A stretch of DNA of 64,000 bases, taken from positions 590,500-654,499 of the forward strand of contig CP121690.1 in NCBI GenBank assembly GCA_038396605.1, read 5' to 3'. Under the pieces are notes generated by a model. It was not told the DNA's origin and ran no database searches. It was given only the letters and a program-made list of their open reading frames with translations. A program made the translations under genes and the position numbers. This document shows positions 1 through 64,000 of this stretch, one piece after another. The DNA comes from Eubacteriales bacterium mix99 (GTDB lineage: Bacteria > Bacillota > Clostridia > Caldicoprobacterales > DTU083). Numbering within the stretch: the stretch's first letter is position 1; each line of letters starts with the position of its first letter.

Positions 1-222
1 CAGGGCGTTTTCCATCGCCGGATCGTATTCGCCTTTCCGCTTCTGCGACAGGTTCATGGCAAATTCCAGTTCGCTCAGAATCCGCGTGTTCCATCTGGAC
101 GGCGTGGTAATATGAGCCTGCTCCTCCCCGGGCATTCCAAAAGTGTCCTCATAGCGAACCTGCTCCCGGTTCCCTCCGATGGATGTTTTCAACCTTCTGA
201 ATTTTTTTGTCAGTTCTTTCAT
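1..222 (-). CDS. Unrecognised protein, N-terminal part only
   Basis: The gene reads leftward from an ATG at 220-222 and runs off the left edge, so only the first 74 residues are visible. A GAGGGGGA ribosome binding site sits just upstream of the ATG and decides the start. The visible part is charged and soluble (begins MKELTKKFRRLK), without signal peptide or membrane segment. I do not recognise the family. The downstream P-loop kinase gene (363-932) lies upstream on the same strand with a 140-base gap, so the two may or may not be co-transcribed. Confidence 0.6.
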   Translation of the reverse strand, partial: MKELTKKFRRLKTSIGGNREQVRYEDTFGMPGEEQAHITTPSRWNTRILSELEFAMNLSQKRKGEYDPAMENAL

Positions 223-362
223 CGGCAAATCCCCCTCTCGGTCCTCGTATCTTCCGTCTTATTTCCCTTCGGGACGATCCGCACTGCCGGTAAAATCCGT
301 CCAATAACGGACGGGCTCCGCTGTCTGCCTTTCCTCATCCCGCCCCGATCCTGCCGTAAATT

Positions 363-932
363 TTATCCGAACGTTCCGGACGTACCCCAGATCCTGCACT
401 TCAGTTCGGCAATGGAAGGAATATAGCCGTCCTTTGTGTCAATATGGAACGTTGGAACATCCAGATGCGGTTCCTCATAGGGAGTAATGGACAGTTCAAC
501 TCCCTTTCTCGCCAGATCCACCCCCTTGTCATGATGAAAATATTCCCTCATAGGATCGGCCAGGCCGCGGTCCAGAAATCGTTTCTGTGCAATTTCATCC
601 TCCACTTTGCATATGAGCAAAAAGATCCGGGCGCTTCCCTTAAATTTCTTCAGATGCGGTGTCCAGAGCTTATGCTGAAAGGCTGCTTCTGCGATGAGGG
701 ATATCTGATCGGACAGAAGACTTTCCACCGCCTCGAAGAAAATATCCGTTACAATTTGATTGGTCTCGGGAGGCAACCCGGAATGTCTCTTTTGAAACGT
801 ATGTACATAACCTTCCTTCAGCGCATCCCGGCTGATCAGCGGCATATAGAACTGTTTTGCGATCTCCCCGGCAAACGTTGTCTTCCCCGAACCCGGTCTT
901 CCGGTAACCACCAGTAAGTATGGCAGCGGCAT
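363..932 (-). CDS. AAA_33-type P-loop kinase-like ATPase
   Basis: A 189-residue soluble protein with a Walker A motif at the very start (GRPGSGKT, about residues 11-18). This layout is typical of small zeta-toxin/AAA_33-type kinases that phosphorylate a small molecule or nucleotide. An Asp-Ala pair after ISR (residues 34-37) and an arginine-rich stretch near 125-135 fit the lid region of such kinases. An AGGAGGGGG ribosome binding site precedes the ATG. No partner antitoxin is visible, so a toxin role is not supported. The substrate is unknown. Confidence 0.75.
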   Translation of the reverse strand: MPLPYLLVVTGRPGSGKTTFAGEIAKQFYMPLISRDALKEGYVHTFQKRHSGLPPETNQIVTDIFFEAVESLLSDQISLIAEAAFQHKLWTPHLKKFKGSARIFLLICKVEDEIAQKRFLDRGLADPMREYFHHDKGVDLARKGVELSITPYEEPHLDVPTFHIDTKDGYIPSIAELKCRIWGTSGTFG

Positions 933-1234
933 ATTTTCCCCCTCCTTTGCTGCGGATGGATGACACTTAGCGAATGGTTCACGGTTTCATGATATCATAT
1001 TTTGATCCTCAATGTACCGGCTGATTTTTATTTGTTCCGGAAAAGAAAATAAACAGGCTCTTTCCGCAAAAAGAATAAAAGGCGGAGGCAACAAGGAATT
1101 GATCAGGACAACGGAGAAGACAGGAGAAGATAAAAACAGTAACAATTACCAGCAGGAAAAAGAGTAACAAAAAATCAGGAAAAATAAAAGGTCAGCAAAA
1201 AAACAGGAAAAGAGTCGAACAGGAGGAAAGCATT
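933..1234. other. Intergenic region with A/G-rich leader
   Basis: About 300 bases between the divergent kinase and beta-galactosidase genes. From about 1060 to 1230 the plus strand is strongly A/G-rich and poor in T, with repeated AACAGGAAAA-like blocks, ending in the AGGAGGAAAG ribosome binding site of the GH35 gene. A 10-bp palindrome ATGATATCAT lies near 991-1000. I see no gene here. Confidence 0.4.
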
Positions 1235-2372
1235 TTGTCTGAATTTAAAATATCCGGCAGAAATTTTGCATACGACGGGAAGCCGGTGCGGATCCTATCC
1301 GGGGCCATCCATTATTTCCGGGTGGTGCCTGAATACTGGAGGGACCGGCTTCTGAAGCTGAAGGCATGCGGGCTGAACACGGTGGAAACCTATGTCGCAT
1401 GGAACATGCATGAGCCGGAACCGGGGCAGTTCTGCTTTGAAGGGATGGCAGACATTGCCCGTTTTGTGGAAATTGCCGGCGAACTGGGGCTGTTTGTCAT
1501 CGTGCGCCCCGGTCCCTATATTTGCGCCGAATGGGAATTTGGAGGACTGCCTGCCTGGCTGCTGGCGGATTCCGATATCCGGCTCCGCTGCCATGACAAG
1601 CCCTGGCTGGAAAAGGTGGACCGCTTTTACGATGAACTGATGCCCCGGCTGAAGCCGATTTTGTGCACCAACGGCGGTCCGATTGTTGCCATGCAGGTCG
1701 AAAATGAATACGGGAGTTATGGAAACGACAAAAAATATCTGAACTATCTGAAGGAGGGAATGATCCGGAGAGGCATCGATGTCCTGCTTTTCACTTCTGA
1801 CGGACCATCGGATGAAATGCTTTGCGGCGGAACCCTGCCGGATGTTTACAGGACGGTGAACTTCGGATCCCGGCCGGAGGAAGGATTTCAAAAGCTTCAG
1901 GAATATCAGCCGGATCAGCCGCTGATGTGCACGGAGTTCTGGAACGGATGGTTTGATCACTGGGGAGAGCCCCATCATACCCGGGACGGAAAAGATGCAG
2001 CGGACGTACTGGATCAGATGCTGAAGGCAGGTGCCTCCGTCAACTTCTATATGTTCCATGGCGGCACCAATTTCGGATTCCGGAATGGGGCAAACTATTA
2101 CGGGGAACTGTCCCCGACAGTGACCAGCTATGATTATGACAGTCCCATCAGCGAGGCAGGAGACCTTAGAGAAATATTATGCCTTTCAAAAAGTGCTGTC
2201 CGGATATACTGAAATTCCGGAAGGAATTCTTCCGGAGCCCATTCCCAAAAAAAGTTACGGAAAAGTCTCCCTTGAACCGTTCAGTGAGCTTAAGAGGCTC
2301 CCTGGATCAGCTTTCCCATCCGGTGCAGCGCACCTGTCCGGAACCCATGGAAAAACTGGGGCAAGGGAATAA
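1235..2372 (+). pseudogene. GH35 beta-galactosidase, frameshifted and truncated
   Basis: Begins at a TTG (1235) behind AGGAGG. The first 310 or so residues are a clear GH35 catalytic barrel: the acid/base region QVENEYGSYG and the nucleophile region TEFWNGWFDHWG are intact, as is the MFHGGTNFG motif. At about 2162 the family sequence leaves the frame after SEAGD and continues in another frame (KYYAFQKVLSGYTEIPEG), then near 2290-2300 moves to the third frame (SLDQLSHPV, PMEKLGQG). It stops matching at about 2370. The C-terminal beta domains expected of a roughly 580-residue enzyme are absent. Two frame changes plus truncation mean it is not a functional full-length enzyme. Confidence 0.85.
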
Positions 2373-2483
2373 CCGTCCCGTGGATATTTCATATGTACAG
2401 AATACAACCTTGAAAAAAATAATACAGTCCTGAAAAATGGTACAGATAAGCGGCCCGCTCCTTAAGGTTATCCTGAGTTTTTT
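2373..2483. other. Remnant between GH35 pseudogene and IS30-type element
   Basis: Short AT-rich stretch with no recognisable gene. It ends in ATCCTGAGTTTTTT (2470-2483), which is repeated at 6159-6172 on the far side of the nested insertion. Confidence 0.5.
2470..2483. repeat. Flanking direct repeat of the IS30-type insertion (left)
   Basis: ATCCTGAGTTTTTT directly abuts the left terminal repeat; the same sequence lies one base beyond the right terminal repeat at 6159. It is probably a target site duplication, although it is longer than the 2-3 bp usual for IS30 elements. Confidence 0.6.
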
Positions 2484-2513
2484 GTGAATAGAAAAAGTAC
2501 CTTCCAGAGTCAA
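2484..2513 (+). repeat. Left terminal inverted repeat of IS30-type element
   Basis: Thirty bases that match the reverse complement of the right end (4140-4166 joined to 6155-6157) with two mismatches. Confidence 0.8.
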
Positions 2514-2771
2514 AAGCCCCATAAAAGATGAAGGGGTAAGTTCCGGAAAGGGCTTGGAATAGAGGCTTGAAGAGATGATATTGAAGGTGTGGAAAGTGTG
2601 AAATTGATAAAAATGATCAATTGGAAGAAAATTTGGGTATGGCAAACAGACCTGAAAAAAATTAAAATTTCAAAGCTGAAAGATTAAATTCCACAAGTCA
2701 AAGATGAGCTGGAGTTGTCTGTGTACCGCCGGAAATAAATGCTGCAAAAGGTTGGGACTGTAGTTATTCCG
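2514..2771. other. Non-coding 3' part of IS30-type element
   Basis: About 260 A-rich bases between the left terminal repeat and the transposase stop codon. I see no gene. GTGTACCGCC at 2721-2730 is repeated inverted at 4052-4061. Confidence 0.5.
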
Positions 2772-4034
2772 CTATTTTGCGAAAATAAGTTCCGGTTTCA
2801 GCACTACATCATCACGATCTATTTCTCTTATGTTCAGAACCTTCGGCACGTCCTTACCGTAAAGAAAGCAAAAGACCTCAAAAGGCGTTTTATCACCAAG
2901 GGACTTTCGGGGTGCCGAATTAATGTGGGAAAACATAAGATCAATGCTTTCCTGCGTTAGACCGCTGAGGGGATAAGAGTTCGGGATGATATCACGCACG
3001 TAGTTGTGGTTGTTTTCGACATGTGGCTTTTGGCATGATTGCATAGGGTCGCAATAGAATATGCTAAGCCGCGAATTGCCGGATGGATTCAACTCAAAAA
3101 GTCGGTGCATCTCAAATTCGGGCCCACGGTCTGTGAGCAAGACAGGAAATAGTTTGGAGAATTGTTCCGCTCCAAGCTTTTCCTGAAGCCAGTCGATGCT
3201 TTTCGCCATGCTCTCACTGGTTTTATGCGGGTGCAGGAACCCAATCATGAAAGCAGTTTTGGGGAACAGGAAAGTCTGAATGTAAGGCCCTTCCTGACTA
3301 TTGTAGACGGTATCCATTTCCACTGTTGGCGTTTCCGGATTTTCAGACAGGAAGTGCAGATAATCGGCGTATTTCCGTCCTTCATAGTTCGCCGGGGCCT
3401 TACGTTTTTTGTATTTTTGCCGGAACTGTTTGCGATTGACCTGTTCCTTGAGGGAAAAGTTGTCTACGCCATACTCTTTGAAGATTCCGCTTTCAATGTA
3501 ATTATACAATGTCCTTTCACACTGTTTTACCTCTGGGTGCGCGGAAAGGATCTGATGAATGGACTGCCCTTTCTTAAGCAGGGGAACAAGGATTTGGGCA
3601 ATGGAGTCACACTCTCCGGTTGTGAGGTTGACGCCCTCGCGGGTCTCGACAAGATCATCGTGGTATTTCTTATCAGCGGATACCGCGTTGTAGTAATACT
3701 TATCGAGATGGCATCCGGGGCTGTCCTTGCATTTGTTGCAGGCTCCCGGAGATTTGTCACGGCGATTACATATGGGCTCTTCATAGAAGGCGCATTTTTT
3801 AACGCAGGGCTTTGTTGGGCAGGTGCGCATTTTGGTGCACACAATGGGATGATTAAACGGATTGCGGGGTTTAAATCTGCGGTGCTTCCTGATTTCCTTT
3901 GCGACGGTGGTGGCATCTTTTCCGATGGTCCGTGCAATGGATGATTTGGTGGAATTGTTTTCAATTCCAACCTGGATGATCTTTCTGTCCTCCAAAGATA
4001 GATGAGTATTGTCATGAAGCAGTTGTCTCTTCAT
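2772..4034 (-). CDS. IS30 family transposase
   Basis: A 420-residue transposase. The N-terminal helix-turn-helix of IS30 type (LSLEDRKIIQVGIENN, then SSIARTIGKDATTVAKEIRKH) is followed by a cysteine-rich insert with about ten Cys (residues 60-110). A DDE integrase core comes next: first Asp in VEMDTVYN, second in LLTDRGPEFE, and Glu in the HVENNH segment. The open frame extends further upstream, but AAAGGAGG lies 9 bases before the ATG at 4034, so that start is preferred. No frameshift is visible, so the protein may be active, although the right terminal repeat of its element is now split. Confidence 0.88.
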   Translation of the reverse strand: MKRQLLHDNTHLSLEDRKIIQVGIENNSTKSSIARTIGKDATTVAKEIRKHRRFKPRNPFNHPIVCTKMRTCPTKPCVKKCAFYEEPICNRRDKSPGACNKCKDSPGCHLDKYYYNAVSADKKYHDDLVETREGVNLTTGECDSIAQILVPLLKKGQSIHQILSAHPEVKQCERTLYNYIESGIFKEYGVDNFSLKEQVNRKQFRQKYKKRKAPANYEGRKYADYLHFLSENPETPTVEMDTVYNSQEGPYIQTFLFPKTAFMIGFLHPHKTSESMAKSIDWLQEKLGAEQFSKLFPVLLTDRGPEFEMHRLFELNPSGNSRLSIFYCDPMQSCQKPHVENNHNYVRDIIPNSYPLSGLTQESIDLMFSHINSAPRKSLGDKTPFEVFCFLYGKDVPKVLNIREIDRDDVVLKPELIFAK

Positions 4035-4139
4035 AATCATTGGCCTCCTTTGGCGGTACACCTTCATTATGAACTGTGGAACCTGGATTTGCAATCTTAT
4101 TCTGGAATTTACCGTAAGACTTACGTCCAATGAGGTCGC

Positions 4140-4166
4140 TTGACTCTGGATGTTACTTTTTCTATT
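4140..4166 (-). repeat. Right terminal inverted repeat of IS30-type element (split)
   Basis: Twenty-seven of the 30 bases of the right end; the last three (CAC) are at 6155-6157 beyond the IS66 insertion. Matches the left end with two mismatches. Confidence 0.8.
4159..4166. repeat. Target site duplication of IS66 element (left copy)
   Basis: TTTCTATT, identical to 6147-6154. Eight bases is the standard IS66-family duplication length. Confidence 0.9.
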
Positions 4167-4222
4167 GTTACTTATTCACAGCCCTTAAAAAAGTGTATGG
4201 GGAACAAGGCTAATTTCTAGCT

Positions 4223-5779
4223 CTAGCCTTGTTCCTCAATATTCAATATTTCTTCCAACTTGAATGGATCGCCTCTGCAAAGTCGGAGCAGTGCATAAAA
4301 CTCATTAATTCCATGCCTGTAGCATGTTTCAACATAGGATTTGATGTTGGCATAGAACGATGCAGTTTTAACATTTTGAAACTGCCCGGATACCTTCATT
4401 TTAGTCTTTGCACCCCGCAGGCTTCGTTCACTTAAATTGTTGGTGAAGGGGATGTCAAAATTCACCACCCACGCGAGATATTCATCCTTGTAATCCAATA
4501 TTCGCAGGATCAGTGTATTCTCATCACTGGCATAATACTTTGAACCCGTTTCCTCATTTTCTTTGTAGGCATGAAGCATGATGCCATTAAATTCCCAAAA
4601 GAACCTGGAAAGCTCCTCCTGAGTAAATGCCGACACACCGCTGCGGATCAATTCTTCTCTTTTCTTGTCTGTGTCGGCAAGCAACCTGGCCAGATCTTCC
4701 GCCCATTTATGCCCGAGATTGTCCTGAACCTTTTTCAGATCTCTCAGCAAATGCTGATTGCACTCGGCATTCCGGAAAGAATACTCTTTATTGTAGTTTA
4801 CCTTGTTATGGTCGTGCATCACAATGGTGGTGGGAGGAAGCAGCCTGAGGATATTGTCTTCTTCCAACCCTTCCCTGTCCTTGTGCATGTGCGCCTTGTA
4901 AAGAGCAAGTTTCTCCGTTCCATAGAACCTCAGGCAGGCCCTGTGTGTGTTGATCCTAATGACCGTGTCATCCCAGTGGACGATATCCTGCTTTAATATT
5001 TCCTTTCTAAGATCCTCACAGAAGTCCCAGGCATTCTGTGAAGCTCTTTTCTGCAGCTTGCACAGATATCCTTCCGAAAGCTGTATTTCGCCTTCCGTGA
5101 ACCCGTAAATCATTCTGCGGATTTTGTTCAGAGTCACATTTCCCTGATTCATAAGCATCAGGGCTTCTGCCTGAACCTGGACGCCGTACTGATTTTCTTC
5201 CTTCAGGTCATTCGGGATCCTTTCGTGGACTTCCTTTCCGCACTGGAGGCAGCGTTTTACCCGAAACCCGTGACGCGTTTTGGTAACGACCACTTTGTAA
5301 TCCAGGCAATCCTTTTCTATCACTTTACCCGTATCCTCCAGGTCCGTACACTGGCATTCCGGACATTTGTCCGGTACATGCTCCACATAGGCGTCAACTT
5401 CGGAGTCCGGAAAGCGTTCCAGTTTCTTTCTGGCATGCCCCACCTGTCCGCCGATTTTTCTCCCCGTCTTTTTGCGGCTGTTGGGGATCACCTTTTTCTT
5501 GCTTATTGGTGTCTGGCTGGTAGGGAGACCGCTGTTCGTCCCGTCTATGTTCAAAAGAGCCTTCAACCGATCTGCTTCTTTTGTCAGGTCGATAATCACA
5601 ACATCCTTCAGGGAATTCTGTTCATCAAGATCCTTCTTTTGCTTCTCCAGGGTCTTGTACCTGTTTGTAAGCAGGTTGTAGTTATATTTCAGGGCACGCA
5701 GTTCTGCAGCCAGTTTTTCGTTTCTCTGATATAGCTGTTCGTAATCCCTGTAAAAGACTTTTTCATAATTCGTACCCAA
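4223..5779 (-). CDS. IS66 family transposase (TnpC-like)
   Basis: About 518 residues. An N-terminal coiled-coil region (roughly residues 10-75) is followed by a zinc-finger-like segment with two CxxC pairs (CPECQC and CLQCGK). The DDE catalytic domain starts at HWDDTVIRI, with MHDHNKV and a C-terminal NNLSERSLRGAKTKMKVSG motif carrying the Glu. All are hallmarks of IS66 transposases. An ATG at 5800 opens the frame, but GGGAGGTGG lies inside it, 5-7 bases before TTG at 5779, so translation probably starts there. The frame is intact. Confidence 0.9.
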   Translation of the reverse strand: MGTNYEKVFYRDYEQLYQRNEKLAAELRALKYNYNLLTNRYKTLEKQKKDLDEQNSLKDVVIIDLTKEADRLKALLNIDGTNSGLPTSQTPISKKKVIPNSRKKTGRKIGGQVGHARKKLERFPDSEVDAYVEHVPDKCPECQCTDLEDTGKVIEKDCLDYKVVVTKTRHGFRVKRCLQCGKEVHERIPNDLKEENQYGVQVQAEALMLMNQGNVTLNKIRRMIYGFTEGEIQLSEGYLCKLQKRASQNAWDFCEDLRKEILKQDIVHWDDTVIRINTHRACLRFYGTEKLALYKAHMHKDREGLEEDNILRLLPPTTIVMHDHNKVNYNKEYSFRNAECNQHLLRDLKKVQDNLGHKWAEDLARLLADTDKKREELIRSGVSAFTQEELSRFFWEFNGIMLHAYKENEETGSKYYASDENTLILRILDYKDEYLAWVVNFDIPFTNNLSERSLRGAKTKMKVSGQFQNVKTASFYANIKSYVETCYRHGINEFYALLRLCRGDPFKLEEILNIEEQG

Positions 5780-5796
5780 TATAACCACCTCCCGTC

Positions 5797-5895
5797 TCAT
5801 ATTTTGGAAACCTTACCATCCTGTTTATGCGCCTGACAAAGCTTTGCCCGGTAATCGGCATCCAGCGGGTAAAAGCAGATGTCTTTTACAGGCAT
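5797..5895 (-). CDS. Possible 32-residue leader ORF of the IS66 transposase
   Basis: A small frame (MPVKDICFYPLDADYRAKLC and on) whose TGA stop at 5797-5799 overlaps the upstream ATG of the transposase and lies just before its preferred TTG start. Its place matches where other IS66 elements carry accessory genes, and it could couple translation. No convincing ribosome binding site precedes it, and I do not recognise a family. Confidence 0.3.
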   Translation of the reverse strand: MPVKDICFYPLDADYRAKLCQAHKQDGKVSKI

Positions 5896-6131
5896 ATGGA
5901 TTTCATTACGGGATTTCCTTTCTCATGATCTCCATAATGATATATTCGACATAAAATTCCGAAGTTCTGCTTCTTTTTAAAAAATTTAAATATTTTTTTA
6001 TAGAATAATTTTGAATCTGTTAACAGATTTGCTCTGGTTCGTGTTATTGCTGCTCATATCAACAAAAAGGAATCGATATCGATTCCTTTGCTCTCGACTT
6101 TCCGATATTTATTCTGCCTGCTTTTAATTGA
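5896..6131. other. Non-coding 5' part of IS66 element
   Basis: Very AT-rich (long A/T runs near 5975-6005), with the 24-bp palindrome at 6066-6089. It presumably carries the transposase promoter; no gene is visible. Confidence 0.5.
6066..6089 (-). terminator. Perfect 24-bp palindrome with T-run, inside IS66 5' end
   Basis: AAAGGAATCGAT followed by its exact reverse complement. On the minus strand it is followed by TTTTTGTT, so it has the form of an intrinsic terminator acting on transcription that enters the element from the right, upstream of the transposase. Confidence 0.55.
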
Positions 6132-6146
6132 GCTGTGAATAGTAAC

Positions 6147-6154
6147 TTTCTATT
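6147..6154. repeat. Target site duplication of IS66 element (right copy)
   Basis: TTTCTATT, identical to 4159-4166. Confidence 0.9.
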
Positions 6155-6158
6155 CACG

Positions 6159-6172
6159 ATCCTGAGTTTTTT
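6159..6172. repeat. Flanking direct repeat of the IS30-type insertion (right)
   Basis: ATCCTGAGTTTTTT, the same as 2470-2483, one base outside the reconstructed right terminal repeat. Confidence 0.6.
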
Positions 6173-6184
6173 TGAGCCGGCCGC

Positions 6185-6214
6185 TTGACTTTTTGGGCCA
6201 GTTTGCGTTATAAT
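6185..6214 (+). promoter_or_regulatory. Sigma-A-type promoter of the ABC exporter operon
   Basis: TTGACT at 6185-6190 and TATAAT at 6209-6214 with an 18-base spacer, about 140 bases before the exporter start. It is just outside the nested insertion, so the promoter is intact. Confidence 0.7.
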
Positions 6215-6235
6215 TTTAGTTGTGATTTTCCTACC

Positions 6236-6328
6236 ATGTTCACGTCAATGTAAGGCTGGGGAAACAAAATAAGAGACAAAACAACGAAAGCGTGCGCTGT
6301 CCATCGATGGTGCAGCTCGTTTTTTTTT
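6236..6328 (+). promoter_or_regulatory. Leader with terminator-like hairpin (candidate attenuator)
   Basis: Between promoter and gene lies a hairpin: GCTG-CCAT pairs with ATGG-CAGC across 6296-6316, with outer ACGA (6284-6287) pairing to TCGT (6317-6320), followed by eight T. The arm is preceded by an alternative self-complementary GCGTGCGC segment. A five-codon frame (ATG at 6236, stop at 6251-6253) is present but has no clear ribosome binding site. A terminator upstream of a drug-exporter-type gene suggests transcription attenuation, as known for bmrCD of Bacillus; the mechanism here is inference. Confidence 0.5.
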
Positions 6329-6351
6329 AGGTAAGAAAGAGGTAGTATTCT

Positions 6352-8097
6352 ATGTGGAAAGAACTCGCCAAAAGTATAAGGGAATACAAAAAACCATCCA
6401 TTGAAACCGTTATCTGGGTTTCTATCGAAGTGATATTCGAATGCATCATACCCTTCGTGATCGCCGAGCTGGTGAACCAGATCAAAGCCGGCTGCGGACT
6501 GAATGTGATCGCCCGATACGGAATTGTACTTGTCCTGATGGCAGGACTTTCCCTCCTGTTCGGCGCTCTCGCCGGATCCACCTGTGCAACAGCATCCTGT
6601 GGACTGGCCAGGAACCTTCGGAAAGATATTTTCTATAAAATACAGGAGTTTTCATTTGAAAATATAGACCGCTTTTCCACTTCCTCCCTGGTGACACGGC
6701 TCACCACCGATGTGGCCAACATACAGTTCGCTTACATGATGGTTATCCGGACTGCCATCCGCTGTCCCCTGATGCTGGTTTTTTCCTTTGTCATGGCGTT
6801 TATCATGGGCGGCAGAATGGCACTCATTTTTCTCGTTGTGGCGCCTATCCTCGGTTTCGGCCTTTTCATGGTGACTCGTAAAACTTTGCCGCTGTTTCAG
6901 AAGGTTTTCAAAAAATACGATGCCCTGAATCAATCGATTCAGGAAAATGTGAAGGCCATGCGTGTCGTAAAATCCTATGTACGCGAAGATTACGAGAAAG
7001 AAAAGCTGGATAATGCCGCCGAGGAGATCCGGCAGGATTTTACCCGGGCGGAAAGAATTCTTGCCCTGAACAACCCGCTGATGCAGTTCTGCCTGTATTC
7101 GGTGATGACATTTGTCCTGACCTTTGGCTCCTATACCATCATCACCTCAAAAGGTCTTGCACTGGATGTGGGACAGTTTTCTGCCATGCTCAACTACAGC
7201 TTCATGATTCTCAACAGTCTGATGATGTTTTCCATGGTATTTGTGGCGATCACCATATCGGAGGAATCTGCACAGAGAATTGCGGAAACTCTTCAGGAAA
7301 AAAGTACCCTGACCGATCCGGAACAGCCGATTGACACTGTCCGGGACGGTTCCGTGGACTTTGAAAACGTTAGTTTCAAATATTCCCCGGAAGCCGAACG
7401 GATGGCTCTTTCGGATATTCAGATGCATATCCGTTCCGGGGAAACCATCGGCATCATCGGAGGCACCGGATCTTCCAAATCCTCGCTGGTTCAGTTGATT
7501 CCCCGCCTGTATGACGCAACGGAAGGAGTCGTAAAAGTAGGCGGTGTGGACGTCCGGGATTATGACCTGGAGGCCCTGCGAAATCAGGTTGCCGTGGTTC
7601 TGCAGAAAAACATCCTGTTCTCCGGTACCATCCGGGAAAACCTCCGTTGGGGAAATAAAAAGGCGACCGATGAAGAGATGGCGGAAGCCTGCCGGATGTC
7701 CCAGGCAGAAGAATTTATCCTGCAATTCCCGGGCCAGTACGATACCTATGTGGAACAGGGAGGTTCCAACCTTTCCGGTGGGCAGAAACAGCGGCTTTGC
7801 ATTGCCAGAGCCCTGCTGAAAAAGCCGAAAATATTGATTCTGGACGACTCCACCAGCGCAGTGGATACCCGGACAGATGCGCTGATCCGGAAAGCGCTGA
7901 GCCGGTATATCCCGGAAACAACAAAAATAATCATTGCCCAGCGTACTTCCTCCGTCGAAGATGCCGATCGCATTATCGTCATGGAAGGTGGTACCATAAA
8001 CGCTACCGGCAGCCATGAAGAGCTCATGGCAACGAATGAAATTTACAGGGAAATCTATACATCCCAGAATAAGGTGGTGAAAGAAGATGTGGAATAA
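6352..8097 (+). CDS. ABC exporter half-transporter, degenerate-site subunit
   Basis: A 581-residue fusion of a six-helix membrane domain (residues 1-310) and an ATPase domain (about 330-575). The Walker A is GGTGSSKSS, the signature LSGGQKQR, and the Walker B ends LILDDSTSAVD: the catalytic glutamate is replaced by Asp. That is the mark of the degenerate-site subunit in heterodimeric exporters such as TM287/288, LmrCD and BmrCD. The 3' end overlaps the partner gene by 11 bases, supporting a heterodimer. The likely role is drug, peptide or lipid export; substrate unknown. GAAAGAGG precedes the ATG. Confidence 0.9.
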   Translation: MWKELAKSIREYKKPSIETVIWVSIEVIFECIIPFVIAELVNQIKAGCGLNVIARYGIVLVLMAGLSLLFGALAGSTCATASCGLARNLRKDIFYKIQEFSFENIDRFSTSSLVTRLTTDVANIQFAYMMVIRTAIRCPLMLVFSFVMAFIMGGRMALIFLVVAPILGFGLFMVTRKTLPLFQKVFKKYDALNQSIQENVKAMRVVKSYVREDYEKEKLDNAAEEIRQDFTRAERILALNNPLMQFCLYSVMTFVLTFGSYTIITSKGLALDVGQFSAMLNYSFMILNSLMMFSMVFVAITISEESAQRIAETLQEKSTLTDPEQPIDTVRDGSVDFENVSFKYSPEAERMALSDIQMHIRSGETIGIIGGTGSSKSSLVQLIPRLYDATEGVVKVGGVDVRDYDLEALRNQVAVVLQKNILFSGTIRENLRWGNKKATDEEMAEACRMSQAEEFILQFPGQYDTYVEQGGSNLSGGQKQRLCIARALLKKPKILILDDSTSAVDTRTDALIRKALSRYIPETTKIIIAQRTSSVEDADRIIVMEGGTINATGSHEELMATNEIYREIYTSQNKVVKEDVE

Positions 8098-10036
8098 ACA
8101 CATGAAAGATACTGCAAAACGCGAAAAGAAAAGGGAACGGGAAATAGATGTCGGAAGTCCAATGCAAAGTACAATCGGACGTCTTGTGAAGATGATGTTT
8201 GGGTTCTACCCCGTCATGCTTCCGGTGACCATGGCCTGCATCCTTTTCAATGCAATCATCAGTTCCATTCCTGCGGTATTTATGCAAAAGGTCATCGCAG
8301 TCATCGAAGCAAACTGGAAGAGCGGAAACTGGAATGCAGCAGGCAGGATCATCCTTCCGACCGTCGGTTTGCTGGTTACATTTTATATCCTGTCCCTGCT
8401 GTCCGGCTTTGCCTTTCATCAAATGATGGCCATTATCACCCAGGGTTCGCTGAAGAAGCTGCGTACCACGATGTTCAACAAAATGCAGGACTTACCTATT
8501 CGCTATTTTGATACCAACAATCACGGTGATATCATGAGCCACTATACCAATGACATCGATACGCTCCGTCAGGTGATTTCCCAATGCTTTCCACAGCTTC
8601 TGATCTCCACTGTAACTATAATTACGATCTTTTCGATCATGATCTATTTTTGCGCATGGCTGGCCTTTGTCGTGCTGGCAGGAGTTGCGCTGATGCTCCT
8701 GATCACAAAAAAAATCGGTGGCAATTCCGCAAGGCATTTCTTCCGGCAGCAGAATGTCATTGGAAAGGAAGAAGGCTATGTGGAAGAGATCATGAACGGA
8801 CAGAAAGTTGTGAAGGTTTTCTGCCACGAAGAGGAAAGCCAGGCGGATTTTGACCGGATCAATGATTTGCTCTTTACCGAAGCCGAAGCCGCCAACAAAT
8901 ATGCCAACACCCTGGGGCCAATCCTCAATAATGTGGGCAACGTGCTGTATGTCATTGTTGCCCTTGTGGGCGGATGCCTCCTGCTCTTTCATGCACCCAA
9001 CCTCAGTCTTTCCGGCTTTCCCCTCAGTATCAGCGTTGTCGTTCCGTTTCTGAATATGACGAAGCAGTTTACCGGAAACATCAATCAGGTGTCCCATCAG
9101 ATCAATTCCGTTGTCATGGGCCTTGCAGGAGCGAAACGGATTTTTGCCCTGCTGGATGAACCGCCCGAAGCCGACGATGGATATGTTACACTGGTCAATG
9201 CGCGGGAACAGAACGGAAAAATCGTGAAATGCAGAGAACGGACCGGAATGTGGGCCTGGAAACATCCCCACAGGGCAGACGGAACCGTAACCTACACCAA
9301 ACTGTCCGGGGACGTAAGGATGTCTCACGTGGATTTTGCATATGAACCGCATAAGCCAGTCCTGCATGACATCACGCTTTATGCGGAACCCGGGCAGAAA
9401 GTTGCCTTTGTCGGCGCCACCGGCGCAGGAAAGACAACCATCACCAACCTGCTCAACCGATTCTACGATATCGCAGACGGCAAAATCCGTTACGACGGAA
9501 TCAATATCAATAAAATTAAAAAAGGGGATCTGCGCCGCTCCCTCGGCATTGTTCTGCAGGACACGAGCCTGTTCACAGGAACGGTTCTGGACAATATCCG
9601 CTATGGAAAGCTGGATGCCACGGATGAAGAGTGCATGCACGCCGCAGAACTTGTGGGAGCAGATGATTTTATCCGGCGCCTGCCGGAAGGATACCAGACC
9701 CCCATCAGTGCAAACGGGGCCAATCTTTCCCAGGGGCAACGACAGCTGCTGGCTATCTCCCGGGCTGCTGTTGCCGACCCGCCGGTGATGATCCTGGACG
9801 AGGCCACCTCCTCCATTGACACGCGTACGGAAGCCATCGTTCAGCGGGGCATGGACGCCCTTATGCAGGGCAGAACCGTATTTGTCATTGCCCACCGGCT
9901 GTCCACCGTAAAGAATTCCGATGTCATCATGGTACTGGATCACGGGCGAATCATTGAGCGTGGAAGCCATGAGGATCTGATCGAAGAAAGGGGCGTCTAT
10001 TATCAGCTTTACACAGGCGCGTTCGAGCTGGAATGA
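8087..10036 (+). CDS. ABC exporter half-transporter, catalytic subunit
   Basis: A 649-residue partner of the preceding gene. The membrane domain (about residues 40-350) is followed by a linker of about 50 residues longer than usual, rich in charged residues, and then the ATPase: Walker A GATGAGKTT, signature LSQGQRQLL (Gln in place of the first Gly of LSGGQ), Walker B MILDEATSSID with the catalytic Glu present. The combination of consensus Walker B here and Asp in the partner fits an asymmetric dimer with one active site. A bidirectional terminator follows at 10162-10206. Confidence 0.9.
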   Translation: MWNKHMKDTAKREKKREREIDVGSPMQSTIGRLVKMMFGFYPVMLPVTMACILFNAIISSIPAVFMQKVIAVIEANWKSGNWNAAGRIILPTVGLLVTFYILSLLSGFAFHQMMAIITQGSLKKLRTTMFNKMQDLPIRYFDTNNHGDIMSHYTNDIDTLRQVISQCFPQLLISTVTIITIFSIMIYFCAWLAFVVLAGVALMLLITKKIGGNSARHFFRQQNVIGKEEGYVEEIMNGQKVVKVFCHEEESQADFDRINDLLFTEAEAANKYANTLGPILNNVGNVLYVIVALVGGCLLLFHAPNLSLSGFPLSISVVVPFLNMTKQFTGNINQVSHQINSVVMGLAGAKRIFALLDEPPEADDGYVTLVNAREQNGKIVKCRERTGMWAWKHPHRADGTVTYTKLSGDVRMSHVDFAYEPHKPVLHDITLYAEPGQKVAFVGATGAGKTTITNLLNRFYDIADGKIRYDGININKIKKGDLRRSLGIVLQDTSLFTGTVLDNIRYGKLDATDEECMHAAELVGADDFIRRLPEGYQTPISANGANLSQGQRQLLAISRAAVADPPVMILDEATSSIDTRTEAIVQRGMDALMQGRTVFVIAHRLSTVKNSDVIMVLDHGRIIERGSHEDLIEERGVYYQLYTGAFELE

Positions 10037-10161
10037 CGGCATTTACCGGTTCGGGAAAGAAACCTGATATTTGATGTATTTTACTATTGCTGTTTCTTTT
10101 CATGGAATAAACCGGTGTGCTGTGATTTGCAGAAAATGATTTGGCATTTCGTAAAAGCAGA

Positions 10162-10206
10162 AAAAGGGAAGCCGGAGAGGTACGATATCTCCCCGGCTTC
10201 CCTTTT
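10162..10206. terminator. Bidirectional terminator
   Basis: AAAAGGGAAGCCGG (10162-10175) pairs perfectly with CCGGCTTCCCTTTT (10193-10206), with further pairing in the loop. It separates the exporter operon from the convergent radical SAM gene. The rest of 10037-10305 shows no gene. Confidence 0.85.
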
Positions 10207-10305
10207 GGCTTTGACAACAATATTGTTTATGCTTTGCTGCCTATGCTGTTTTTTCCGGTTCCTTTTCCGATTGGTTCCTTTGTAAAACAATTATTACAGG
10301 CTGGC

Positions 10306-11724
10306 TCAGGATACCTTCGATCCCGATTTCTCAGTTGCCTTCCCTGCCTCTCCATCTTCTGCCTCACCGGCAGCACATTCGGAAGCAGCAGTGCCGCCAT
10401 GTTTCTCACTCCAGATACGATCTGCGGTCCCGGCCCATTTCTCCGCCGTATCTTCACATTTTCCACTCAACTCGTCAATGTCTTCCGGCTGAATAAAGTC
10501 TGTGGAAAAGGCTCCGGATTTCTTCACCATTTCCCTCAGCCGGTTCGGGTTATCCAGCAGCGGGCAGGGACGAAGCATGTTGTCATTGAAAGGCTGACCC
10601 TTGTGATACTGCTGGAACAAAGGCGATTGCAATGCCTCCAGTAAGGTTTGATTATGGATATTGCAGTTCGCATAATGAATAAAGGCACAGGGTTCAATAT
10701 CACCATTTGCATTGATATGCAGATATCTTCGTCCACCGGCGATACATCCGTCCACATATTCCCCGTCGTTCCAGAAATCCATGGTGAACAGCTCTTTGGT
10801 GTTGCGGAATTTGCGAATCTGACGATACATAAACTCACGCTGCTCTGCTGTCACCATCAAATCCGGAACCGCATCCACGCCTACCGGCATATAAGTAAAG
10901 TACCATGCGAACTTCGCTCCCTGGTTAATCAGGAAATCCGTAAATTCCTCACTGCCGATTACTTCGGTGTTGGCTCTTGTATAGCAAAGGGAGGCGCCAA
11001 ACGCCAGCTTTTTGCTTCGGAGAAGGTCCATGGCCTGAATCACCTTTTGATAGGTTCCCTTCCCGCGTCTGGAATCCGTTGCTTCCTCAAATCCCTCAAT
11101 GCTGATGGCAGGCACAAAATTTTTGACGCGCAGCATCTCGTTGGCAAAGTCCTCATCAATCAGCGTACCGTTGGTAAATGCAAGGAACTCACAGTCGCTG
11201 TGTTTCTCACAAAGACGGATAATATCCTTTTTCCGCACCAGCGGCTCCCCGCCGGAATAGATATAGAAATAAACGCCAAGCTCTTTCCCCTGCTCAATGA
11301 TGCTGTCCAGGGTATCATAGTCCATGGAAAGCTTGTTGCCATACTCTGCTGCCCAACAGCCTGTGCATTTTAAATTACATGCAGAAGTGGGATCCATCAG
11401 AATTGCCCACGGGACATTGCAGTCATATTTCTTTCTGTTCTCCTCCTGCAGCGGACCACCCTTCATATTTGCATTCAGGATAAAGTTCATAAAAACAGTC
11501 TTCCGGACCCCGGGGTCGATATCGTCCCACAAACTGAGAATCAATTTGTACCAGTTGTTATCCTTATCTTCAATCACTCTTCGAAAAACTTTCCGTTGAC
11601 TTAACACAGCGTCTTTCCGGTCCAAACGATCCACCCAATCCAGAAGATTTGGAATATTTTTTCTGGGATTGGAATCCAAATAGGAATATGCCAGCTTTAT
11701 CCCTGTACCAAGTGCCTTATTCAT
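10306..11724 (-). CDS. Radical SAM protein with SPASM-like C-terminus
   Basis: A 472-residue protein. The radical SAM cluster motif CNLKCTGC lies near residue 115. A C-terminal SPASM-like region carries further cysteines (CIAGGRRY, EPCAFIHYANC, RPCPLL), which usually bind auxiliary iron-sulfur clusters. Such proteins modify peptides or carry out other radical chemistry, and no target peptide gene is adjacent. The last 35 residues are a low-complexity tail rich in Gly, Glu, Ala and Lys. GAGGAGG stands 8 bases before the ATG. Function beyond the class is not known. Confidence 0.85.
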   Translation of the reverse strand: MNKALGTGIKLAYSYLDSNPRKNIPNLLDWVDRLDRKDAVLSQRKVFRRVIEDKDNNWYKLILSLWDDIDPGVRKTVFMNFILNANMKGGPLQEENRKKYDCNVPWAILMDPTSACNLKCTGCWAAEYGNKLSMDYDTLDSIIEQGKELGVYFYIYSGGEPLVRKKDIIRLCEKHSDCEFLAFTNGTLIDEDFANEMLRVKNFVPAISIEGFEEATDSRRGKGTYQKVIQAMDLLRSKKLAFGASLCYTRANTEVIGSEEFTDFLINQGAKFAWYFTYMPVGVDAVPDLMVTAEQREFMYRQIRKFRNTKELFTMDFWNDGEYVDGCIAGGRRYLHINANGDIEPCAFIHYANCNIHNQTLLEALQSPLFQQYHKGQPFNDNMLRPCPLLDNPNRLREMVKKSGAFSTDFIQPEDIDELSGKCEDTAEKWAGTADRIWSEKHGGTAASECAAGEAEDGEAGKATEKSGSKVS

Positions 11725-11802
11725 ACATCAAACCTCCTCTTCTTACTTCCACCTGAAAACTCTATGGTTTATTTTAGCATAACCCATATTCCCGGTAATT
11801 AG

Positions 11803-11849
11803 ACAAAGCAGGCAACGTGTAAAAATGCCTTACACGTTGCCTGCTTTGT
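11803..11849. terminator. Long perfect hairpin between minus-strand genes
   Basis: Twenty-base arms (ACAAAGCAGGCAACGTGTAA, 11803-11822, and its complement at 11830-11849) with a 7-base loop. It lies downstream of the 11887-12504 gene and upstream of the radical SAM gene, so it probably terminates the former; the U-run is weak. Confidence 0.6.
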
Positions 11850-11886
11850 AAAAACGAAAATCCTTTCCCGGCACGGATAAAAAGAT

Positions 11887-12504
11887 TTATTCCCCAAGGG
11901 TAATCAAATCCGTGGCATAGGGCAGCGTCCTGATATAATCACAGAAGGTATGCCATTCGCTCAGTTTGTGATTTTTCCGGGAATGGTAAATATTTGCCAG
12001 CACCTCATAATTGAGGGAGCAGGTCCGGAGCTGGTTGTAGCTGGACGGAAGCAGCTGAATCATATCCATCCAGACCTGTCGGTCCTTCGTCCGAAGATAC
12101 TCCTGTCTGAGCTCTTCCAGATACGCAACGATTTCGCTCAGCTTCTCCCTGGTCTTTGGAGTCATCTGATCATGGCTGAACTGATCCATACGGAATTCCC
12201 GGCTGTGTATTTTATGCATGGTGCTCGTGGAATTGGAAACCGTGCCCACCTTATAGGTATCAAACTCTTTCCACCAATAGATCGGTGCATTGATGTCAAC
12301 CGAGACAAAGATCTGTCTCAGAAATTTTCTGTGATCCCGTCCCGCTTTGCAAAGGCGCTTTGCAAGAGCCAGGTCATTTTCTCCCAATATATATTTCCCG
12401 GCCTTGAAACAACTGTCCATTCGATTCCAGCTGTTCATGGGATTTCTTGCACCGCGGATCGCATTTTCGAAGTTCATGACACTGGAATTCCCTACTGTCA
12501 ACAT
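11887..12504 (-). CDS. Hypothetical protein, possibly ThyX-like fold
   Basis: A 205-residue soluble protein starting at an ATG behind GGAGGGATCTT. The pattern of a central Arg/His-rich helix region (KAGRDHRKFLRQIFVSV) and a C-terminal segment (NYEVLANIYHSRKNHKLSEW) resembles flavin-dependent thymidylate synthase (ThyX)-like proteins often found in phages and Firmicutes. The canonical ThyX motif RHRxxSxxxxSxR is not present, so thymidylate synthesis should not be assumed. The family assignment is tentative. Confidence 0.5.
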   Translation of the reverse strand: MLTVGNSSVMNFENAIRGARNPMNSWNRMDSCFKAGKYILGENDLALAKRLCKAGRDHRKFLRQIFVSVDINAPIYWWKEFDTYKVGTVSNSTSTMHKIHSREFRMDQFSHDQMTPKTREKLSEIVAYLEELRQEYLRTKDRQVWMDMIQLLPSSYNQLRTCSLNYEVLANIYHSRKNHKLSEWHTFCDYIRTLPYATDLITLGE

Positions 12505-12591
12505 AAGATCCCTCCAACAATATAAAATAGGAAAGAAAGAGCCCCAGGCAAAGCTTTCGGGGTTTCACCGGGGTTCCTTCAGCAATACACC

Positions 12592-13464
12592 TTATAAATC
12601 AATGCCCAGGACGTTTTTCACGAGCAGACCAACCACAAAGGAAATTGTCGCCACTCCAAGGCTGATCCCGGCCATTACAAGAAAATTCCGGCGGAATGGC
12701 CTGCCTTTGGCAATGGAAATGTAATAATTAAAACCGGCAATAATTGTAACGGCAATCAGCAGCGTAATACCCAGGGCCCAAAGATAGCTGCCGGATGGCA
12801 AAATCAGATAGGGAATGATCAGCAGCGCAACGGTCACCAGATAGGCAGTTCCCGTATATGTAGCGGATTTGGCCGCATCCTTCTGTCCTGCCTCACGGGA
12901 GGAAAGATAGCCGGAAGCCGCCATGGACAGCGTCGCAGACACGCCCGTAATCAATCCCGCCATGGCAATGACATGCGTATTCTGCATGGCCAGGGTATAT
13001 CCTGCCAGAGAGCCGGTGAGCTCCACCAGCGCATCATTCATCCCCAGCACCATATCCCCCAGATAATGCAGGCGTTCCTCATCCAGCATGTCCAGCAGCT
13101 CCTGCTCATGATGCTCTTCATCCTCCAGAATCTGCTTCAGTTCGGGAATGGCATTGATATTCTCCCTATAGAATTCGATTGCCTGATCCTCACCATTTTC
13201 CAATTTCTGAATGATAAACGTATATCCCAGAATCCGGGCAGCTAATATATTCCAAAACAGCCAGAAATGCCGGGGCTTCAGCTTGCAGCCTGTATACTTC
13301 GCAAAGGTCGCTGCATGTCGGGATTCTTCCCTGGATATGGTCTGAAGCGTTTCCCACTCACTTTCCTCTTTCGTAAGCCGGGCAATCCTCTCATATAAAG
13401 CTGCTCCGTCCACTTCCTGCTGCTGAAGTATCCGAAAAGAAATCTTGTCTGATCCTGCTTCCAT
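12592..13464 (-). CDS. Ferritin-like (erythrin)-VIT1 fusion, metal transporter
   Basis: A 290-residue protein in two parts. Residues 1-135 form a rubrerythrin-like four-helix domain with paired metal-ligand motifs (EVDGAALYERI, EESRHAATF, EDEEHHEQELL). Residues 140-290 form a VIT1/CCC1-type membrane domain with GMNDALVELTGSLAGYT and about five hydrophobic segments. This is the architecture of the membrane-bound ferritin MbfA, which exports iron to limit oxidative stress. A role in iron or manganese efflux is inferred from that. AAGGAG precedes the ATG and an AT-rich upstream stretch holds -10-like sequence. Confidence 0.85.
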   Translation of the reverse strand: MEAGSDKISFRILQQQEVDGAALYERIARLTKEESEWETLQTISREESRHAATFAKYTGCKLKPRHFWLFWNILAARILGYTFIIQKLENGEDQAIEFYRENINAIPELKQILEDEEHHEQELLDMLDEERLHYLGDMVLGMNDALVELTGSLAGYTLAMQNTHVIAMAGLITGVSATLSMAASGYLSSREAGQKDAAKSATYTGTAYLVTVALLIIPYLILPSGSYLWALGITLLIAVTIIAGFNYYISIAKGRPFRRNFLVMAGISLGVATISFVVGLLVKNVLGIDL

Positions 13465-13585
13465 TCTTTTTCTCCTTTCTTTCCTGTTATATTATATAGT
13501 ATAGCACAACAAAGCAGAATTTTATCAGTCTCCATAGCAATGAAAATTTCGGTAATTACCCGGCATAAAGGATACCTGGAGTTTG

Positions 13586-13972
13586 CTATTTCTCTTCTTT
13601 TAATGAACCGGAAATCCCATCGATGACATGCACCGCGGAATCGACAGCCTGATTGGTACCCATACCAAAGCCTCCTGCATCATTGCCGACGTAATACAGG
13701 TTTTGTATCGGAGATTTGGGGCTGGGCCGTTGTTCTCCGGACTGCCCGATGCAATTGGCAATGCCATACGCCTCCCCGCCAAGAGTTGGTTCCATTCTAT
13801 CCGTCCCGACAGTATAGGACTGTGCAGGAGTCATGAGCTCGGTACGGTAAATGTGATTAAAAATATCCGGCTGAATTTTGCAGATAATATTTTTTTCTGG
13901 ATTACAAGCGTTTTTGAGTCCTGTTGACAAACAAAGAAACCAGTAAATACTGATTCTTTCAGCATGCCGCAT
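13586..13972 (-). pseudogene. C-terminal remnant of FAD-dependent oxidoreductase (phytoene desaturase-like)
   Basis: The last ~85 residues show the C-terminal FAD-binding signature of amine oxidase/phytoene desaturase-like enzymes: SPIQNLYYVGNDAGGFGMGT followed by NQAVDSA. Nothing of the N-terminal dinucleotide-binding fold precedes it; upstream is non-coding sequence and then a tRNA gene. No credible start codon with a ribosome binding site is present. It is best read as the truncated 3' end of a gene of usually about 450-500 codons. Confidence 0.75.
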
Positions 13973-14063
13973 TAAAATCGGATATCAATCACAATAATAT
14001 TATAATTTCTGGTCTTATAACTGAAAAAACGGGGATCAGCTTATCCACTGAAACCCGCTTATA

Positions 14064-14156
14064 TGGCGGAGAAGGAGGGATTCGAACCCTCGAGACGCTT
14101 GTGGCGCCTACACGATTTCCAGTCGTGCGCCCTCGACCAAACTAGGCGACTTCTCC
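14064..14156 (-). tRNA. tRNA-Ser (GGA)
   Basis: On the minus strand the sequence starts GGAGAAG at 14156 and ends CTTCTCC-G-CCA at 14064, giving a 7-bp acceptor stem, a discriminator G and an encoded CCA. The anticodon loop is CTGGAAA with anticodon GGA. The long variable arm is typical of serine tRNA, and the T loop GGTTCGAATCC is canonical. Length is 93 with CCA. Confidence 0.97.
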
Positions 14157-14319
14157 ATATCACTGATTCAATTATAAATGGGATTTTCTCCCGCTGCCCT
14201 TCGATCGGCCTCTTCCCGGACGATATCCAACCGCCGAAAACAAAAGACACGAACAACAGCAAGTATTATATTACACCAACAAAACAACCTTGTCAACGAT
14301 CTGATGAGAAAAAAATAGG

Positions 14320-14348
14320 TTGACAAATACCGAATCCGTCCATATTAT
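14320..14348 (+). promoter_or_regulatory. Sigma-A-type promoter upstream of nagA
   Basis: TTGACA (14320-14325), 17-base spacer, TATTAT (14343-14348), about 75 bases before the nagA start. Confidence 0.7.
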
Positions 14349-14426
14349 GGAGCTAAGCAGACAACCGCCTGTGATACACTACTGCTTGATAAATTTATTT
14401 TGAAGTTCATAAGGATGGTGATTGGA

Positions 14427-15602
14427 TTGAAAACCTGTTTTGTAAATGCGAAAGTGTTGACACCGCTGCAAAGAAAAGATGCTGTTGTGGTGGTGGAAAA
14501 TGGAAAGATTGCCGGAGTCGATTCCCGGCTGGATCCGCCTCCCGATATGCAGGTAATCGACGCAAAGGGCTGCTACCTGTCTCCGGGGTTCATTGACATC
14601 CATGTACACGGCGGCGGCGGATACAGTGCCATGACCGGCAATCCGGAGGATGTCGTCAGAATGTGCAGCGCACATGCACAGTATGGAACGACTTCGATCC
14701 TGCCCACGACCACGACTGCACAGATCCCAAAGCTGAAAACATCTATGGACGGCGTCCGGAAAGCGCAGCCAGTCTGCAGGGACTCCAACATTCTCGGGAT
14801 CCATCTGGAAGGCCCGTTTCTTTCCAGAAATCAAAAAGGTGCGCAGAACGAAGAGAATATATTGAAGCCCACCGAATGCGACTACGAGGAACTGCTGGAT
14901 TACTGGCACGGAATCCGAATGATGGGAGCGGCTCCCGAGGTGGAAGGCTGCCTCGAACTGGGCCGTGCCCTGGAAAAGCGCAACATTGTCCCATCTGTGG
15001 CCCATTCCGATGCCACCTATGATGAAACCGTGAAAGCCCTGGAATACGGCTACTGTGACATCACGCATATTTACTCCGGCTGTTCCAGCGTCATCCGGAG
15101 AAACGCCTATCGGATTGCCGGAGTGGTGGAAGCCGGACTGGTGCGGGATGAATATACCGTTCAGATGATTGCCGATTTAAAACATCTGCCCGTCGCCCTG
15201 ATTCAACTGATCTATAAATGCAAGGGGGCGGGCCGGATTTCCCTGATCACGGACGGACTGGAATATGCCGCATCCGAATTGAAGGAAGGCACGGTCTACC
15301 GTCAGCCGGGCGGTGTGGAGACAGTATATGAAGACGGTGTCATGAAGCTGCTGGACCGGCAGGCTTTTGCAGGGAGCGTGGCCACCTGCAATAAACTGGT
15401 ACATAATCTTTACAAACATGCAGATATCCCTTTGCTGGACACCGTAAAAATGGCTACTTGGACACCAGCCAGACGAATCGGCGTTGCCGACCGGAAAGGG
15501 CTGATCACTGAAGGATACGATGCGGATCTCCTTTTGTTTGACGACAACATTGATATGAAAATGGTAATGGTCAACGGAAACATGCTCTTCAACCGCTTAT
15601 AG
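14427..15602 (+). CDS. nagA: N-acetylglucosamine-6-phosphate deacetylase
   Basis: About 391 residues of the amidohydrolase superfamily. Metal and catalytic motifs seen: DIHVHGGGGYSAMTG, GIHLEGPF, VAHSDAT, HIYSGCSS and LITDGLEY (the usual catalytic Asp in the last). It removes acetate from GlcNAc-6-phosphate for entry into glycolysis or wall recycling. The open frame extends upstream to 14400, but AAGGATGGTG places the start at TTG 14427 or ATG 14415; the choice is uncertain. No nagB or transporter is adjacent. The HIYSGCSS segment differs from the common HLFNAM form, so substrate preference could vary. Confidence 0.88.
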   Translation: MKTCFVNAKVLTPLQRKDAVVVVENGKIAGVDSRLDPPPDMQVIDAKGCYLSPGFIDIHVHGGGGYSAMTGNPEDVVRMCSAHAQYGTTSILPTTTTAQIPKLKTSMDGVRKAQPVCRDSNILGIHLEGPFLSRNQKGAQNEENILKPTECDYEELLDYWHGIRMMGAAPEVEGCLELGRALEKRNIVPSVAHSDATYDETVKALEYGYCDITHIYSGCSSVIRRNAYRIAGVVEAGLVRDEYTVQMIADLKHLPVALIQLIYKCKGAGRISLITDGLEYAASELKEGTVYRQPGGVETVYEDGVMKLLDRQAFAGSVATCNKLVHNLYKHADIPLLDTVKMATWTPARRIGVADRKGLITEGYDADLLLFDDNIDMKMVMVNGNMLFNRL

Positions 15603-15693
15603 GTTTTCAGGCTGATGTTTCAAATAGCAGTAAAACGGTACAAAATGGATGATAATTCAAAAAATATGGAGTTGGAAAGGCATATTAAATAGG

Positions 15694-16095
15694 ATGGATT
15701 ATAATGAATGTATCCCCCTTCGTCCACATCATGGACTATGCATACCTCACTATACAGGGTATGGGTACGACGCCCGGTTTGTGAAAAATATGGATGATAT
15801 CATTGACCACTTCAACGATCATCCGGATCAGAAAATCGTTCTGCGGATATCTGCGGATGTTTTGTGCCTCAGTTGTCCAAACAACCAACACGGCAGTTGC
15901 AACAAAGAAAAAACTGTTGCCTTATATGACCGAAGCTGTTTAACCTTATGTGGATTTTCGGAGGGCCAGCAATTAAAATGGGGTGACTTTCTTCAAGCCA
16001 TTACGAAAACGCTGATGGAAACCTCCCAATGGGAACGAATCTGCGGAGATTGCCAATGGCTGCAGCTATGTCAGAAAACGCATTCAGGCATCTGA
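15694..16095 (+). CDS. DUF1284 domain protein
   Basis: About 133 residues from ATG 15694. The N-terminal LRPHHGLCIPHYTGYGY followed by a Cys-rich region (CLSCP, GSC, RSCLTLCG) is characteristic of DUF1284. Near the end another CGDCQWLQLC motif appears. The spaced cysteines suggest a bound metal or iron-sulfur cluster. The function of the family is not established. The ribosome binding site is weak and an upstream ATG at 15649 is possible. It lies between nagA and the LysM-GH18 gene on the same strand. Confidence 0.75.
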   Translation: MDYNECIPLRPHHGLCIPHYTGYGYDARFVKNMDDIIDHFNDHPDQKIVLRISADVLCLSCPNNQHGSCNKEKTVALYDRSCLTLCGFSEGQQLKWGDFLQAITKTLMETSQWERICGDCQWLQLCQKTHSGI

Positions 16096-16198
16096 GTCTT
16101 GATACTGAGCAATTCCTTTTATCCAGCGTACCATTCATACCGGCAACACTGATAACATATAATACAGTATGTCAATTTGTCACTCGGAGGTGTTGGAT

Positions 16199-17359
16199 TT
16201 GGTCATCCACCGCGTATCACAGGGAGAAACATTATATGGAATAGCAGGAGTGTATGGGGTTCCCGCTTCTTCCATTGCAGAAGTCAACGGCCTGTCCGAA
16301 ACAGAGGAGCTGGTAACCGGGATGGAGCTGGTCATACCGGTTGGGGACACCATAAACAACCAGCTGCTGCGGGTACTGCAGAACCGTCCCTCCATTGAAA
16401 CCCTGGGCTATCTGCTTCCCGGGGCAGCTGCGGCCAATCTTGTCCGCCAGATCGGACCGGACCTTACTTATCTGGGATTGTTTGATTTTCCGGTTACCGA
16501 AACCGGAGAGATACAGGGCACATTGGATGAGGATATTCTGACAGCCGCCAATGAGGTAAACACAGCCCTGCTCCCCGTTCTGACCAACAATCGGGCAGAA
16601 GAAGGATTCAGTCCGGAACTGGGGCATTCTATCATAGAAGCCGCCAACCGGCAGAACTTTATCGGCAACGTCCTGGAAATGCTGGATCAATACGATTTAA
16701 GGGGCATTATCATCGACTTCGAAAACCTGAATCCGGAAGACAGGAACCTTTTTACGGAGTTTATCGGGCAACTGGCACAGGAACTCCATGACGACGGAAA
16801 AATCCTCATCCTGAACCTGGCCCCCAAGTGGGAGGATGTGCCGGATGCCTCCTGGTCGGGATTCTTTGATTACAGTGCCCTGGGGCCTTTGGTGGACCGG
16901 GCTGCGATTATGACCTATGAATGGGGATATATCAGCGGGCCGCCGCAGCCTACGGCCCCCATTGAAAACGTACGGAGAGTCCTGGCGTTTGCCCTTGCCA
17001 ACAATATTCCGGCCGATAAAATACTGATGGGCATGACACTGTACGGATATAACTGGGAGCTCCCCGATACTCCGGATAACCTGGCAACCACAGTCACGCA
17101 GCCACAAGTATGGGATCTGGCAAGGAGATACGGCGCTTCCATCCAGTTTGATGAAACAGCCGGGCAGCCATCCCTGAACTACATCAACGATCAGGGGACA
17201 GAGCATGAAATCTGGTTTGAAGATGCCCGCAGCCATTATCTCAAATACCAGCTGGCCATGGAGACCGGCCTGCGCGGAGTGTTCTACTGGATCATCAATC
17301 AACCCTTCCCCGGTACCTACTATATGGTCACCCATCTGTTTACGGTGGAGAAGCTGTAA
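16199..17359 (+). CDS. LysM-GH18 spore cortex-type hydrolase (SleL/YaaH-like)
   Basis: About 387 residues. An N-terminal LysM domain (IHRVSQGETLYGIAGVYGVP, residues 3-48) binds peptidoglycan or chitin. A GH18 domain follows, with the catalytic motif ending GIIIDFENL, where the Glu is the proton donor. The layout matches spore germination hydrolases such as SleL/YaaH, which act as N-acetylglucosaminidases on cortex, but with one LysM instead of two. No signal peptide is visible, as in spore-coat-localised relatives. GGAGG at 16186-16190 lies 8 bases before TTG 16199, which decides the start. Confidence 0.85.
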   Translation: MVIHRVSQGETLYGIAGVYGVPASSIAEVNGLSETEELVTGMELVIPVGDTINNQLLRVLQNRPSIETLGYLLPGAAAANLVRQIGPDLTYLGLFDFPVTETGEIQGTLDEDILTAANEVNTALLPVLTNNRAEEGFSPELGHSIIEAANRQNFIGNVLEMLDQYDLRGIIIDFENLNPEDRNLFTEFIGQLAQELHDDGKILILNLAPKWEDVPDASWSGFFDYSALGPLVDRAAIMTYEWGYISGPPQPTAPIENVRRVLAFALANNIPADKILMGMTLYGYNWELPDTPDNLATTVTQPQVWDLARRYGASIQFDETAGQPSLNYINDQGTEHEIWFEDARSHYLKYQLAMETGLRGVFYWIINQPFPGTYYMVTHLFTVEKL

Positions 17360-17434
17360 AGTATCAGGAAACGGCAGCTGTTTTTCAAATTCGGGGCAGC
17401 AAGTAATATATGAAAAACGAAATACCGACAAGTG

Positions 17435-17470
17435 CTGTCTTACAAGTCCTGTCTTACAAGTCCTGTCTTA
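17435..17470. repeat. 14-bp tandem repeat
   Basis: CTGTCTTACAAGTC repeated twice in full (17435-17462) with a third partial copy CTGTCTTA. Confidence 0.8.
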
Positions 17471-17580
17471 TAGATGAGGAGAATCAGAAACGGGATATAA
17501 AGAAAGATAAAATGAGAGAAAACATGAAAGGAAGGCATATCTTCCCTGAGACAGCCTCTGAATGCCGATAAACATAACAA

Positions 17581-17591
17581 TCATATAACAG
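17581..17591. repeat. Target duplication of ISLre2 copy 1 (left)
   Basis: TCATATAACAG, repeated exactly at 19484-19494. Both ISLre2 sites begin with TC, so the true duplication may be 9-11 bp. Confidence 0.85.
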
Positions 17592-17648
17592 GTTAGCGTA
17601 AAGTTACCGTAGGGATTAAGAGTAATAAATTACCATAAGGATTGAAAA

Positions 17649-17711
17649 GAAGGTGGCATCCTGCTAAAATATTGATCATCAACAAAAATATCAAGAAAGG
17701 GTGCCACCTTC
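17649..17711 (+). promoter_or_regulatory. Hairpin that would hide the transposase start
   Basis: GAAGGTGGCATCCT (17649-17662) pairs with AGGGTGCCACCTTC (17698-17711), a 14-bp stem with one G-T pair. The right arm covers part of the ribosome binding site and ends just before the ATG at 17713. A transcript started outside the element would fold this and be poorly translated. Confidence 0.6.
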
Positions 17712-17712
17712 C

Positions 17713-19131
17713 ATGTACAGTATACAAGATTTTAACGAGTTTGCAAGAAAAACAGAAAATAAGGTAAGAGAATTTTTAAGGGAAGGTAAGGATCTGGCGG
17801 AACTGACTCTGGGGCTGCAGGAGGATCTGTTTGAACTTGGTCGGAATATACTGGTGGAGACTCTTGAGGGGATGGATGAACAGCTTCGAAAGTCCGGGGT
17901 CAGGAAAAACAATTGGGAGATTGTCAGGAAAGATGAGACAGGGATCTTAACGACCTTTGGAACGATCAAGTATAATAGAACGTATTTTAAGCCAAAGAGT
18001 GGTGGCAAAAGGAAATATCTCGTTGATGAGCTTGTTGGTCTTAAGCCACATGACAGAGTGAGTGCGGATGTGGTGATCAATGTGGTGGAAGAGGCCATAG
18101 ACAGCAGCTACAGGAAAGGTGGAGAAAGAGCCGGATATATGGACGAAATAAGCAAGCAGGCTGTTATGGATAAAATACATAACCTTGAGATCAGCGAACA
18201 TGAGCATAAGGTGGACAAGAAGAGGGATGTCAGGATACTGTATGTTGAAGCAGATGAAGATCATGTTTCCCTGCAGGGAGAAGACGATAAAAGCAAGATA
18301 GCTATGCCCAGGCTGGTTTATGTTCATGAAGGCGTAGATCCCGAAAAAAGCAGCCAAACAAGGACCAGGCTTAAAAACGTTAAATATTTTGGCGGCATGT
18401 ATGATGAGAGCGAGGATCTGTGGCTGGAGGTCATAGAATATATAGACAAGCAGTACAACATGGATTTCATTGAAACCATATACCTTTCCGGGGATGGGGC
18501 ATCATGGATTAAGGCCGGGCTTGACTGGATTCCCAAAAGCAAGTTTGTGCTGGACAATTTTCATCTTAAGAAATATATGATAACTGCGACTGCACACTTA
18601 AACGATGGAGACATCTATCAGGAGTTGAAGGATGCATTGGATTGGCCGGACAAGGACATGGTCAAGGATGTTTTCAAGAAGATCCTCAAACAAACGGTTT
18701 CCAAAACGAAGAGGAAGGCAGTTAAGGATGCCAGACGGTACATATTGAATAACTGGCATGGAATAGAAATAAAGGCTGATAAGGACCATGAACTGATAGG
18801 ATGCAGTGCCGAAGGTCATATAAGCCATGTGTTTTCAAGCAGGCTAAGCAGCAGGCCTAAGGGATGGTCTGAAAAAGGTGTTGCCAGGATGTCCAAACTT
18901 ATCGTATATAAGAAAAATGGTGGCAGGATCTATGACCTGGTTATGGCACAGAAGCTTAAGGAGAAGGAGAACAGGAAACATGAATTGCAGGATGAGTTAA
19001 TCAAGGAAGTAAGGAAATCATCAGAAAGCAGATATGCTGGTTCATGGAGTAGCAGCCCAACTGTAATTACCATGGGGAAAAAGACAGGGCTGTTTAATGA
19101 GATGAGGAGTATGGCCGGAATACGCTATTAG
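17713..19131 (+). CDS. ISLre2 family (UPF0236) transposase
   Basis: About 472 residues. The protein matches the ISLre2/UPF0236 transposase type: an N-terminal helical region (residues 1-65), the segment GTIKYNRTYFKPKSGGKRKYL, a middle part with YVEADEDHVSLQ and the acidic pair in LSGDGASWIKAGLDWIP, then FHLKKYM. The Asp residues here are candidate DDE-type catalytic residues. A GTG at 17701 opens the frame, but the AAGAAAGG signal touches it directly, so ATG 17713 is preferred. The frame is intact and the second copy has the same predicted protein, so it is probably active. Confidence 0.88.
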   Translation: MYSIQDFNEFARKTENKVREFLREGKDLAELTLGLQEDLFELGRNILVETLEGMDEQLRKSGVRKNNWEIVRKDETGILTTFGTIKYNRTYFKPKSGGKRKYLVDELVGLKPHDRVSADVVINVVEEAIDSSYRKGGERAGYMDEISKQAVMDKIHNLEISEHEHKVDKKRDVRILYVEADEDHVSLQGEDDKSKIAMPRLVYVHEGVDPEKSSQTRTRLKNVKYFGGMYDESEDLWLEVIEYIDKQYNMDFIETIYLSGDGASWIKAGLDWIPKSKFVLDNFHLKKYMITATAHLNDGDIYQELKDALDWPDKDMVKDVFKKILKQTVSKTKRKAVKDARRYILNNWHGIEIKADKDHELIGCSAEGHISHVFSSRLSSRPKGWSEKGVARMSKLIVYKKNGGRIYDLVMAQKLKEKENRKHELQDELIKEVRKSSESRYAGSWSSSPTVITMGKKTGLFNEMRSMAGIRY

Positions 19132-19196
19132 GCCCTTCATAAAGCTCGTTATGGCGTTTTCGTTCTTCGTAAGGAGAAATAGCCGGGACGACATAG

Positions 19197-19353
19197 ATCA
19201 AGCGTTTATGCCGCGAAAGCTGCTTGATAACGAGAAGTCGGTGTGGTAGCATTGAGGTACGGCAGCAACCGCTCCAAAGCCTATCCCGCTGTTAGAGATG
19301 GCTGCTGCCGACATCTGCCGTAAGCCACACCGGCAGAGGCTCGTTGTCAAGCA
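19197..19353 (+). ncRNA. Candidate structured RNA in ISLre2 3' part
   Basis: Nested complementary arms form one long hairpin: 19221-19234 with 19340-19353 (13 of 14), 19238-19246 with 19325-19333 (9 bp) and 19258-19265 with 19315-19322 (8 bp). ATCAAGC (19197-19203) can instead pair with GCTTGAT (19222-19228), giving a possible switch. No reading frame crosses it. It may be an RNA, a regulatory 3' UTR or a DNA structure needed for transposition. Confidence 0.45.
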
Positions 19354-19483
19354 GATCGTGGAATAAATGCAGCTGACAAGATTGATTGCTGTTAAAATTA
19401 ATTAAATCAATCAAGGCCACTGTTGCTAGAAGAATATTTCAGGATGTCTCTATTCTTTCTTTCCCTACAGTAAATTGACGCTA

Positions 19484-19494
19484 TCATATAACAG
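19484..19494. repeat. Target duplication of ISLre2 copy 1 (right)
   Basis: TCATATAACAG, identical to 17581-17591. Confidence 0.85.
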
Positions 19495-19531
19495 ATGAAA
19501 TTTGACAATTCATCATTACAGATATAAAATT

Positions 19532-19570
19532 GGGTACGTTGTGCAAACAAGATACGACGACCCTTTTTTT
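19532..19570 (+). terminator. Terminator-like hairpin upstream of permease gene
   Basis: GGGT-CGTTGTG pairs with CATACGACGACCC-type arm (11 bp with one bulged A and two G-T pairs) followed by seven T. A shorter GGCAGGCCTGCC-T-run follows at 19580-19601. They may end upstream transcription or act in the permease leader. Confidence 0.5.
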
Positions 19571-19686
19571 AATGTTTTCGGCAGGCCTGCCTTTTTATTT
19601 TAAATATAGAAAACATTACATTATCGGTTCGCTGTATTTTTTTGTGCAAAAAATGACTTCATTTTACAGAGAAGGAGACCTGAGTA

Positions 19687-21129
19687 TTGAAATCATCAAA
19701 TCAGCCATCCGAAACACCCGGTATGAAAAAGACACTCTCCCTGTGGAATTATTTTACCATCGGGTTTGGGGCCATCATCGGTACGGGGTGGGTCCTGTTG
19801 GTAGGAGACTGGATTATTCTGGGTGGAGGACCAATTGGAGCAATTGTAGCATTTTTAATAGGCGCCCTCTTCCTTTTGCCGATCGGCGCGGTTTTCGGTG
19901 AATTGACATCGGCCATTCCAATATCGGGCGGAATTGTGGAATATGTGGACCGTACCTTCGGGAAAAATGCTTCCTATATCACCGGTTGGTTTTTGGTCCT
20001 GGGAAACGGAATCCTTTGCCCGTGGGAGGCAATCGCAATTTCCACTCTTATTTCTGAAATGTTCGGAGACCTTCTGCCCTTTCTGCGCAGCGTAAAGCTG
20101 TATACCATCCTGGGAGCGGATGTATATCTGATTCCCACCATTCTGGCAGTGGCAGCAGCAGTCTATGTGATCCTGCTGAACTTCAAAGGGGCTTCCAGCG
20201 CTGCAAAGCTGCAGTCCTTCCTGACAAAGGCACTGCTGACCGGCATGCTGGTGGCAATGGTTATCTCCCTGATCAAGGGCAGCCCGAAGAACATACTGCC
20301 TGTATTCACCCGTGCCATGGGGCCTTCCGCTTCCACAAAGGGAACCGGTTTGCTCTCAGGAATTCTTTCTGTATTGGTGATGACCCCATTTTTCTATGCC
20401 GGATTTGACACCATCCCGCAGCAGGCGGAGGAAGCTTCCGAGGGACTGGACTGGCACAAATTCGGCAGGGTTATAGGTATGGCACTGCTTGCCTCCGGGA
20501 TATTCTATGTGATCTGCATCTATTCGTTCGGCACCATTATCCCCTGGACAAAGTTCGTCAAGGCTTCCGTACCGGCACTGGCATGTCTGAAAAGCATCAA
20601 CATGATTCTGTATGTAGTGATGCTGTGCATTGCCACATTGGGACCCATGGGACCGATGAACTCTTTCTACGGTGCCACATCCCGTATTCTGCTGGCCATG
20701 GGCCGAAAGGGGCAGCTGCCTGCCACTTTTGCCAAAGTGGATGAAAAAACAGGCGCTCCCAGGACAGCCAACGCTGTTTTGGCCATTCTGACACTGGCAG
20801 GGCCTTTCCTGGGTAAAAAAATGCTGGTTCCCCTTACCAATGTTTCGGCATTGGCCTTTATCTTTTCCTGCATGATGGTTTCCTTTGCGTGCATGAAAAT
20901 GCGCAAAACCGAACCGGACCTGCCGCGGCCCTATAAAGTGCCCGGCGGGAAGTTTGGTATTGCCCTGGCCTGTATTGCAGGCGCCATCATCGTGCTGCTG
21001 ATGATTCTGCCGTTCAGCCCGGCAGCTTTGAACAGTGTGGAATGGAGCATTGTAATCGGATGGCTTCTGATCGGAATGATCCTGATGTACATCAGCAACA
21101 AAAAGGGGAACAAGTCTCAGGCTGCATGA
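19687..21129 (+). CDS. APC family amino acid permease
   Basis: A 480-residue membrane protein with about 12 hydrophobic segments. The first helix carries FTIGFGAIIGTGWVLLVGDW, the conserved unwound glycine region of amino acid-polyamine-organocation transporters that contacts substrate. Translation starts at TTG 19687 behind AGAAGGAGACC. The amidohydrolase gene begins 31 bases after its stop, so the two form an operon: uptake of an amino-acid-like compound and its hydrolysis. Substrate unknown. Confidence 0.88.
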   Translation: MKSSNQPSETPGMKKTLSLWNYFTIGFGAIIGTGWVLLVGDWIILGGGPIGAIVAFLIGALFLLPIGAVFGELTSAIPISGGIVEYVDRTFGKNASYITGWFLVLGNGILCPWEAIAISTLISEMFGDLLPFLRSVKLYTILGADVYLIPTILAVAAAVYVILLNFKGASSAAKLQSFLTKALLTGMLVAMVISLIKGSPKNILPVFTRAMGPSASTKGTGLLSGILSVLVMTPFFYAGFDTIPQQAEEASEGLDWHKFGRVIGMALLASGIFYVICIYSFGTIIPWTKFVKASVPALACLKSINMILYVVMLCIATLGPMGPMNSFYGATSRILLAMGRKGQLPATFAKVDEKTGAPRTANAVLAILTLAGPFLGKKMLVPLTNVSALAFIFSCMMVSFACMKMRKTEPDLPRPYKVPGGKFGIALACIAGAIIVLLMILPFSPAALNSVEWSIVIGWLLIGMILMYISNKKGNKSQAA

Positions 21130-21160
21130 AAAACAACAATAAATAATTGGAGGAGTCGTT

Positions 21161-22408
21161 ATGAGTAAAATTGCTTTTAAAAACGGTCTGCTGATTGACG
21201 GAACCGGCGCGGAACCCATCAGGAACTCTTTGGTCCTGGTGGACGACAAAAAGATAAAATACGCCGGACCGGCAAAAAAGTTTGGTGAGGATTACAAAGT
21301 CGTGGACATCAGCGGAAAAACGATTATGCCTGGATTAATTGATACGCATCTGCATTTCTCAGGCAATCTCACCGACAATGACAGCGACTGGGTGCTGGAA
21401 AACCCGGTTCAGAAAACCGTAGTGGCAGTACAGCAGGCCCATGAATGCCTGGAAAGAGGATTGACCACCGTAGGGGAGATCTCCCGCTCCGGAATTGCAA
21501 TCCGGGACATGGTCGAAGCCGGCGTCATGACAGGCCCCAGAGTGGTTGCTGCAGGACTGGGATTCTGCCGAACCTGCGGACATGGCGATAGCCACAGATT
21601 ACCCAGCTGGTACAACGATGAATCCCATCCGTGGGCAGAACGGGTGGATGGGCCCTGGGATCTGCGCAAGGCAGTACGCCGCAGGCTGCGGGACAATCCG
21701 GACGCCATCAAGATCTGGTCTACCGGCGGCGGTGTATGGCGTTGGGATCAGAAACTGGATCAGCACTACACCCTGGAAGAAATCCAGGCAGTCGTGGATG
21801 AGAGCAACATGGTAGGCATTCCGGTATGGAGCCATGCGGAGGGTTATGGCGGCGCACTGGATTCTGCCAGGGCAGGCGTTCATCTGATCATCCATGGACA
21901 GGCACTGAACGACGAATGCCTGGATATCATGTCGGACAAGGGAATTTATTTCTGCCCCACGATTCAGTTCCTGAACGAATGGTTCAAGACCTATGCCCCT
22001 CCTTATATTCCTGAGGTGCACGACAAATACCCCGGAAAGACCGTGGCAGAAAAAGAATTGAACCGGGTCTATGCCAACCTGCGCAAAGCCAGGGATAAGG
22101 GCATCGGACTGACCATCGGCTCCGATTCCTTCTGCTCCAGCCTGACACCTTACGGCATCACAGCAATCGGAGAAATGTATTCGTTCGTGGAGCGGGCCGG
22201 CATTTCCGAAATGGATACCATCGTTTCTGCAACCAAAATCGGTGCCGAAATGTTGAAAGTCGGCGATATCACCGGCACATTGGAAGAGAATAAATCCGCC
22301 GATCTTCTGGTCATCAGCGGAAATCCTCTGAACAATATCCGTTCCATTGCCGTGAACAATATGGAAGTTATCATGAAGGAAGGGGCTTTTGTCCGCAGGC
22401 CTCAATAA
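21161..22408 (+). CDS. Metal-dependent amidohydrolase (imidazolonepropionase/prolidase-like)
   Basis: A 415-residue cytoplasmic enzyme. Metal-binding motif PGLIDTHLHFSG is followed by SHAEGYGG and a second His in IIHGQAL, and by TIGSDSF with the catalytic Asp. This is the arrangement of amidohydrolases acting on imidazolonepropionate-like or X-Pro/N-acyl substrates. The N- and C-terminal beta segments (residues 1-55 and 365-410) form the usual composite sandwich domain. TTGGAGGAG precedes the ATG. Co-transcription with the APC permease suggests it hydrolyses the imported compound. Confidence 0.85.
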   Translation: MSKIAFKNGLLIDGTGAEPIRNSLVLVDDKKIKYAGPAKKFGEDYKVVDISGKTIMPGLIDTHLHFSGNLTDNDSDWVLENPVQKTVVAVQQAHECLERGLTTVGEISRSGIAIRDMVEAGVMTGPRVVAAGLGFCRTCGHGDSHRLPSWYNDESHPWAERVDGPWDLRKAVRRRLRDNPDAIKIWSTGGGVWRWDQKLDQHYTLEEIQAVVDESNMVGIPVWSHAEGYGGALDSARAGVHLIIHGQALNDECLDIMSDKGIYFCPTIQFLNEWFKTYAPPYIPEVHDKYPGKTVAEKELNRVYANLRKARDKGIGLTIGSDSFCSSLTPYGITAIGEMYSFVERAGISEMDTIVSATKIGAEMLKVGDITGTLEENKSADLLVISGNPLNNIRSIAVNNMEVIMKEGAFVRRPQ

Positions 22409-22445
22409 ATCATGCGATTCCGGCGAAGGCAAGCAAAGCAGGAAC

Positions 22446-22482
22446 AAAAAGCAGGCAGGGCATGGGCTCTGTCTGCTTTTTT
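22446..22482. terminator. Bidirectional terminator
   Basis: AAAAAGCAGGCAGGGC and GCTCTGTCTGCTTTTT pair around the loop ATGG. It lies between the converging amidohydrolase and DJ-1 genes and has A- and T-runs on both sides. Confidence 0.88.
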
Positions 22483-22484
22483 GT

Positions 22485-23039
22485 TTATGACACCTGGTAC
22501 AATATCCCGTCCTTCAGCTTCCTGGCCTTCTTCTCTCCCAGAAGATACGTTACGATTTCCACCGCAAAATCCACAGCCAGTGCCGGACCCCTTGCCGTAA
22601 TGAGATTGCCGTCCCGAACCACACTTTGTTCCTGATAAATTCCGCCGGACAGCTGTTTTTCAAATCCGGGGTAGGAGGTAATCTTTTTTCCTTCCATGAT
22701 TCCGGCTTTCTTCAGGACAATGGGACCGGCACAGATGGCAGCGACCAGTTTGTGATTTTCATATGCTTTCTTCACGATGTTGATTACCCGCGCATCATCC
22801 CGCAGATTGGAGGCTCCGGGCATTCCTCCGGGGATGATGACTCCGTCAAAGGATCCGATCCCTTCGATCCCATCCATGGTCTGATCCGCCCACACGGAAA
22901 TATCATGCGCGCCTTTTACTTCCCTGCTCCGGGCAATGGATACGGTATCCACTTCAATCCCCGCCCGCCGTAAATAATCCACCGTTGTCAGGGCCTCCAC
23001 TTCCTCAAATCCATCTGCAAGAAACACAATAGCCTTCAT
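22485..23039 (-). CDS. DJ-1/PfpI family protein
   Basis: A 184-residue cytoplasmic protein of the DJ-1/PfpI (ThiJ/YajL) family. The conserved nucleophile Cys is in AAICAGPIVL with the supporting Glu in ADGFEEVEAL, plus VIIPGGMPG. Members act as glyoxalases, chaperones or deglycases under carbonyl stress; the exact reaction is not predictable. Two ATG codons lie close together; AGGAGG is 6 bases before the second (23039), which is preferred. Confidence 0.9.
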   Translation of the reverse strand: MKAIVFLADGFEEVEALTTVDYLRRAGIEVDTVSIARSREVKGAHDISVWADQTMDGIEGIGSFDGVIIPGGMPGASNLRDDARVINIVKKAYENHKLVAAICAGPIVLKKAGIMEGKKITSYPGFEKQLSGGIYQEQSVVRDGNLITARGPALAVDFAVEIVTYLLGEKKARKLKDGILYQVS

Positions 23040-23102
23040 TGTCATCCTCCTTTTGTTTTCATTCTCCTGCTGTTCCTTTGTTGGAATTTCCTGTTTCTCT
23101 GT

Positions 23103-23228
23103 TCAGCATTCTGTATTCTCGGTCCATTTCCCTTTTTTGTCTTCCCTCAGTGTCCGGATCGTCTCCCGGATCGCCATGCACTGGCTTTGCATGTCCTGAT
23201 TTTGCCCATATGTAGATGCTGTCCGCAT
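23103..23228 (-). CDS. Possible 41-residue protein
   Basis: A small frame starting 11 bases after the ABC-2 permease stop and reading MRTASTYGQNQDMQSQCMAI and on; it is charged, with a predicted helix (IRETIRTLREDKKGK). It could be a last gene of the transporter operon. The spacing to a GGAAGG signal is too long, so translation is uncertain. No known family. Confidence 0.25.
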   Translation of the reverse strand: MRTASTYGQNQDMQSQCMAIRETIRTLREDKKGKWTENTEC

Positions 23229-23239
23229 CCCGATGTTCT

Positions 23240-24094
23240 TTATCTTTCCTTCCTGGTAATCTTTATCATTGTAAGGATCAGGAAAAGACCTGAGAAAATC
23301 AGAATATAGATCAGGCTTGCAGCTGGGCTCAGGACCTTTTTCCCCACCTGAAAGGCTGCTCCCAGTTCCAGATGGAATGCCTCCAGATTTTCTGCAGGGG
23401 CACCTGCAAACGTGATTCTTTCTGCCTGCTCCATCATGATTCTGCGAAAAAGAACCGCCGCATGGGAAGGAGGAAACAGCTTGACAACCGTTTGTATCGA
23501 GGACGGCAGTGCCCCGACAGGAATATAGATGCCGGTAAGGAACCCCATCAATGTACCGATTACGGTGCTGGCAGCTGAAAACGTATTGACGCTTTTGAAC
23601 CAGGATACCATATAGAACATCATGATGCCGGAAGATGCCGTGGTCAGGAGAATCATGGCCAGCGCCTTCCCTGCAGCAGCAGCCGCCAAAAGCTCCCCCC
23701 CATATATTACAATATAAATCTCGGCCAGGAAAAAGGTCACCAGGGACAAAATCAAACTGATCAGGAACCCGCTGATCAGATATCCACCATAAAGGACGTT
23801 CCTTTTTATGGGCGAAGCTGCAAAATCCTTGTACATTCCATATTTTTTGTCCTCAATGACCACCCCCATGGCACCCAGGGAAGTGGTAACCGGAGTAACG
23901 GCCAGCAGTCCCGACATGATCCAGCTGTCCATCAAAAACCGTGCGCCCGGCAGATCTCCCAGGTCTTTCACCATGATATCCCCCAGGAACAGGACATACA
24001 GCCCGATGATAATCAAAACGCCAAGAAGGGAGAAAAACACGCTGCCCCTGTCCCGGAAAAAAATCAGCAAATTGCGCTTGACCAGATATTTCAT
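23240..24094 (-). CDS. ABC-2 type transporter permease
   Basis: A 284-residue membrane protein with about six transmembrane segments in the ABC-2 (type V exporter) arrangement and the GIYIPVGALP motif before the C-terminal helices. It starts at ATG 24094, overlapping the ATPase gene by 4 bases, so the two are translated together. With the ATPase it likely exports a lipid, drug or peptide. Substrate unknown. Confidence 0.85.
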   Translation of the reverse strand: MKYLVKRNLLIFFRDRGSVFFSLLGVLIIIGLYVLFLGDIMVKDLGDLPGARFLMDSWIMSGLLAVTPVTTSLGAMGVVIEDKKYGMYKDFAASPIKRNVLYGGYLISGFLISLILSLVTFFLAEIYIVIYGGELLAAAAAGKALAMILLTTASSGIMMFYMVSWFKSVNTFSAASTVIGTLMGFLTGIYIPVGALPSSIQTVVKLFPPSHAAVLFRRIMMEQAERITFAGAPAENLEAFHLELGAAFQVGKKVLSPAASLIYILIFSGLFLILTMIKITRKER

Positions 24095-25017
24095 TCCCGT
24101 ATCTCCTTTCCGGTAATCTGAATAAATGCATCATCCAGGTTCCCTTCCACCACCTGAAATCCCTGTATCCTGTCCCTGCATTGATCCAGCAGGGGCAATG
24201 CCTGCATGGTGGACTCCAGCCGGATGAAAACCGTATCCCCACGTACCTCACAGGGCAAATCGAAAGGCTTTAGAATATCCAGGACAGGACCCGCATCCTT
24301 CGCATGCAGGATCAGCCGATCCATGCTGTATTGTTCTTTCAACTGAGCGGGAGTCCCTTTGGCGACGATTTCCCCCTTGTCGATCACAACAACATAATCG
24401 GCTTTCTCCGCCTCTTCCATATAGTGCGTCGTAAGGAAGATGGTCATATTCTTTTCTTCCCGCAACTGTGCAATGGCATTCCATACACTCTGCCGCGTCT
24501 GCGGATCCAAACCCGTTGTAGGCTCATCCAGTATCAGAATCTTTGGGGCATGTACCAATGCCCGTGCAATATCGGCTCTTCTTTTCTGACCTCCTGACAA
24601 TTTGCCGTAGAAACGATCCAGATAGCCGGTCACCCCGGCACTTTCCGCCGCATCGTCCACCGCGGCCGCCAGGTCTTCTTTTTGATACCCATAGAAGCTC
24701 CCGCGAATCATCAGGTTTTCCCTTACCGTCAGCAGATCGTCCAGTATATGGTCCTGAAAGACCGTTCCGACAAGGGCACGGATCCTGTCGTCCTCCCGCC
24801 CCAGTGCATATCCGTCCAGGAATACTTCCCCCTCATCCGGCTGCAATAACGTTCCGATGATATTGATTGTGGTGGACTTCCCTGCCCCGTTGGGCCCTAA
24901 AAAGGCAAAAAACGAACCTTTTTCCACATAAAAGTCGATTCCCTTAATGGCCTGAACCGCCCCATAGGATTTCTTCAGGCCGGATATTTCAATGATCCTG
25001 TCCGCGTCATGATTCAT
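24091..25017 (-). CDS. ABC-2 transporter ATP-binding protein
   Basis: A 308-residue ATPase of the DrrA type. Walker A GPNGAGKST (about residues 40-48), signature LSGGQKRRADIARAL, Walker B LILDEPTTGLD and the H-loop TTHYMEEA are intact. A C-terminal 80-residue extension (from about residue 225) is typical of DrrA/NodI-like ATPases. It begins 57 bases after the potD stop and might share its transcript. Paired permease follows with a 4-bp overlap. Confidence 0.92.
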   Translation of the reverse strand: MNHDADRIIEISGLKKSYGAVQAIKGIDFYVEKGSFFAFLGPNGAGKSTTINIIGTLLQPDEGEVFLDGYALGREDDRIRALVGTVFQDHILDDLLTVRENLMIRGSFYGYQKEDLAAAVDDAAESAGVTGYLDRFYGKLSGGQKRRADIARALVHAPKILILDEPTTGLDPQTRQSVWNAIAQLREEKNMTIFLTTHYMEEAEKADYVVVIDKGEIVAKGTPAQLKEQYSMDRLILHAKDAGPVLDILKPFDLPCEVRGDTVFIRLESTMQALPLLDQCRDRIQGFQVVEGNLDDAFIQITGKEIRE

Positions 25018-25074
25018 GTCATGATTCCTTTCCCGCTTTTTATTGGGCTGCTTTGCTTATCTGGCTGCCTTTGC

Positions 25075-26136
25075 TTATTGGGCCGCCTTGATTTCATCCC
25101 AGATACGGTTATAGGTACTGATGATATCACTTAAGTCCTCAAATACCTCGCTGTCTTTCAGGGACTGATTATCAGGATAAGCCGTCGCATCGCTTTTTGT
25201 CTCTTCGTCCAGTTTCTCAAAGGCACCGGTGTTGGGCGTGGAGTAGCCGATATATTCCGTATTCCGGAGGGCAATATCCGGATCGTTCATATAATTGATG
25301 AAAGCCTCGGCTTCCTTCCTGTTTTTACTGGACTTTGGGATACACATGGCGTCGTACCACAAATTGGTGCCTTCCTTCGGAACCGCATAGGCCAGATGCG
25401 GATTCTCCTTCATCGTATAAACGGCATCCCCGGACCAGACCACCGCCATCGCTGCTTCTCCGGATATCATCTTGTCCTTGACCTCATCACCCAGATAGGA
25501 CAGGACCAGGGGCTTCTGCCGGATCAATTCCTTCCGGGCTGCCTTCAGTTCCATTTTATCCCTTGTGTTCAGGGAGTATCCAAGCTTTTTCAGGGCAACC
25601 GCTATGGAATCCCGCTGACTGTCCAGCATAAAGATATTCTTTTTATATTTCCTGTCCCAGAGAATGTCCCAGCTGTCCACCGGTTCCTTTACCATGGTCG
25701 TGTTGTAAAGGATTCCCACCGTTCCCCACATATAAGGAACGGAATACTCATTATCCGGGTCATACGCCAGATCTTTATATTCCTCTCCGATATATTTGTA
25801 ATTCGGAATCTTTTTCAGATCAATCTTCTGAAGCATACCTTCCCGGATCAGCCGGGCCACCATATAATCGGAGGGGAAAATGACGTCATAGTGAATCCCT
25901 CCGGCCTTCAGCTTTACATACATGTCCTCGTTGGTGGCAAAGGTCTCATAGGTGACATGAATTCCGTATTTCTTCTCAAAATCCTTTGTTACGGACTCAT
26001 CGATATAGTCCCCCCAGTTATAGACGGTAATGGACTTCCTGCTGCCCTTCCCGCCCGAACCGCCGGCACATCCGGCAAAGCTAGATATCATGACCAGTGT
26101 CAGTAAGATAAGAACCATTTTCCTTGTTTTTCCCAA
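25075..26136 (-). CDS. potD: Spermidine/putrescine-binding lipoprotein
   Basis: A 353-residue lipoprotein: basic N-terminus, hydrophobic segment and a lipobox ending SFAGC at Cys 22. The mature part is a periplasmic-binding-like two-lobe protein of PotD type (YNWGDYIDESV, the FATNEDMYVKLKAGG segment, VIFPSDYMV). It captures polyamine for the PotABC importer. Start is TTG 26136 behind AAGGAGG, inside the 3' end of potC (56-base overlap), which points to coupled translation. Confidence 0.92.
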   Translation of the reverse strand: MGKTRKMVLILLTLVMISSFAGCAGGSGGKGSRKSITVYNWGDYIDESVTKDFEKKYGIHVTYETFATNEDMYVKLKAGGIHYDVIFPSDYMVARLIREGMLQKIDLKKIPNYKYIGEEYKDLAYDPDNEYSVPYMWGTVGILYNTTMVKEPVDSWDILWDRKYKKNIFMLDSQRDSIAVALKKLGYSLNTRDKMELKAARKELIRQKPLVLSYLGDEVKDKMISGEAAMAVVWSGDAVYTMKENPHLAYAVPKEGTNLWYDAMCIPKSSKNRKEAEAFINYMNDPDIALRNTEYIGYSTPNTGAFEKLDEETKSDATAYPDNQSLKDSEVFEDLSDIISTYNRIWDEIKAAQ

Positions 26137-26923
26137 TCTTATTCCTCCTTTCCGGATTTTCCCTGGATGTCAGCCAGTTGACCAGAAGCAAAAGCAGCAG
26201 CACACTGGAAAACATCAAAGTGGACAATGCATTGATTTTGGGGCTGATCCCCCGTCTTGCCATGGAATAGATCAAAATGGACAGGTTGGAAACTCCGCTG
26301 CCTGTCGTGAAAAAACTGATGACGAAATCATCCAGGGAGAGGGTAAACGCCAGCAGGAAACCCGCCACCACTCCCGGCATGATCTCCGGCAGAATCACCT
26401 TTCGGAGAGCCACCACAGGTGTAGCTCCCAGATCCTGTGCTGCCTCATACAGGTGCCGGTTCATCTGCTTCAGCTTCGGCAATATGGACAGGATCACATA
26501 GGGGATGTTGAAGGTAATATGGGACAGCAACATGGTCACAAATCCCAGAGGCATTCTGGTGAAAATATACAGTGCCATAAGGGAGATACCGGTCACAATA
26601 TCCGGATTCAGCACGGGAAGATAATTCAGATTCAGCAGAATCTCCTGCGGTGCCTTTCTCATGCTGAATATCCCGATGGAAGCTGCCAGTCCGATCAATG
26701 TGGCAATGGCAGAGGACAATACTGCGATCAGAATCGTATACTTCAGGGCAGACAGTATCTGCTGATCCTGAAACAGTTCCACATACCATTTTAAGGTGAA
26801 GCCTCCCCAATGCGCCCTGGACTTTGAGGCATTGAACGAGAACAGAATCAATACCAGAATCGGCACATAAAGGAATGCAAAGATCAGACTCACATAGAAT
26901 TTCTTCAAAAAGCGGCTCACCAC
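26081..26923 (-). CDS. potC: Polyamine ABC transporter permease
   Basis: A 280-residue permease with about six transmembrane segments. The cytoplasmic EAA-loop motif (YEAAQDLGATPVVALRKVILPEIMPG) that contacts the ATPase is intact. Starts at GTG 26923 behind GGAGG, overlapping potB by 7 bases. It has an unusual polar C-terminal tail of about 35 residues that covers the potD start. Confidence 0.92.
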   Translation of the reverse strand: MVSRFLKKFYVSLIFAFLYVPILVLILFSFNASKSRAHWGGFTLKWYVELFQDQQILSALKYTILIAVLSSAIATLIGLAASIGIFSMRKAPQEILLNLNYLPVLNPDIVTGISLMALYIFTRMPLGFVTMLLSHITFNIPYVILSILPKLKQMNRHLYEAAQDLGATPVVALRKVILPEIMPGVVAGFLLAFTLSLDDFVISFFTTGSGVSNLSILIYSMARRGISPKINALSTLMFSSVLLLLLLVNWLTSRENPERRNKIGKNKENGSYLTDTGHDI

Positions 26924-27741
26924 AGCACACCTCCTTCGCTCTCCTGCTCATGCCGCTGCATAATCCCCATACTCAAAAGGATGAGCAGCATCATGATAAC
27001 CGACAAGGCGGATCCAAAGCCCCAATCCCCGGAAGACAGGAACTGCTGCTCAATTAAATTGCCGATCAGCATGAACTGTCCGCCTCCCAGCAGCCTGGAA
27101 ATAACAAAAGTGGTCACTGCCGGCATGAAGACCATGGTAATCCCGGAAACCACGCCCGGCAGACTCAACGGCAGGATAATCCGCCGGAATACGGTAAAGG
27201 CATCCCCGCCCAGATCCTGAGCCGCCTCAATCATACTGCCATCCAGTTTGGACAGAACCGAATAAATGGGCAGGATCATAAATGGAAGAAAATTATAGAC
27301 CATCCCCAGAACAACTGCGCCATCTGTGTAGAGAATATGGAGAGGCGGCAGATGAAGCCGGGTCAGCAGGAAATTGATGACCCCGTTGCGCTCCAGCAGA
27401 GTCATCCAGGAATAGGTCCGCAGCAGAAAATTCATCCACATGGGAAGCACAATCAAAAGATACAGGATCTTCTTTTTGCTGTATTCCTTTCCGGACAGAA
27501 TCCAGGCAACAGGATAGCCAAGCAAGAGACAGACCCCTGTGCTGATCAGCGCCAGTACAACAGAGCGGATCAGCACTTTGATATAAATGGGATCCAGACA
27601 GCGGCGAAAATTTTCCATGGTGAACCGGATGCCGGCTCCCGATTGAACCGTCACACTGTAGAACACGACCAGTGCCAGGGGAACAACGATAAACAGGATC
27701 ATCCATACAATGTACGGATATGCCATCCAACGCTGCTTCAT
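26917..27741 (-). CDS. potB: Polyamine ABC transporter permease
   Basis: A 274-residue permease with about six transmembrane helices and the EAA motif [23 protein letters not shown]. It forms the channel with PotC. ATG 27741 overlaps the potA stop by 4 bases (ATGA). Confidence 0.92.
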
Positions 27742-28787
27742 GCCGTTCGCCCCCTTTTCATGATATGGATATCATTCGGATGAATGTCCAGTCCCACTTC
27801 CTTGCCGACTCCGGCCATCAGGGTACTGTGGACCATCCAGGTGATTCCTTTGCTTTCTATCATCATTTCATAATGAACTCCCTTGAACGTGACAGACAAT
27901 ACCTTTCCCCCGAGCATTCCGCAGTTGGCGGGAACCACCCTGATATCCTCCGGACGAATGACGACTTCCACGTTTTCGTCTCTGGCAAAGCCCTGATCCA
28001 CGCATTTGAATTTCCGGCCCATAAAAGTGACCAAGAAATCCTCATTCATTACCCCATCCAGTATGTTGCTCTCTCCGATAAAGTCCGCGACAAAGGCATT
28101 CTTCGGCTCATTGTAAACGTCTTCCGGAGTGCCAATCTGCTGGATCACCCCGTTGTTCATAACCACAATGGTATCGGACATCGTCAGGGCTTCCTCCTGG
28201 TCATGGGTAACATACACAAAGGTAATCCCCAGGGACTGCTGCATGTCCTTCAACTCCAGCTGCATTTCCTTTCTCAGCTTCAGATCCAGCGCACCCAGAG
28301 GCTCATCAAGAAGCAGCACCTGCGGCTCGTTTACCAGGGCCCGGGCAATTGCCACCCTCTGCTGCTGGCCGCCGCTGAGAGAATCAACGGAACGCTTCCC
28401 GTAGCCTTCCAGATTCACCAGCCGGAGCATACGCTCCACCTTTTTCCCAATTTGCTTTTTATCCATCTTCTGAATACGGAGACCAAAAGCAATGTTCTCA
28501 AACACGTTCATATGCGGAAAAAGAGCGTATTTCTGAAAAACAGTGTTCACCTTTCTCTTATAGGCGGGCAGATCATTGATGTTCACCCCTTCAAACAACA
28601 AATCGCCGCTGTCCGCATCCTCAAACCCGCCGATAATCCGCAGGGTTGTCGTCTTCCCACAGCCGCTGGGTCCCAGCAGGGTAACAAATTCATTTCTTCG
28701 TATGGACAGATTCATATCCACAAGAGCAGGCGTATCCCCAAAGGACTTTGAAATATCCACCAGCTGCAGTATCACATCATTAGTCAT
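27738..28787 (-). CDS. potA: Polyamine ABC transporter ATP-binding protein
   Basis: About 349 residues. Walker [11 protein letters not shown]-loop, signature [15 protein letters not shown] and Walker [12 protein letters not shown] are intact, followed by a C-terminal TOBE-type regulatory domain (from about 240). The frame opens upstream at 28859, but GGGGGAA 6 bases before ATG 28787 fixes the start. It energises PotB/PotC. Confidence 0.93.
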
Positions 28788-28831
28788 TTCAGATTCCCCC
28801 ATTTCCAAGAACAAATAGAAGTTGCATTTCT

Positions 28832-29371
28832 TCAGAAAGTCGGCGGCGTGGAAATCCACAAAAGCTGGGACTTTCCCCTGGCAGCGTTGGTGATAAAATG
28901 ACTCATGGAAGGCTTGAACGAAAAGCTCTCACCTTTGCGCACCCGATAGCTTAGCTTTCCCAGATGAAGAATTACCGACCCGGAAAGCACATAGCCAAAT
29001 TCTTCCCCGTCATGGGGACCGTCTATTTTGGAAGAACCGCCCGGCAGCAGCTCCATAATAATGGGCTCCATGCTGTTCTTCTGCGCATTGGGTATGATCC
29101 AGTGAATGATATGGCTCAGTTCCCCGTTCTCCAGGCTGAAGACATCCTCCTTCTTGAACACAATTTTTTCATCGATCTGTTCATTGAAGAAGTCCCGGAT
29201 ATTGGTCCCCAGGCTTTCCAGAATATCCATCAGCGTCGCAATGGACGGAGAGGTCTGCTCCCTTTCCACCTGTGAAATGAAGCCCTTGGACAGCTCACAC
29301 CGATCTGCCAGTTCCTGCTGGGTCAATCCGTTCCGGATCCGAAGCTCTTTGATTTTCTGACCAATTTTCAT
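28832..29371 (-). CDS. HTH-cupin transcriptional regulator of the pot operon
   Basis: About 179 residues: an N-terminal Cro/C1-type helix-turn-helix ([20 protein letters not shown], residues 4-55) and a C-terminal cupin domain (about 100-175) that may bind a polyamine-like effector. This is the PuuR-like regulator type commonly placed before potABCD. potA starts 44 bases downstream. The preferred start ATG 29371 has a modest ribosome binding site. A 20-base imperfect palindrome upstream (29407-29426) is a candidate autoregulatory operator. Confidence 0.88.
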
Positions 29372-29406
29372 AATCATCCCGTCCATCCAGTCTCTTAACA
29401 CTAAAC

Positions 29407-29426
29407 TTAATGTTTACAAACGCTAA
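29407..29426. promoter_or_regulatory. Candidate operator for the pot regulator
   Basis: TTAATGTTTACAAACGCTAA, an imperfect inverted repeat (7 of 10 positions), overlapped by ACTAAAC and GCTAAAC direct repeats. It lies about 35 bases before the regulator start. Confidence 0.4.
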
Positions 29427-29616
29427 ACAAGCAACGTATATAGTAATAACATAAACGAAACGGAAAGTCAACTTGATTTCATGCATAGCTTTTGATACGA
29501 TATTTGAGAACCCAATCAATGAAAACGACTTCCCTGCGGCGGGATAAATGGAATTTCCTGCAGCAGGATGCACCTGAAATCAACGGGCAGAATGAAGAGG
29601 AGTTACAGAGTTATTT

Positions 29617-30522
29617 ATGATACCAAAAGATTACCCAACGGTCAGCTATCCGGAAGTTCCCTTGAACAGGGAGATCGAAATCAACAGCATCATTACCTTG
29701 TTCTATTTTGAATATGCCAAGGATTATGTATTCCATGGGGAAGCCCATAACTTCTGGGAGTTTTTGTATGTTGACAAGGGAAAGGCAGAGGTCATGGCTG
29801 ACGCAGAAGGTTATGAGCTGGAGCAGGGAGAGATGATTTTCCACAAACCCAACGAATTTCACAGCATATGGGCAGATGGAAAAACGGCACCCAACCTGAT
29901 TGTCGTTTCCTTTATCTGCAGGAGCCCGGCAATGAAATTCTTTGAAAACAAGATTCTGAAAGTGGACCAGGAGGGAAAGGATCTCCTGGCCAAAATCATC
30001 CGGGAACGGTCCGATTGCTTTTCCGATCCATTGGACAAAAGAGTCCATGCCGATCGGATCCGGCCGGACAGGCCCTTTGCCTCCCAACAGCTCATATCCC
30101 TGTATCTGGAGATGCTGCTCATCACTCTGATCCGAAACAATACTGCCATTGAGAACAGTGCCCGGGTATCCTCTTCCACCCGACACCGGGTGGAAGAGGA
30201 TCTTGTGAATCGGATCATCGCCTATATGAACGAAAATCTTGATAAAAACCTTTCCATTGATGATTTCTGCAGGAAATTTTGCCTGGGGCGCACCCGGATC
30301 AAGGATTTATTCAAGGAAAAAGTGGGTATCAGTATCATCCAGCACTATCGGTATTTAAAAATCGAACGGGCAAAGCAGCTCATCCGGGAAGAACGATATA
30401 ATTTTACGGAAGTTTCCGAGATGCTCGGTTTCAGCACCATCCACTACTTTTCCAACGTATTTAAAAAGACCACCGGGATGACTCCTTCGGAATATATATG
30501 TTCCGTAAAATCCAAGGTCTGA
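29617..30522 (+). CDS. AraC family transcriptional regulator
   Basis: A 301-residue regulator: N-terminal cupin-like sensor (residues 25-110, LEQGEMIFHKPNEFH) and two C-terminal AraC helix-turn-helix motifs (LSIDDFCRKFCLGRTRIKDLFKE, then FTEVSEMLGFSTIHYFSNVFKK). Diverges from the pot regulator. Its target and ligand are unknown; it stands alone downstream of no metabolic gene on its strand. GAGGAG precedes the ATG. Confidence 0.88.
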   Translation: MIPKDYPTVSYPEVPLNREIEINSIITLFYFEYAKDYVFHGEAHNFWEFLYVDKGKAEVMADAEGYELEQGEMIFHKPNEFHSIWADGKTAPNLIVVSFICRSPAMKFFENKILKVDQEGKDLLAKIIRERSDCFSDPLDKRVHADRIRPDRPFASQQLISLYLEMLLITLIRNNTAIENSARVSSSTRHRVEEDLVNRIIAYMNENLDKNLSIDDFCRKFCLGRTRIKDLFKEKVGISIIQHYRYLKIERAKQLIREERYNFTEVSEMLGFSTIHYFSNVFKKTTGMTPSEYICSVKSKV

Positions 30523-30659
30523 TCTTCAGGCGGGACTTTTCCGTCGACTGTTTGTGCCGTTTGGTGGTTCATCCCCCGGGTATTCCTGCCCCGCCGTTGG
30601 TATCGGGCCATCCGCCGGCCTTTCCTTTTCCTCCATGCATTCCTTCCGGTTGCATCCGT

Positions 30660-31964
30660 TCAATCCGGGAGCTCAATGAAAAAGGCGGATCCCTTTCTCC
30701 TTTGGCTCTCCACATCAATGTTCCCGCCGAACAGATCCACAATGCGCTTTACAAGTGCCAGGCCAAGACCATTGCCCTCCGATGCACGGGTGGTATCCCC
30801 CTGATAGAATTTGTCAAAAATACGCTCCCGTGTGGACGGATCCATGCCGATTCCCTCGTCCCGGACCGTTGCCTTGATGCTGGTCCCGGTATGATACAGC
30901 CGGATGATGATCCTGCCGCCGGGATGGGAGAATTTAATGGCATTTTCCATCAGATTCAGCCAGACCTGCTGCAGCATTTCCTCATTGCCATAAAACATGA
31001 TGTCATTGAGATGAAGGTCGAACCGGATATTTTTTCCGCTCCATTCCGGTTCCAGCAGCAAAATAACACGCCGTATCTGCTCATCCAGTGCAAAGAGGTT
31101 GCTTTCGGACAGGATATCCTGATTTTCCAGTTTGGACAGTTTCAAGATATTGGATGTCAGCCTGGAAAGACGTTCGGTTTCCTCCCGGATAATCCCCGCA
31201 TACTCCTGCCTTTCCCCATCGGTCAGCTCTCCGGATTGAATCAATTCTGCAAAACCCCGGATGGAGGAAATAGGGGTTTTGAATTCGTGGGAAACATTTC
31301 CAATAAAATCCTTCTGCAGCATCTCCATGCTTTTTAATTCTAACGTCATTTTATTGAAGCCATCCGCCAGCTCCCCGATTTCATCATCGGAACATTTCTT
31401 TACCTTGACGTCAAAATTGCCTTTTGCCACTTCCCCGGTTGCATCATGAAGCGCATGTATACCGCGCAGTGCATGCTTGCTTCCCATGATGATCATAATC
31501 GTTCCGATCAGAACGCTGAACAGCAAAGTCAGTCCCTTTCGCAGCTCTGTCCGGAAATAAATGCTGCTGTGTCCCCGCATGCTGATCTCTATTAGATTAT
31601 CTTCAAGATAAAACAGCGTCTTGCCGGACAGGATGTAATCTTCCCACAGAAATACAGTTTCCTTCCTGTCCAGGGCTTGCTTCTGCCGCTCCGTCAGCTT
31701 CAATCCGCCGGTCCCGTTCCTTTTTCTTACCCGATGATAAGGATTGCCGGATAACCGGATCAGCTCATCCATGGACAAGTCCGTCTTCTGATGCAGCTGC
31801 TGCATAACCTCCGCAATCTGTACCTGTCCCTCCCGGATGTCTCTCTGTACAGAACGGTTGGTGATCAGAACCGAAGCCACATAGGAACTAAAAGAAGCGG
31901 AAGCCATGATAAAAAGAAACAAAAGGGACAGTTTGACTCTCAGATTCATCCCTTTCCGGCTCAT
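30660..31964 (-). CDS. Sensor histidine kinase (OmpR-class partner)
   Basis: A 434-residue membrane kinase. Two transmembrane helices (about residues 10-32 and 145-165) flank an extracytoplasmic sensor; a HAMP domain follows, then the H-box SHEFKTPISSIRGF with phosphoacceptor His, N-box NLMENAIKFSH, and G-boxes DEGIGMD and GNGLGLALV. Start ATG overlaps the response regulator stop by 4 bases. The stimulus is unknown. Confidence 0.92.
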   Translation of the reverse strand: MSRKGMNLRVKLSLLFLFIMASASFSSYVASVLITNRSVQRDIREGQVQIAEVMQQLHQKTDLSMDELIRLSGNPYHRVRKRNGTGGLKLTERQKQALDRKETVFLWEDYILSGKTLFYLEDNLIEISMRGHSSIYFRTELRKGLTLLFSVLIGTIMIIMGSKHALRGIHALHDATGEVAKGNFDVKVKKCSDDEIGELADGFNKMTLELKSMEMLQKDFIGNVSHEFKTPISSIRGFAELIQSGELTDGERQEYAGIIREETERLSRLTSNILKLSKLENQDILSESNLFALDEQIRRVILLLEPEWSGKNIRFDLHLNDIMFYGNEEMLQQVWLNLMENAIKFSHPGGRIIIRLYHTGTSIKATVRDEGIGMDPSTRERIFDKFYQGDTTRASEGNGLGLALVKRIVDLFGGNIDVESQRRKGSAFFIELPD

Positions 31965-32635
31965 ACCTTTTTCTCCGCCTTGTAACCAAGCCCTCTTACG
32001 GTGACAATATCGAACTCCGGCCAGGGCCCAAAATGTTCCCTCAGCCTTTTGATATGAACGTCCACGGTGCGTTCATCCGCTTCCGAATCCACTCCCCAGA
32101 TTTCGTCCATCAGCTGACGTCGGGTAAAAATCTGCTTTGGATAGGAAAGCAGCTTGAACAGCAAATAAAATTCCTTGGGAGGAAGGACGATGCTCTCACC
32201 ATTCCGGGAAACGATCAGTGTATCATAATCCAGCTCCACATCTCCAATGACCAGTTTATGCTCATTCGAAACCTGGGCACGGCGCAGCAGCGCTCCTACC
32301 CGCAGAATCATTTCATTCAGATCGATGGGCTTTACCATGTAATCATCCGCTCCGGACAGAAAACTTCTTTGCTTGTCTTCAAAACTGTCCTTGACCGTCA
32401 CCATCAAAATGGGCAGATTGTAATCTGCCTTGCGCAGTTCTTCCGTCAACCGGAATCCATCCATATTCGGCATCATGATATCGGAAACAACCAGGTCAAT
32501 GTGCTCGTGACTCAGAAGGAACAATGCCTCTTCCCCATCCTCGGCCCGAAAAACATGATAGCCGTTCTGCTTCAGCACAGCACAAATCAGTTTGTTCAGA
32601 TTTCTGTCATCTTCCACAACCAATATATTGAACAC
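31961..32635 (-). CDS. OmpR family response regulator
   Basis: A 224-residue regulator: receiver domain with acidic pocket VEDDR, phospho-acceptor Asp in VVSDIMMPNMDG, Thr in VTV and Lys in VKPID; C-terminal winged helix (about residues 130-222) with WGVDSEADERTVDVHIKRLR. Start is GTG behind AGGAGAG. Paired with the downstream kinase. Confidence 0.93.
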   Translation of the reverse strand: MFNILVVEDDRNLNKLICAVLKQNGYHVFRAEDGEEALFLLSHEHIDLVVSDIMMPNMDGFRLTEELRKADYNLPILMVTVKDSFEDKQRSFLSGADDYMVKPIDLNEMILRVGALLRRAQVSNEHKLVIGDVELDYDTLIVSRNGESIVLPPKEFYLLFKLLSYPKQIFTRRQLMDEIWGVDSEADERTVDVHIKRLREHFGPWPEFDIVTVRGLGYKAEKKV

Positions 32636-32797
32636 GGTACTCTCCTGACTCCCTTATCCTTGTCTTTCACCCCATACCATACTCCGGAATCCCTTTTCCA
32701 ACCGGATGATCTATATGATCTATACTCGGATAAAAGGCAATCGTCTTCTCTCTTTCATTATACCATATCAAACAGATGCGTCCGAAGCTTCAGCTTC

Positions 32798-33604
32798 TCA
32801 CGGCTTTTTCCCCGTCCGGTTCTCCTCCTGGTGATCCGGCCCGGTATCGGCTTTTCCGTATTCCGCATGATCGGAAGAGGATGAAGAAGTGCGGGTATTC
32901 CGCAGCCTTGTATACACCCAGTATACAACAAAGGAAGCAATGGACAGCGTAACCGACAGGATACAGGAAAACAAAAACTCCGGGGAATGGGGGTTGGTTA
33001 TGGTGATTCCCACCATGGTAATGGAAATCAAACCGGGCAGCATTCCGACAGCTGTTCCGGTAATATACTTTTTGAAATCCACCTTGCAAGCCCCCATAAA
33101 CATGCTGACGGCATCACAAGGAAGGAAGCCGATCACCCGTACAATAAAGGAAAAGAACCACTCGTTTCCCCTTTTTAAATTGTCCAGCACCTGCATTTTC
33201 GGAAACCTCTTCAATATCTTTTCCATCACTCCCCCGCCGGAGTATCGGCCAATCCAATAGGGCAATGTCGTGCAGGTTATCATGCCCAGCACATTGATCA
33301 GGAAAGCACGAACCGGCTTGAAAATCAGCCCGGAAGAGATATAGAGCAGGGGAATCGGTATCACAAACACCATGGACTTGAAAGCATAGAGGGCAATCAT
33401 AAACAAGGCCGCCAGCCATTCGTTCTTCGGCGCATAGTTCACCAGCTCCTTCGGAGAGATCGGATCATCGTGCAAAAAGGCAAAAGGGCCGGTCAACAGA
33501 AGTACCAGTATCAAACCGCATATCCACGGAATGGTACGAAAGACTCTTGCACGAATCCGTTTCCCTTTCTCCTGTTCCAACCTCTCGCGATCTTCATCAC
33601 CCAT
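32798..33604 (-). CDS. TVP38/TMEM64 (DedA-like) membrane protein
   Basis: About 268 residues with five to six hydrophobic segments and the SNARE-associated/VTT signature: GMITCTTLPYWIGRYSG and RVIGFLPCDAVSMFMGA. Proteins of this group are scramblase- or transporter-like; a role in lipid or ion handling is inferred. The open frame reaches 33793 and overlaps GH127 on the same strand, but GAGGTGA is 7-8 bases before ATG 33604, which also lies after the GH127 stop. Confidence 0.82.
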   Translation of the reverse strand: MGDEDRERLEQEKGKRIRARVFRTIPWICGLILVLLLTGPFAFLHDDPISPKELVNYAPKNEWLAALFMIALYAFKSMVFVIPIPLLYISSGLIFKPVRAFLINVLGMITCTTLPYWIGRYSGGGVMEKILKRFPKMQVLDNLKRGNEWFFSFIVRVIGFLPCDAVSMFMGACKVDFKKYITGTAVGMLPGLISITMVGITITNPHSPEFLFSCILSVTLSIASFVVYWVYTRLRNTRTSSSSSDHAEYGKADTGPDHQEENRTGKKP

Positions 33605-33663
33605 CTTTGCTATCACCTCTGCCTTGCAATTGCAGTGCCTTTTACTGCATGAAACGGCTTGCC

Positions 33664-35622
33664 TCATTGATACCGAAGCCAGACCAGCATTTCCCCCGGT
33701 TCCCGATTGCCCCACAGAAAATAAGGCACAGCCTTGATTCCAATATGTTTCTCGCTTCGGGACAAAGGACGGTACAATTCCTCTTCCTTCCATGAGGATT
33801 CATTGGTTCGGTACCCCTCTGCCCGGATAGCCACAGCCTTCCCCGGAAGCCCCGGATCCCGGAAAGCCTCCAGATGGGCATCCGAAGGTATGGAAATGGA
33901 AGAAAGATTCTTGCCATTGTCTGTCTCCTCCAGGCAATATACCAGCGGACCTCTCTGAATCGCCGCCCTGCCTGCATCGGCACGCACCATGGGATGTGCC
34001 TGAATCAGCTGCGGATCCATCTCCATGCAGAATTCCACAAGGTCCCCATCCGTCCATATCCGGTCAAGACGGACAAAGCCCTTCTGCCGCCGGGAACCGA
34101 TGGAACATTCCTCACCGTTGACCTTCAGGTCTGCTTTGGGACACCAGCCCGGCAGCCGCAAAGCCAGGGTAAATCGCTTTTCGGATACTCCCTTGACCTG
34201 AATCGTTACCTTGCCATCCCAGGGATAATCCGTTGTCTGCACCAGGATAACGGGGACGTCTCCGATTTTCGCCTGAAATTCCCCGCCGATATAGAGACGA
34301 ACCGTGATCGTATCCTCCTCCACATCGTACACATATCCTCCCAGGGAAGAAAGCAGGCGGGCAATATTGGGCGGGCAGCAGGCACAGCCGTACCATTTTT
34401 GGCGGACTGGCAGGATATGTCGTTTTCCAGGATCTTTTTCGCTGGCCTCCGGCCAAACCTCCAGCGGATTGACATAGAAAAACCGTTTCCCGTCCCGCGA
34501 AATCCCGCTGAGGATGGAATTATAAAGAGCCCGCTCCATGACATCCGCGTACTTCCCGTCTTTGTCCAGGGCCAGCATCCGATGGGAAAAGAAAAACAGG
34601 CCAATGGAGGCACAGGTCTCCTGATATGCCGTATCGTTGGGCAGATCATAGTCCAGGGTAAACGCTTCCCCCTGAGCGGTGGAGCCAATCCCTCCCGTAA
34701 TGTACATCTGCCGGAAGGCGATATTGTTCCACAAAATCCTGCAGGCTTCCTTCAACTCCCTGTCTCCGGTCTCCAGAGCCACATCGGCCATGCCGGAATA
34801 CAGATACACCGCACGGACGGCGTGACCTGTTGCCTTCTTCTGCTCCCGGACCGGGATGCGGTATTGGTTATAATCCGCAGTGTCGGAAGGCCTGCGCCCT
34901 TTCGGGGACCAGAGATTGCTCTCCCTTTTCTCGGCTTCAAGGTCAAAATAATAGGGACGCTTTCCTCTTTCATTGATGAAAAAGGCAGCCAGATCCAGAT
35001 ACCGCTTCACTCCGGTGACATGATACAGCTTGACCAGAGCCAGCTCAATCTCCTCATGACCCGGGTAACCTTTCAGCTTGCCGGGCTCCGGGCCGAAAAC
35101 TGAATCAATATGATCCGCAAACCGGCACATGCACTCCAGAAATTTTCTTTTCCCCGTCGCCTGATAATATGCCACAGCAGCTTCCATCATATGCCCGGCG
35201 CAATAAAGTTCATGACATTCCCAAAGATTGGTCCATCTTTTGCCCGGCTCCTTCCGGATAAAATACGTATTCACATAACCATCCGGCAGCTGCGCCCTGC
35301 TGATCAGATCGATCACTTCATCAGCAGTTGCCTCCAGTTTTTCATCCGGGTAGACGGCCAGACTGTATCCCACCGCTTCCAGCCATTTTGCCAGATCGCT
35401 GTCCTGAAAGACAAGTCCCTCGTATTCCCCCTGCTCCAAACCTGCCGCAATCCGGAAATTGCGTATGGCATGACTGGGCGGAGCGTCCGGAACCCGATCA
35501 TTCAGCGCCTCCCATTGATAGGGAAGAATGGTCTCCCTCACCAGATCCGTATACGGAGACCAGAATTCATCCTCTATCCTGACATCTTTCCAAGGCAGCA
35601 GATGCCCTTTCACTTGATTCAA
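33664..35622 (-). CDS. GH127 beta-L-arabinofuranosidase-like glycoside hydrolase
   Basis: About 652 residues of the GH127 (DUF1680) family. The zinc-cysteine site is present: Glu and Cys in YQETCASIG, and the Cys pair in YGCACCPPNIARL, including the nucleophile Cys used by HypBA1. No signal peptide is seen, so it acts in the cytoplasm on imported arabinosides. Start TTG 35622 follows GGGAGGGG; an upstream ATG at 35694 would lie inside the promoter. The adjacent sugar ABC importer fits an oligo-arabinoside utilisation locus. Confidence 0.88.
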   Translation of the reverse strand: MNQVKGHLLPWKDVRIEDEFWSPYTDLVRETILPYQWEALNDRVPDAPPSHAIRNFRIAAGLEQGEYEGLVFQDSDLAKWLEAVGYSLAVYPDEKLEATADEVIDLISRAQLPDGYVNTYFIRKEPGKRWTNLWECHELYCAGHMMEAAVAYYQATGKRKFLECMCRFADHIDSVFGPEPGKLKGYPGHEEIELALVKLYHVTGVKRYLDLAAFFINERGKRPYYFDLEAEKRESNLWSPKGRRPSDTADYNQYRIPVREQKKATGHAVRAVYLYSGMADVALETGDRELKEACRILWNNIAFRQMYITGGIGSTAQGEAFTLDYDLPNDTAYQETCASIGLFFFSHRMLALDKDGKYADVMERALYNSILSGISRDGKRFFYVNPLEVWPEASEKDPGKRHILPVRQKWYGCACCPPNIARLLSSLGGYVYDVEEDTITVRLYIGGEFQAKIGDVPVILVQTTDYPWDGKVTIQVKGVSEKRFTLALRLPGWCPKADLKVNGEECSIGSRRQKGFVRLDRIWTDGDLVEFCMEMDPQLIQAHPMVRADAGRAAIQRGPLVYCLEETDNGKNLSSISIPSDAHLEAFRDPGLPGKAVAIRAEGYRTNESSWKEEELYRPLSRSEKHIGIKAVPYFLWGNREPGEMLVWLRYQ

Positions 35623-35652
35623 ATCCAACCCCTCCCGGTTTTTTTGTGGCAA

Positions 35653-35680
35653 TATGTACAGCAATGCACAATTGTGCCAA
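35653..35680 (-). promoter_or_regulatory. Promoter and operator of GH127
   Basis: On the minus strand TTGGCA (35675-35680) and TACATA (35653-35658) with a 16-base spacer. A perfect 12-bp palindrome GCACAATTGTGC (35666-35677) overlaps the -35/spacer and is a likely repressor site. Confidence 0.5.
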
Positions 35681-35719
35681 AAAAATTTTATCATTTATGT
35701 TCTTCAAAGTAAAGAAAAA

Positions 35720-35742
35720 AAGGCCGGTTGCACCAGCCTTTC
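35720..35742 (-). terminator. Terminator after the solute-binding protein gene
   Basis: On the minus strand AAAGGCTGGT-GCA-ACCGGCCTTT followed by TTTTC. It separates the sugar ABC operon from GH127. Confidence 0.8.
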
Positions 35743-35797
35743 AAAATTGCCGCCTTTTTATCGACTTCAAATCCTTTTTCACTTTTCACCAGCGCCG

Positions 35798-37423
35798 TTA
35801 TCCTTTAAACCCGTATCGCTTCGCTGCATCTTTGTACACCTTCATATAATGATCCAGACGCATGTTGTCAAATCCCTTTACATAATCGTCCCATTCGTCA
35901 AAGGATTTTTTGCCTGTCACAAAAAGAGCCCGGTTTTCATTGATGTAAGTACTGAGATCCGTGGCGATGGAAGCCATATCGTCCGTATCCTTGTCTTCCC
36001 ATACAAAGCCCGGCCATATGGTTTTGGGACGATATTCATACAGTTTATCCGCACTGGCCTTTGTAATTGGCTGCATCTCGCCGCCTTTGAAGTACTTGTC
36101 ACCGGCGATGGAAGGATTGGCTCCGCCTGCCCAGGGAACATAGGCACCCAGGACCTGCTCAAACATGATCCCATCCGGATTTTTCATGACATAATCCGTA
36201 TACTCGTAATTCCCGTTGTCATCCACATAATAGGTTTTGTCCTTTACCCCCATGAAATACTCCCGCATTCCATCATCGCTGTACCAATAGTCTTCCCAGC
36301 GCATCGTTGCCTCAGGATTCGGATTCTTTTTCGTAATGACAAAATGTCCGAAACCGGACAGTGCCGGACCGGAGTTATTCCACAACAGATTCCCGTTGGG
36401 GCCTTTCAGAGGCGCCTCCAAACCCACACTCTTTTCACTGTATTTGGTACCGATGACGGAATGATTGACGAAAGCGTAACAGAGAGCTCTCCCTTCCTCT
36501 CCTTTGGCGATCAGCTTGGGCATATCCATGGTGAATATTTCCTGATCCAGCAGGTGCTCCTGATAAAGCATATGCATGAACTGAAGCAGCTGTTTGTATC
36601 CTTCGGACGTGGGGATAAATCGCAGCTCGCTGGTGTCCGGATCCACATCTACATTTCCATGTGCACTTCCGCGTGTGCCCAAACCAAACGAGCCTTTCAA
36701 TATCCCTTCCAGTCCGCCATAATCGGAACAGGTCAACGGCACTTCATCCGCTTTTCCATTTTCGTTATAGTCCAGATCTTTAAAAGCTTTCAATACATCA
36801 ACAAACGCATCCAAAGTCGTCGGTACTTCCTTATTCACCTTCCGGAGAGCCTCCGAATTGAAAAACAACTTGGGACCGCTGGTAATCGCCGGGGCGCCAA
36901 GAATATATCCAAGGGAATAGATTTTCCCGTCCGGCATAGTCAGTCCTTTCTCCACATCCGGCCACTTCTTGAAGGCTGCCCTGACATTCGGTGCATATTG
37001 ATCGATCAGATCAGACAAAGGCAAAATCAGTCCCTGTTTGGAATACTTGGAAATATCCGTTGCCGGAAACTGCATTTTGAAAAAGGCATCCGGAAGTTCC
37101 TCAGCGGAAGCCATCATGATGTTCCGCCGCTCCGCCACAAATTCCTGCGGAATACAGACCCAGTCCACATCGATATTGGACTTCTTTTCATAATCCTTTA
37201 GAATGACCATATCATTGAAATCTTTCTGAACCGGCGTCTGCATGGTGACAATTTTCAGCTTGAGCGTTTTGTCCACTATCGGGAAACCATCCGGGTTCAC
37301 TTTTACTGCGGCTTTGCTTTTCCCTCCTGTTTGTTTCCCGCAGCCTGCCAATGCAATGCATAAAAGAACGGCCAGCAGAAGCAGAACAATACCTTTCTTT
37401 CCTTTGCGCAGGAATCCTTTCAT
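35798..37423 (-). CDS. Sugar-binding lipoprotein (LplA-like)
   Basis: About 541 residues. Signal region KGKKGIVLLLLAVLLCIALAGC ends in a lipobox with Cys near residue 29. The mature part is a large extracellular solute-binding protein of the type paired with LplB/LplC permeases, which usually bind oligosaccharides such as arabino- or xylo-oligomers. The upstream in-frame part is ignored because GGGAGG lies 8 bases before ATG 37423. Three genes on the same strand (permeases 37480 and 38399) form an operon; no ATPase is present, as usual for this class, which shares MsmX-type ATPases. Confidence 0.88.
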   Translation of the reverse strand: MKGFLRKGKKGIVLLLLAVLLCIALAGCGKQTGGKSKAAVKVNPDGFPIVDKTLKLKIVTMQTPVQKDFNDMVILKDYEKKSNIDVDWVCIPQEFVAERRNIMMASAEELPDAFFKMQFPATDISKYSKQGLILPLSDLIDQYAPNVRAAFKKWPDVEKGLTMPDGKIYSLGYILGAPAITSGPKLFFNSEALRKVNKEVPTTLDAFVDVLKAFKDLDYNENGKADEVPLTCSDYGGLEGILKGSFGLGTRGSAHGNVDVDPDTSELRFIPTSEGYKQLLQFMHMLYQEHLLDQEIFTMDMPKLIAKGEEGRALCYAFVNHSVIGTKYSEKSVGLEAPLKGPNGNLLWNNSGPALSGFGHFVITKKNPNPEATMRWEDYWYSDDGMREYFMGVKDKTYYVDDNGNYEYTDYVMKNPDGIMFEQVLGAYVPWAGGANPSIAGDKYFKGGEMQPITKASADKLYEYRPKTIWPGFVWEDKDTDDMASIATDLSTYINENRALFVTGKKSFDEWDDYVKGFDNMRLDHYMKVYKDAAKRYGFKG

Positions 37424-37479
37424 TTTTCCAACCTCCCAATCATTGTAAACTTTACCGGCAGAACAAAAATCAATTGGCA

Positions 37480-38376
37480 TCAACCTTTTAATGCTCCGAT
37501 CATCACTCCCTTCACAAAGAACTTTTGTACAAAGGGATAAAGAATCAGCATTGGCACGCTGGAGACAACAATGACACTGTATTTTATGGTCTCTGCCCGC
37601 ATGGCCTGCCGCGCCATTTCCTCCGCCGAGGAATCCATCATATTCTGCGCCTGATTCATTACCAGCACTTCCCTGAGGAAAAGCTGAAGCGGATATTTGC
37701 TTCGATCATTGATATACATCATGGCACTGAAATAGGAATTCCAGTATCCTACGGCATAATAAAGGGAAAGAACAGCCAGAACCGGCCCGGAAAGGGGAAG
37801 CACCACCTTAAAAAGAATCCCCGTATTGGAGCATCCGTCCATATAGGCGGCTTCCTGCAGTTCATAAGGCACGGAATTTTCAAAATAGGTCCGCATAATG
37901 ATCAGATTATAAGTGGAGACGGCACTGGGCAGAATCAGGGAAGCCCAGGAGTTCAGCAGGCCCAGGGATTGTACCACCAGAAACAGGGGGATGATCCCTC
38001 CGCCGAAAAACATGGTAAAGGAAAACAGCTTCATCAGCACGTTACGGCCATAAAAATCCTTTCGTGACAACGGATAGGCACCGCAGACCGTCAGGATCAT
38101 ATTCAACAATGTCCCGGTAAGTGTAATAATCAAGGTATTCCGATACCCGATCATGATATCCTGGTTTTTAAATACTTCACGATAGGAATCCAGGTTGAAT
38201 CCCACCGGCAGGAAATATAATTTTCCGGCAGTTACCATCTTCGGATCCGAAAACGAGGCACTGAGAGTATAAATCAGGGGAAACAATACAATTAACAGAA
38301 TCATGCTCAAAATGGTACCATTCACCATATTGAAAATAAGATCGTTGCGGGAATGAATTCCTGCTCTCTTTGTCAT
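37480..38376 (-). CDS. Carbohydrate ABC permease (LplC/YtcP-like)
   Basis: A 298-residue permease with about six transmembrane helices and the EAA motif LQEAAYMDGCSNTGILFKVV. Functions with the neighbouring permease to import the sugar bound by the lipoprotein. AAAGGAG precedes the ATG. Confidence 0.9.
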   Translation of the reverse strand: MTKRAGIHSRNDLIFNMVNGTILSMILLIVLFPLIYTLSASFSDPKMVTAGKLYFLPVGFNLDSYREVFKNQDIMIGYRNTLIITLTGTLLNMILTVCGAYPLSRKDFYGRNVLMKLFSFTMFFGGGIIPLFLVVQSLGLLNSWASLILPSAVSTYNLIIMRTYFENSVPYELQEAAYMDGCSNTGILFKVVLPLSGPVLAVLSLYYAVGYWNSYFSAMMYINDRSKYPLQLFLREVLVMNQAQNMMDSSAEEMARQAMRAETIKYSVIVVSSVPMLILYPFVQKFFVKGVMIGALKG

Positions 38377-38398
38377 ACCCAGGACTCCTTTCTCACCG

Positions 38399-39367
38399 TT
38401 ACCATAAGCTGGTGGAGCTGATTCTGCGGGATATGGTATTTACGGTGACCAGCAGCATAAAGTTGATAATGGAATTAAAGAAACCTATCGCCGTTGCATA
38501 GGAGTACTGCGCTCCCTGAATTCCCAGCCGATAGGAGTAAGTGGAAATAATATCTGATTTGCTCAGGTTGAGGTCATTCTGCATCAGGAAAGCTTTTTCA
38601 AAACCAATATTCATCAAACCACCAACATTCAATATCAGAACAATCACAATAGTGGGCAGAATGGCCGGCATGTTGATATGCCAGATGCGCTGCATTCTTC
38701 CGGCACCATCTATTTTTGCTGACTCATGCAGCTGCGGATCCACCCCTGACAATGATGCAATAAATATGATGGAATCCCATCCCATGTTCTGCCATACACC
38801 GGACGCCACATATAAGGTATGGAACCAGGAAGCCTCCTCCATGAAATTCATCCTGGAACCGCCCAATTTTGCAATCATCATGTTTATGATCCCATACTCC
38901 GGATGAACAAAGTTTTTCAACATACCGACAATCACCACAGTGGACAGAAAATGAGGCACATAGGTAACATTCTGAACGAGCTTTTTCCTTCTGCTGTTTT
39001 TCATTTCGTTGATCAACAAAGCCAAAATAACCGGAATTGGAAACCCAAACAGCAGCTGCAATACACTGATACTCAATGTGTTGGAAATCAGCCGTAAAAA
39101 ATAGGGAGAGCCGAAAAAGCGTTCAAAATGTTTCAGCCCGACCCAGGGGCTTCCGAAAATTCCATCTATGGCGACATAATCCTTGAACGCCAGCTGCAGA
39201 CCATACATGGGCCTGTAACAAAAAATAATGTAGAATACAAGAACAGGCAGGATCAGCAGATACAGATCCAGATTGCGTATGATTTTTTTGGACCGGAGAA
39301 AATGCATCACTTTTTCTTTCCGACTGGTCCTTTGCGTCGGCTTAGGTGTAAGAGCACCGGACGACAT
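38399..39367 (-). CDS. Carbohydrate ABC permease (LplB-like)
   Basis: About 322 residues with about six transmembrane segments and an EAA-type motif (LHESAKIDGAGRMQRIWHIN). The open frame extends to 39496, but AGAAGGAGGGG lies just before ATG 39367, which is preferred. First gene of the importer operon; 22 bases separate its stop from the next permease. Confidence 0.88.
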   Translation of the reverse strand: MSSGALTPKPTQRTSRKEKVMHFLRSKKIIRNLDLYLLILPVLVFYIIFCYRPMYGLQLAFKDYVAIDGIFGSPWVGLKHFERFFGSPYFLRLISNTLSISVLQLLFGFPIPVILALLINEMKNSRRKKLVQNVTYVPHFLSTVVIVGMLKNFVHPEYGIINMMIAKLGGSRMNFMEEASWFHTLYVASGVWQNMGWDSIIFIASLSGVDPQLHESAKIDGAGRMQRIWHINMPAILPTIVIVLILNVGGLMNIGFEKAFLMQNDLNLSKSDIISTYSYRLGIQGAQYSYATAIGFFNSIINFMLLVTVNTISRRISSTSLW

Positions 39368-39465
39368 ACAACCCCTCCTTCTGAATGAAAGCATACTTTC
39401 GGAAACTCTGAAAGCTTCTTTGTTTGTCCTGGCCAGTGAAGTTTTCAACCACCATTGAGCTATAT

Positions 39466-39477
39466 CCACTATAGTGG
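39466..39477. promoter_or_regulatory. Palindrome upstream of the sugar importer
   Basis: Perfect 12-bp palindrome CCACTATAGTGG about 100 bases before the importer operon, in the gap after the AraC-type regulator. It could be a binding site for that regulator; no test is possible here. Confidence 0.3.
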
Positions 39478-39599
39478 CAAGCCATTTGCCGGGCAATCGT
39501 TGTTTTCAATTTTGAACCGTCATTTTGGATATAGAGCCGTCATTCTCCATGCAGATATACTTTATCTGTATGGAAATCCTTATTCACACAAACATTACA

Positions 39600-41816
39600 T
39601 CAGACCTTTGAGACGGAAGCCTTGCCCGATCGAAACTGGGTGGGAGTCCATCCGGTTTGTTTCTTGAACTTCTTGGTAAAATGATTGATATCTCCGTACC
39701 CACAGCAATGTACAATATCTTTGAGCGGCGCACTTCCCTCCAGAAGCATCTTTTTGGCATGCTCCATCCGCACCTTATCCAGCATTTGAAAGACGGTATC
39801 CTTGCCTGCCTTCCTCATATATTTATTCAGATAGGAAGTTGATACATGGAAATAGTCTGCTATACCCTGCACACTCAAATTTCTGTCCGCAAAATTTTCT
39901 TCGATATAGGACGCAACCTCTCTCAGCAGCTGACTCGATTGGTCTTCTTTCATTTTCCAAATGTGACAGCAAAGTCTGCCGGCATAGAAAAGATAGCAGT
40001 CCATCATGCTTCGCCGGTCCGAATAGACATGGTACACGGCATTGTTCATTTCCTCGTCGTAGAAATTTACGGAAGAAGCGATCAAAATCAGGTGGGAGAT
40101 CAGATCCGAATAAATCAGAATATGGTGGATATGATCTTCTGTACTTTGAAAGATTGCCTGAAGCAATGATTCCACTTCCTCCATCCTGCATTGCTGTATT
40201 GCCTGAGTCAGTTTGGGCTTTTCCATATCCACGTAATCCAACAGATCAATGATCCTTTGAATATGGGGATCATAATGCATGGCAGGACGGTTTTCCCCAC
40301 TTTCTGTTTCTGCCAGCGCAGACAATGCCTGAAGGAAGGACTGGCGAATCCGATGCGCACTCTTTACCGGTTTTCCAATTCCGATCCGGCAGGAAGAATC
40401 CAATTGCCTGACCTTTTCACAAAACTGTCCTTCTGCATGCACCAGTCCGGATTCGGTATCGGCATGAAACAGAACAATCAGGAGATCATACTCATTTTTA
40501 CCGGAAAGATAGGCAACCGACCTGTTTCCGCTGTCTTCCCATTTATAGAACGGAACATATCTGTCTTTTACGGGTCCTCCTTTATCTGGCATGTTCGCAA
40601 CAAGCACAGTAAATAATGTATAAGGAAACAGGATCCCTTCCCGTACATAACTGTCGTAATTGGTGGAATAAACGGATGTGGAACGAACCAGCGCATTGAT
40701 CAGGCTGCTTTTTAAAAGGTTCCTGTCCGAAAGCAGTCTGCAATTTGTTTCCTGAAGCTTCTCCTGCATATCAGACAGATGATTGCGGATGACATCAAGA
40801 TCTTCATATCCTGTGGAAACCCCGGTTCCGGCAGAGACAGGAACATCATTTGTCAGAAGCGCGATGGGGCGATAAGACATTTGTGTACATATATAGCTCA
40901 AAATCAAGCCAACAAGCAGAAAACCCATAAAAGAGGTGATCAAAACAGACCGCAGAGTGTGAAACTCCCTGTGGAAAAGAGAAGCTCTGGAAACAATACA
41001 ATATTGAAAGCCGCTGACGGAGGAATTGCTGAACAATAGAATATATCTGCCGCTGAACCCCATGGATATCCCATCCCATGTTCTTTCTTCCGTGTAGTTT
41101 TTAAAATCCGGGACAGATGGCAAATCCGTATTGACATTGAGAGCCAGCTCCGAACCATGGGATGCATCCATAATATAAAAGCTTGCCTGCTGATTTCCGA
41201 TAACTGCCTTCACAGGCTTTACAAAGGCATCCTTGCGAATGAGATAGACCAATTTACGTTGAAAAGAAAAGGGAGTCATATAGAAGGCTACATCCTTTCT
41301 CTCCGATTCCCGATAAATCGATATTGGAAGAATCCCATTCAGAACAGGAACTTCTGTAGTTCGGATTTGCCGGGTCAATTCCTTTGTGCTGACCGAAGAC
41401 TGCGTATAGGTCCCGAAATATTTTTCTGCCTCAATGGTGCCGGAAGAACAATACGCCTTATTCTTTTCAAAATCATACAGGACAATGTCAACCAGATTGA
41501 CATTGGCAGCCGTGCGACTGGCAAGTTCTGAGACAATTTTATAATCCCGGTATCCACCGCCTTCCGCAAGAGCCATCAAAACATCATAGTCCCTGCGAAG
41601 GCTTCGGGTGGTTGCTTCCATTCCGGCAATCTGATTGTCGATTTCATTTCTCAAAAGCTTCACACTCTGTAAATTTTTATCAATCGTTTTCTGCATGGAA
41701 GATTCGTAGAAAAAATTACAAATCATTATACCAATCATTGAAAGAATCGTAACCATCAATAACATATTGGCCCATAGCACGGAAGTATACTTTCGTCTAC
41801 CAAAGAAAATCCGCAT
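39600..41816 (-). CDS. Membrane-bound AraC family regulator (YesN-like one-component)
   Basis: About 738 residues. Two transmembrane helices (about residues 15-35 and 290-312) flank a Cache-like extracellular sensor of about 250 residues. A cytoplasmic middle region leads to two AraC helix-turn-helix motifs (LSVQGIADYFHVSTSYLNKYMRK; LKDIVHCCGYGDINHFTKKFKK). Such one-component systems control adjacent sugar ABC operons. GGGGGGC before ATG 41816 fixes the start rather than 41831. Confidence 0.88.
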   Translation of the reverse strand: MRIFFGRRKYTSVLWANMLLMVTILSMIGIMICNFFYESSMQKTIDKNLQSVKLLRNEIDNQIAGMEATTRSLRRDYDVLMALAEGGGYRDYKIVSELASRTAANVNLVDIVLYDFEKNKAYCSSGTIEAEKYFGTYTQSSVSTKELTRQIRTTEVPVLNGILPISIYRESERKDVAFYMTPFSFQRKLVYLIRKDAFVKPVKAVIGNQQASFYIMDASHGSELALNVNTDLPSVPDFKNYTEERTWDGISMGFSGRYILLFSNSSVSGFQYCIVSRASLFHREFHTLRSVLITSFMGFLLVGLILSYICTQMSYRPIALLTNDVPVSAGTGVSTGYEDLDVIRNHLSDMQEKLQETNCRLLSDRNLLKSSLINALVRSTSVYSTNYDSYVREGILFPYTLFTVLVANMPDKGGPVKDRYVPFYKWEDSGNRSVAYLSGKNEYDLLIVLFHADTESGLVHAEGQFCEKVRQLDSSCRIGIGKPVKSAHRIRQSFLQALSALAETESGENRPAMHYDPHIQRIIDLLDYVDMEKPKLTQAIQQCRMEEVESLLQAIFQSTEDHIHHILIYSDLISHLILIASSVNFYDEEMNNAVYHVYSDRRSMMDCYLFYAGRLCCHIWKMKEDQSSQLLREVASYIEENFADRNLSVQGIADYFHVSTSYLNKYMRKAGKDTVFQMLDKVRMEHAKKMLLEGSAPLKDIVHCCGYGDINHFTKKFKKQTGWTPTQFRSGKASVSKV

Positions 41817-42065
41817 TTTTGCGCCCCCCATTTTTTAATTAAATTATACTGCATGGTTGCATGGAAAAGCTGTTATAATAAGATCAAACTTGTTGCAGGC
41901 GTTGAATGGGGTTCATGACAAGTGGATACATTATACAATAAAATATGTTTGGCTAATTATGTTCAGCCAAAAAGAGCAGACGAAAGGAAAGAGTACGCAT
42001 ACCTGAGCAAAGAGCCCACTGAGCTCCAGTCATGGACCGGACAAACTTTCACGGAGGCAGAAAAC

Positions 42066-42548
42066 ATGAAAACAAACGGCTTCTTATTCTTTTATCAAAC
42101 TCCCATCGGCAGAATCGGCATTACCGAAAACGGAACCGTACTGACCCATGTCTTTTTTGAGGAGGATTTCATTCCCGATCCCGATCATTGGGAAAGAAGG
42201 GAAACGGATTTGCTTCGGATGGCCGCAACACAGCTGCAGGAATATTTCAGCGGCCGGCGAAAAGTCTTTGATGTTCCCCTGAGCCGGAAAGGTACACCCT
42301 TCCGGCAGAAGGTCCGGGGAGCCCTGCTGGAAATTCCATATGGCGAGACAAGAAGCTACAGGGAAATTGCACGCGCCATAGGCATGGAAAACGCATGCCG
42401 CGCCGTTGGTATGGCAAACAAAAGCAACCCGCTTCCCATCTTTATCCCCTGCCACCGTGTCATCGGGTCCAATGGCAAGCTGATTGGTTATGCAGGTGGA
42501 CTGGACAAAAAGCAATTTCTTCTTGATCTTGAAAAACAATATGTGTGA
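42066..42548 (+). CDS. ogt: Methylated-DNA-protein-cysteine methyltransferase
   Basis: About 160 residues. The active-site PCHRVIG motif with the acceptor Cys, preceded by helix-turn-helix residues (GETRSYREIARAIG), identifies O6-alkylguanine-DNA alkyltransferase (Ogt/MGMT). It repairs O6-methylguanine by suicide transfer. The frame opens at 41922, but GGAGGCAGAAAAC precedes ATG 42066. The upstream 190-base leader has a 7-bp hairpin but no other gene I can support. Confidence 0.92.
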   Translation: MKTNGFLFFYQTPIGRIGITENGTVLTHVFFEEDFIPDPDHWERRETDLLRMAATQLQEYFSGRRKVFDVPLSRKGTPFRQKVRGALLEIPYGETRSYREIARAIGMENACRAVGMANKSNPLPIFIPCHRVIGSNGKLIGYAGGLDKKQFLLDLEKQYV

Positions 42549-42872
42549 AATCCTGCAGGATCCCAACCATTTGAATTGAAAAGCCACAGCCTGATCTGTA
42601 CTTTTTCGACAGTTTGCAGCTCCTTTTTTCATCTCACCCGTTGAATTTACAATTTTTACACTCGATATTTACCATAAATATTCATTATATCAATAATTAA
42701 CCTTCCGTAAATATACGAAAGTTCGTATAATAGAATCATTATGTCATCTGAACCTGTCAGCGCTTAATGATATATCCAGTGGCAGGGTCCATATCAAATG
42801 TTATAAAACGTCTGGATTGCCGATAAGAAAAACCTTCCGGCTCATCCAGCACTTGAAAGGTAGGAGTCAATA
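42549..42872. other. Intergenic region with -10-like sequence
   Basis: AT-rich region before the MalT-like gene. ATACGAAAGTTCGTAT, a near-perfect palindrome at 42713-42728, overlaps TATAAT (42726-42731), so a regulated promoter for the LuxR gene is likely. No gene seen. Confidence 0.4.
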
Positions 42873-44937
42873 TTGTTTCACAAAAGGCAGACTGTTCATG
42901 AGTTATATTTCTTCCCAAAGCAACTGAAGGTTCAGTTGGATTCTATCAGACAGTATCCATTGACCATTGTGGAAGCACCCTCCGGTTTTGGAAAAACAAC
43001 TGCCATACAAAAATATCTGGAGAAAATCTCAGGACCCGCATCTTCTGTCTATTGGTATACCTGTTTAAACGAGCCGCCTTCCGGTATATGGAATGGTATC
43101 TGCAGCCTCTTTGCAAAAATAGATGGGAAAACCGCTGTAAACCTGAACAGGCTGAACCTTCCTGATGCAGATGCCCTGGCGGATTTATCCTCAATGATAC
43201 GGGAAGTTCGCTGCCCGTCGGAAACTTTTCTGGTAATTGACAGCTTTCAGCTTATGAAAAGCCGGATTCCAGAGCAGATCCTTCATGCCTTTTCTGTTCA
43301 TGGCAATGCCAATCTGCACATTATCTGCATCTTCCAACCGCTCCGGGACCGTCCGGAAGCCACCGTTTATCATGCCAATATCCACACCATTGACAGCAGA
43401 CACCTCCTGTTCACCAGGGAAAGCACAGGCAGATACGCCCGTATGGCAGGTGCAGCACTCACGGACAGAAAGCTGGACAGTCTGTACAACCGTACGGAAG
43501 GCTGGATATCGGCGATCCGTCTGCAGCTGCAGCAGTATCAGGAAACCGGGACCTTTGCGCGCACTCAGGGACTGGACCAGCTGGTGGAAACAGCATTCTG
43601 GAACACTCTTGCCAATGAGGAAAAAGAATTCATCCTTGATGTCTCCGTACTGGATGAATTTACAACCAGGCAGGCCCAAAAGATGCTGAATCAAAAAACG
43701 CTGCCGGACAACATACAGCATTTACTTGACAGCAATGAGTTTATCCACTATTTCCCTGAAAAAGATCTCTACACCCTGCACCGTACCATACAGAATTATC
43801 TCCGGGGCCGCTTCTTTAACCAAAAATCGAAAGAGTATCAGACGCAGACGCTCCGCAGGGCAGCCAAAACCTGTTCTGCCATTGCCGACTATTACTCTGC
43901 CGCTTTGTTTTATTACCGGATATCGGATTACGATGCCGTTTTGAATCTGCCCCTGGATATGGAGTATCTGAGCAATCAAAGAGAAAGAAAAGTCCTGGAT
44001 TTTATTGTTGATTTCGTTCTTGCCTGTCCGGAAGAAATCCTGTGCAGACATCCCCGGACGATTATGATATTTGCCCTCCAGTTATATATGGATGGGCGGT
44101 GCGCAAAGCAAAGGCATGCATCAAAAATGCATTTCCCTTTGTACGGAATTTGTTCTTGCGCAGATTGCCCTGCTCCGGGGAGACACGAAAAGCTATTGCT
44201 CGGCTACGGATCGGATACGGCAGTACCGGTCTTCCGGCTCCGAACGCATCCTTCTCCGCATGGCGGAGCTTTGCCTTGCAGAGCTGTCCCTTACCCTGGG
44301 GGAGGACGACGGACTGGCAGACTGGCTATATGATCCGGAGAGCATAAAAAAGGTCCTTTACACTCCCGCAGTACCTTACGGCCTCATACTTTACAGTAAA
44401 ATTTTGCTTCTCCGCAAACGTTATAACGAATTTCGCGGTCTTTCCGCACTGATCCTGGACATATCCAAAGAAATGCATTATCTCCTGCCGCAGGTATATC
44501 AGCTGATTTACCTGGCGATTGTCAAACATGCACAGGGGCGGACAGAAGAAGCGCAAACCCGTCTGAACCAGGCACTTGCCATCGCCTTGCCGGACAAGGT
44601 GTATCTGCCCTTTGCGGTGCATGGCACCGCTCTTGGATCTCTTTTGGAAACCGCCAAACTGTCAGTATCCGATCATAAGGGGATTCGTAATATTATGTCA
44701 CTCGCCCGGCGCCAGGAGGCAGGTATAAAGGCTGTGAGGAAAGCACTGCTTCCCGGAAAATCCCCTCTCACCCCACGGGAACGGGATATCGCCCTGCTTG
44801 CTCAAAAAAGGCTGACGGCCAGGGAAATCGCCAAACAACTTTTCATAACGGATTCCACCGTTCGAAGCACCTTGAAGTCGGTTTATAAAAAACTGGATAT
44901 TCACTCCAAATCCGAACTGGCCCATATGGACCTGTAG
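42873..44937 (+). pseudogene. MalT/LuxR-type ATPase regulator, frameshifted
   Basis: Starts at TTG 42873 behind TAGGAG. The first ~400 residues are the MalT-type STAND regulator: Walker A EAPSGFGKTT and a winged-helix/sensor region. At about 44090 (after FALQLYMDG) the frame changes. The continuation in another frame (IALLRGDTKSYCSATDR) ends in a typical LuxR helix-turn-helix (LTPRERDIALLAQKRLTAREIAKQL). The two parts sum to about 680 residues, shorter than the usual 800-plus, so some sequence may also be missing. As written it makes a regulator without its DNA-binding end. Confidence 0.8.
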
Positions 44938-44940
44938 TCG

Positions 44941-44987
44941 GCCTTTACCACAAAACGCCTTTACCACAAAACGCCTTACCATAAAAC
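44941..44987. repeat. 16-bp tandem repeat
   Basis: GCCTTTACCACAAAAC twice, then a third copy with one deletion and one change. It begins a few bases after the LuxR stop codon. Confidence 0.85.
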
Positions 44988-45108
44988 ACGGCCTCATGGT
45001 TGGATACCAGCTGCCGCATGGGAAAGCCCCCCATAATGGGGGTGTAAAAAAGGACAAACCATCGTATCATATAGGATAGAGGTGGTTTTTTCCCAGGGGA
45101 GGCAGGCA

Positions 45109-46881
45109 ATGGCTATGGAACGGAACAGGTCAAACATCAGTGAGATCCCGCGGGTATGTACCATATATCGTTGGGCATCCCTCCTTGTTTCCACACTGAT
45201 TTACCTTTTTGTCAGTCTGAATGACATCACTCCGCTTCGGGGAGCCATTGCCGCGGGAATGATCGCTGCAAGCGGCATTGGTACCCATCTGTATGGAAAA
45301 ATCGCCTCGTCCCATATGAATCATGCAAACTCATGGATCCTGGCCTCGGAATGCGTGGAGATCACGGCAAATGGTGTCCTGCTTTATCTTTCCGGAGGAT
45401 TTTCCAGCCCTTATCTGTGGTATCTGATCAGTTCCATTGTCATGATCATGGCAACGGAATATTCGGATAAACGATGCGGGTTCGTTCTTTTTCCGGCTGT
45501 TTTCTGGTATCTGATCTGCGCCCGGTTTGGCAGTCAGCGGATGAATTTTCCCCCATCGGCATCCGGCCCGTTCCGCATCAATACGGCAATCGGCTTTCTG
45601 ATGGTGATCTGCGGATTTTATATGCTGTTTCTTTCCATCCGGAAACTGAACCGGGCAAAAAAAGATCTGGAATGCCTGAATGACTCCCTGCGTCAGGAGA
45701 CAGCCCGGAGCGGACAGGCCCTCCGTCATACAATGGAGCTGTACGATACCTTTCAGCTGTTCGGCATTTCCGAACCGCAAAAGGTGATGGATGAAATGGC
45801 GGAGCTTTTGTGCCGCGTCCTGTCCCTGGAATGCTGCATGCTGTTAAAAACAAGCCTTCCGTTTCAGACAGAACACTCCGGCAGTTGCAACCTTTCCGAA
45901 GCGGAAGGGAAACAAATCCTTGAGTATATGGGCAAACGGAATCCGGCCTCTCTCCCGGAACAAAGTAAAAACCAAATTGAAATCGATGGAATCTCCTATA
46001 CGCTGACCGGGATTCGGAATCAGAGCGGCATCGCGGGAGGATTGATTTACCGGAAGGAAAAAAATCCCCCGGAAGACGATATCGATCAAAAAGGCGCTTT
46101 CTATCTGCAACTGGCAGGAATCATTTTTCAAAATATGGACCTTCAGGCCATCGCCGGGGAAAGCATCATCGGAGAGGAGCAGAACCGCATTGCCAGTGAA
46201 ATCCATGATACCGTAATTCAAAAGCTTTTTGCCATTGCATGCAATGTCCGGCTGCTCTCGGAACAGAATCCCATGCCTCCTCCTGAAAAGAGCAAATATC
46301 AGCTCCGGCAGGTTGAAAAATCCCTGAAATCCACCATGCGGGAGCTTCGGGAAGCCATATACAGTACCCACTGGGATTCCGGGGGAAAAGAATCTTTTTC
46401 CGAAAAACTGACAAAGTATCTGGATGAGATACAGGCGCTCAGCGGAGTACGGATCCAGGTCGAAATGGGCGCCGACCCCCAGCGACTGACCGTGACGCAA
46501 AAGACAACAATGTACCGGATCGTCTGTGAAGCAGTAAACAATGCAATACGCCATGGCAAGGCAAGCAGGATCCGGGTAACAATGCATCTTTCCGAAGAAC
46601 AGTGCATTGTGGGGATCTCCGATAACGGTTCCGGATTTAAGCCCGGCAGCCAGCATTACGGTCAGGGACTGAAAAATATGTACCGAATGACAAGCTGTCT
46701 GAAGGGACAGCTGAAAATCAATTCAGGCGCCGGAAACGGGACGGTCATACAATGCCGTTTACCCATTGATTCGTCAACTGGTCAGAGCAACCAGACGAAG
46801 GAGGAAACTCGCTTTGATCTTAATACTGGAAGATCATCCACTCGTACAGCAGGGGCTCCGTTCCTTAATGCAGGCGTATAA
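45109..46881 (+). CDS. NarL-class sensor histidine kinase
   Basis: About 590 residues. An N-terminal membrane part with several hydrophobic segments (residues 10-190) is followed by a GAF-like region, then a HisKA_3 domain with ASEIHDTVIQKLF (phosphoacceptor His) and HATPase motifs AVNNAIRHGKAS, ISDNGSGF and GQGLKNM. It starts at ATG 45109 behind GGGGAGG. The C-terminus runs 68 bases into the response regulator gene and its last ~35 residues are not family-like, suggesting the original stop was lost. Likely sensor of the SipW cluster. Confidence 0.88.
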   Translation: MAMERNRSNISEIPRVCTIYRWASLLVSTLIYLFVSLNDITPLRGAIAAGMIAASGIGTHLYGKIASSHMNHANSWILASECVEITANGVLLYLSGGFSSPYLWYLISSIVMIMATEYSDKRCGFVLFPAVFWYLICARFGSQRMNFPPSASGPFRINTAIGFLMVICGFYMLFLSIRKLNRAKKDLECLNDSLRQETARSGQALRHTMELYDTFQLFGISEPQKVMDEMAELLCRVLSLECCMLLKTSLPFQTEHSGSCNLSEAEGKQILEYMGKRNPASLPEQSKNQIEIDGISYTLTGIRNQSGIAGGLIYRKEKNPPEDDIDQKGAFYLQLAGIIFQNMDLQAIAGESIIGEEQNRIASEIHDTVIQKLFAIACNVRLLSEQNPMPPPEKSKYQLRQVEKSLKSTMRELREAIYSTHWDSGGKESFSEKLTKYLDEIQALSGVRIQVEMGADPQRLTVTQKTTMYRIVCEAVNNAIRHGKASRIRVTMHLSEEQCIVGISDNGSGFKPGSQHYGQGLKNMYRMTSCLKGQLKINSGAGNGTVIQCRLPIDSSTGQSNQTKEETRFDLNTGRSSTRTAGAPFLNAGV

Positions 46882-47448
46882 AAGCGAAGAAGAAATTGTC
46901 TGTGCATCATCCATCGAAAACGCCATGGAGATTCTGAAGGCCCATACCGTCCACACGGCATTCGTGGACATCTATCTGGGAGCAGAAAATGGCCTGGATC
47001 TGCTCGCCTGGGTCAAAAAGCAGAAAATGAAAACCAACGTATTCATCATCACGTCATCCTCCCGGCAAAGTGACTTTGCAAAAGCCCGCGCCCTGGGAGC
47101 AGACGCATATGTTCTGAAAGATGCGTTTCTGGATGAAATTATATGCGGCCTGAAAGTGGTGGAAAAAGGAGGGCGATTCTATTCCACCGCCCTGATTGAC
47201 AAAATGGGCAGCGGCCAGAAACAGAATTCCCTGATAGCCACCTGACAAAACGGGAGAAGGAAGTGTTCTCCCTTTTGGGTAGCGGCAAGAGCAATTCCCA
47301 GATCAGCAAGGAGTTGTTCATCTCAGAGGGAACAACGAAAAAACACATCAGCAATATTCTGTCAAAGCTGAATCTGACCAACCGTGTGGAAGCTGCCCTG
47401 CTTGCCGCCAAAACGACGTCAGAGCAAAAAAATATAATGGGATTGTGA
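46814..47448 (+). pseudogene. NarL-type response regulator, frameshifted before the HTH
   Basis: Starts at TTG 46814 behind AAGGAGG. The receiver domain is intact: LEDHP, Asp in AFVDIYLGAENG, Ser/Thr in ITSSS, Lys in VLKDA. The frame ends at a TGA (47243-47245) just where the linker should continue. In the next frame LTKREKEVFSLLGSGK and QISKELFISEGTTKKHISN give a normal LuxR helix-turn-helix to 47448. A one-base loss near 47200-47230 explains this. No slippery heptamer suitable for programmed frameshifting is visible. Confidence 0.85.
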
Positions 47449-47464
47449 GAAGGGAGAAAAACCT

Positions 47465-48274
47465 GTGAAACGGATATGCAGCAACAGAAGAACCAGACAT
47501 GGCGTACAAATTATCCTGATCCTGCTCGCCCTTTACCTGTTGGGAGTGGGCACCGCATATTCCTCCTGGGCTGACAGGACTTCCGTAGATTTCAGAATGG
47601 CCACAGGTAAGCTGGGCCTGATTTTCCCTGATTCACCGGATCAGGCACCGGTGCAGGCCTGCATTACCGATGCACAGGGCAAAAATCCGGAGAAAATACC
47701 GGCATCGGAACTCCATTATGTATTGGACTACGACAAAAAATCCCTGCAGTTTTCCCTGGACCAGGTCCTGCTCACGGATGATTTCCGAAAGCATGGCAAA
47801 ATGCTGATGTTCCAATACACCATCATTGGAGACGAAGCCAACACGATAAATGATTTCAAACGATCTTCTGCTGCTTTTAAAACGGAACCGGAAGAGCATC
47901 TGGTATTCACACCGAAAAGTTCCAGGGTAAGGGTATCCGGAAAGGAATATGAACTGCCGGAGGATGTATTCGATCAGCTGCCGCCGTTATCCTGGGAGGT
48001 ATATCGCCAGACGGAAACGCAATCCGATAAAGGCCGTTCGGAAATAACAGTAATGGTATATCTGAAGCCCTCTCCGGATGTCACAGAGGGATCTTTCCTC
48101 CCGGAGGAATTCCCGCTCCATGCAGAAGAACTGCCGGCAGAGCTGATTTCGGATCTGACTGCAGCACAAACGGATCCCGAAAACGCTGCAGCCGCCCTGC
48201 CGGAAAAGATCGAGGCGGAAATCGATATTACCTATTCTTTCGAACTGCCTCTGTGGGTGGAACAAAAACACTGA
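47465..48274 (+). CDS. SipW-type exported protein (first substrate)
   Basis: A 269-residue protein from GTG 47465 behind AGGGAG. A hydrophobic segment (residues 14-33, IILILLALYLLGVGTAYSSW) ends in the SipW-dependent signature SSWADRTSVDF, followed by a beta-rich extracellular region with no recognised domain. The C-terminal part (EKIEAEIDITYSFELPLW) suggests an all-beta fold. It is the first of three proteins here sharing this signal type. The next gene starts 18 bases downstream. Confidence 0.75.
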   Translation: MKRICSNRRTRHGVQIILILLALYLLGVGTAYSSWADRTSVDFRMATGKLGLIFPDSPDQAPVQACITDAQGKNPEKIPASELHYVLDYDKKSLQFSLDQVLLTDDFRKHGKMLMFQYTIIGDEANTINDFKRSSAAFKTEPEEHLVFTPKSSRVRVSGKEYELPEDVFDQLPPLSWEVYRQTETQSDKGRSEITVMVYLKPSPDVTEGSFLPEEFPLHAEELPAELISDLTAAQTDPENAAAALPEKIEAEIDITYSFELPLWVEQKH

Positions 48275-48291
48275 TGGGAGGAGAGAACAGC

Positions 48292-48789
48292 TTGAAGAGA
48301 AAAAGCAGGATTCCATGGATTGTTTCTGTCTCATTGGCGCTTTGGCTGCTTGGGATTGGGCAGGCTGCCTACGGATACTGGACAGACCGGCTGAACTCCA
48401 GCGGGACAGCAACCATGCGGCAGAAGGCCACAATATCCGTACAGAAACCGGCTGATCCAACGCCCGAACCGTCTGCCGGTCCAACACCGGACCCCGCAGG
48501 CAATCCATCACCCGAAAAAGAAGTCCGGCAGCTGCCGGATTCCATCCCGGACGGGGAGCAGCCATCGGCAAAACCGGCGGAAAATCCGGATCCCACACAA
48601 GACAGCAAACAGGAAGTTCCAAATATCCCGGATCAGGGGCTGGAAAAAAGGGGATCCGACATATCTCCGCAAAATACGGATTTGCCGCAGGGAATCCCTC
48701 TTCCCGACGCACTCCGGGACAGTTCTTCGGATAAGGGAAATGGAAATTCGTCTTACCCCAGTAAAACGCAGGAAAGGAAGTTGCCATGA
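48292..48789 (+). CDS. SipW-type exported protein, proline-rich (second substrate)
   Basis: About 165 residues from TTG 48292 behind GGGAGGAG. The signal segment IVSVSLALWLLGIGQAAYGYW ends in GYWTDRLNSSGTATM, the alternate signal recognised by SipW-like peptidases. The rest is a low-complexity, Pro/Asp/Glu/Ser-rich stretch (many PTP, PDP and NPS units), suggesting an extended wall-spanning or linker protein. It overlaps sipW by 4 bases. Confidence 0.75.
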   Translation: MKRKSRIPWIVSVSLALWLLGIGQAAYGYWTDRLNSSGTATMRQKATISVQKPADPTPEPSAGPTPDPAGNPSPEKEVRQLPDSIPDGEQPSAKPAENPDPTQDSKQEVPNIPDQGLEKRGSDISPQNTDLPQGIPLPDALRDSSSDKGNGNSSYPSKTQERKLP

Positions 48790-49994
48790 TCCTTTCACAA
48801 AAATACAGCCGTCCGGCTTTCCTTTTGACAGGCGCTGCCATTACGGCAACGCTTTTTTACAGAATACCGGCAATCAACTCCTGGCTGACAGAAATCTGTT
48901 TCTTTTGGCATCCCCTGTTCTGGTGCGGGCTTTCCGTTATCCTGTGGTATCTGCCCCGACCGCATCTGCCTGCCCCGCTTCGTTTCCGTGATCTGTTCCC
49001 CGGCCTTGCCATAAGCTGCATGGCCGTTTATACCTTTCTGCAGTTTCTGGCGGGGTTTTTGCTCAATGAAATTGCAGTAAGTCCATATGACCTTTCACCA
49101 AAGGGAATCCTGATCAATTTTGCGAATCTGCTCCCTCCCATCGCAGGCAGTGAGCTGCTGCGGGCATATTGCATCGGTGCATCCTGCCGCAGCTCCGGTC
49201 GTCCTGCATTCCGGATTGTCCTGGGGGCCTTTATCCTGGGAGCCATGGAGATACCATTTACAAATATCACCACCCTGCATGCCGGAGAGGACTGGTTTAT
49301 CTTTCTGGCCGAAGATTTGCTGCCGCCCCTTGCTCAAAGCGGATTCCTGAGTCTTTTGACTTACTGCGGCGGTGTTTGGCCTGGCATTCTCTATCGGGGA
49401 CTGATCAGTATATTTTTTCATGTGATTCCGTTCCTGCCCTCACTCCCATGGATCGGAAACAGTGTCCTGGGAATTGCCTTTCCGGTCCTCGCCTCCTTTT
49501 TTATCTGGGACCAATACGGGATTGCAACACACAGGGCAAAATGGGAAAAACCACAGTCCATCCTTTCAACCACAATCCTTATGACGGTCTGCATTGCACT
49601 GGCATGGTTTGTCGTCGGCGTTTTTCCGGTGTATCCTTCTGTCATTCTTACCGGAAGCATGGAACCGGAGATTTCTCCCGGAGATGTGGTACTGGTTGAA
49701 AAAATGAAAACAGAAAAGAATATCGACACTCTCTCAAAAAACGACATCATCCATTTCCGGCGGGGAGATATCACCATCACACATCGGATCACGCAGGTGC
49801 TTCATGACAAGGACGGCAATCTATCTTTCCGGACAAAGGGAGACAGCAATGATGATGAGGATACGGAGACCGTGGAACCAAATGATGTCAAAGGGATTGT
49901 AAACCATGCCATCCCGAAAATCGGAATGCCCGTACTGTGGCTGAAAGGCCATGAATCCACACCGGAAGGAGTAATTGACAATGAAACGCCCTGA
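48786..49994 (+). CDS. sipW: SipW-like signal peptidase I with extra membrane domain
   Basis: A 402-residue membrane protein. Residues 270-402 form an ER/archaeal-type signal peptidase: nucleophile Ser 291 in TGSMEP, His 333 in THRI and Asp 353 in TKGDSND, as in SipW of Bacillus, which uses Ser-His instead of Ser-Lys. The first ~260 residues are an additional domain with six to seven hydrophobic segments; SipW of Bacillus has no such domain. A weak likeness to CPBP (CAAX-protease) proteins exists in GSELLRAYCI, but the second Glu and later His pattern are not convincing. It overlaps its neighbours by 4 and 14 bases. Confidence 0.85.
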   Translation: MILSQKYSRPAFLLTGAAITATLFYRIPAINSWLTEICFFWHPLFWCGLSVILWYLPRPHLPAPLRFRDLFPGLAISCMAVYTFLQFLAGFLLNEIAVSPYDLSPKGILINFANLLPPIAGSELLRAYCIGASCRSSGRPAFRIVLGAFILGAMEIPFTNITTLHAGEDWFIFLAEDLLPPLAQSGFLSLLTYCGGVWPGILYRGLISIFFHVIPFLPSLPWIGNSVLGIAFPVLASFFIWDQYGIATHRAKWEKPQSILSTTILMTVCIALAWFVVGVFPVYPSVILTGSMEPEISPGDVVLVEKMKTEKNIDTLSKNDIIHFRRGDITITHRITQVLHDKDGNLSFRTKGDSNDDEDTETVEPNDVKGIVNHAIPKIGMPVLWLKGHESTPEGVIDNETP

Positions 49995-51096
49995 AGCAAA
50001 AGCACTCAGGAAATCGGCCAGGATAACGATCCTTATTTTCGCATTTTTCTTCCTAGCATTATCCATCTACCAGATCTTCAAAGTCACCGGATCAAAGAAA
50101 AAGGTCCGCACGACACTTTACAACTGTTTGATCTCCGCGGACTGCAGCTACCAGGTGATCCTGAAGAAAAACGATCTCTTCCCGGAGGGTGTTCTGGAGG
50201 AGAACCGGATTTATCCCCTGGCCCTGGTGGACCGGGCGGAAATTCTGTTCCGCGCGGAGTACGCCGGATCCGGCAAGGCTGACGTTACCGGGGACTATAC
50301 CATTGAAGCCGTCCTGCAGGGATACAAGAACAACGGGGACGAACAGCAGACCGTTTATGAAAAGCATTTCCCCCTGATTGACCATACTACGGTGAACGAA
50401 ACCGGCGCTCTGAAGATCTCGGAGTCGGTCTCCGTAGATCCTGCGTCTTACAAAAAGACTGCCGAACAGGCCAATGCCATCCTGGGCTTACAGGTTCCTG
50501 CCAACCTGAAAGTCACGATGAGCGGTACCTTCCATGGCGACTCAAAGTTCGGGAAAGTGGAAAAGCCTTTCCGGTATTCCCTGGACATTCCGCTGGAAAA
50601 CTCGCTGTACACTATAAAAAAACCGAACCCGGTGTCGATCCAGGATTCGATAACCGAAACAAAAACCGGCCTGTTCCAATGGACTCCAAAATCCTTTCTG
50701 CCCGCTGTCCTGCTGTTTCTCCTGGCAGCTGCCATGTTTGGGATTCTTGCTTTCCATACCCGAAGACCGACACCGCAGGAACAGCATCGTATGGATATGC
50801 AGAAACTAATCCGGACCTATGGCAGCCGGATGGTTCGGCTTACCCAAATGCCTTCCGCAGCCGATATGGAACAAATCGTAATCACGGATCCGGACAGTCT
50901 GATCCGGCTGTCCGATGATCTTCAGCGGCCCATTTATTATTGCCCGGATGATGAGGGCCTGCCCCGGAACGACCTGTTCTGTCTGTTTGAGAACCATCGC
51001 TGCTATCTGCTGCACCAGAGAGCTGCGGATACAATGAATACACCGGTAAATGGACATACAGGCGGCAGTCACCATAATACTACTTTCGTACCATAA
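49981..51096 (+). CDS. DUF5305 membrane protein
   Basis: About 371 residues from ATG 49981 behind GGAGTAATT. One helix near the N-terminus (residues 18-38), an extracellular beta-rich DUF5305 domain of about 200 residues, a second helix (about 240-262) and a cytoplasmic tail of about 105 residues. DUF5305 is commonly encoded next to SipW-type peptidases; its role is unknown, perhaps as chaperone or anchor for the substrates. It overlaps sipW by 14 bases. Confidence 0.8.
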   Translation: MKRPEAKALRKSARITILIFAFFFLALSIYQIFKVTGSKKKVRTTLYNCLISADCSYQVILKKNDLFPEGVLEENRIYPLALVDRAEILFRAEYAGSGKADVTGDYTIEAVLQGYKNNGDEQQTVYEKHFPLIDHTTVNETGALKISESVSVDPASYKKTAEQANAILGLQVPANLKVTMSGTFHGDSKFGKVEKPFRYSLDIPLENSLYTIKKPNPVSIQDSITETKTGLFQWTPKSFLPAVLLFLLAAAMFGILAFHTRRPTPQEQHRMDMQKLIRTYGSRMVRLTQMPSAADMEQIVITDPDSLIRLSDDLQRPIYYCPDDEGLPRNDLFCLFENHRCYLLHQRAADTMNTPVNGHTGGSHHNTTFVP

Positions 51097-51214
51097 AAAA
51101 TACATCTTTTGCCGGGAAAAGAGTCGACTTCCGGCTGATTTCATCAGAGCTGCCAGCCCTTATACTGTAAGTAGGATAAATTCCAATAAAACATAAGGGA
51201 AAGGAAGAGAAAGT

Positions 51215-52192
51215 ATGAAGAAAAAGAGTCTCATCTGCACGATCCTGGCCATGACATTGATCCTGGCAGGTATTGGGTACGCGTACTGGACAGACACCCT
51301 GCAAGTCAACACAAAAGCCACAACCGGTGATCTGGATGTTACATTTGTGGACTTGGGCCTTTACGCACAGTATGGCTCTGATGAACTGGTCAATGGATCC
51401 GACTGGAGCATCATTGACGGTGTTGGCGACAATGGATATGTGGATGCGCAGTACTTCCGCAGAGGCACAGATTACAACAAAATCGCAGCGGATGGCAACA
51501 TCGACAATTACCATAAGCAGGCGGAAGGCTACAACGATGTATCATTCGATGCCAGTCTCAAGGACAGCAAAGAGATCGGAAAGCAAATCCGTGACTACAA
51601 TGCACAGGTACTCGGCAGTGACGAAATCGAAATTTCCGTCAACAATATGTATCCTGGCTATGCACAGGCCTTCCGTTCGGATATCCTGAACCTCGGCTCC
51701 ATCGCCGCAAGACTGAGCAAACTCCAGTTTGATGTCAATGGGATCGATGGCAAGGAAGAAACTGCAAAGGATATGCTGGGGGTTGCCCTCCTGATACAGC
51801 GGGAATATTACAAAGGCAACAACGATCATGAACATGTATTCGGGCTTGCAGAATCCCTGGGCCTGGATCCCAGTGATATCTTCACCGTCGGCAATGTGGA
51901 CTTTGTCCGTCTCTCTGCCCTGGATAAGGTGTCCGAAGAAGTTCTGAAAGAAAATGCTGAACTGCTGTCCCTGCCCAGTGGAAACAGCATGGATCTGTTC
52001 CTTGGCATTGGCATGGATCCTGATGCAGAAGGCGTTTACACAACCGGTTCCACAAAAGTCATGGCAGACAACGATGACACGCAGAGCCAGAACACCGGCG
52101 CAACCGTCAACGTTAAGCTCATGTGGGATCAGTTCAACGAAGGCAGGGATATAAACTCCACAAACAGACTTGCAGAGCAGAACGCCCGTTAA
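51215..52192 (+). CDS. TasA/camelysin-like SipW substrate
   Basis: A 325-residue protein from ATG 51215 behind AAAGGAAG. The signal segment ICTILAMTLILAGIGYAYW ends in YAYWTDTLQVNTKATTGDLDV, the typical SipW/TasA type junction. The mature part is a beta-rich protein with acid residues, matching TasA/camelysin-type matrix proteins that form surface fibres. It has its own -10-like TATACT upstream (51161), so it may also be expressed separately at higher level. A terminator follows at 52275-52310. Confidence 0.82.
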   Translation: MKKKSLICTILAMTLILAGIGYAYWTDTLQVNTKATTGDLDVTFVDLGLYAQYGSDELVNGSDWSIIDGVGDNGYVDAQYFRRGTDYNKIAADGNIDNYHKQAEGYNDVSFDASLKDSKEIGKQIRDYNAQVLGSDEIEISVNNMYPGYAQAFRSDILNLGSIAARLSKLQFDVNGIDGKEETAKDMLGVALLIQREYYKGNNDHEHVFGLAESLGLDPSDIFTVGNVDFVRLSALDKVSEEVLKENAELLSLPSGNSMDLFLGIGMDPDAEGVYTTGSTKVMADNDDTQSQNTGATVNVKLMWDQFNEGRDINSTNRLAEQNAR

Positions 52193-52559
52193 AGGATTAA
52201 AGATATTTCAAGATCCTGAAAAGAAAGGCTCCCGGTCAAAGCGGCAGTAAGTCAAGAAAATATTGAATGCGATTGTCGGCATGGCATCAGGCTATGCCGG
52301 CTTTCTTTATTTCATGGTTATTTGGCTGGGCTTGGGTCCCGCGCCATGCAGGAAGCTTGTGTATCGAATTGAGAATGACCTGCTGGTCTTATTGTTGGCT
52401 CGTACCGTCCCGCACAGCAATTTGTCCGGTGAAGAATGGGCAGGGCGAAATGCGTGTATTGACGTGAGGGGATGACGATTTGTCATCCCCTCACGCTATC
52501 GGTTCCTGTCTCCAATCGTGAACTTCTTTGACCGGGCAACCCATCGGCGGTCTTTCCTG
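52193..52559. other. Intergenic region after the secretion cluster
   Basis: Holds the terminator above and a perfect 14-bp-arm hairpin at 52463-52495 (CGTGAGGGGATGAC, loop GATTT) without T-run. The open frame at 52263-52475 has no ribosome binding site and covers the terminator, so it is not called. Confidence 0.5.
52275..52310 (+). terminator. Terminator of the secretion cluster
   Basis: GTCGGCATGGC and GGCTATGCCGGC pair around ATCA, followed by TTTCTTTATTT. Confidence 0.75.
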
Positions 52560-55274
52560 TCAGCCTTTCCTTTTCGAAAGAGCATTGCGGATCACCTTGG
52601 TCAATTCGCCGAATACCAGCGGAAGAAGGGCAAGCGCAATCACAAAGTCCCAGTCATACCAATGGAACAGCTCCACATTAAACACACTCCGCAGCCCCGG
52701 GACAAGCAGGATGACAGCCATAAGCGCAAAGGAGAAAACAAAGGCCAGATTCATGCTGCGGTTGCTGAATATCCCGATCTTCCAGATGGGATACTTCTCG
52801 GATCGTGCGGTATAGGCCCGCAGCAGTTCACTGGTAATCAAGGTAACCAGCGCATAGGTCTGCCCCATTTCCAGTCCATGATTCTGCCACCCATAATAGA
52901 AGGACGCCAATACCGCAATGGTCATAATCACACTCTGCACTGCAATGGATATTGTCATTCTGCGGTCAATGATGGATTCATTCGGGTTACGGGGCGGATC
53001 CTTCATCAGACCGGGTTCCTTTTTCTCGGTGCCGAGAGCCAGAGCCGGAAAAGCATCCGTCAGCAGGTTGACCCATAAAAGATGAATTGGCAGCAATGGG
53101 ATCGGCCAGTTGAACACCATGGCCAGGAAAATAATCAGAATCTCCCCCACATTGCAGGACATCAGGAAAAATACAAACTTGCGGATGTTGCTGTAAATCA
53201 CACGGCCTTCCCCCACAGCTGCAACAATGCTGGAGAAGTTGTCGTCTGTAATAATCATATCTGCGCTTTCCTTGGCGACATCCGTGCCGGTAATCCCCAT
53301 TGCCACACCGATATCGGCACGTTTCAGGGCAGGCGCGTCGTTTACACCGTCGCCGGTCATGGCGGTGATCTCGCCGTTGTCCTTCAGTGCCTGTACAATA
53401 CGCACTTTATGCTCAGGGGAAACCCGGGCAAATACACTGACCGTCTTCACCGCCTTGTTCAACTGCGCGTCGTCCATGCGATTCAGCTCCGCGCCGGTCA
53501 ATACTTCCTTTTCTGTGGAAATGATGCCCAGCTTACGGGCAATGGCAGCAGCCGTCTCCCGATAATCCCCGGTAATCATCACGGCACGGATCCCGGCAGA
53601 TTTGCAGGTCCGGATCGCTTCGATGGCTTCGCTCCGGGGCGGGTCAATCATACCCACCAATCCGCAGAACACCAGGTCCTTTTCATCCTGTTCCGGCGTC
53701 GGATTCTCCGGAATGTCCGGAATGATTTTAAATGCCATGGCCAGTACCCGGTAAGCCTGTTTTGCCAGGGCCTCATTCTCCGCCATAATCGTTTGGACAT
53801 CCTCCGGAGATATAGGCACCACCGTTCCATCGCTGCGCATAATATGCGTGCAGCGCTCCACCAGAATATCCGGTGCGCCCTTGGTGAATGCCACTGGCTG
53901 ATTGTCCTTCGTCCGATGAAAGGTGGTCATCAGTTTACGCTGGGAATCAAAGGGAATCTCCTGCAGCCTGGGCTGCTCCCGATTGATTTCGTTCCGGTCA
54001 ATCCCCGCCTTGGCAGCTGCAACCACCATGGCTCCCTCGGTGGGATCCCCGATCACACGCCATTCATCGGAACCGCCTTCCGTATCCTGCTCAAGACGGG
54101 AGTCATTGCAAAGTACCTGTATTTCCAGCAGGCGTGCCACCGCCGGCTGCTCCGGCAGATTGATGTCCCTGCCCTGAATGGTCAGGGACCCTGTCGGATT
54201 ATATCCATCTCCGGTCACATCGATTTCCTGTCCCGGGGTATACATCTTAACAATGGTCATCTGATTCTGGGTCAGTGTCCCGGTCTTATCCGAACAAATC
54301 ACCGTTGTGCTTCCCAGGGTTTCCACAGCGTGAAGCTTCTTCATGATGGAATTGTGCTTTACCATACGCTGCATGCCCAGGGCCAGCACAATCGTGACTA
54401 CTGCAGGAAGCCCCTCCGGGATAGCCGCGACAGCAAGACTGACAGCGGTCATAAACATTTCAAGAACCTCTTCCCCACGAATCAGTCCCATAACAAAGAC
54501 AACTGCGCAAATGATCAGGCAGGCAGTGCCCAGCATCTTGCCCATCTGCGCAAGCTTTTTCTGCAGAGGGGTGTTTCCTTCCTTATCCTCCTGAATCATT
54601 TTGGCGATATTTCCCACGACGGTATGCATGCCGGTGGAAATTACGATGCCGCTTCCCCTGCCATAGGTAACAATGGTACTCATAAAGCCGCAGTTGATCT
54701 GATCGCCGAGACCAATATCGCCTTCCAGCTGTGTGCCGGCATTCTTGTCCACCGGAACGGATTCCCCCGTCAAAGCCGCCTCCTCCACTTTCAGGTTCAC
54801 GGAAGAAGCCAGCCGGACATCAGCAGGAATATAATCACCGGTTTCCAGCAGGACAACATCACCGGGCACCAGATCAGTTGATGGAATGGTCTGGGTTTTG
54901 CCGTCGCGGATCACATTGGCGTTGGGCGCAGACATCTTCTTCAGCGCCTCCAGTGCCTTACCGGCACGATACTCCTGCACAACGCCAAGAACGGCATTGA
55001 TGATGACAATACCGATGATCACCACGGAATCCACCACTTCTCCAATGGCGATGGATACAAGGCTGGCGATAATCAGAATGATTACCATATAATCCTTCAG
55101 CTGCTCCACGAACATCTGAAAAATGCCCGGGCCTTCCTTGTGCGCCAGTTCATTGGGCCCATATTTTTCCCGCCGGGATCGGACATCCGCGGATCGCAAT
55201 CCGGTGGTGGGGTCTGTACCAAGTGCTTTACAGGTTTCTTCAATGCTTTTTTGATACCATGGACGTTTCTCCAA
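52560..55274 (-). CDS. Calcium-type P-type ATPase (PMCA/SERCA-like)
   Basis: A 904-residue type II P-type ATPase. The phosphorylation motif DKTGTLTQNQ with catalytic Asp, TGES, the hinge MTGDGVNDAPALKRADIG and about ten transmembrane segments are present. Calcium-site residues are conserved: PEGLPA in helix 4, CNVGE in helix 5 and NLLTD in helix 6. It exports Ca2+ from the cytoplasm. Start is TTG 55274 with a moderate ribosome binding site. Its promoter lies at 55441-55469. Confidence 0.92.
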   Translation of the reverse strand: MEKRPWYQKSIEETCKALGTDPTTGLRSADVRSRREKYGPNELAHKEGPGIFQMFVEQLKDYMVIILIIASLVSIAIGEVVDSVVIIGIVIINAVLGVVQEYRAGKALEALKKMSAPNANVIRDGKTQTIPSTDLVPGDVVLLETGDYIPADVRLASSVNLKVEEAALTGESVPVDKNAGTQLEGDIGLGDQINCGFMSTIVTYGRGSGIVISTGMHTVVGNIAKMIQEDKEGNTPLQKKLAQMGKMLGTACLIICAVVFVMGLIRGEEVLEMFMTAVSLAVAAIPEGLPAVVTIVLALGMQRMVKHNSIMKKLHAVETLGSTTVICSDKTGTLTQNQMTIVKMYTPGQEIDVTGDGYNPTGSLTIQGRDINLPEQPAVARLLEIQVLCNDSRLEQDTEGGSDEWRVIGDPTEGAMVVAAAKAGIDRNEINREQPRLQEIPFDSQRKLMTTFHRTKDNQPVAFTKGAPDILVERCTHIMRSDGTVVPISPEDVQTIMAENEALAKQAYRVLAMAFKIIPDIPENPTPEQDEKDLVFCGLVGMIDPPRSEAIEAIRTCKSAGIRAVMITGDYRETAAAIARKLGIISTEKEVLTGAELNRMDDAQLNKAVKTVSVFARVSPEHKVRIVQALKDNGEITAMTGDGVNDAPALKRADIGVAMGITGTDVAKESADMIITDDNFSSIVAAVGEGRVIYSNIRKFVFFLMSCNVGEILIIFLAMVFNWPIPLLPIHLLWVNLLTDAFPALALGTEKKEPGLMKDPPRNPNESIIDRRMTISIAVQSVIMTIAVLASFYYGWQNHGLEMGQTYALVTLITSELLRAYTARSEKYPIWKIGIFSNRSMNLAFVFSFALMAVILLVPGLRSVFNVELFHWYDWDFVIALALLPLVFGELTKVIRNALSKRKG

Positions 55275-55440
55275 AATTACACCTGCTTTCTGCTACTATC
55301 AAATGTCGACTGAAAAGCCGCAAAACATCCGCCGATACGGTCTGCCCTCCCCGCGCGGCAAACAAATGGTACCGGCAGATATTTCACTATGTTATTTTGC
55401 CGGAGGCAGAAAAAAGATAATTTCCCTGCCAATTGTCATA

Positions 55441-55469
55441 ATTTTATCACTGCTGTCCGGGTTTGGCAA
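55441..55469 (-). promoter_or_regulatory. Promoter of the calcium ATPase
   Basis: On the minus strand TTGCCA (55464-55469), a 17-base spacer and TAAAAT (55441-55446). The ISLre2 element inserted 39 bases upstream of it. Confidence 0.55.
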
Positions 55470-55497
55470 CACACATTCCATCGTTAGTGTATAATTT

Positions 55498-55508
55498 TCG
55501 ATTCCATC
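55498..55508. repeat. Target duplication of ISLre2 copy 2 (left)
   Basis: TCGATTCCATC, repeated exactly at 57401-57411. Confidence 0.85.
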
Positions 55509-55565
55509 GTTAGCGTAAAGTTACCGTAGGGATTAAGAGTAATAAATTACCATAAGGATTGAAAA

Positions 55566-55628
55566 GAAGGTGGCATCCTGCTAAAATATTGATCATCAAC
55601 AAAAATATCAAGAAAGGGTGCCACCTTC
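55566..55628 (+). promoter_or_regulatory. Hairpin that would hide the transposase start (copy 2)
   Basis: Same 14-bp stem as at 17649-17711. Confidence 0.6.
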
Positions 55629-55629
55629 C

Positions 55630-57048
55630 ATGTACAGTATACAAGATTTTAACGAGTTTGCAAGAAAAACAGAAAATAAGGTAAGAGAATTTTTAAGGGA
55701 AGGTAAGGATCTGGCGGAACTGACTCTGGGGCTGCAGGAGGATCTGTTTGAACTTGGTCGGAATATACTGGTGGAGACTCTTGAGGGGATGGATGAACAG
55801 CTTCGAAAGTCCGGGGTCAGGAAAAACAATTGGGAGATTGTCAGGAAAGATGAGACAGGGATCTTAACGACCTTTGGAACGATCAAGTATAATAGAACGT
55901 ATTTTAAGCCAAAGAGTGGTGGCAAAAGGAAATATCTCGTTGATGAGCTTGTTGGTCTTAAGCCACATGACAGAGTGAGTGCGGATGTGGTGATCAATGT
56001 GGTGGAAGAGGCCATAGACAGCAGCTACAGGAAAGGTGGAGAAAGAGCCGGATATATGGACGAAATAAGCAAGCAGGCTGTTATGGATAAAATACATAAC
56101 CTTGAGATCAGCGAACATGAGCATAAGGTGGACAAGAAGAGGGATGTCAGGATACTGTATGTTGAAGCAGATGAAGATCATGTTTCCCTGCAGGGAGAAG
56201 ACGATAAAAGCAAGATAGCTATGCCCAGGCTGGTTTATGTTCATGAAGGCGTAGATCCCGAAAAAAGCAGCCAAACAAGGACCAGGCTTAAAAACGTTAA
56301 ATATTTTGGCGGCATGTATGATGAGAGCGAGGATCTGTGGCTGGAGGTCATAGAATATATAGACAAGCAGTACAACATGGATTTCATTGAAACCATATAC
56401 CTTTCCGGGGATGGGGCATCATGGATTAAGGCCGGGCTTGACTGGATTCCCAAAAGCAAGTTTGTGCTGGACAATTTTCATCTTAAGAAATATATGATAA
56501 CTGCGACTGCACACTTAAACGATGGAGACATCTATCAGGAGTTGAAGGATGCATTGGATTGGCCGGACAAGGACATGGTCAAGGATGTTTTCAAGAAGAT
56601 CCTCAAACAAACGGTTTCCAAAACGAAGAGGAAGGCAGTTAAGGATGCCAGACGGTACATATTGAATAACTGGCATGGAATAGAAATAAAGGCTGATAAG
56701 GACCATGAACTGATAGGATGCAGTGCCGAAGGTCATATAAGCCATGTGTTTTCAAGCAGGCTAAGCAGCAGGCCTAAGGGATGGTCTGAAAAAGGTGTTG
56801 CCAGGATGTCCAAACTTATCGTATATAAGAAAAATGGTGGCAGGATCTATGACCTGGTTATGGCACAGAAGCTTAAGGAGAAGGAGAACAGGAAACATGA
56901 ATTGCAGGATGAGTTAATCAAGGAAGTAAGGAAATCATCAGAAAGCAGATATGCTGGTTCATGGAGTAGCAGCCCAACTGTAATTACCATGGGGAAAAAG
57001 ACAGGGCTGTTTAATGAGATGAGGAGTATGGCCGGAATACGCTATTAG
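55630..57048 (+). CDS. ISLre2 family (UPF0236) transposase, copy 2
   Basis: Predicted protein identical to the one at 17713-19131, with the frame intact. Same preferred ATG start. Identity with copy 1 shows recent transposition or gene conversion. Confidence 0.88.
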   Translation: MYSIQDFNEFARKTENKVREFLREGKDLAELTLGLQEDLFELGRNILVETLEGMDEQLRKSGVRKNNWEIVRKDETGILTTFGTIKYNRTYFKPKSGGKRKYLVDELVGLKPHDRVSADVVINVVEEAIDSSYRKGGERAGYMDEISKQAVMDKIHNLEISEHEHKVDKKRDVRILYVEADEDHVSLQGEDDKSKIAMPRLVYVHEGVDPEKSSQTRTRLKNVKYFGGMYDESEDLWLEVIEYIDKQYNMDFIETIYLSGDGASWIKAGLDWIPKSKFVLDNFHLKKYMITATAHLNDGDIYQELKDALDWPDKDMVKDVFKKILKQTVSKTKRKAVKDARRYILNNWHGIEIKADKDHELIGCSAEGHISHVFSSRLSSRPKGWSEKGVARMSKLIVYKKNGGRIYDLVMAQKLKEKENRKHELQDELIKEVRKSSESRYAGSWSSSPTVITMGKKTGLFNEMRSMAGIRY

Positions 57049-57113
57049 GCCCTTCATAAAGCTCGTTATGGCGTTTTCGTTCTTCGTAAGGAGAAATAGC
57101 CGGGACGACATAG

Positions 57114-57270
57114 ATCAAGCGTTTATGCCGCGAAAGCTGCTTGATAACGAGAAGTCGGTGTGGTAGCATTGAGGTACGGCAGCAACCGCTCCAAAGCCTA
57201 TCCCGCTGTTAGAGATGGCTGCTGCCGACATCTGCCGTAAGCCACACCGGCAGAGGCTCGTTGTCAAGCA
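57114..57270 (+). ncRNA. Candidate structured RNA in ISLre2 3' part (copy 2)
   Basis: Same nested stems as at 19197-19353. Confidence 0.45.
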
Positions 57271-57400
57271 GATCGTGGAATAAATGCAGCTGACAAGATT
57301 GATTGCTGTTAAAATTAATTAAATCAATCAAGGCCACTGTTGCTAGAAGAATATTTCAGGATGTCTCTATTCTTTCTTTCCCTACAGTAAATTGACGCTA

Positions 57401-57411
57401 TCGATTCCATC
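57401..57411. repeat. Target duplication of ISLre2 copy 2 (right)
   Basis: TCGATTCCATC, identical to 55498-55508. Confidence 0.85.
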
Positions 57412-57475
57412 CCCAGCCTGGCAAGTTTCCTTCGGAACGTGATATAATAAAGTACGGAAAGGAGATTGATCGAAA

Positions 57476-58345
57476 ATGCGATTGGGGAGAAATGACAGCT
57501 GCTGGTGCGGCAGCGGGAAAAAATATAAACAATGCCACGAGGCGTTTGACGAGAAAATTGCATCCTATCGAAGAAAGGGGCACATCGTCCCGCCCAGGAA
57601 AATCATCAAGATCCCGGAGCAGATAAGCAAAATACGGGAAAGCGCAAAAATCAACGTTGCGGTTCTGGACGCGGTTGCAGAGCAGATACAGGAAGGCATG
57701 TCCACGGAAGATATCGACCGGATCGTTTATCAGAAAACCATCGATCTAGGCGGTACGCCTGCCCAGCTTGGATACGAAGGCTTTCCCAAAAGCGTCTGTA
57801 CCTCCATCAACGAAGAAGTCTGCCATGGGATCCCTTCAAAGGACCGGCTTCTGAAAAGCGGAGATATCATCAATGTGGACGCCTCCACCATACTGGACGG
57901 TTATTTTTCGGATTCGTCCAGAATGTTCTGCATCGGAAACGTGGAGGAAGACAGAAAAAAGCTGGTACGGGTCACAAAGGAATGTGTGGAACGGGGATTA
58001 AAGGAAGTAAAGCCCTGGGGATTCCTGGGGGATATGGGCCAGGCTGTGCATGAACACGCGGTGGAAAACGGATATTCCGTGGTGAAGGAAATCGGCGGCC
58101 ATGGTGTAGGCCTGGAGTTTCACGAAGATCCATGGGTTGGATACTGTTCCAGGCGGAATACCGAGATGCTTCTGGTACCGGGTATGATCTTTACGATAGA
58201 GCCCATGATCAATATGGGTACGAGCCGCATCTATCAGGACAGGAAAAACGGCTGGACCATCTATACCGCAGACGGAAAGTCATCCGCCCAGTGGGAGATT
58301 ATGGTGCTGGTGACAGAGGACGGCCATGAAGTACTGGCCTGGTAG
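57476..58345 (+). CDS. map: Methionine aminopeptidase with N-terminal SEC-C motif
   Basis: A 289-residue type I methionine aminopeptidase. An N-terminal SEC-C zinc motif (NDSCWCGSGKKYKQCH, residues 5-21) precedes the catalytic domain. Metal ligands are visible: Asp in NVDAST, Asp in FSDSSR, His in GGHGVGLEFHEDP, Glu in TIEPM and Glu in WEIMVLVTEDG. It removes the N-terminal Met of new proteins. AAAGGAG precedes ATG 57476 and TATAAT (57443-57448) is the likely -10; the upstream ISLre2 element replaces the region just beyond the -35. Confidence 0.92.
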   Translation: MRLGRNDSCWCGSGKKYKQCHEAFDEKIASYRRKGHIVPPRKIIKIPEQISKIRESAKINVAVLDAVAEQIQEGMSTEDIDRIVYQKTIDLGGTPAQLGYEGFPKSVCTSINEEVCHGIPSKDRLLKSGDIINVDASTILDGYFSDSSRMFCIGNVEEDRKKLVRVTKECVERGLKEVKPWGFLGDMGQAVHEHAVENGYSVVKEIGGHGVGLEFHEDPWVGYCSRRNTEMLLVPGMIFTIEPMINMGTSRIYQDRKNGWTIYTADGKSSAQWEIMVLVTEDGHEVLAW

Positions 58346-58405
58346 AATACACAATAATGGAGTCGATATCCTGAAATACGAACCCAAAGGCGGAGAAAAC
58401 AAGCA

Positions 58406-59317
58406 ATGCAGTTTCAATATGTGACAGAGGAAAAAGACAGCGGAAAAACAGTAAAGAGCATTTTACGATCGGAATTCCGATTTTCCAAGAACCTGGTCAA
58501 GCGGCTTCATTATCATGGACAGGTACTTTGCAACCGGGCTCCGGTTTATATGAACCATGCCGTACAATGCGGGGATGTGGTGGAAGCTTCCATCGACTTT
58601 GAGGAGGAATCCAAAAATGTCCGGCCTGTGAAAATGGATCTGAACATTCTCTATGAAGACGAATCGGTCATTGCACTGGACAAACCGCCGGGGAAAATCA
58701 TTCACCCCATCAAAGGCAATATGGAAAACACCATGGCGAACGGACTGCTGTATTATTACCAGAAGAGAGGACTTCACAGAAAAATACGGCCGGTAGGCCG
58801 GCTGGACCAGGGAACAACAGGAGTCATCCTGTTTGCAAAAAATCAGTTTGTACAGGATCAGCTGATCCGTCAGATGAAAACAAATGATTATCGAAAAGAA
58901 TATATCGGAATTGTCCATGGCTGCCTGAAGGAGAAATCGGGCACCATCGACTTTCCCATTGCCAGAACACCGGGATCCATTCTTCTCCGGGAGACTTCCC
59001 CGGACGGGGCGCCGTCCGTTACCCACTACCGGGTACTGAAAGCCTTCCGGGATGCCTCCGTTCTTCATTTTGACCTGGAAACGGGCCGGACACATCAGAT
59101 TCGGGTCCATTGCCGGGCCATAGGGCATCCCCTGATCGGGGATACCCTGTATTCGGATATTCCAACCACCCGGATCGACCGGCAGGCGTTACATTCCCAA
59201 AGCCTCCGGTTTCTTCATCCCATAACCGGCAGGGAAACAAAAATCGTTTCTTCCCTGCCCAAAGATATGCTTGCACTGCTGGAGTCCCTGAACACGAAGC
59301 CAATGGGCGAAGGATAA
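58406..59317 (+). CDS. RluA family pseudouridine synthase
   Basis: A 303-residue enzyme: an S4-like N-terminal region (residues 15-75) and the catalytic domain with RLDQGTTGVILFAK, where the Asp is the nucleophile. Ends with the KII-type C-terminus (IVSSLPKDMLALL). It converts uridine to pseudouridine in rRNA or tRNA; the target (RluC/RluD-like) is not certain. Starts 61 bases after map, so both may share a transcript. Confidence 0.9.
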   Translation: MQFQYVTEEKDSGKTVKSILRSEFRFSKNLVKRLHYHGQVLCNRAPVYMNHAVQCGDVVEASIDFEEESKNVRPVKMDLNILYEDESVIALDKPPGKIIHPIKGNMENTMANGLLYYYQKRGLHRKIRPVGRLDQGTTGVILFAKNQFVQDQLIRQMKTNDYRKEYIGIVHGCLKEKSGTIDFPIARTPGSILLRETSPDGAPSVTHYRVLKAFRDASVLHFDLETGRTHQIRVHCRAIGHPLIGDTLYSDIPTTRIDRQALHSQSLRFLHPITGRETKIVSSLPKDMLALLESLNTKPMGEG

Positions 59318-59548
59318 TGCAGGAAGAATGGGCCGGAAAGTCTGTTAAATAATTGACAACAAGGATGTGCCGTGGTATGATAAAATTGGTACAATGAAAT
59401 ATATATTAAAATTACGGTTCATCAAGGAAGAGACGTTTTAAAGATTCCTGAATTTCCAGGCGGGCAGTTTGCAAAAACTCCCCACCTTTTTTCGAATCAT
59501 AAAGCCAGCACTCCTTCTGCCGTATGAAATACAAACAGAAAGGGTGAT
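59318..59548. other. Intergenic region before the sodium pump genes
   Basis: About 230 bases without a supported gene; a minus-strand frame here has no start signal. TTGACA at 59353-59358 with TATGATAAAAT downstream could be the sodium pump promoter. Confidence 0.4.
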
Positions 59549-59713
59549 ATGATGTCCATAACAGATCATTTATCCATATCTCAAAGTTTATCGATCTCAT
59601 TATTCAGTATGGTTTTGGTGTTTTTTGTGCTTGCTGTCCTCTCCGGATTGATTACCCTGTTGTCAGGACTCCTGAAGAAGGACTCCAAAACAGACCATCC
59701 GCAGGGTTCGTAG
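59549..59713 (+). CDS. OadG-like small subunit of a sodium pump decarboxylase
   Basis: A 54-residue protein. One transmembrane segment (SLFSMVLVFFVLAVLSGLIT, about residues 17-37) is followed by a short basic tail (LLKKDSKTD). This is the size and layout of the gamma subunit (OadG) of sodium-translocating decarboxylases. AAAGGGTGAT precedes two adjacent ATGs. The beta-subunit gene starts 100 bases downstream, which supports the call. Confidence 0.65.
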   Translation: MMSITDHLSISQSLSISLFSMVLVFFVLAVLSGLITLLSGLLKKDSKTDHPQGS

Positions 59714-59813
59714 TGTAACCTGCGAAGAACAGGACAGGAATGAGCCATGACCTTTGAGAATTTCCTCCGCATCCATGGAGGTATCCCTTTGTACTAAATA
59801 ATGAGGTGATAGA

Positions 59814-60950
59814 GTGTTTGTCAATACATTGAAATCCATCTGGGCTGGTTCCGGCTTTGCCGCCATCACGTGGCAGCAGTGTATCATGATTGGAATCGCC
59901 TGTATCCTTATCTATCTAGCCATTGTAAAAAAATTCGAACCGTTGCTGCTGCTGCCCATTTCATTTGGCATGCTGCTGGCCAACCTGCCGCTGGCCGGGC
60001 TTATGACAGAACCAGGTGACTCAGGCCAACCGGGAGGCCTCCTGTATTATCTTTATCAGGGAGTCAGACTGGGAATCTATCCTTCCCTGATCTTCCTGGG
60101 GATCGGGACCATGACGGATTTTGGCCCCCTGATTGCAAGGCCGTCCGGACTGCTCATGGGTGCCGCAGCACAGCTGGGGATCTTTACTGCATTCACCATT
60201 GCCAACGCACTGGGATTTACCCCTCAGGAAGCGTCTCCCATCGGCATTATAGGCGGAGCAGACGGCCCCACCGCCATCTATCTGACGACCCGGCTTGCCC
60301 CGCACCTTCTGCCTCCCATCGCCATCGCAGCTTACTCCTATATGGCGCTGATCCCATTGATTCAGCCTCCCCTGATGCGGCTTCTCACAACAAAAAAGGA
60401 GCGGGAAATCAAAATGGAACAGATACGGGAAGTATCCAAACGGGAAAAAATATGCTTTCCTATATTTGTGACACTTTTTTGCGTCCTTCTTCTGCCTTCC
60501 GTCGCTCCGCTGATTGGAATGCTGATGATGGGCAATCTGTTCCGCGAGTCCGGCGTGGTGGATCGGCTTTCCGATACGGCACAAAACGCCATGATGAATA
60601 TCGTTACGATTTTTCTTGGAGTGTCTGTCGGAGCAACCGCTGTCGCAGAACGCTTCCTGGTACCGGAGACTTTAAAGATTGTTGCTTTGGGACTGATCGC
60701 CTTTATGTTCAGCACCATCGGCGGGCTGCTGCTTGGGAAACTGATGTGCTGGCTGTCAAAGGGGAAGATCAACCCCCTCATCGGCTCCGCCGGAGTATCT
60801 GCCGTACCCATGGCCGCAAGGGTATCCCAGATCGAAGGGCAAAAAGCAAACCCGGCCAACTTTCTTCTCATGCATGCCATGGGCCCCAATGTAGCAGGCG
60901 TAATTGGTTCAGCGGTGGCTGCCGGTATCCTGCTGTCGCTGTTTGGATAA
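59814..60950 (+). CDS. Sodium ion-translocating decarboxylase beta subunit (OadB family)
   Basis: A 378-residue membrane protein with about nine to eleven hydrophobic segments. It includes the sodium-binding motif [12 protein letters not shown] and the conserved [20 protein letters not shown] segment. It couples decarboxylation of an oxaloacetate/methylmalonyl/glutaconyl-CoA type acid to sodium export. Starts at GTG 59814 behind GAGGTGATAGA. No alpha (carboxyltransferase) or biotin carrier gene is next to it in the window, so it must work with subunits encoded elsewhere. Confidence 0.9.
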
Positions 60951-61007
60951 CAAACTGTCATCCAACGAATTGTCGCCCAATCCATAATCCGTAGTGTCAA
61001 AGTATTC

Positions 61008-61058
61008 AAAAGAAGCCGTTTTTGTTTTCTGCCACTGACAGAACAAAACGACTTCTTT
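61008..61058. terminator. Bidirectional terminator between oadB and hydF
   Basis: AAAGAAGCCGTTTTTGTTTT-type arm pairs with GAACAAAACGACTTCTTT, imperfect, with T-runs. It separates convergent genes. Confidence 0.7.
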
Positions 61059-61059
61059 C

Positions 61060-62292
61060 CTATTTCTCCAGTGCCAGACGTGCTGCGGGAAAAGGCTGAA
61101 GTGCCCTGGGGAGGATCCCCAGCACATAGGCGATCAGAACTCCGTAATTGGTAATGGCCACTCCCTGCTGCCGGGCCGTCTCCACCCGGTACTGCATCTC
61201 CCTGCGGTTCAGCATGCATCCTCCGCAATGGACAATCAGGGCATAGTCTGTAAGATTTTTCGGGAAGCAGGCGCCGCTTGTCCATTCAAATTCAACGCCG
61301 TCCCCCACGTTCTTTCGAATCCAGCGCGGAATCTTTACCGTACCGATATCATCCGACTGCCTGTGATGCGTACAGCCTTCGGCAATCAGTACCTTGTCTC
61401 CCGGCGACAGCGTTTCCATCCGCCGGACTCCCCGCACCATCCCGGCAAGATCCGCCTTTTGCCGTGCAAACAGGATGGAAAAGGAGGTCATGGGAACTTC
61501 AGGGGGCGTGTCCCCTGATACCCTCTGAAAAGCCTGGGAATCGGTAATTACAATGGCAGGCGGCGTATTCAGCCGATCCAGCGTCAGCGTAAGCTTATTC
61601 TCCTTCGTAACGACAGCAATGGCATTTCTTTCAATGATATCCCGGATCACCTGCTGCTGGGGAAGAATCAATCTGCCTTTGGGAGCCGCCTTATCGATGG
61701 GCGTCACCAGTACGGCGGCTTCCCCCTCCCGGACCAGATCGCCTGCCAAAGCCGGTTCCATATCCTCAGAATCAGAGTTTGCAATGATCTGCTGTTTCAA
61801 TTGATCGATCCCAAATCCGTTTTTTGCGCTGGTACATACCACAGGGATCGCGGCCTGCTTTTGAATACGTTTCGTCCCCGGGGTTTCGGGAATCCGCTTA
61901 TCGCATTGATTGAGAACCAGAATGGCCGGGATTTTCCTCTGTCGGAGCTGCCGGATAAAATCCTCCTCGCACCTGGTGAGACCGGCTTCCACATCCACGA
62001 CGACAACTGCCAGATTGCATTTGCGCAGAACTTCATAGGTTTTTTCAACGCGAAGAACGCCGAGCCCGCCCGTATCATCCAGTCCCGCCGTATCAATGAG
62101 TACCACGGGGCCAACGGGCAGTAATTCCATGGTCTTGCGCACAGGATCCGTCGTCGTTCCCGGCACTTCCGACGCAACGGCAACATTCTGTCCGGTCAGC
62201 GCATTGATCAGGGAAGACTTCCCGGAGTTTCGCTTTCCAAACAGCCCGATGGCAAATCGGTTTGCCATGGGTGTTGCATTCATATCTTCCAT
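61060..62292 (-). CDS. hydF: [FeFe]-hydrogenase H-cluster maturation GTPase
   Basis: A 410-residue protein. N-terminal GTPase: P-loop GKRNSGKSS (near residue 20), DTAGLDD and NQCDKR. C-terminal iron-sulfur binding residues CTHH and HCGGC match the HydF C-x-H...H-C-x-x-C pattern. It is the scaffold on which the diiron subcluster is built and transferred to the hydrogenase. Its ATG shares one base with the hydE stop. Confidence 0.95.
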   Translation of the reverse strand: MEDMNATPMANRFAIGLFGKRNSGKSSLINALTGQNVAVASEVPGTTTDPVRKTMELLPVGPVVLIDTAGLDDTGGLGVLRVEKTYEVLRKCNLAVVVVDVEAGLTRCEEDFIRQLRQRKIPAILVLNQCDKRIPETPGTKRIQKQAAIPVVCTSAKNGFGIDQLKQQIIANSDSEDMEPALAGDLVREGEAAVLVTPIDKAAPKGRLILPQQQVIRDIIERNAIAVVTKENKLTLTLDRLNTPPAIVITDSQAFQRVSGDTPPEVPMTSFSILFARQKADLAGMVRGVRRMETLSPGDKVLIAEGCTHHRQSDDIGTVKIPRWIRKNVGDGVEFEWTSGACFPKNLTDYALIVHCGGCMLNRREMQYRVETARQQGVAITNYGVLIAYVLGILPRALQPFPAARLALEK

Positions 62293-63371
62293 TACACGAC
62301 CCCTTTCTTCTGCCTGTCCGCATGATCCCCGCGGGAAAAATCCGGTTCAAATCCTGCCCGGACAATCCGGCGGGAAAGGCAGGACAGACATTCCGCCGCT
62401 TCCTCTCCGGTGCAGATTTTATTGTCATACAGAGCATAATCCTTTCGGTGCTCCACAGGGGAAAGATTCGGCATCACCACATTGGCACCGGCCCGGAGGC
62501 CTTTTTCCCGTCCCAGGGCATCCACCGTACCCAGAGCCGTTGTGGCGGGAAGCAAAACCTTTGGCAGCAGAATGCGCAGCAGGGACAGCAACACCACAGT
62601 CCGATCGGCAGACGGCGTATCATAATCCCGGAAACGGGTATCCTTCTGCGGAACAAACGGGCCGATGCCGATCATATGGGGCTTCAGCTCCCGCAGAAAC
62701 AGAAAATCCTCCGCCAGGGTATCATAGCTCTGACCAGGCGACTGCACCATAAATCCGGCCCCTACCTGGTACCCGATTTCCTTCAGATCATACAGGCACC
62801 GCTTCCGGTTCTCCAGGCTGAGCTCCGGGGGGTGCAGCTTCCTGTAATGCCCTTCCGCCGCCGTTTCGTGACGGAGCAGATAACGGTCCGCACCGGTTTC
62901 AAACAACCGCTGATAAGAATCCCGGCTCCGCTCTCCAATGGAAAGGGTCACCGCACAGTCGGGAAATCTTCCCTTTATCTCCGCTATCAGGGAACACAGC
63001 CTGCCATCCGTAAAGTATCCGTCCTCCCCGCTTTGCAGGACAAAGGTGCGAAAGCCCAGCCGATGGCCTTTCCGGCAGCAGTCCAGGATTTTCTCTTCGG
63101 TCAGGCGGTATCTCCTGGCGTTTTCGTTGTCCCTGCGCAAACCGCAGTAATAACAATTGTTTCTGCAATAGCTGGAAAATTCGATCAGCCCCCGGAAATA
63201 CACTTTCTTTCCATAATACCTTTCCCGCAGCTCATTGGCTGCAAGACAAAGTTTCTCCCTGTCCTCCGGCGCTGCCTGTTCACAAAAAAATCGAATCATC
63301 CCGGCAAGCTCCCGCCTGCCTGCAGCATTCATCCAATCTGAAAAGGTATCGGCATTCCCTGACAAAGTCAT
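62292..63371 (-). CDS. hydE: [FeFe]-hydrogenase maturation radical SAM protein
   Basis: A 359-residue radical SAM enzyme with CRNNCYYC (about residues 62-69), binding the catalytic 4Fe-4S cluster. It works in making the dithiomethylamine bridge/iron synthon of the H-cluster. AGGAGTGGCG precedes the ATG; the stop overlaps hydF by one base. The gene lies 12 bases after hydG. Confidence 0.95.
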   Translation of the reverse strand: MTLSGNADTFSDWMNAAGRRELAGMIRFFCEQAAPEDREKLCLAANELRERYYGKKVYFRGLIEFSSYCRNNCYYCGLRRDNENARRYRLTEEKILDCCRKGHRLGFRTFVLQSGEDGYFTDGRLCSLIAEIKGRFPDCAVTLSIGERSRDSYQRLFETGADRYLLRHETAAEGHYRKLHPPELSLENRKRCLYDLKEIGYQVGAGFMVQSPGQSYDTLAEDFLFLRELKPHMIGIGPFVPQKDTRFRDYDTPSADRTVVLLSLLRILLPKVLLPATTALGTVDALGREKGLRAGANVVMPNLSPVEHRKDYALYDNKICTGEEAAECLSCLSRRIVRAGFEPDFSRGDHADRQKKGVV

Positions 63372-63383
63372 AATACGCCACTC

Positions 63384-64000
63384 CTACAGGCGCAGATCCC
63401 GTTCTCCGTTTTCGATTCTCTTCAGATTCTTTTGAATCGTGTCGTAAACGGGTTCGCCCTTGAATTGTTCCACATGATTCCGGAGGGTTTTTTCTCCTTT
63501 GGCCTTTGTTTCCGGTGTTGCGTAGTCCAACAGATATTCCTTCAGTGTAAAGATCGCGTTGGGAATACAGTAGTTATGCACAAACCGGGATTTCGCCACT
63601 TTCATGAACTGTTCGCCTGTACGTCCGGCGCGGTAACATGCCGTACAAAAGGAAGGAATGGCGCCCATATCGCATACCTCCTGTACAACACCGTCCAAAG
63701 AACGGTCGTCGCCGATGGAAAACTGCTCCTGATCCGGCATGGAATTTGCCTTTTTGGAGGCAGCATAGGCGCCTACTCCAATCCGCGTCCCTGCGTCGAT
63801 CTGGGATACCCCGAAGGAAAGCACCTGTTTCCGGACGGCTTCCGGCTCCCGCGCGGTACAGATCATACCCGTATAGGGCACGCTGAGACGCAGAACCGCC
63901 ACCAGCTTCTTGAAGTCTTCGTCATTCACTTTATACTCGGGATGATCGGAATAAGGCGTATCGGTGGCGGGCGTGATCCGCGGGAAAGAAATCGTGTGAG
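63384..64000 (-). CDS. hydG: [FeFe]-hydrogenase maturation tyrosine lyase, C-terminal part
   Basis: The gene continues past the right edge; about 205 residues of the C-terminal end are visible. In-frame translation upstream of 63929 gives HTISFPRITPATDTPYSDHP, matching HydG, so the GTG at 63929 is internal. The conserved C-terminal FCTACYRAGRTGEQFM carries the auxiliary cluster cysteines. HydG splits tyrosine to give CO and CN for the H-cluster. Order hydG-hydE-hydF. Confidence 0.93.
   Translation of the reverse strand, partial: HTISFPRITPATDTPYSDHPEYKVNDEDFKKLVAVLRLSVPYTGMICTAREPEAVRKQVLSFGVSQIDAGTRIGVGAYAASKKANSMPDQEQFSIGDDRSLDGVVQEVCDMGAIPSFCTACYRAGRTGEQFMKVAKSRFVHNYCIPNAIFTLKEYLLDYATPETKAKGEKTLRNHVEQFKGEPVYDTIQKNLKRIENGERDLRL

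Follow-up and report, generated by a model that had tools for sequence, protein, structure and literature searches.

What does a compact run of genes around a SipW-type signal peptidase build, and is it still controlled by the two-component system encoded at its start? The locus lies in a window of 64,000 nucleotides (the whole stretch of DNA that was analysed) and comprises seven genes on the + strand (45109–52192), encoding a histidine kinase (HK), a response regulator (RR), two exported proteins (SUB1 and SUB2), a SipW-type peptidase (long SipW), a DUF5305 protein and a TasA-like protein. A preliminary description made from the sequence alone had proposed such a one-directional cluster, mostly with overlaps or gaps under 20 bp and closed by a terminator, and the open reading frames, the Pfam and NCBIfam profiles and the hairpin at the end bear it out (Table 1). 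Intergenic distances are 16, 17 and −4 bases, one overlap measures about 14–20 bases, with TTG 49975 as a possible alternative start of the DUF5305 gene, and the TasA-like gene has a 118-base gap on its 5′ side. No clear shared promoter motif emerged upstream of the TasA-like gene when four loci were compared, and no Rfam element was found in 42000–58000. All three exported proteins carry a common signature after a hydrophobic segment, as had been noticed before, but the motif is Trp-x-Asp (WAD in SUB1, WTD in SUB2 and in the TasA-like protein) and not Trp-Asp.

Table 1. Features of the gene cluster, with positions in the window.
Feature	Position	Strand	Remarks
Sensor histidine kinase (HK), NarX/LiaS type, multi-TM N-terminus	45109..46881	+	Profile matches, alignment
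RR receiver half (REC)	46814..47245	+	Ends at TGA attributed to a 1-base deletion; same in UBA4874
RR NarL/GerE DNA-binding half	47242..47448	+	−1 frame; first standard start GTG 47263, within HTH domain
SUB1	47465..48274	+	SipW-type signal peptide (YSSWAD), donor-strand-like N-terminus; homologues in L053, L055, L126
SUB2	48292..48789	+	SipW-type signal peptide (GYWTD), short N-terminal segment, Pro-rich disordered tail
Long SipW	48786..49994	+	~250-residue multi-helix domain, CPBP-like by prediction, and ER-type S26 peptidase (S291, H333, D353/D359)
DUF5305 protein	49981..51096	+	TM, extracellular beta-sandwich, TM, cytosolic domain (model)
TasA/AbpX-like protein	51215..52192	+	SipW-type signal peptide (YAYWTD); TTGDLDVTF and PG...N-x-G motifs
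Terminator-like hairpin at cluster end	52275..52301	+	11 pairs, then T-rich

The seven-gene order HK-RR-SUB1-SUB2-SipW-DUF5305-TasA-like recurs exactly in three other loci (L053, L055 and L126), which with the window represent four families, and the core of the cluster was found in 41 loci across the phylum, the module being spread over many of its families. The neighbourhoods of these loci were fetched and then mapped with profiles built in this analysis, so that the gene maps are uncurated combinations of ORF calls and profile matches. Long SipW is present in 18 of the 391 genomes of the class and in 26 of 398 of the phylum. DUF5305 accompanies it in all 18 of these class genomes, as compared to 31 of 391 overall (Fisher p about 4e-23, ignoring kinship between genomes). 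In 30 of the 41 loci the DUF5305 gene lies directly 3′ of long SipW; eight more have it elsewhere in the cluster, and the remaining three are on short contigs. By gene-order conservation and co-occurrence, the cluster is more than a chance association. At least 17 of the 41 loci include an HK and RR of this type, and the others have a regulator alone or no such pair. The constant part of the system is therefore the fibre module, to which a two-component system is often, but not always, added. Searches with the peptidase as query returned UBA4874 alone among genome contigs and nothing among viral contigs.

Several variants and neighbours of these clusters were also seen. A gene for a PilT-like ATPase lies directly 5′ of the kinase in L052, L056 and L057; the comparable operon of Clostridium perfringens is influenced by a type IV pilin. 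L065–L069 represent a parallel type of cluster, with a kinase-regulator pair, another DUF5305-like protein, a 4-TM S26 peptidase and small exported proteins bearing a SENALIAI-like motif. Two genomes of the same family (L013, L014) encode a separate short SipW and two or three FAWFTD-type exported proteins adjoining ABC transporters, and an exported protein of ~400 aa, with a motif like VxITIDxxGxxxQxGxxF, recurs within the clusters of one lineage (L046, L048, L050, L051). In the window itself, an insertion-sequence-like element (55508–57401) that UBA4874 does not have contains a 476-aa ORF (55618–57048), presumably a transposase resembling ISLre2/UPF0236.

The assignment of the peptidase as a Ser-His signal peptidase holds. 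It matches TIGR02228 with 65 bits (cut-off 51.85), which places it among the ER-type (SipW-like, S26B) enzymes, and its C-terminal part matches human SEC11 (E 8.5e-23). S291, H333, T350, G352 and N355 are invariant in 40 long SipWs, and D353 is kept in 39. The protein does not belong to the Bacillus SipW equivalog NF046067 (66.7 bits versus a curated cut-off of 190), and it is the only ER-type signal peptidase in its genome. For its N-terminal ~250 residues we obtained no significant Pfam match, none of 16 members of the family matching CPBP in Pfam, and no sequence match to CPBP proteins in the PDB. In the AlphaFold2 model of the peptidase (pLDDT 79.8, pTM 0.72) this domain resembles SpdC (Z 14.8, rmsd 4.6, 230 residues) and Rce1 (Z 12.9, rmsd 3.9, 215 residues), both comparisons resting on one predicted model; the next unrelated helical match follows well below, at Z 7.1, and Foldseek gave a weaker match to Rce1 (E 0.21, probability 0.87). 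The domain has no conserved His, its only conserved polar residues being N111, E123 and R126, and the CPBP/Abi catalytic motifs (EExxxR, two His) are missing from it. We infer a CPBP-like domain that would have no protease activity, as in SpdC. In the genomes of the class and phylum it was found only in ORFs that can also hold the peptidase, contig-edge cases apart.

Among the exported proteins, the TasA-like protein barely exceeds the cut-off of TIGR04088, the profile of SipW-dependent signal peptides (19.2 bits, cut-off 19), SUB2 scores below it (13.5 bits) and SUB1 gave no match. As a single sequence the TasA-like protein had no match in the PDB, whereas the profile of its family (A4) is related to solved fibre subunits, with AbpX as the best match (9sj2, E 3.5e-15) and TasA as a weaker one (5of1 and 8aur, E about 0.017). 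Both matches to the TasA profile in this genome fall within the cluster, and by its sequence the protein is the probable major fibre subunit. The SUB1 profile aligns with the TasA-like protein over the signal peptide and the first strand (hhalign 95%). Since SUB1 was not detected by a TasA-like profile stripped of the signal peptide, what links it to TasA is the N-terminus together with a similar C-terminal motif. SUB1 relatives in the exact-order loci are 22–30% identical and end alike in a P-x-x-x-E-Q-like motif; a single-sequence search of 99 relatives reached the same species only, and divergent members were recognized solely via their gene neighbourhood. SUB1 is best described as a probable minor fibre subunit related to TasA. 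Short proteins of the SUB2 type, composed of a signal peptide, a WxxxLxIxG-like segment and a low-complexity tail, are encoded directly 5′ of the peptidase in many loci. TasA fibres assemble by exchange of N-terminal donor strands (PMC9674648), and the N-terminus of TapA, of which ~14 mature residues suffice, starts them (PMC10151520). SUB2 is a probable primer or anchor of the TapA kind, which would give a strand but not take one. Both proteins had been put forward as less described substrates; they are instead conserved components with a plausible role, and not novelties of this genome.

These relationships bear on the earlier suggestion that the locus serves the assembly of a surface fibre or coat. 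The operon might make a non-filamentous coat, or monomeric surface or signalling proteins resembling camelysin, with DUF5305 as a membrane receptor and no fibre at all. Camelysin (Peptidase_M73) is the nearest Pfam name, though below its cut-off, neither SUB1 nor SUB2 falls into a Pfam or NCBIfam class, and the number of exported proteins varies among related loci; yet AbpX and TasA, to which the TasA-like protein is structurally closest, are fibre subunits, and a donor-strand-like N-terminus is common to nearly all exported proteins of the clusters. We consider a locus that makes no fibre improbable. The best reading of the locus is a surface fibre: we think it likely that the operon builds a donor-strand fibre of the TasA/AbpX type, for which it would supply a primer and a minor subunit as well as a platform in the membrane.

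The DUF5305 protein is a clear member of its family (PF17231, 98.8 bits, cut-off 29). Its model (pLDDT 84.9) places a beta-sandwich (residues 41–233) between two transmembrane segments, the second at 238–261, followed by the cytosolic domain. A fold search found no specific relative, the beta-sandwich matching generic Ig-like folds with Z ≤8.1, and the literature searched contained no mention of DUF5305. Its constant linkage to long SipW suggests a membrane platform with a role in assembly or anchoring.

The preliminary description had also given the cluster its own two-component system, with the regulator counted as one gene. HisKA_3 and HATPase domains were matched in HK, whereas the Response_reg and GerE domains of RR were matched in separate frames, the DNA-binding ORF running from 47263 to 47448 in a frame other than that of the receiver ORF, so that no protein here combines receiver and GerE domains as in NarL-type systems. 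In relatives, including L053, L055 and L126, RR is one continuous protein of 203–226 aa. Alignment with these intact proteins puts the break exactly between the receiver and ‘(T)LTKREKEV’, the receiver frame being conserved up to the residue preceding LTKREKEV and the DNA-binding frame from that L onward, a pattern that fits deletion of a single base from a short run of C. The identical break is present in UBA4874, an independently assembled genome that is 99.8% identical to the window over 13.6 kb, the differences being 12 substitutions and a single 16-base repeat unit; a sequencing error is thereby ruled out. Judged from the two sequences, the frameshift is a real mutation in this species, and probably a recent one. 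The HK ORF is ~36 codons longer than in relatives and overlaps RR.

Could programmed −1 frameshifting still join the two halves of RR into a single protein? At the junction, a 7-bp hairpin (47252–47272) lies 6 bases past the stop and the two frames overlap by ~43 bases, but an in-frame slippery heptamer is missing, the RR of relatives is read in a single frame with the same residues flanking the junction, and a one-base loss in the C run accounts for the split. We regard such recoding as highly improbable. With RR frameshifted, the two-component system of the cluster is probably non-functional here.

Directly upstream, a MalT-like LuxR regulator (42873–44937) is frameshifted as well, into two overlapping ORFs, and the same two occur in UBA4874 (L011). 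As none was seen beside the exact-order relatives, it was not counted among the parts of the cluster. A 16-base tandem repeat (44941–44987) separates it from the kinase, and UBA4874 has one copy fewer.

With a broken RR and an altered HK end, the operon could be decaying or silent in this species. In the stronger form of this idea expression has been lost and the remaining genes are unused, which is compatible with a fibre in relatives. It draws on the same altered kinase end and on the RR deletion and MalT-like frameshift being shared by the two genomes available for the species; against it, none of the five genes for secretion and substrates is interrupted, their catalytic residues and signal peptides are conserved, the two halves of RR carry no further damage, so that the event looks recent, and just 3 of the 12 substitutions between the window and UBA4874 fall within the five genes. 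On balance we find decay rather unlikely, and retain a fibre-building operon as the preferred reading.

Of known systems, the sipW-bsaABCRSD operon of C. perfringens comes closest; it combines BsaA filaments that depend on SipW, accessory secreted proteins and, in the same operon, the BsaRS pair required for its bimodal expression (PMC7395162). A dedicated two-component system is thus not as little described as had been supposed. The window shares with that operon a SipW-type peptidase, a probable filament protein that depends on it, further secreted proteins and a two-component pair, which in C. perfringens activates the operon from within, but in C. perfringens sipW comes first, the two-component system comes late and the RR works, whereas in the window it is broken; going by its description, that operon has neither DUF5305 nor a CPBP-fused SipW reported, and the window has DUF5305 and a predicted fusion of this kind. 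The tapA-sipW-tasA operon of Bacillus subtilis (PMC9674648, PMC10151520) likewise has a dedicated ER-type peptidase, a main beta-sandwich subunit and a primer with a donor-like N-terminus, and TapA resembles SUB2 in position and architecture. In B. subtilis, however, SipW is short and TapA carries a folded Ig domain where SUB2 has only a disordered tail; the operon, regulated by SinR, lacks DUF5305 and a two-component system. Archaeal bundling pili (AbpX, PDB 9sj2/9rhp; AbpA of Pyrobaculum) supply the best solved-structure match to the TasA-like family profile, a likeness that covers the subunit alone in an archaeal system. SpdC of Staphylococcus aureus (LyrA; PDB 6u0o), which serves SagB as a scaffold with a CPBP fold, resembles the model of the peptidase N-terminal domain, whose family has no conserved catalytic His; in the window the domain is fused to a signal peptidase and lies in a probable fibre operon. 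To the sipW-bsaABCRSD and tapA-sipW-tasA type the window would thus add, by its sequence, the CPBP fusion, DUF5305 and a strand-plus-tail protein.

We propose that SUB1, SUB2 and the TasA-like protein, whose signal peptides have a cleavage site followed by an aromatic residue and W-x-D, would all be cut by long SipW, as the sole enzyme of its type in the genome. The TasA-like main subunit would then polymerise by donor-strand exchange, its N-terminal strand YWTDTLQVNTKATTGDLDVTF completing the sandwich of the next subunit, with SUB1 as a minor subunit in the fibre. As SUB2 has only a disordered tail behind its donor-type N-terminal segment, it could donate a strand and not receive one, and may prime or anchor the fibre like TapA. 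The CPBP-like domain may act as a non-proteolytic scaffold, as SpdC does, and, jointly with the DUF5305 protein anchored in the membrane, may provide a place of assembly where polymerisation is tied to cleavage. Relatives would use HK-RR to activate the operon, much as BsaSR activates bsaA in C. perfringens; in this lineage, given the one-base deletion in RR, control may have been lost or passed to another regulator. In this scheme the genes and their order, the active site of the peptidase, the fold match, the kinship with TasA and AbpX and the frameshift are read from the sequence, whereas polymerisation, regulation and the parts played by SUB1, SUB2 and DUF5305 are proposed. More tentatively, and with rather less confidence than in the fibre itself, the fusion of a dead CAAX-protease-like domain to the peptidase may together with DUF5305 be a dedicated platform where subunits are cut and passed on for donor-strand polymerisation, primed by the neighbouring minimal strand-plus-tail protein; this would be a Gram-positive analogue of the chaperone-usher principle.

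Most of what is known of TasA-type fibres comes from Bacillus, C. perfringens and archaea, and to our knowledge how their growth starts and is tethered to the membrane is an unsettled question. The module found here pairs a fibre subunit with two constant membrane partners, the CPBP-peptidase fusion and DUF5305, in the 18 class and 26 phylum genomes counted above, and often adds a minimal primer-like protein. It provides directly testable candidates for how fibre growth starts and is tethered, and it suggests a function for DUF5305, a domain of unknown function.
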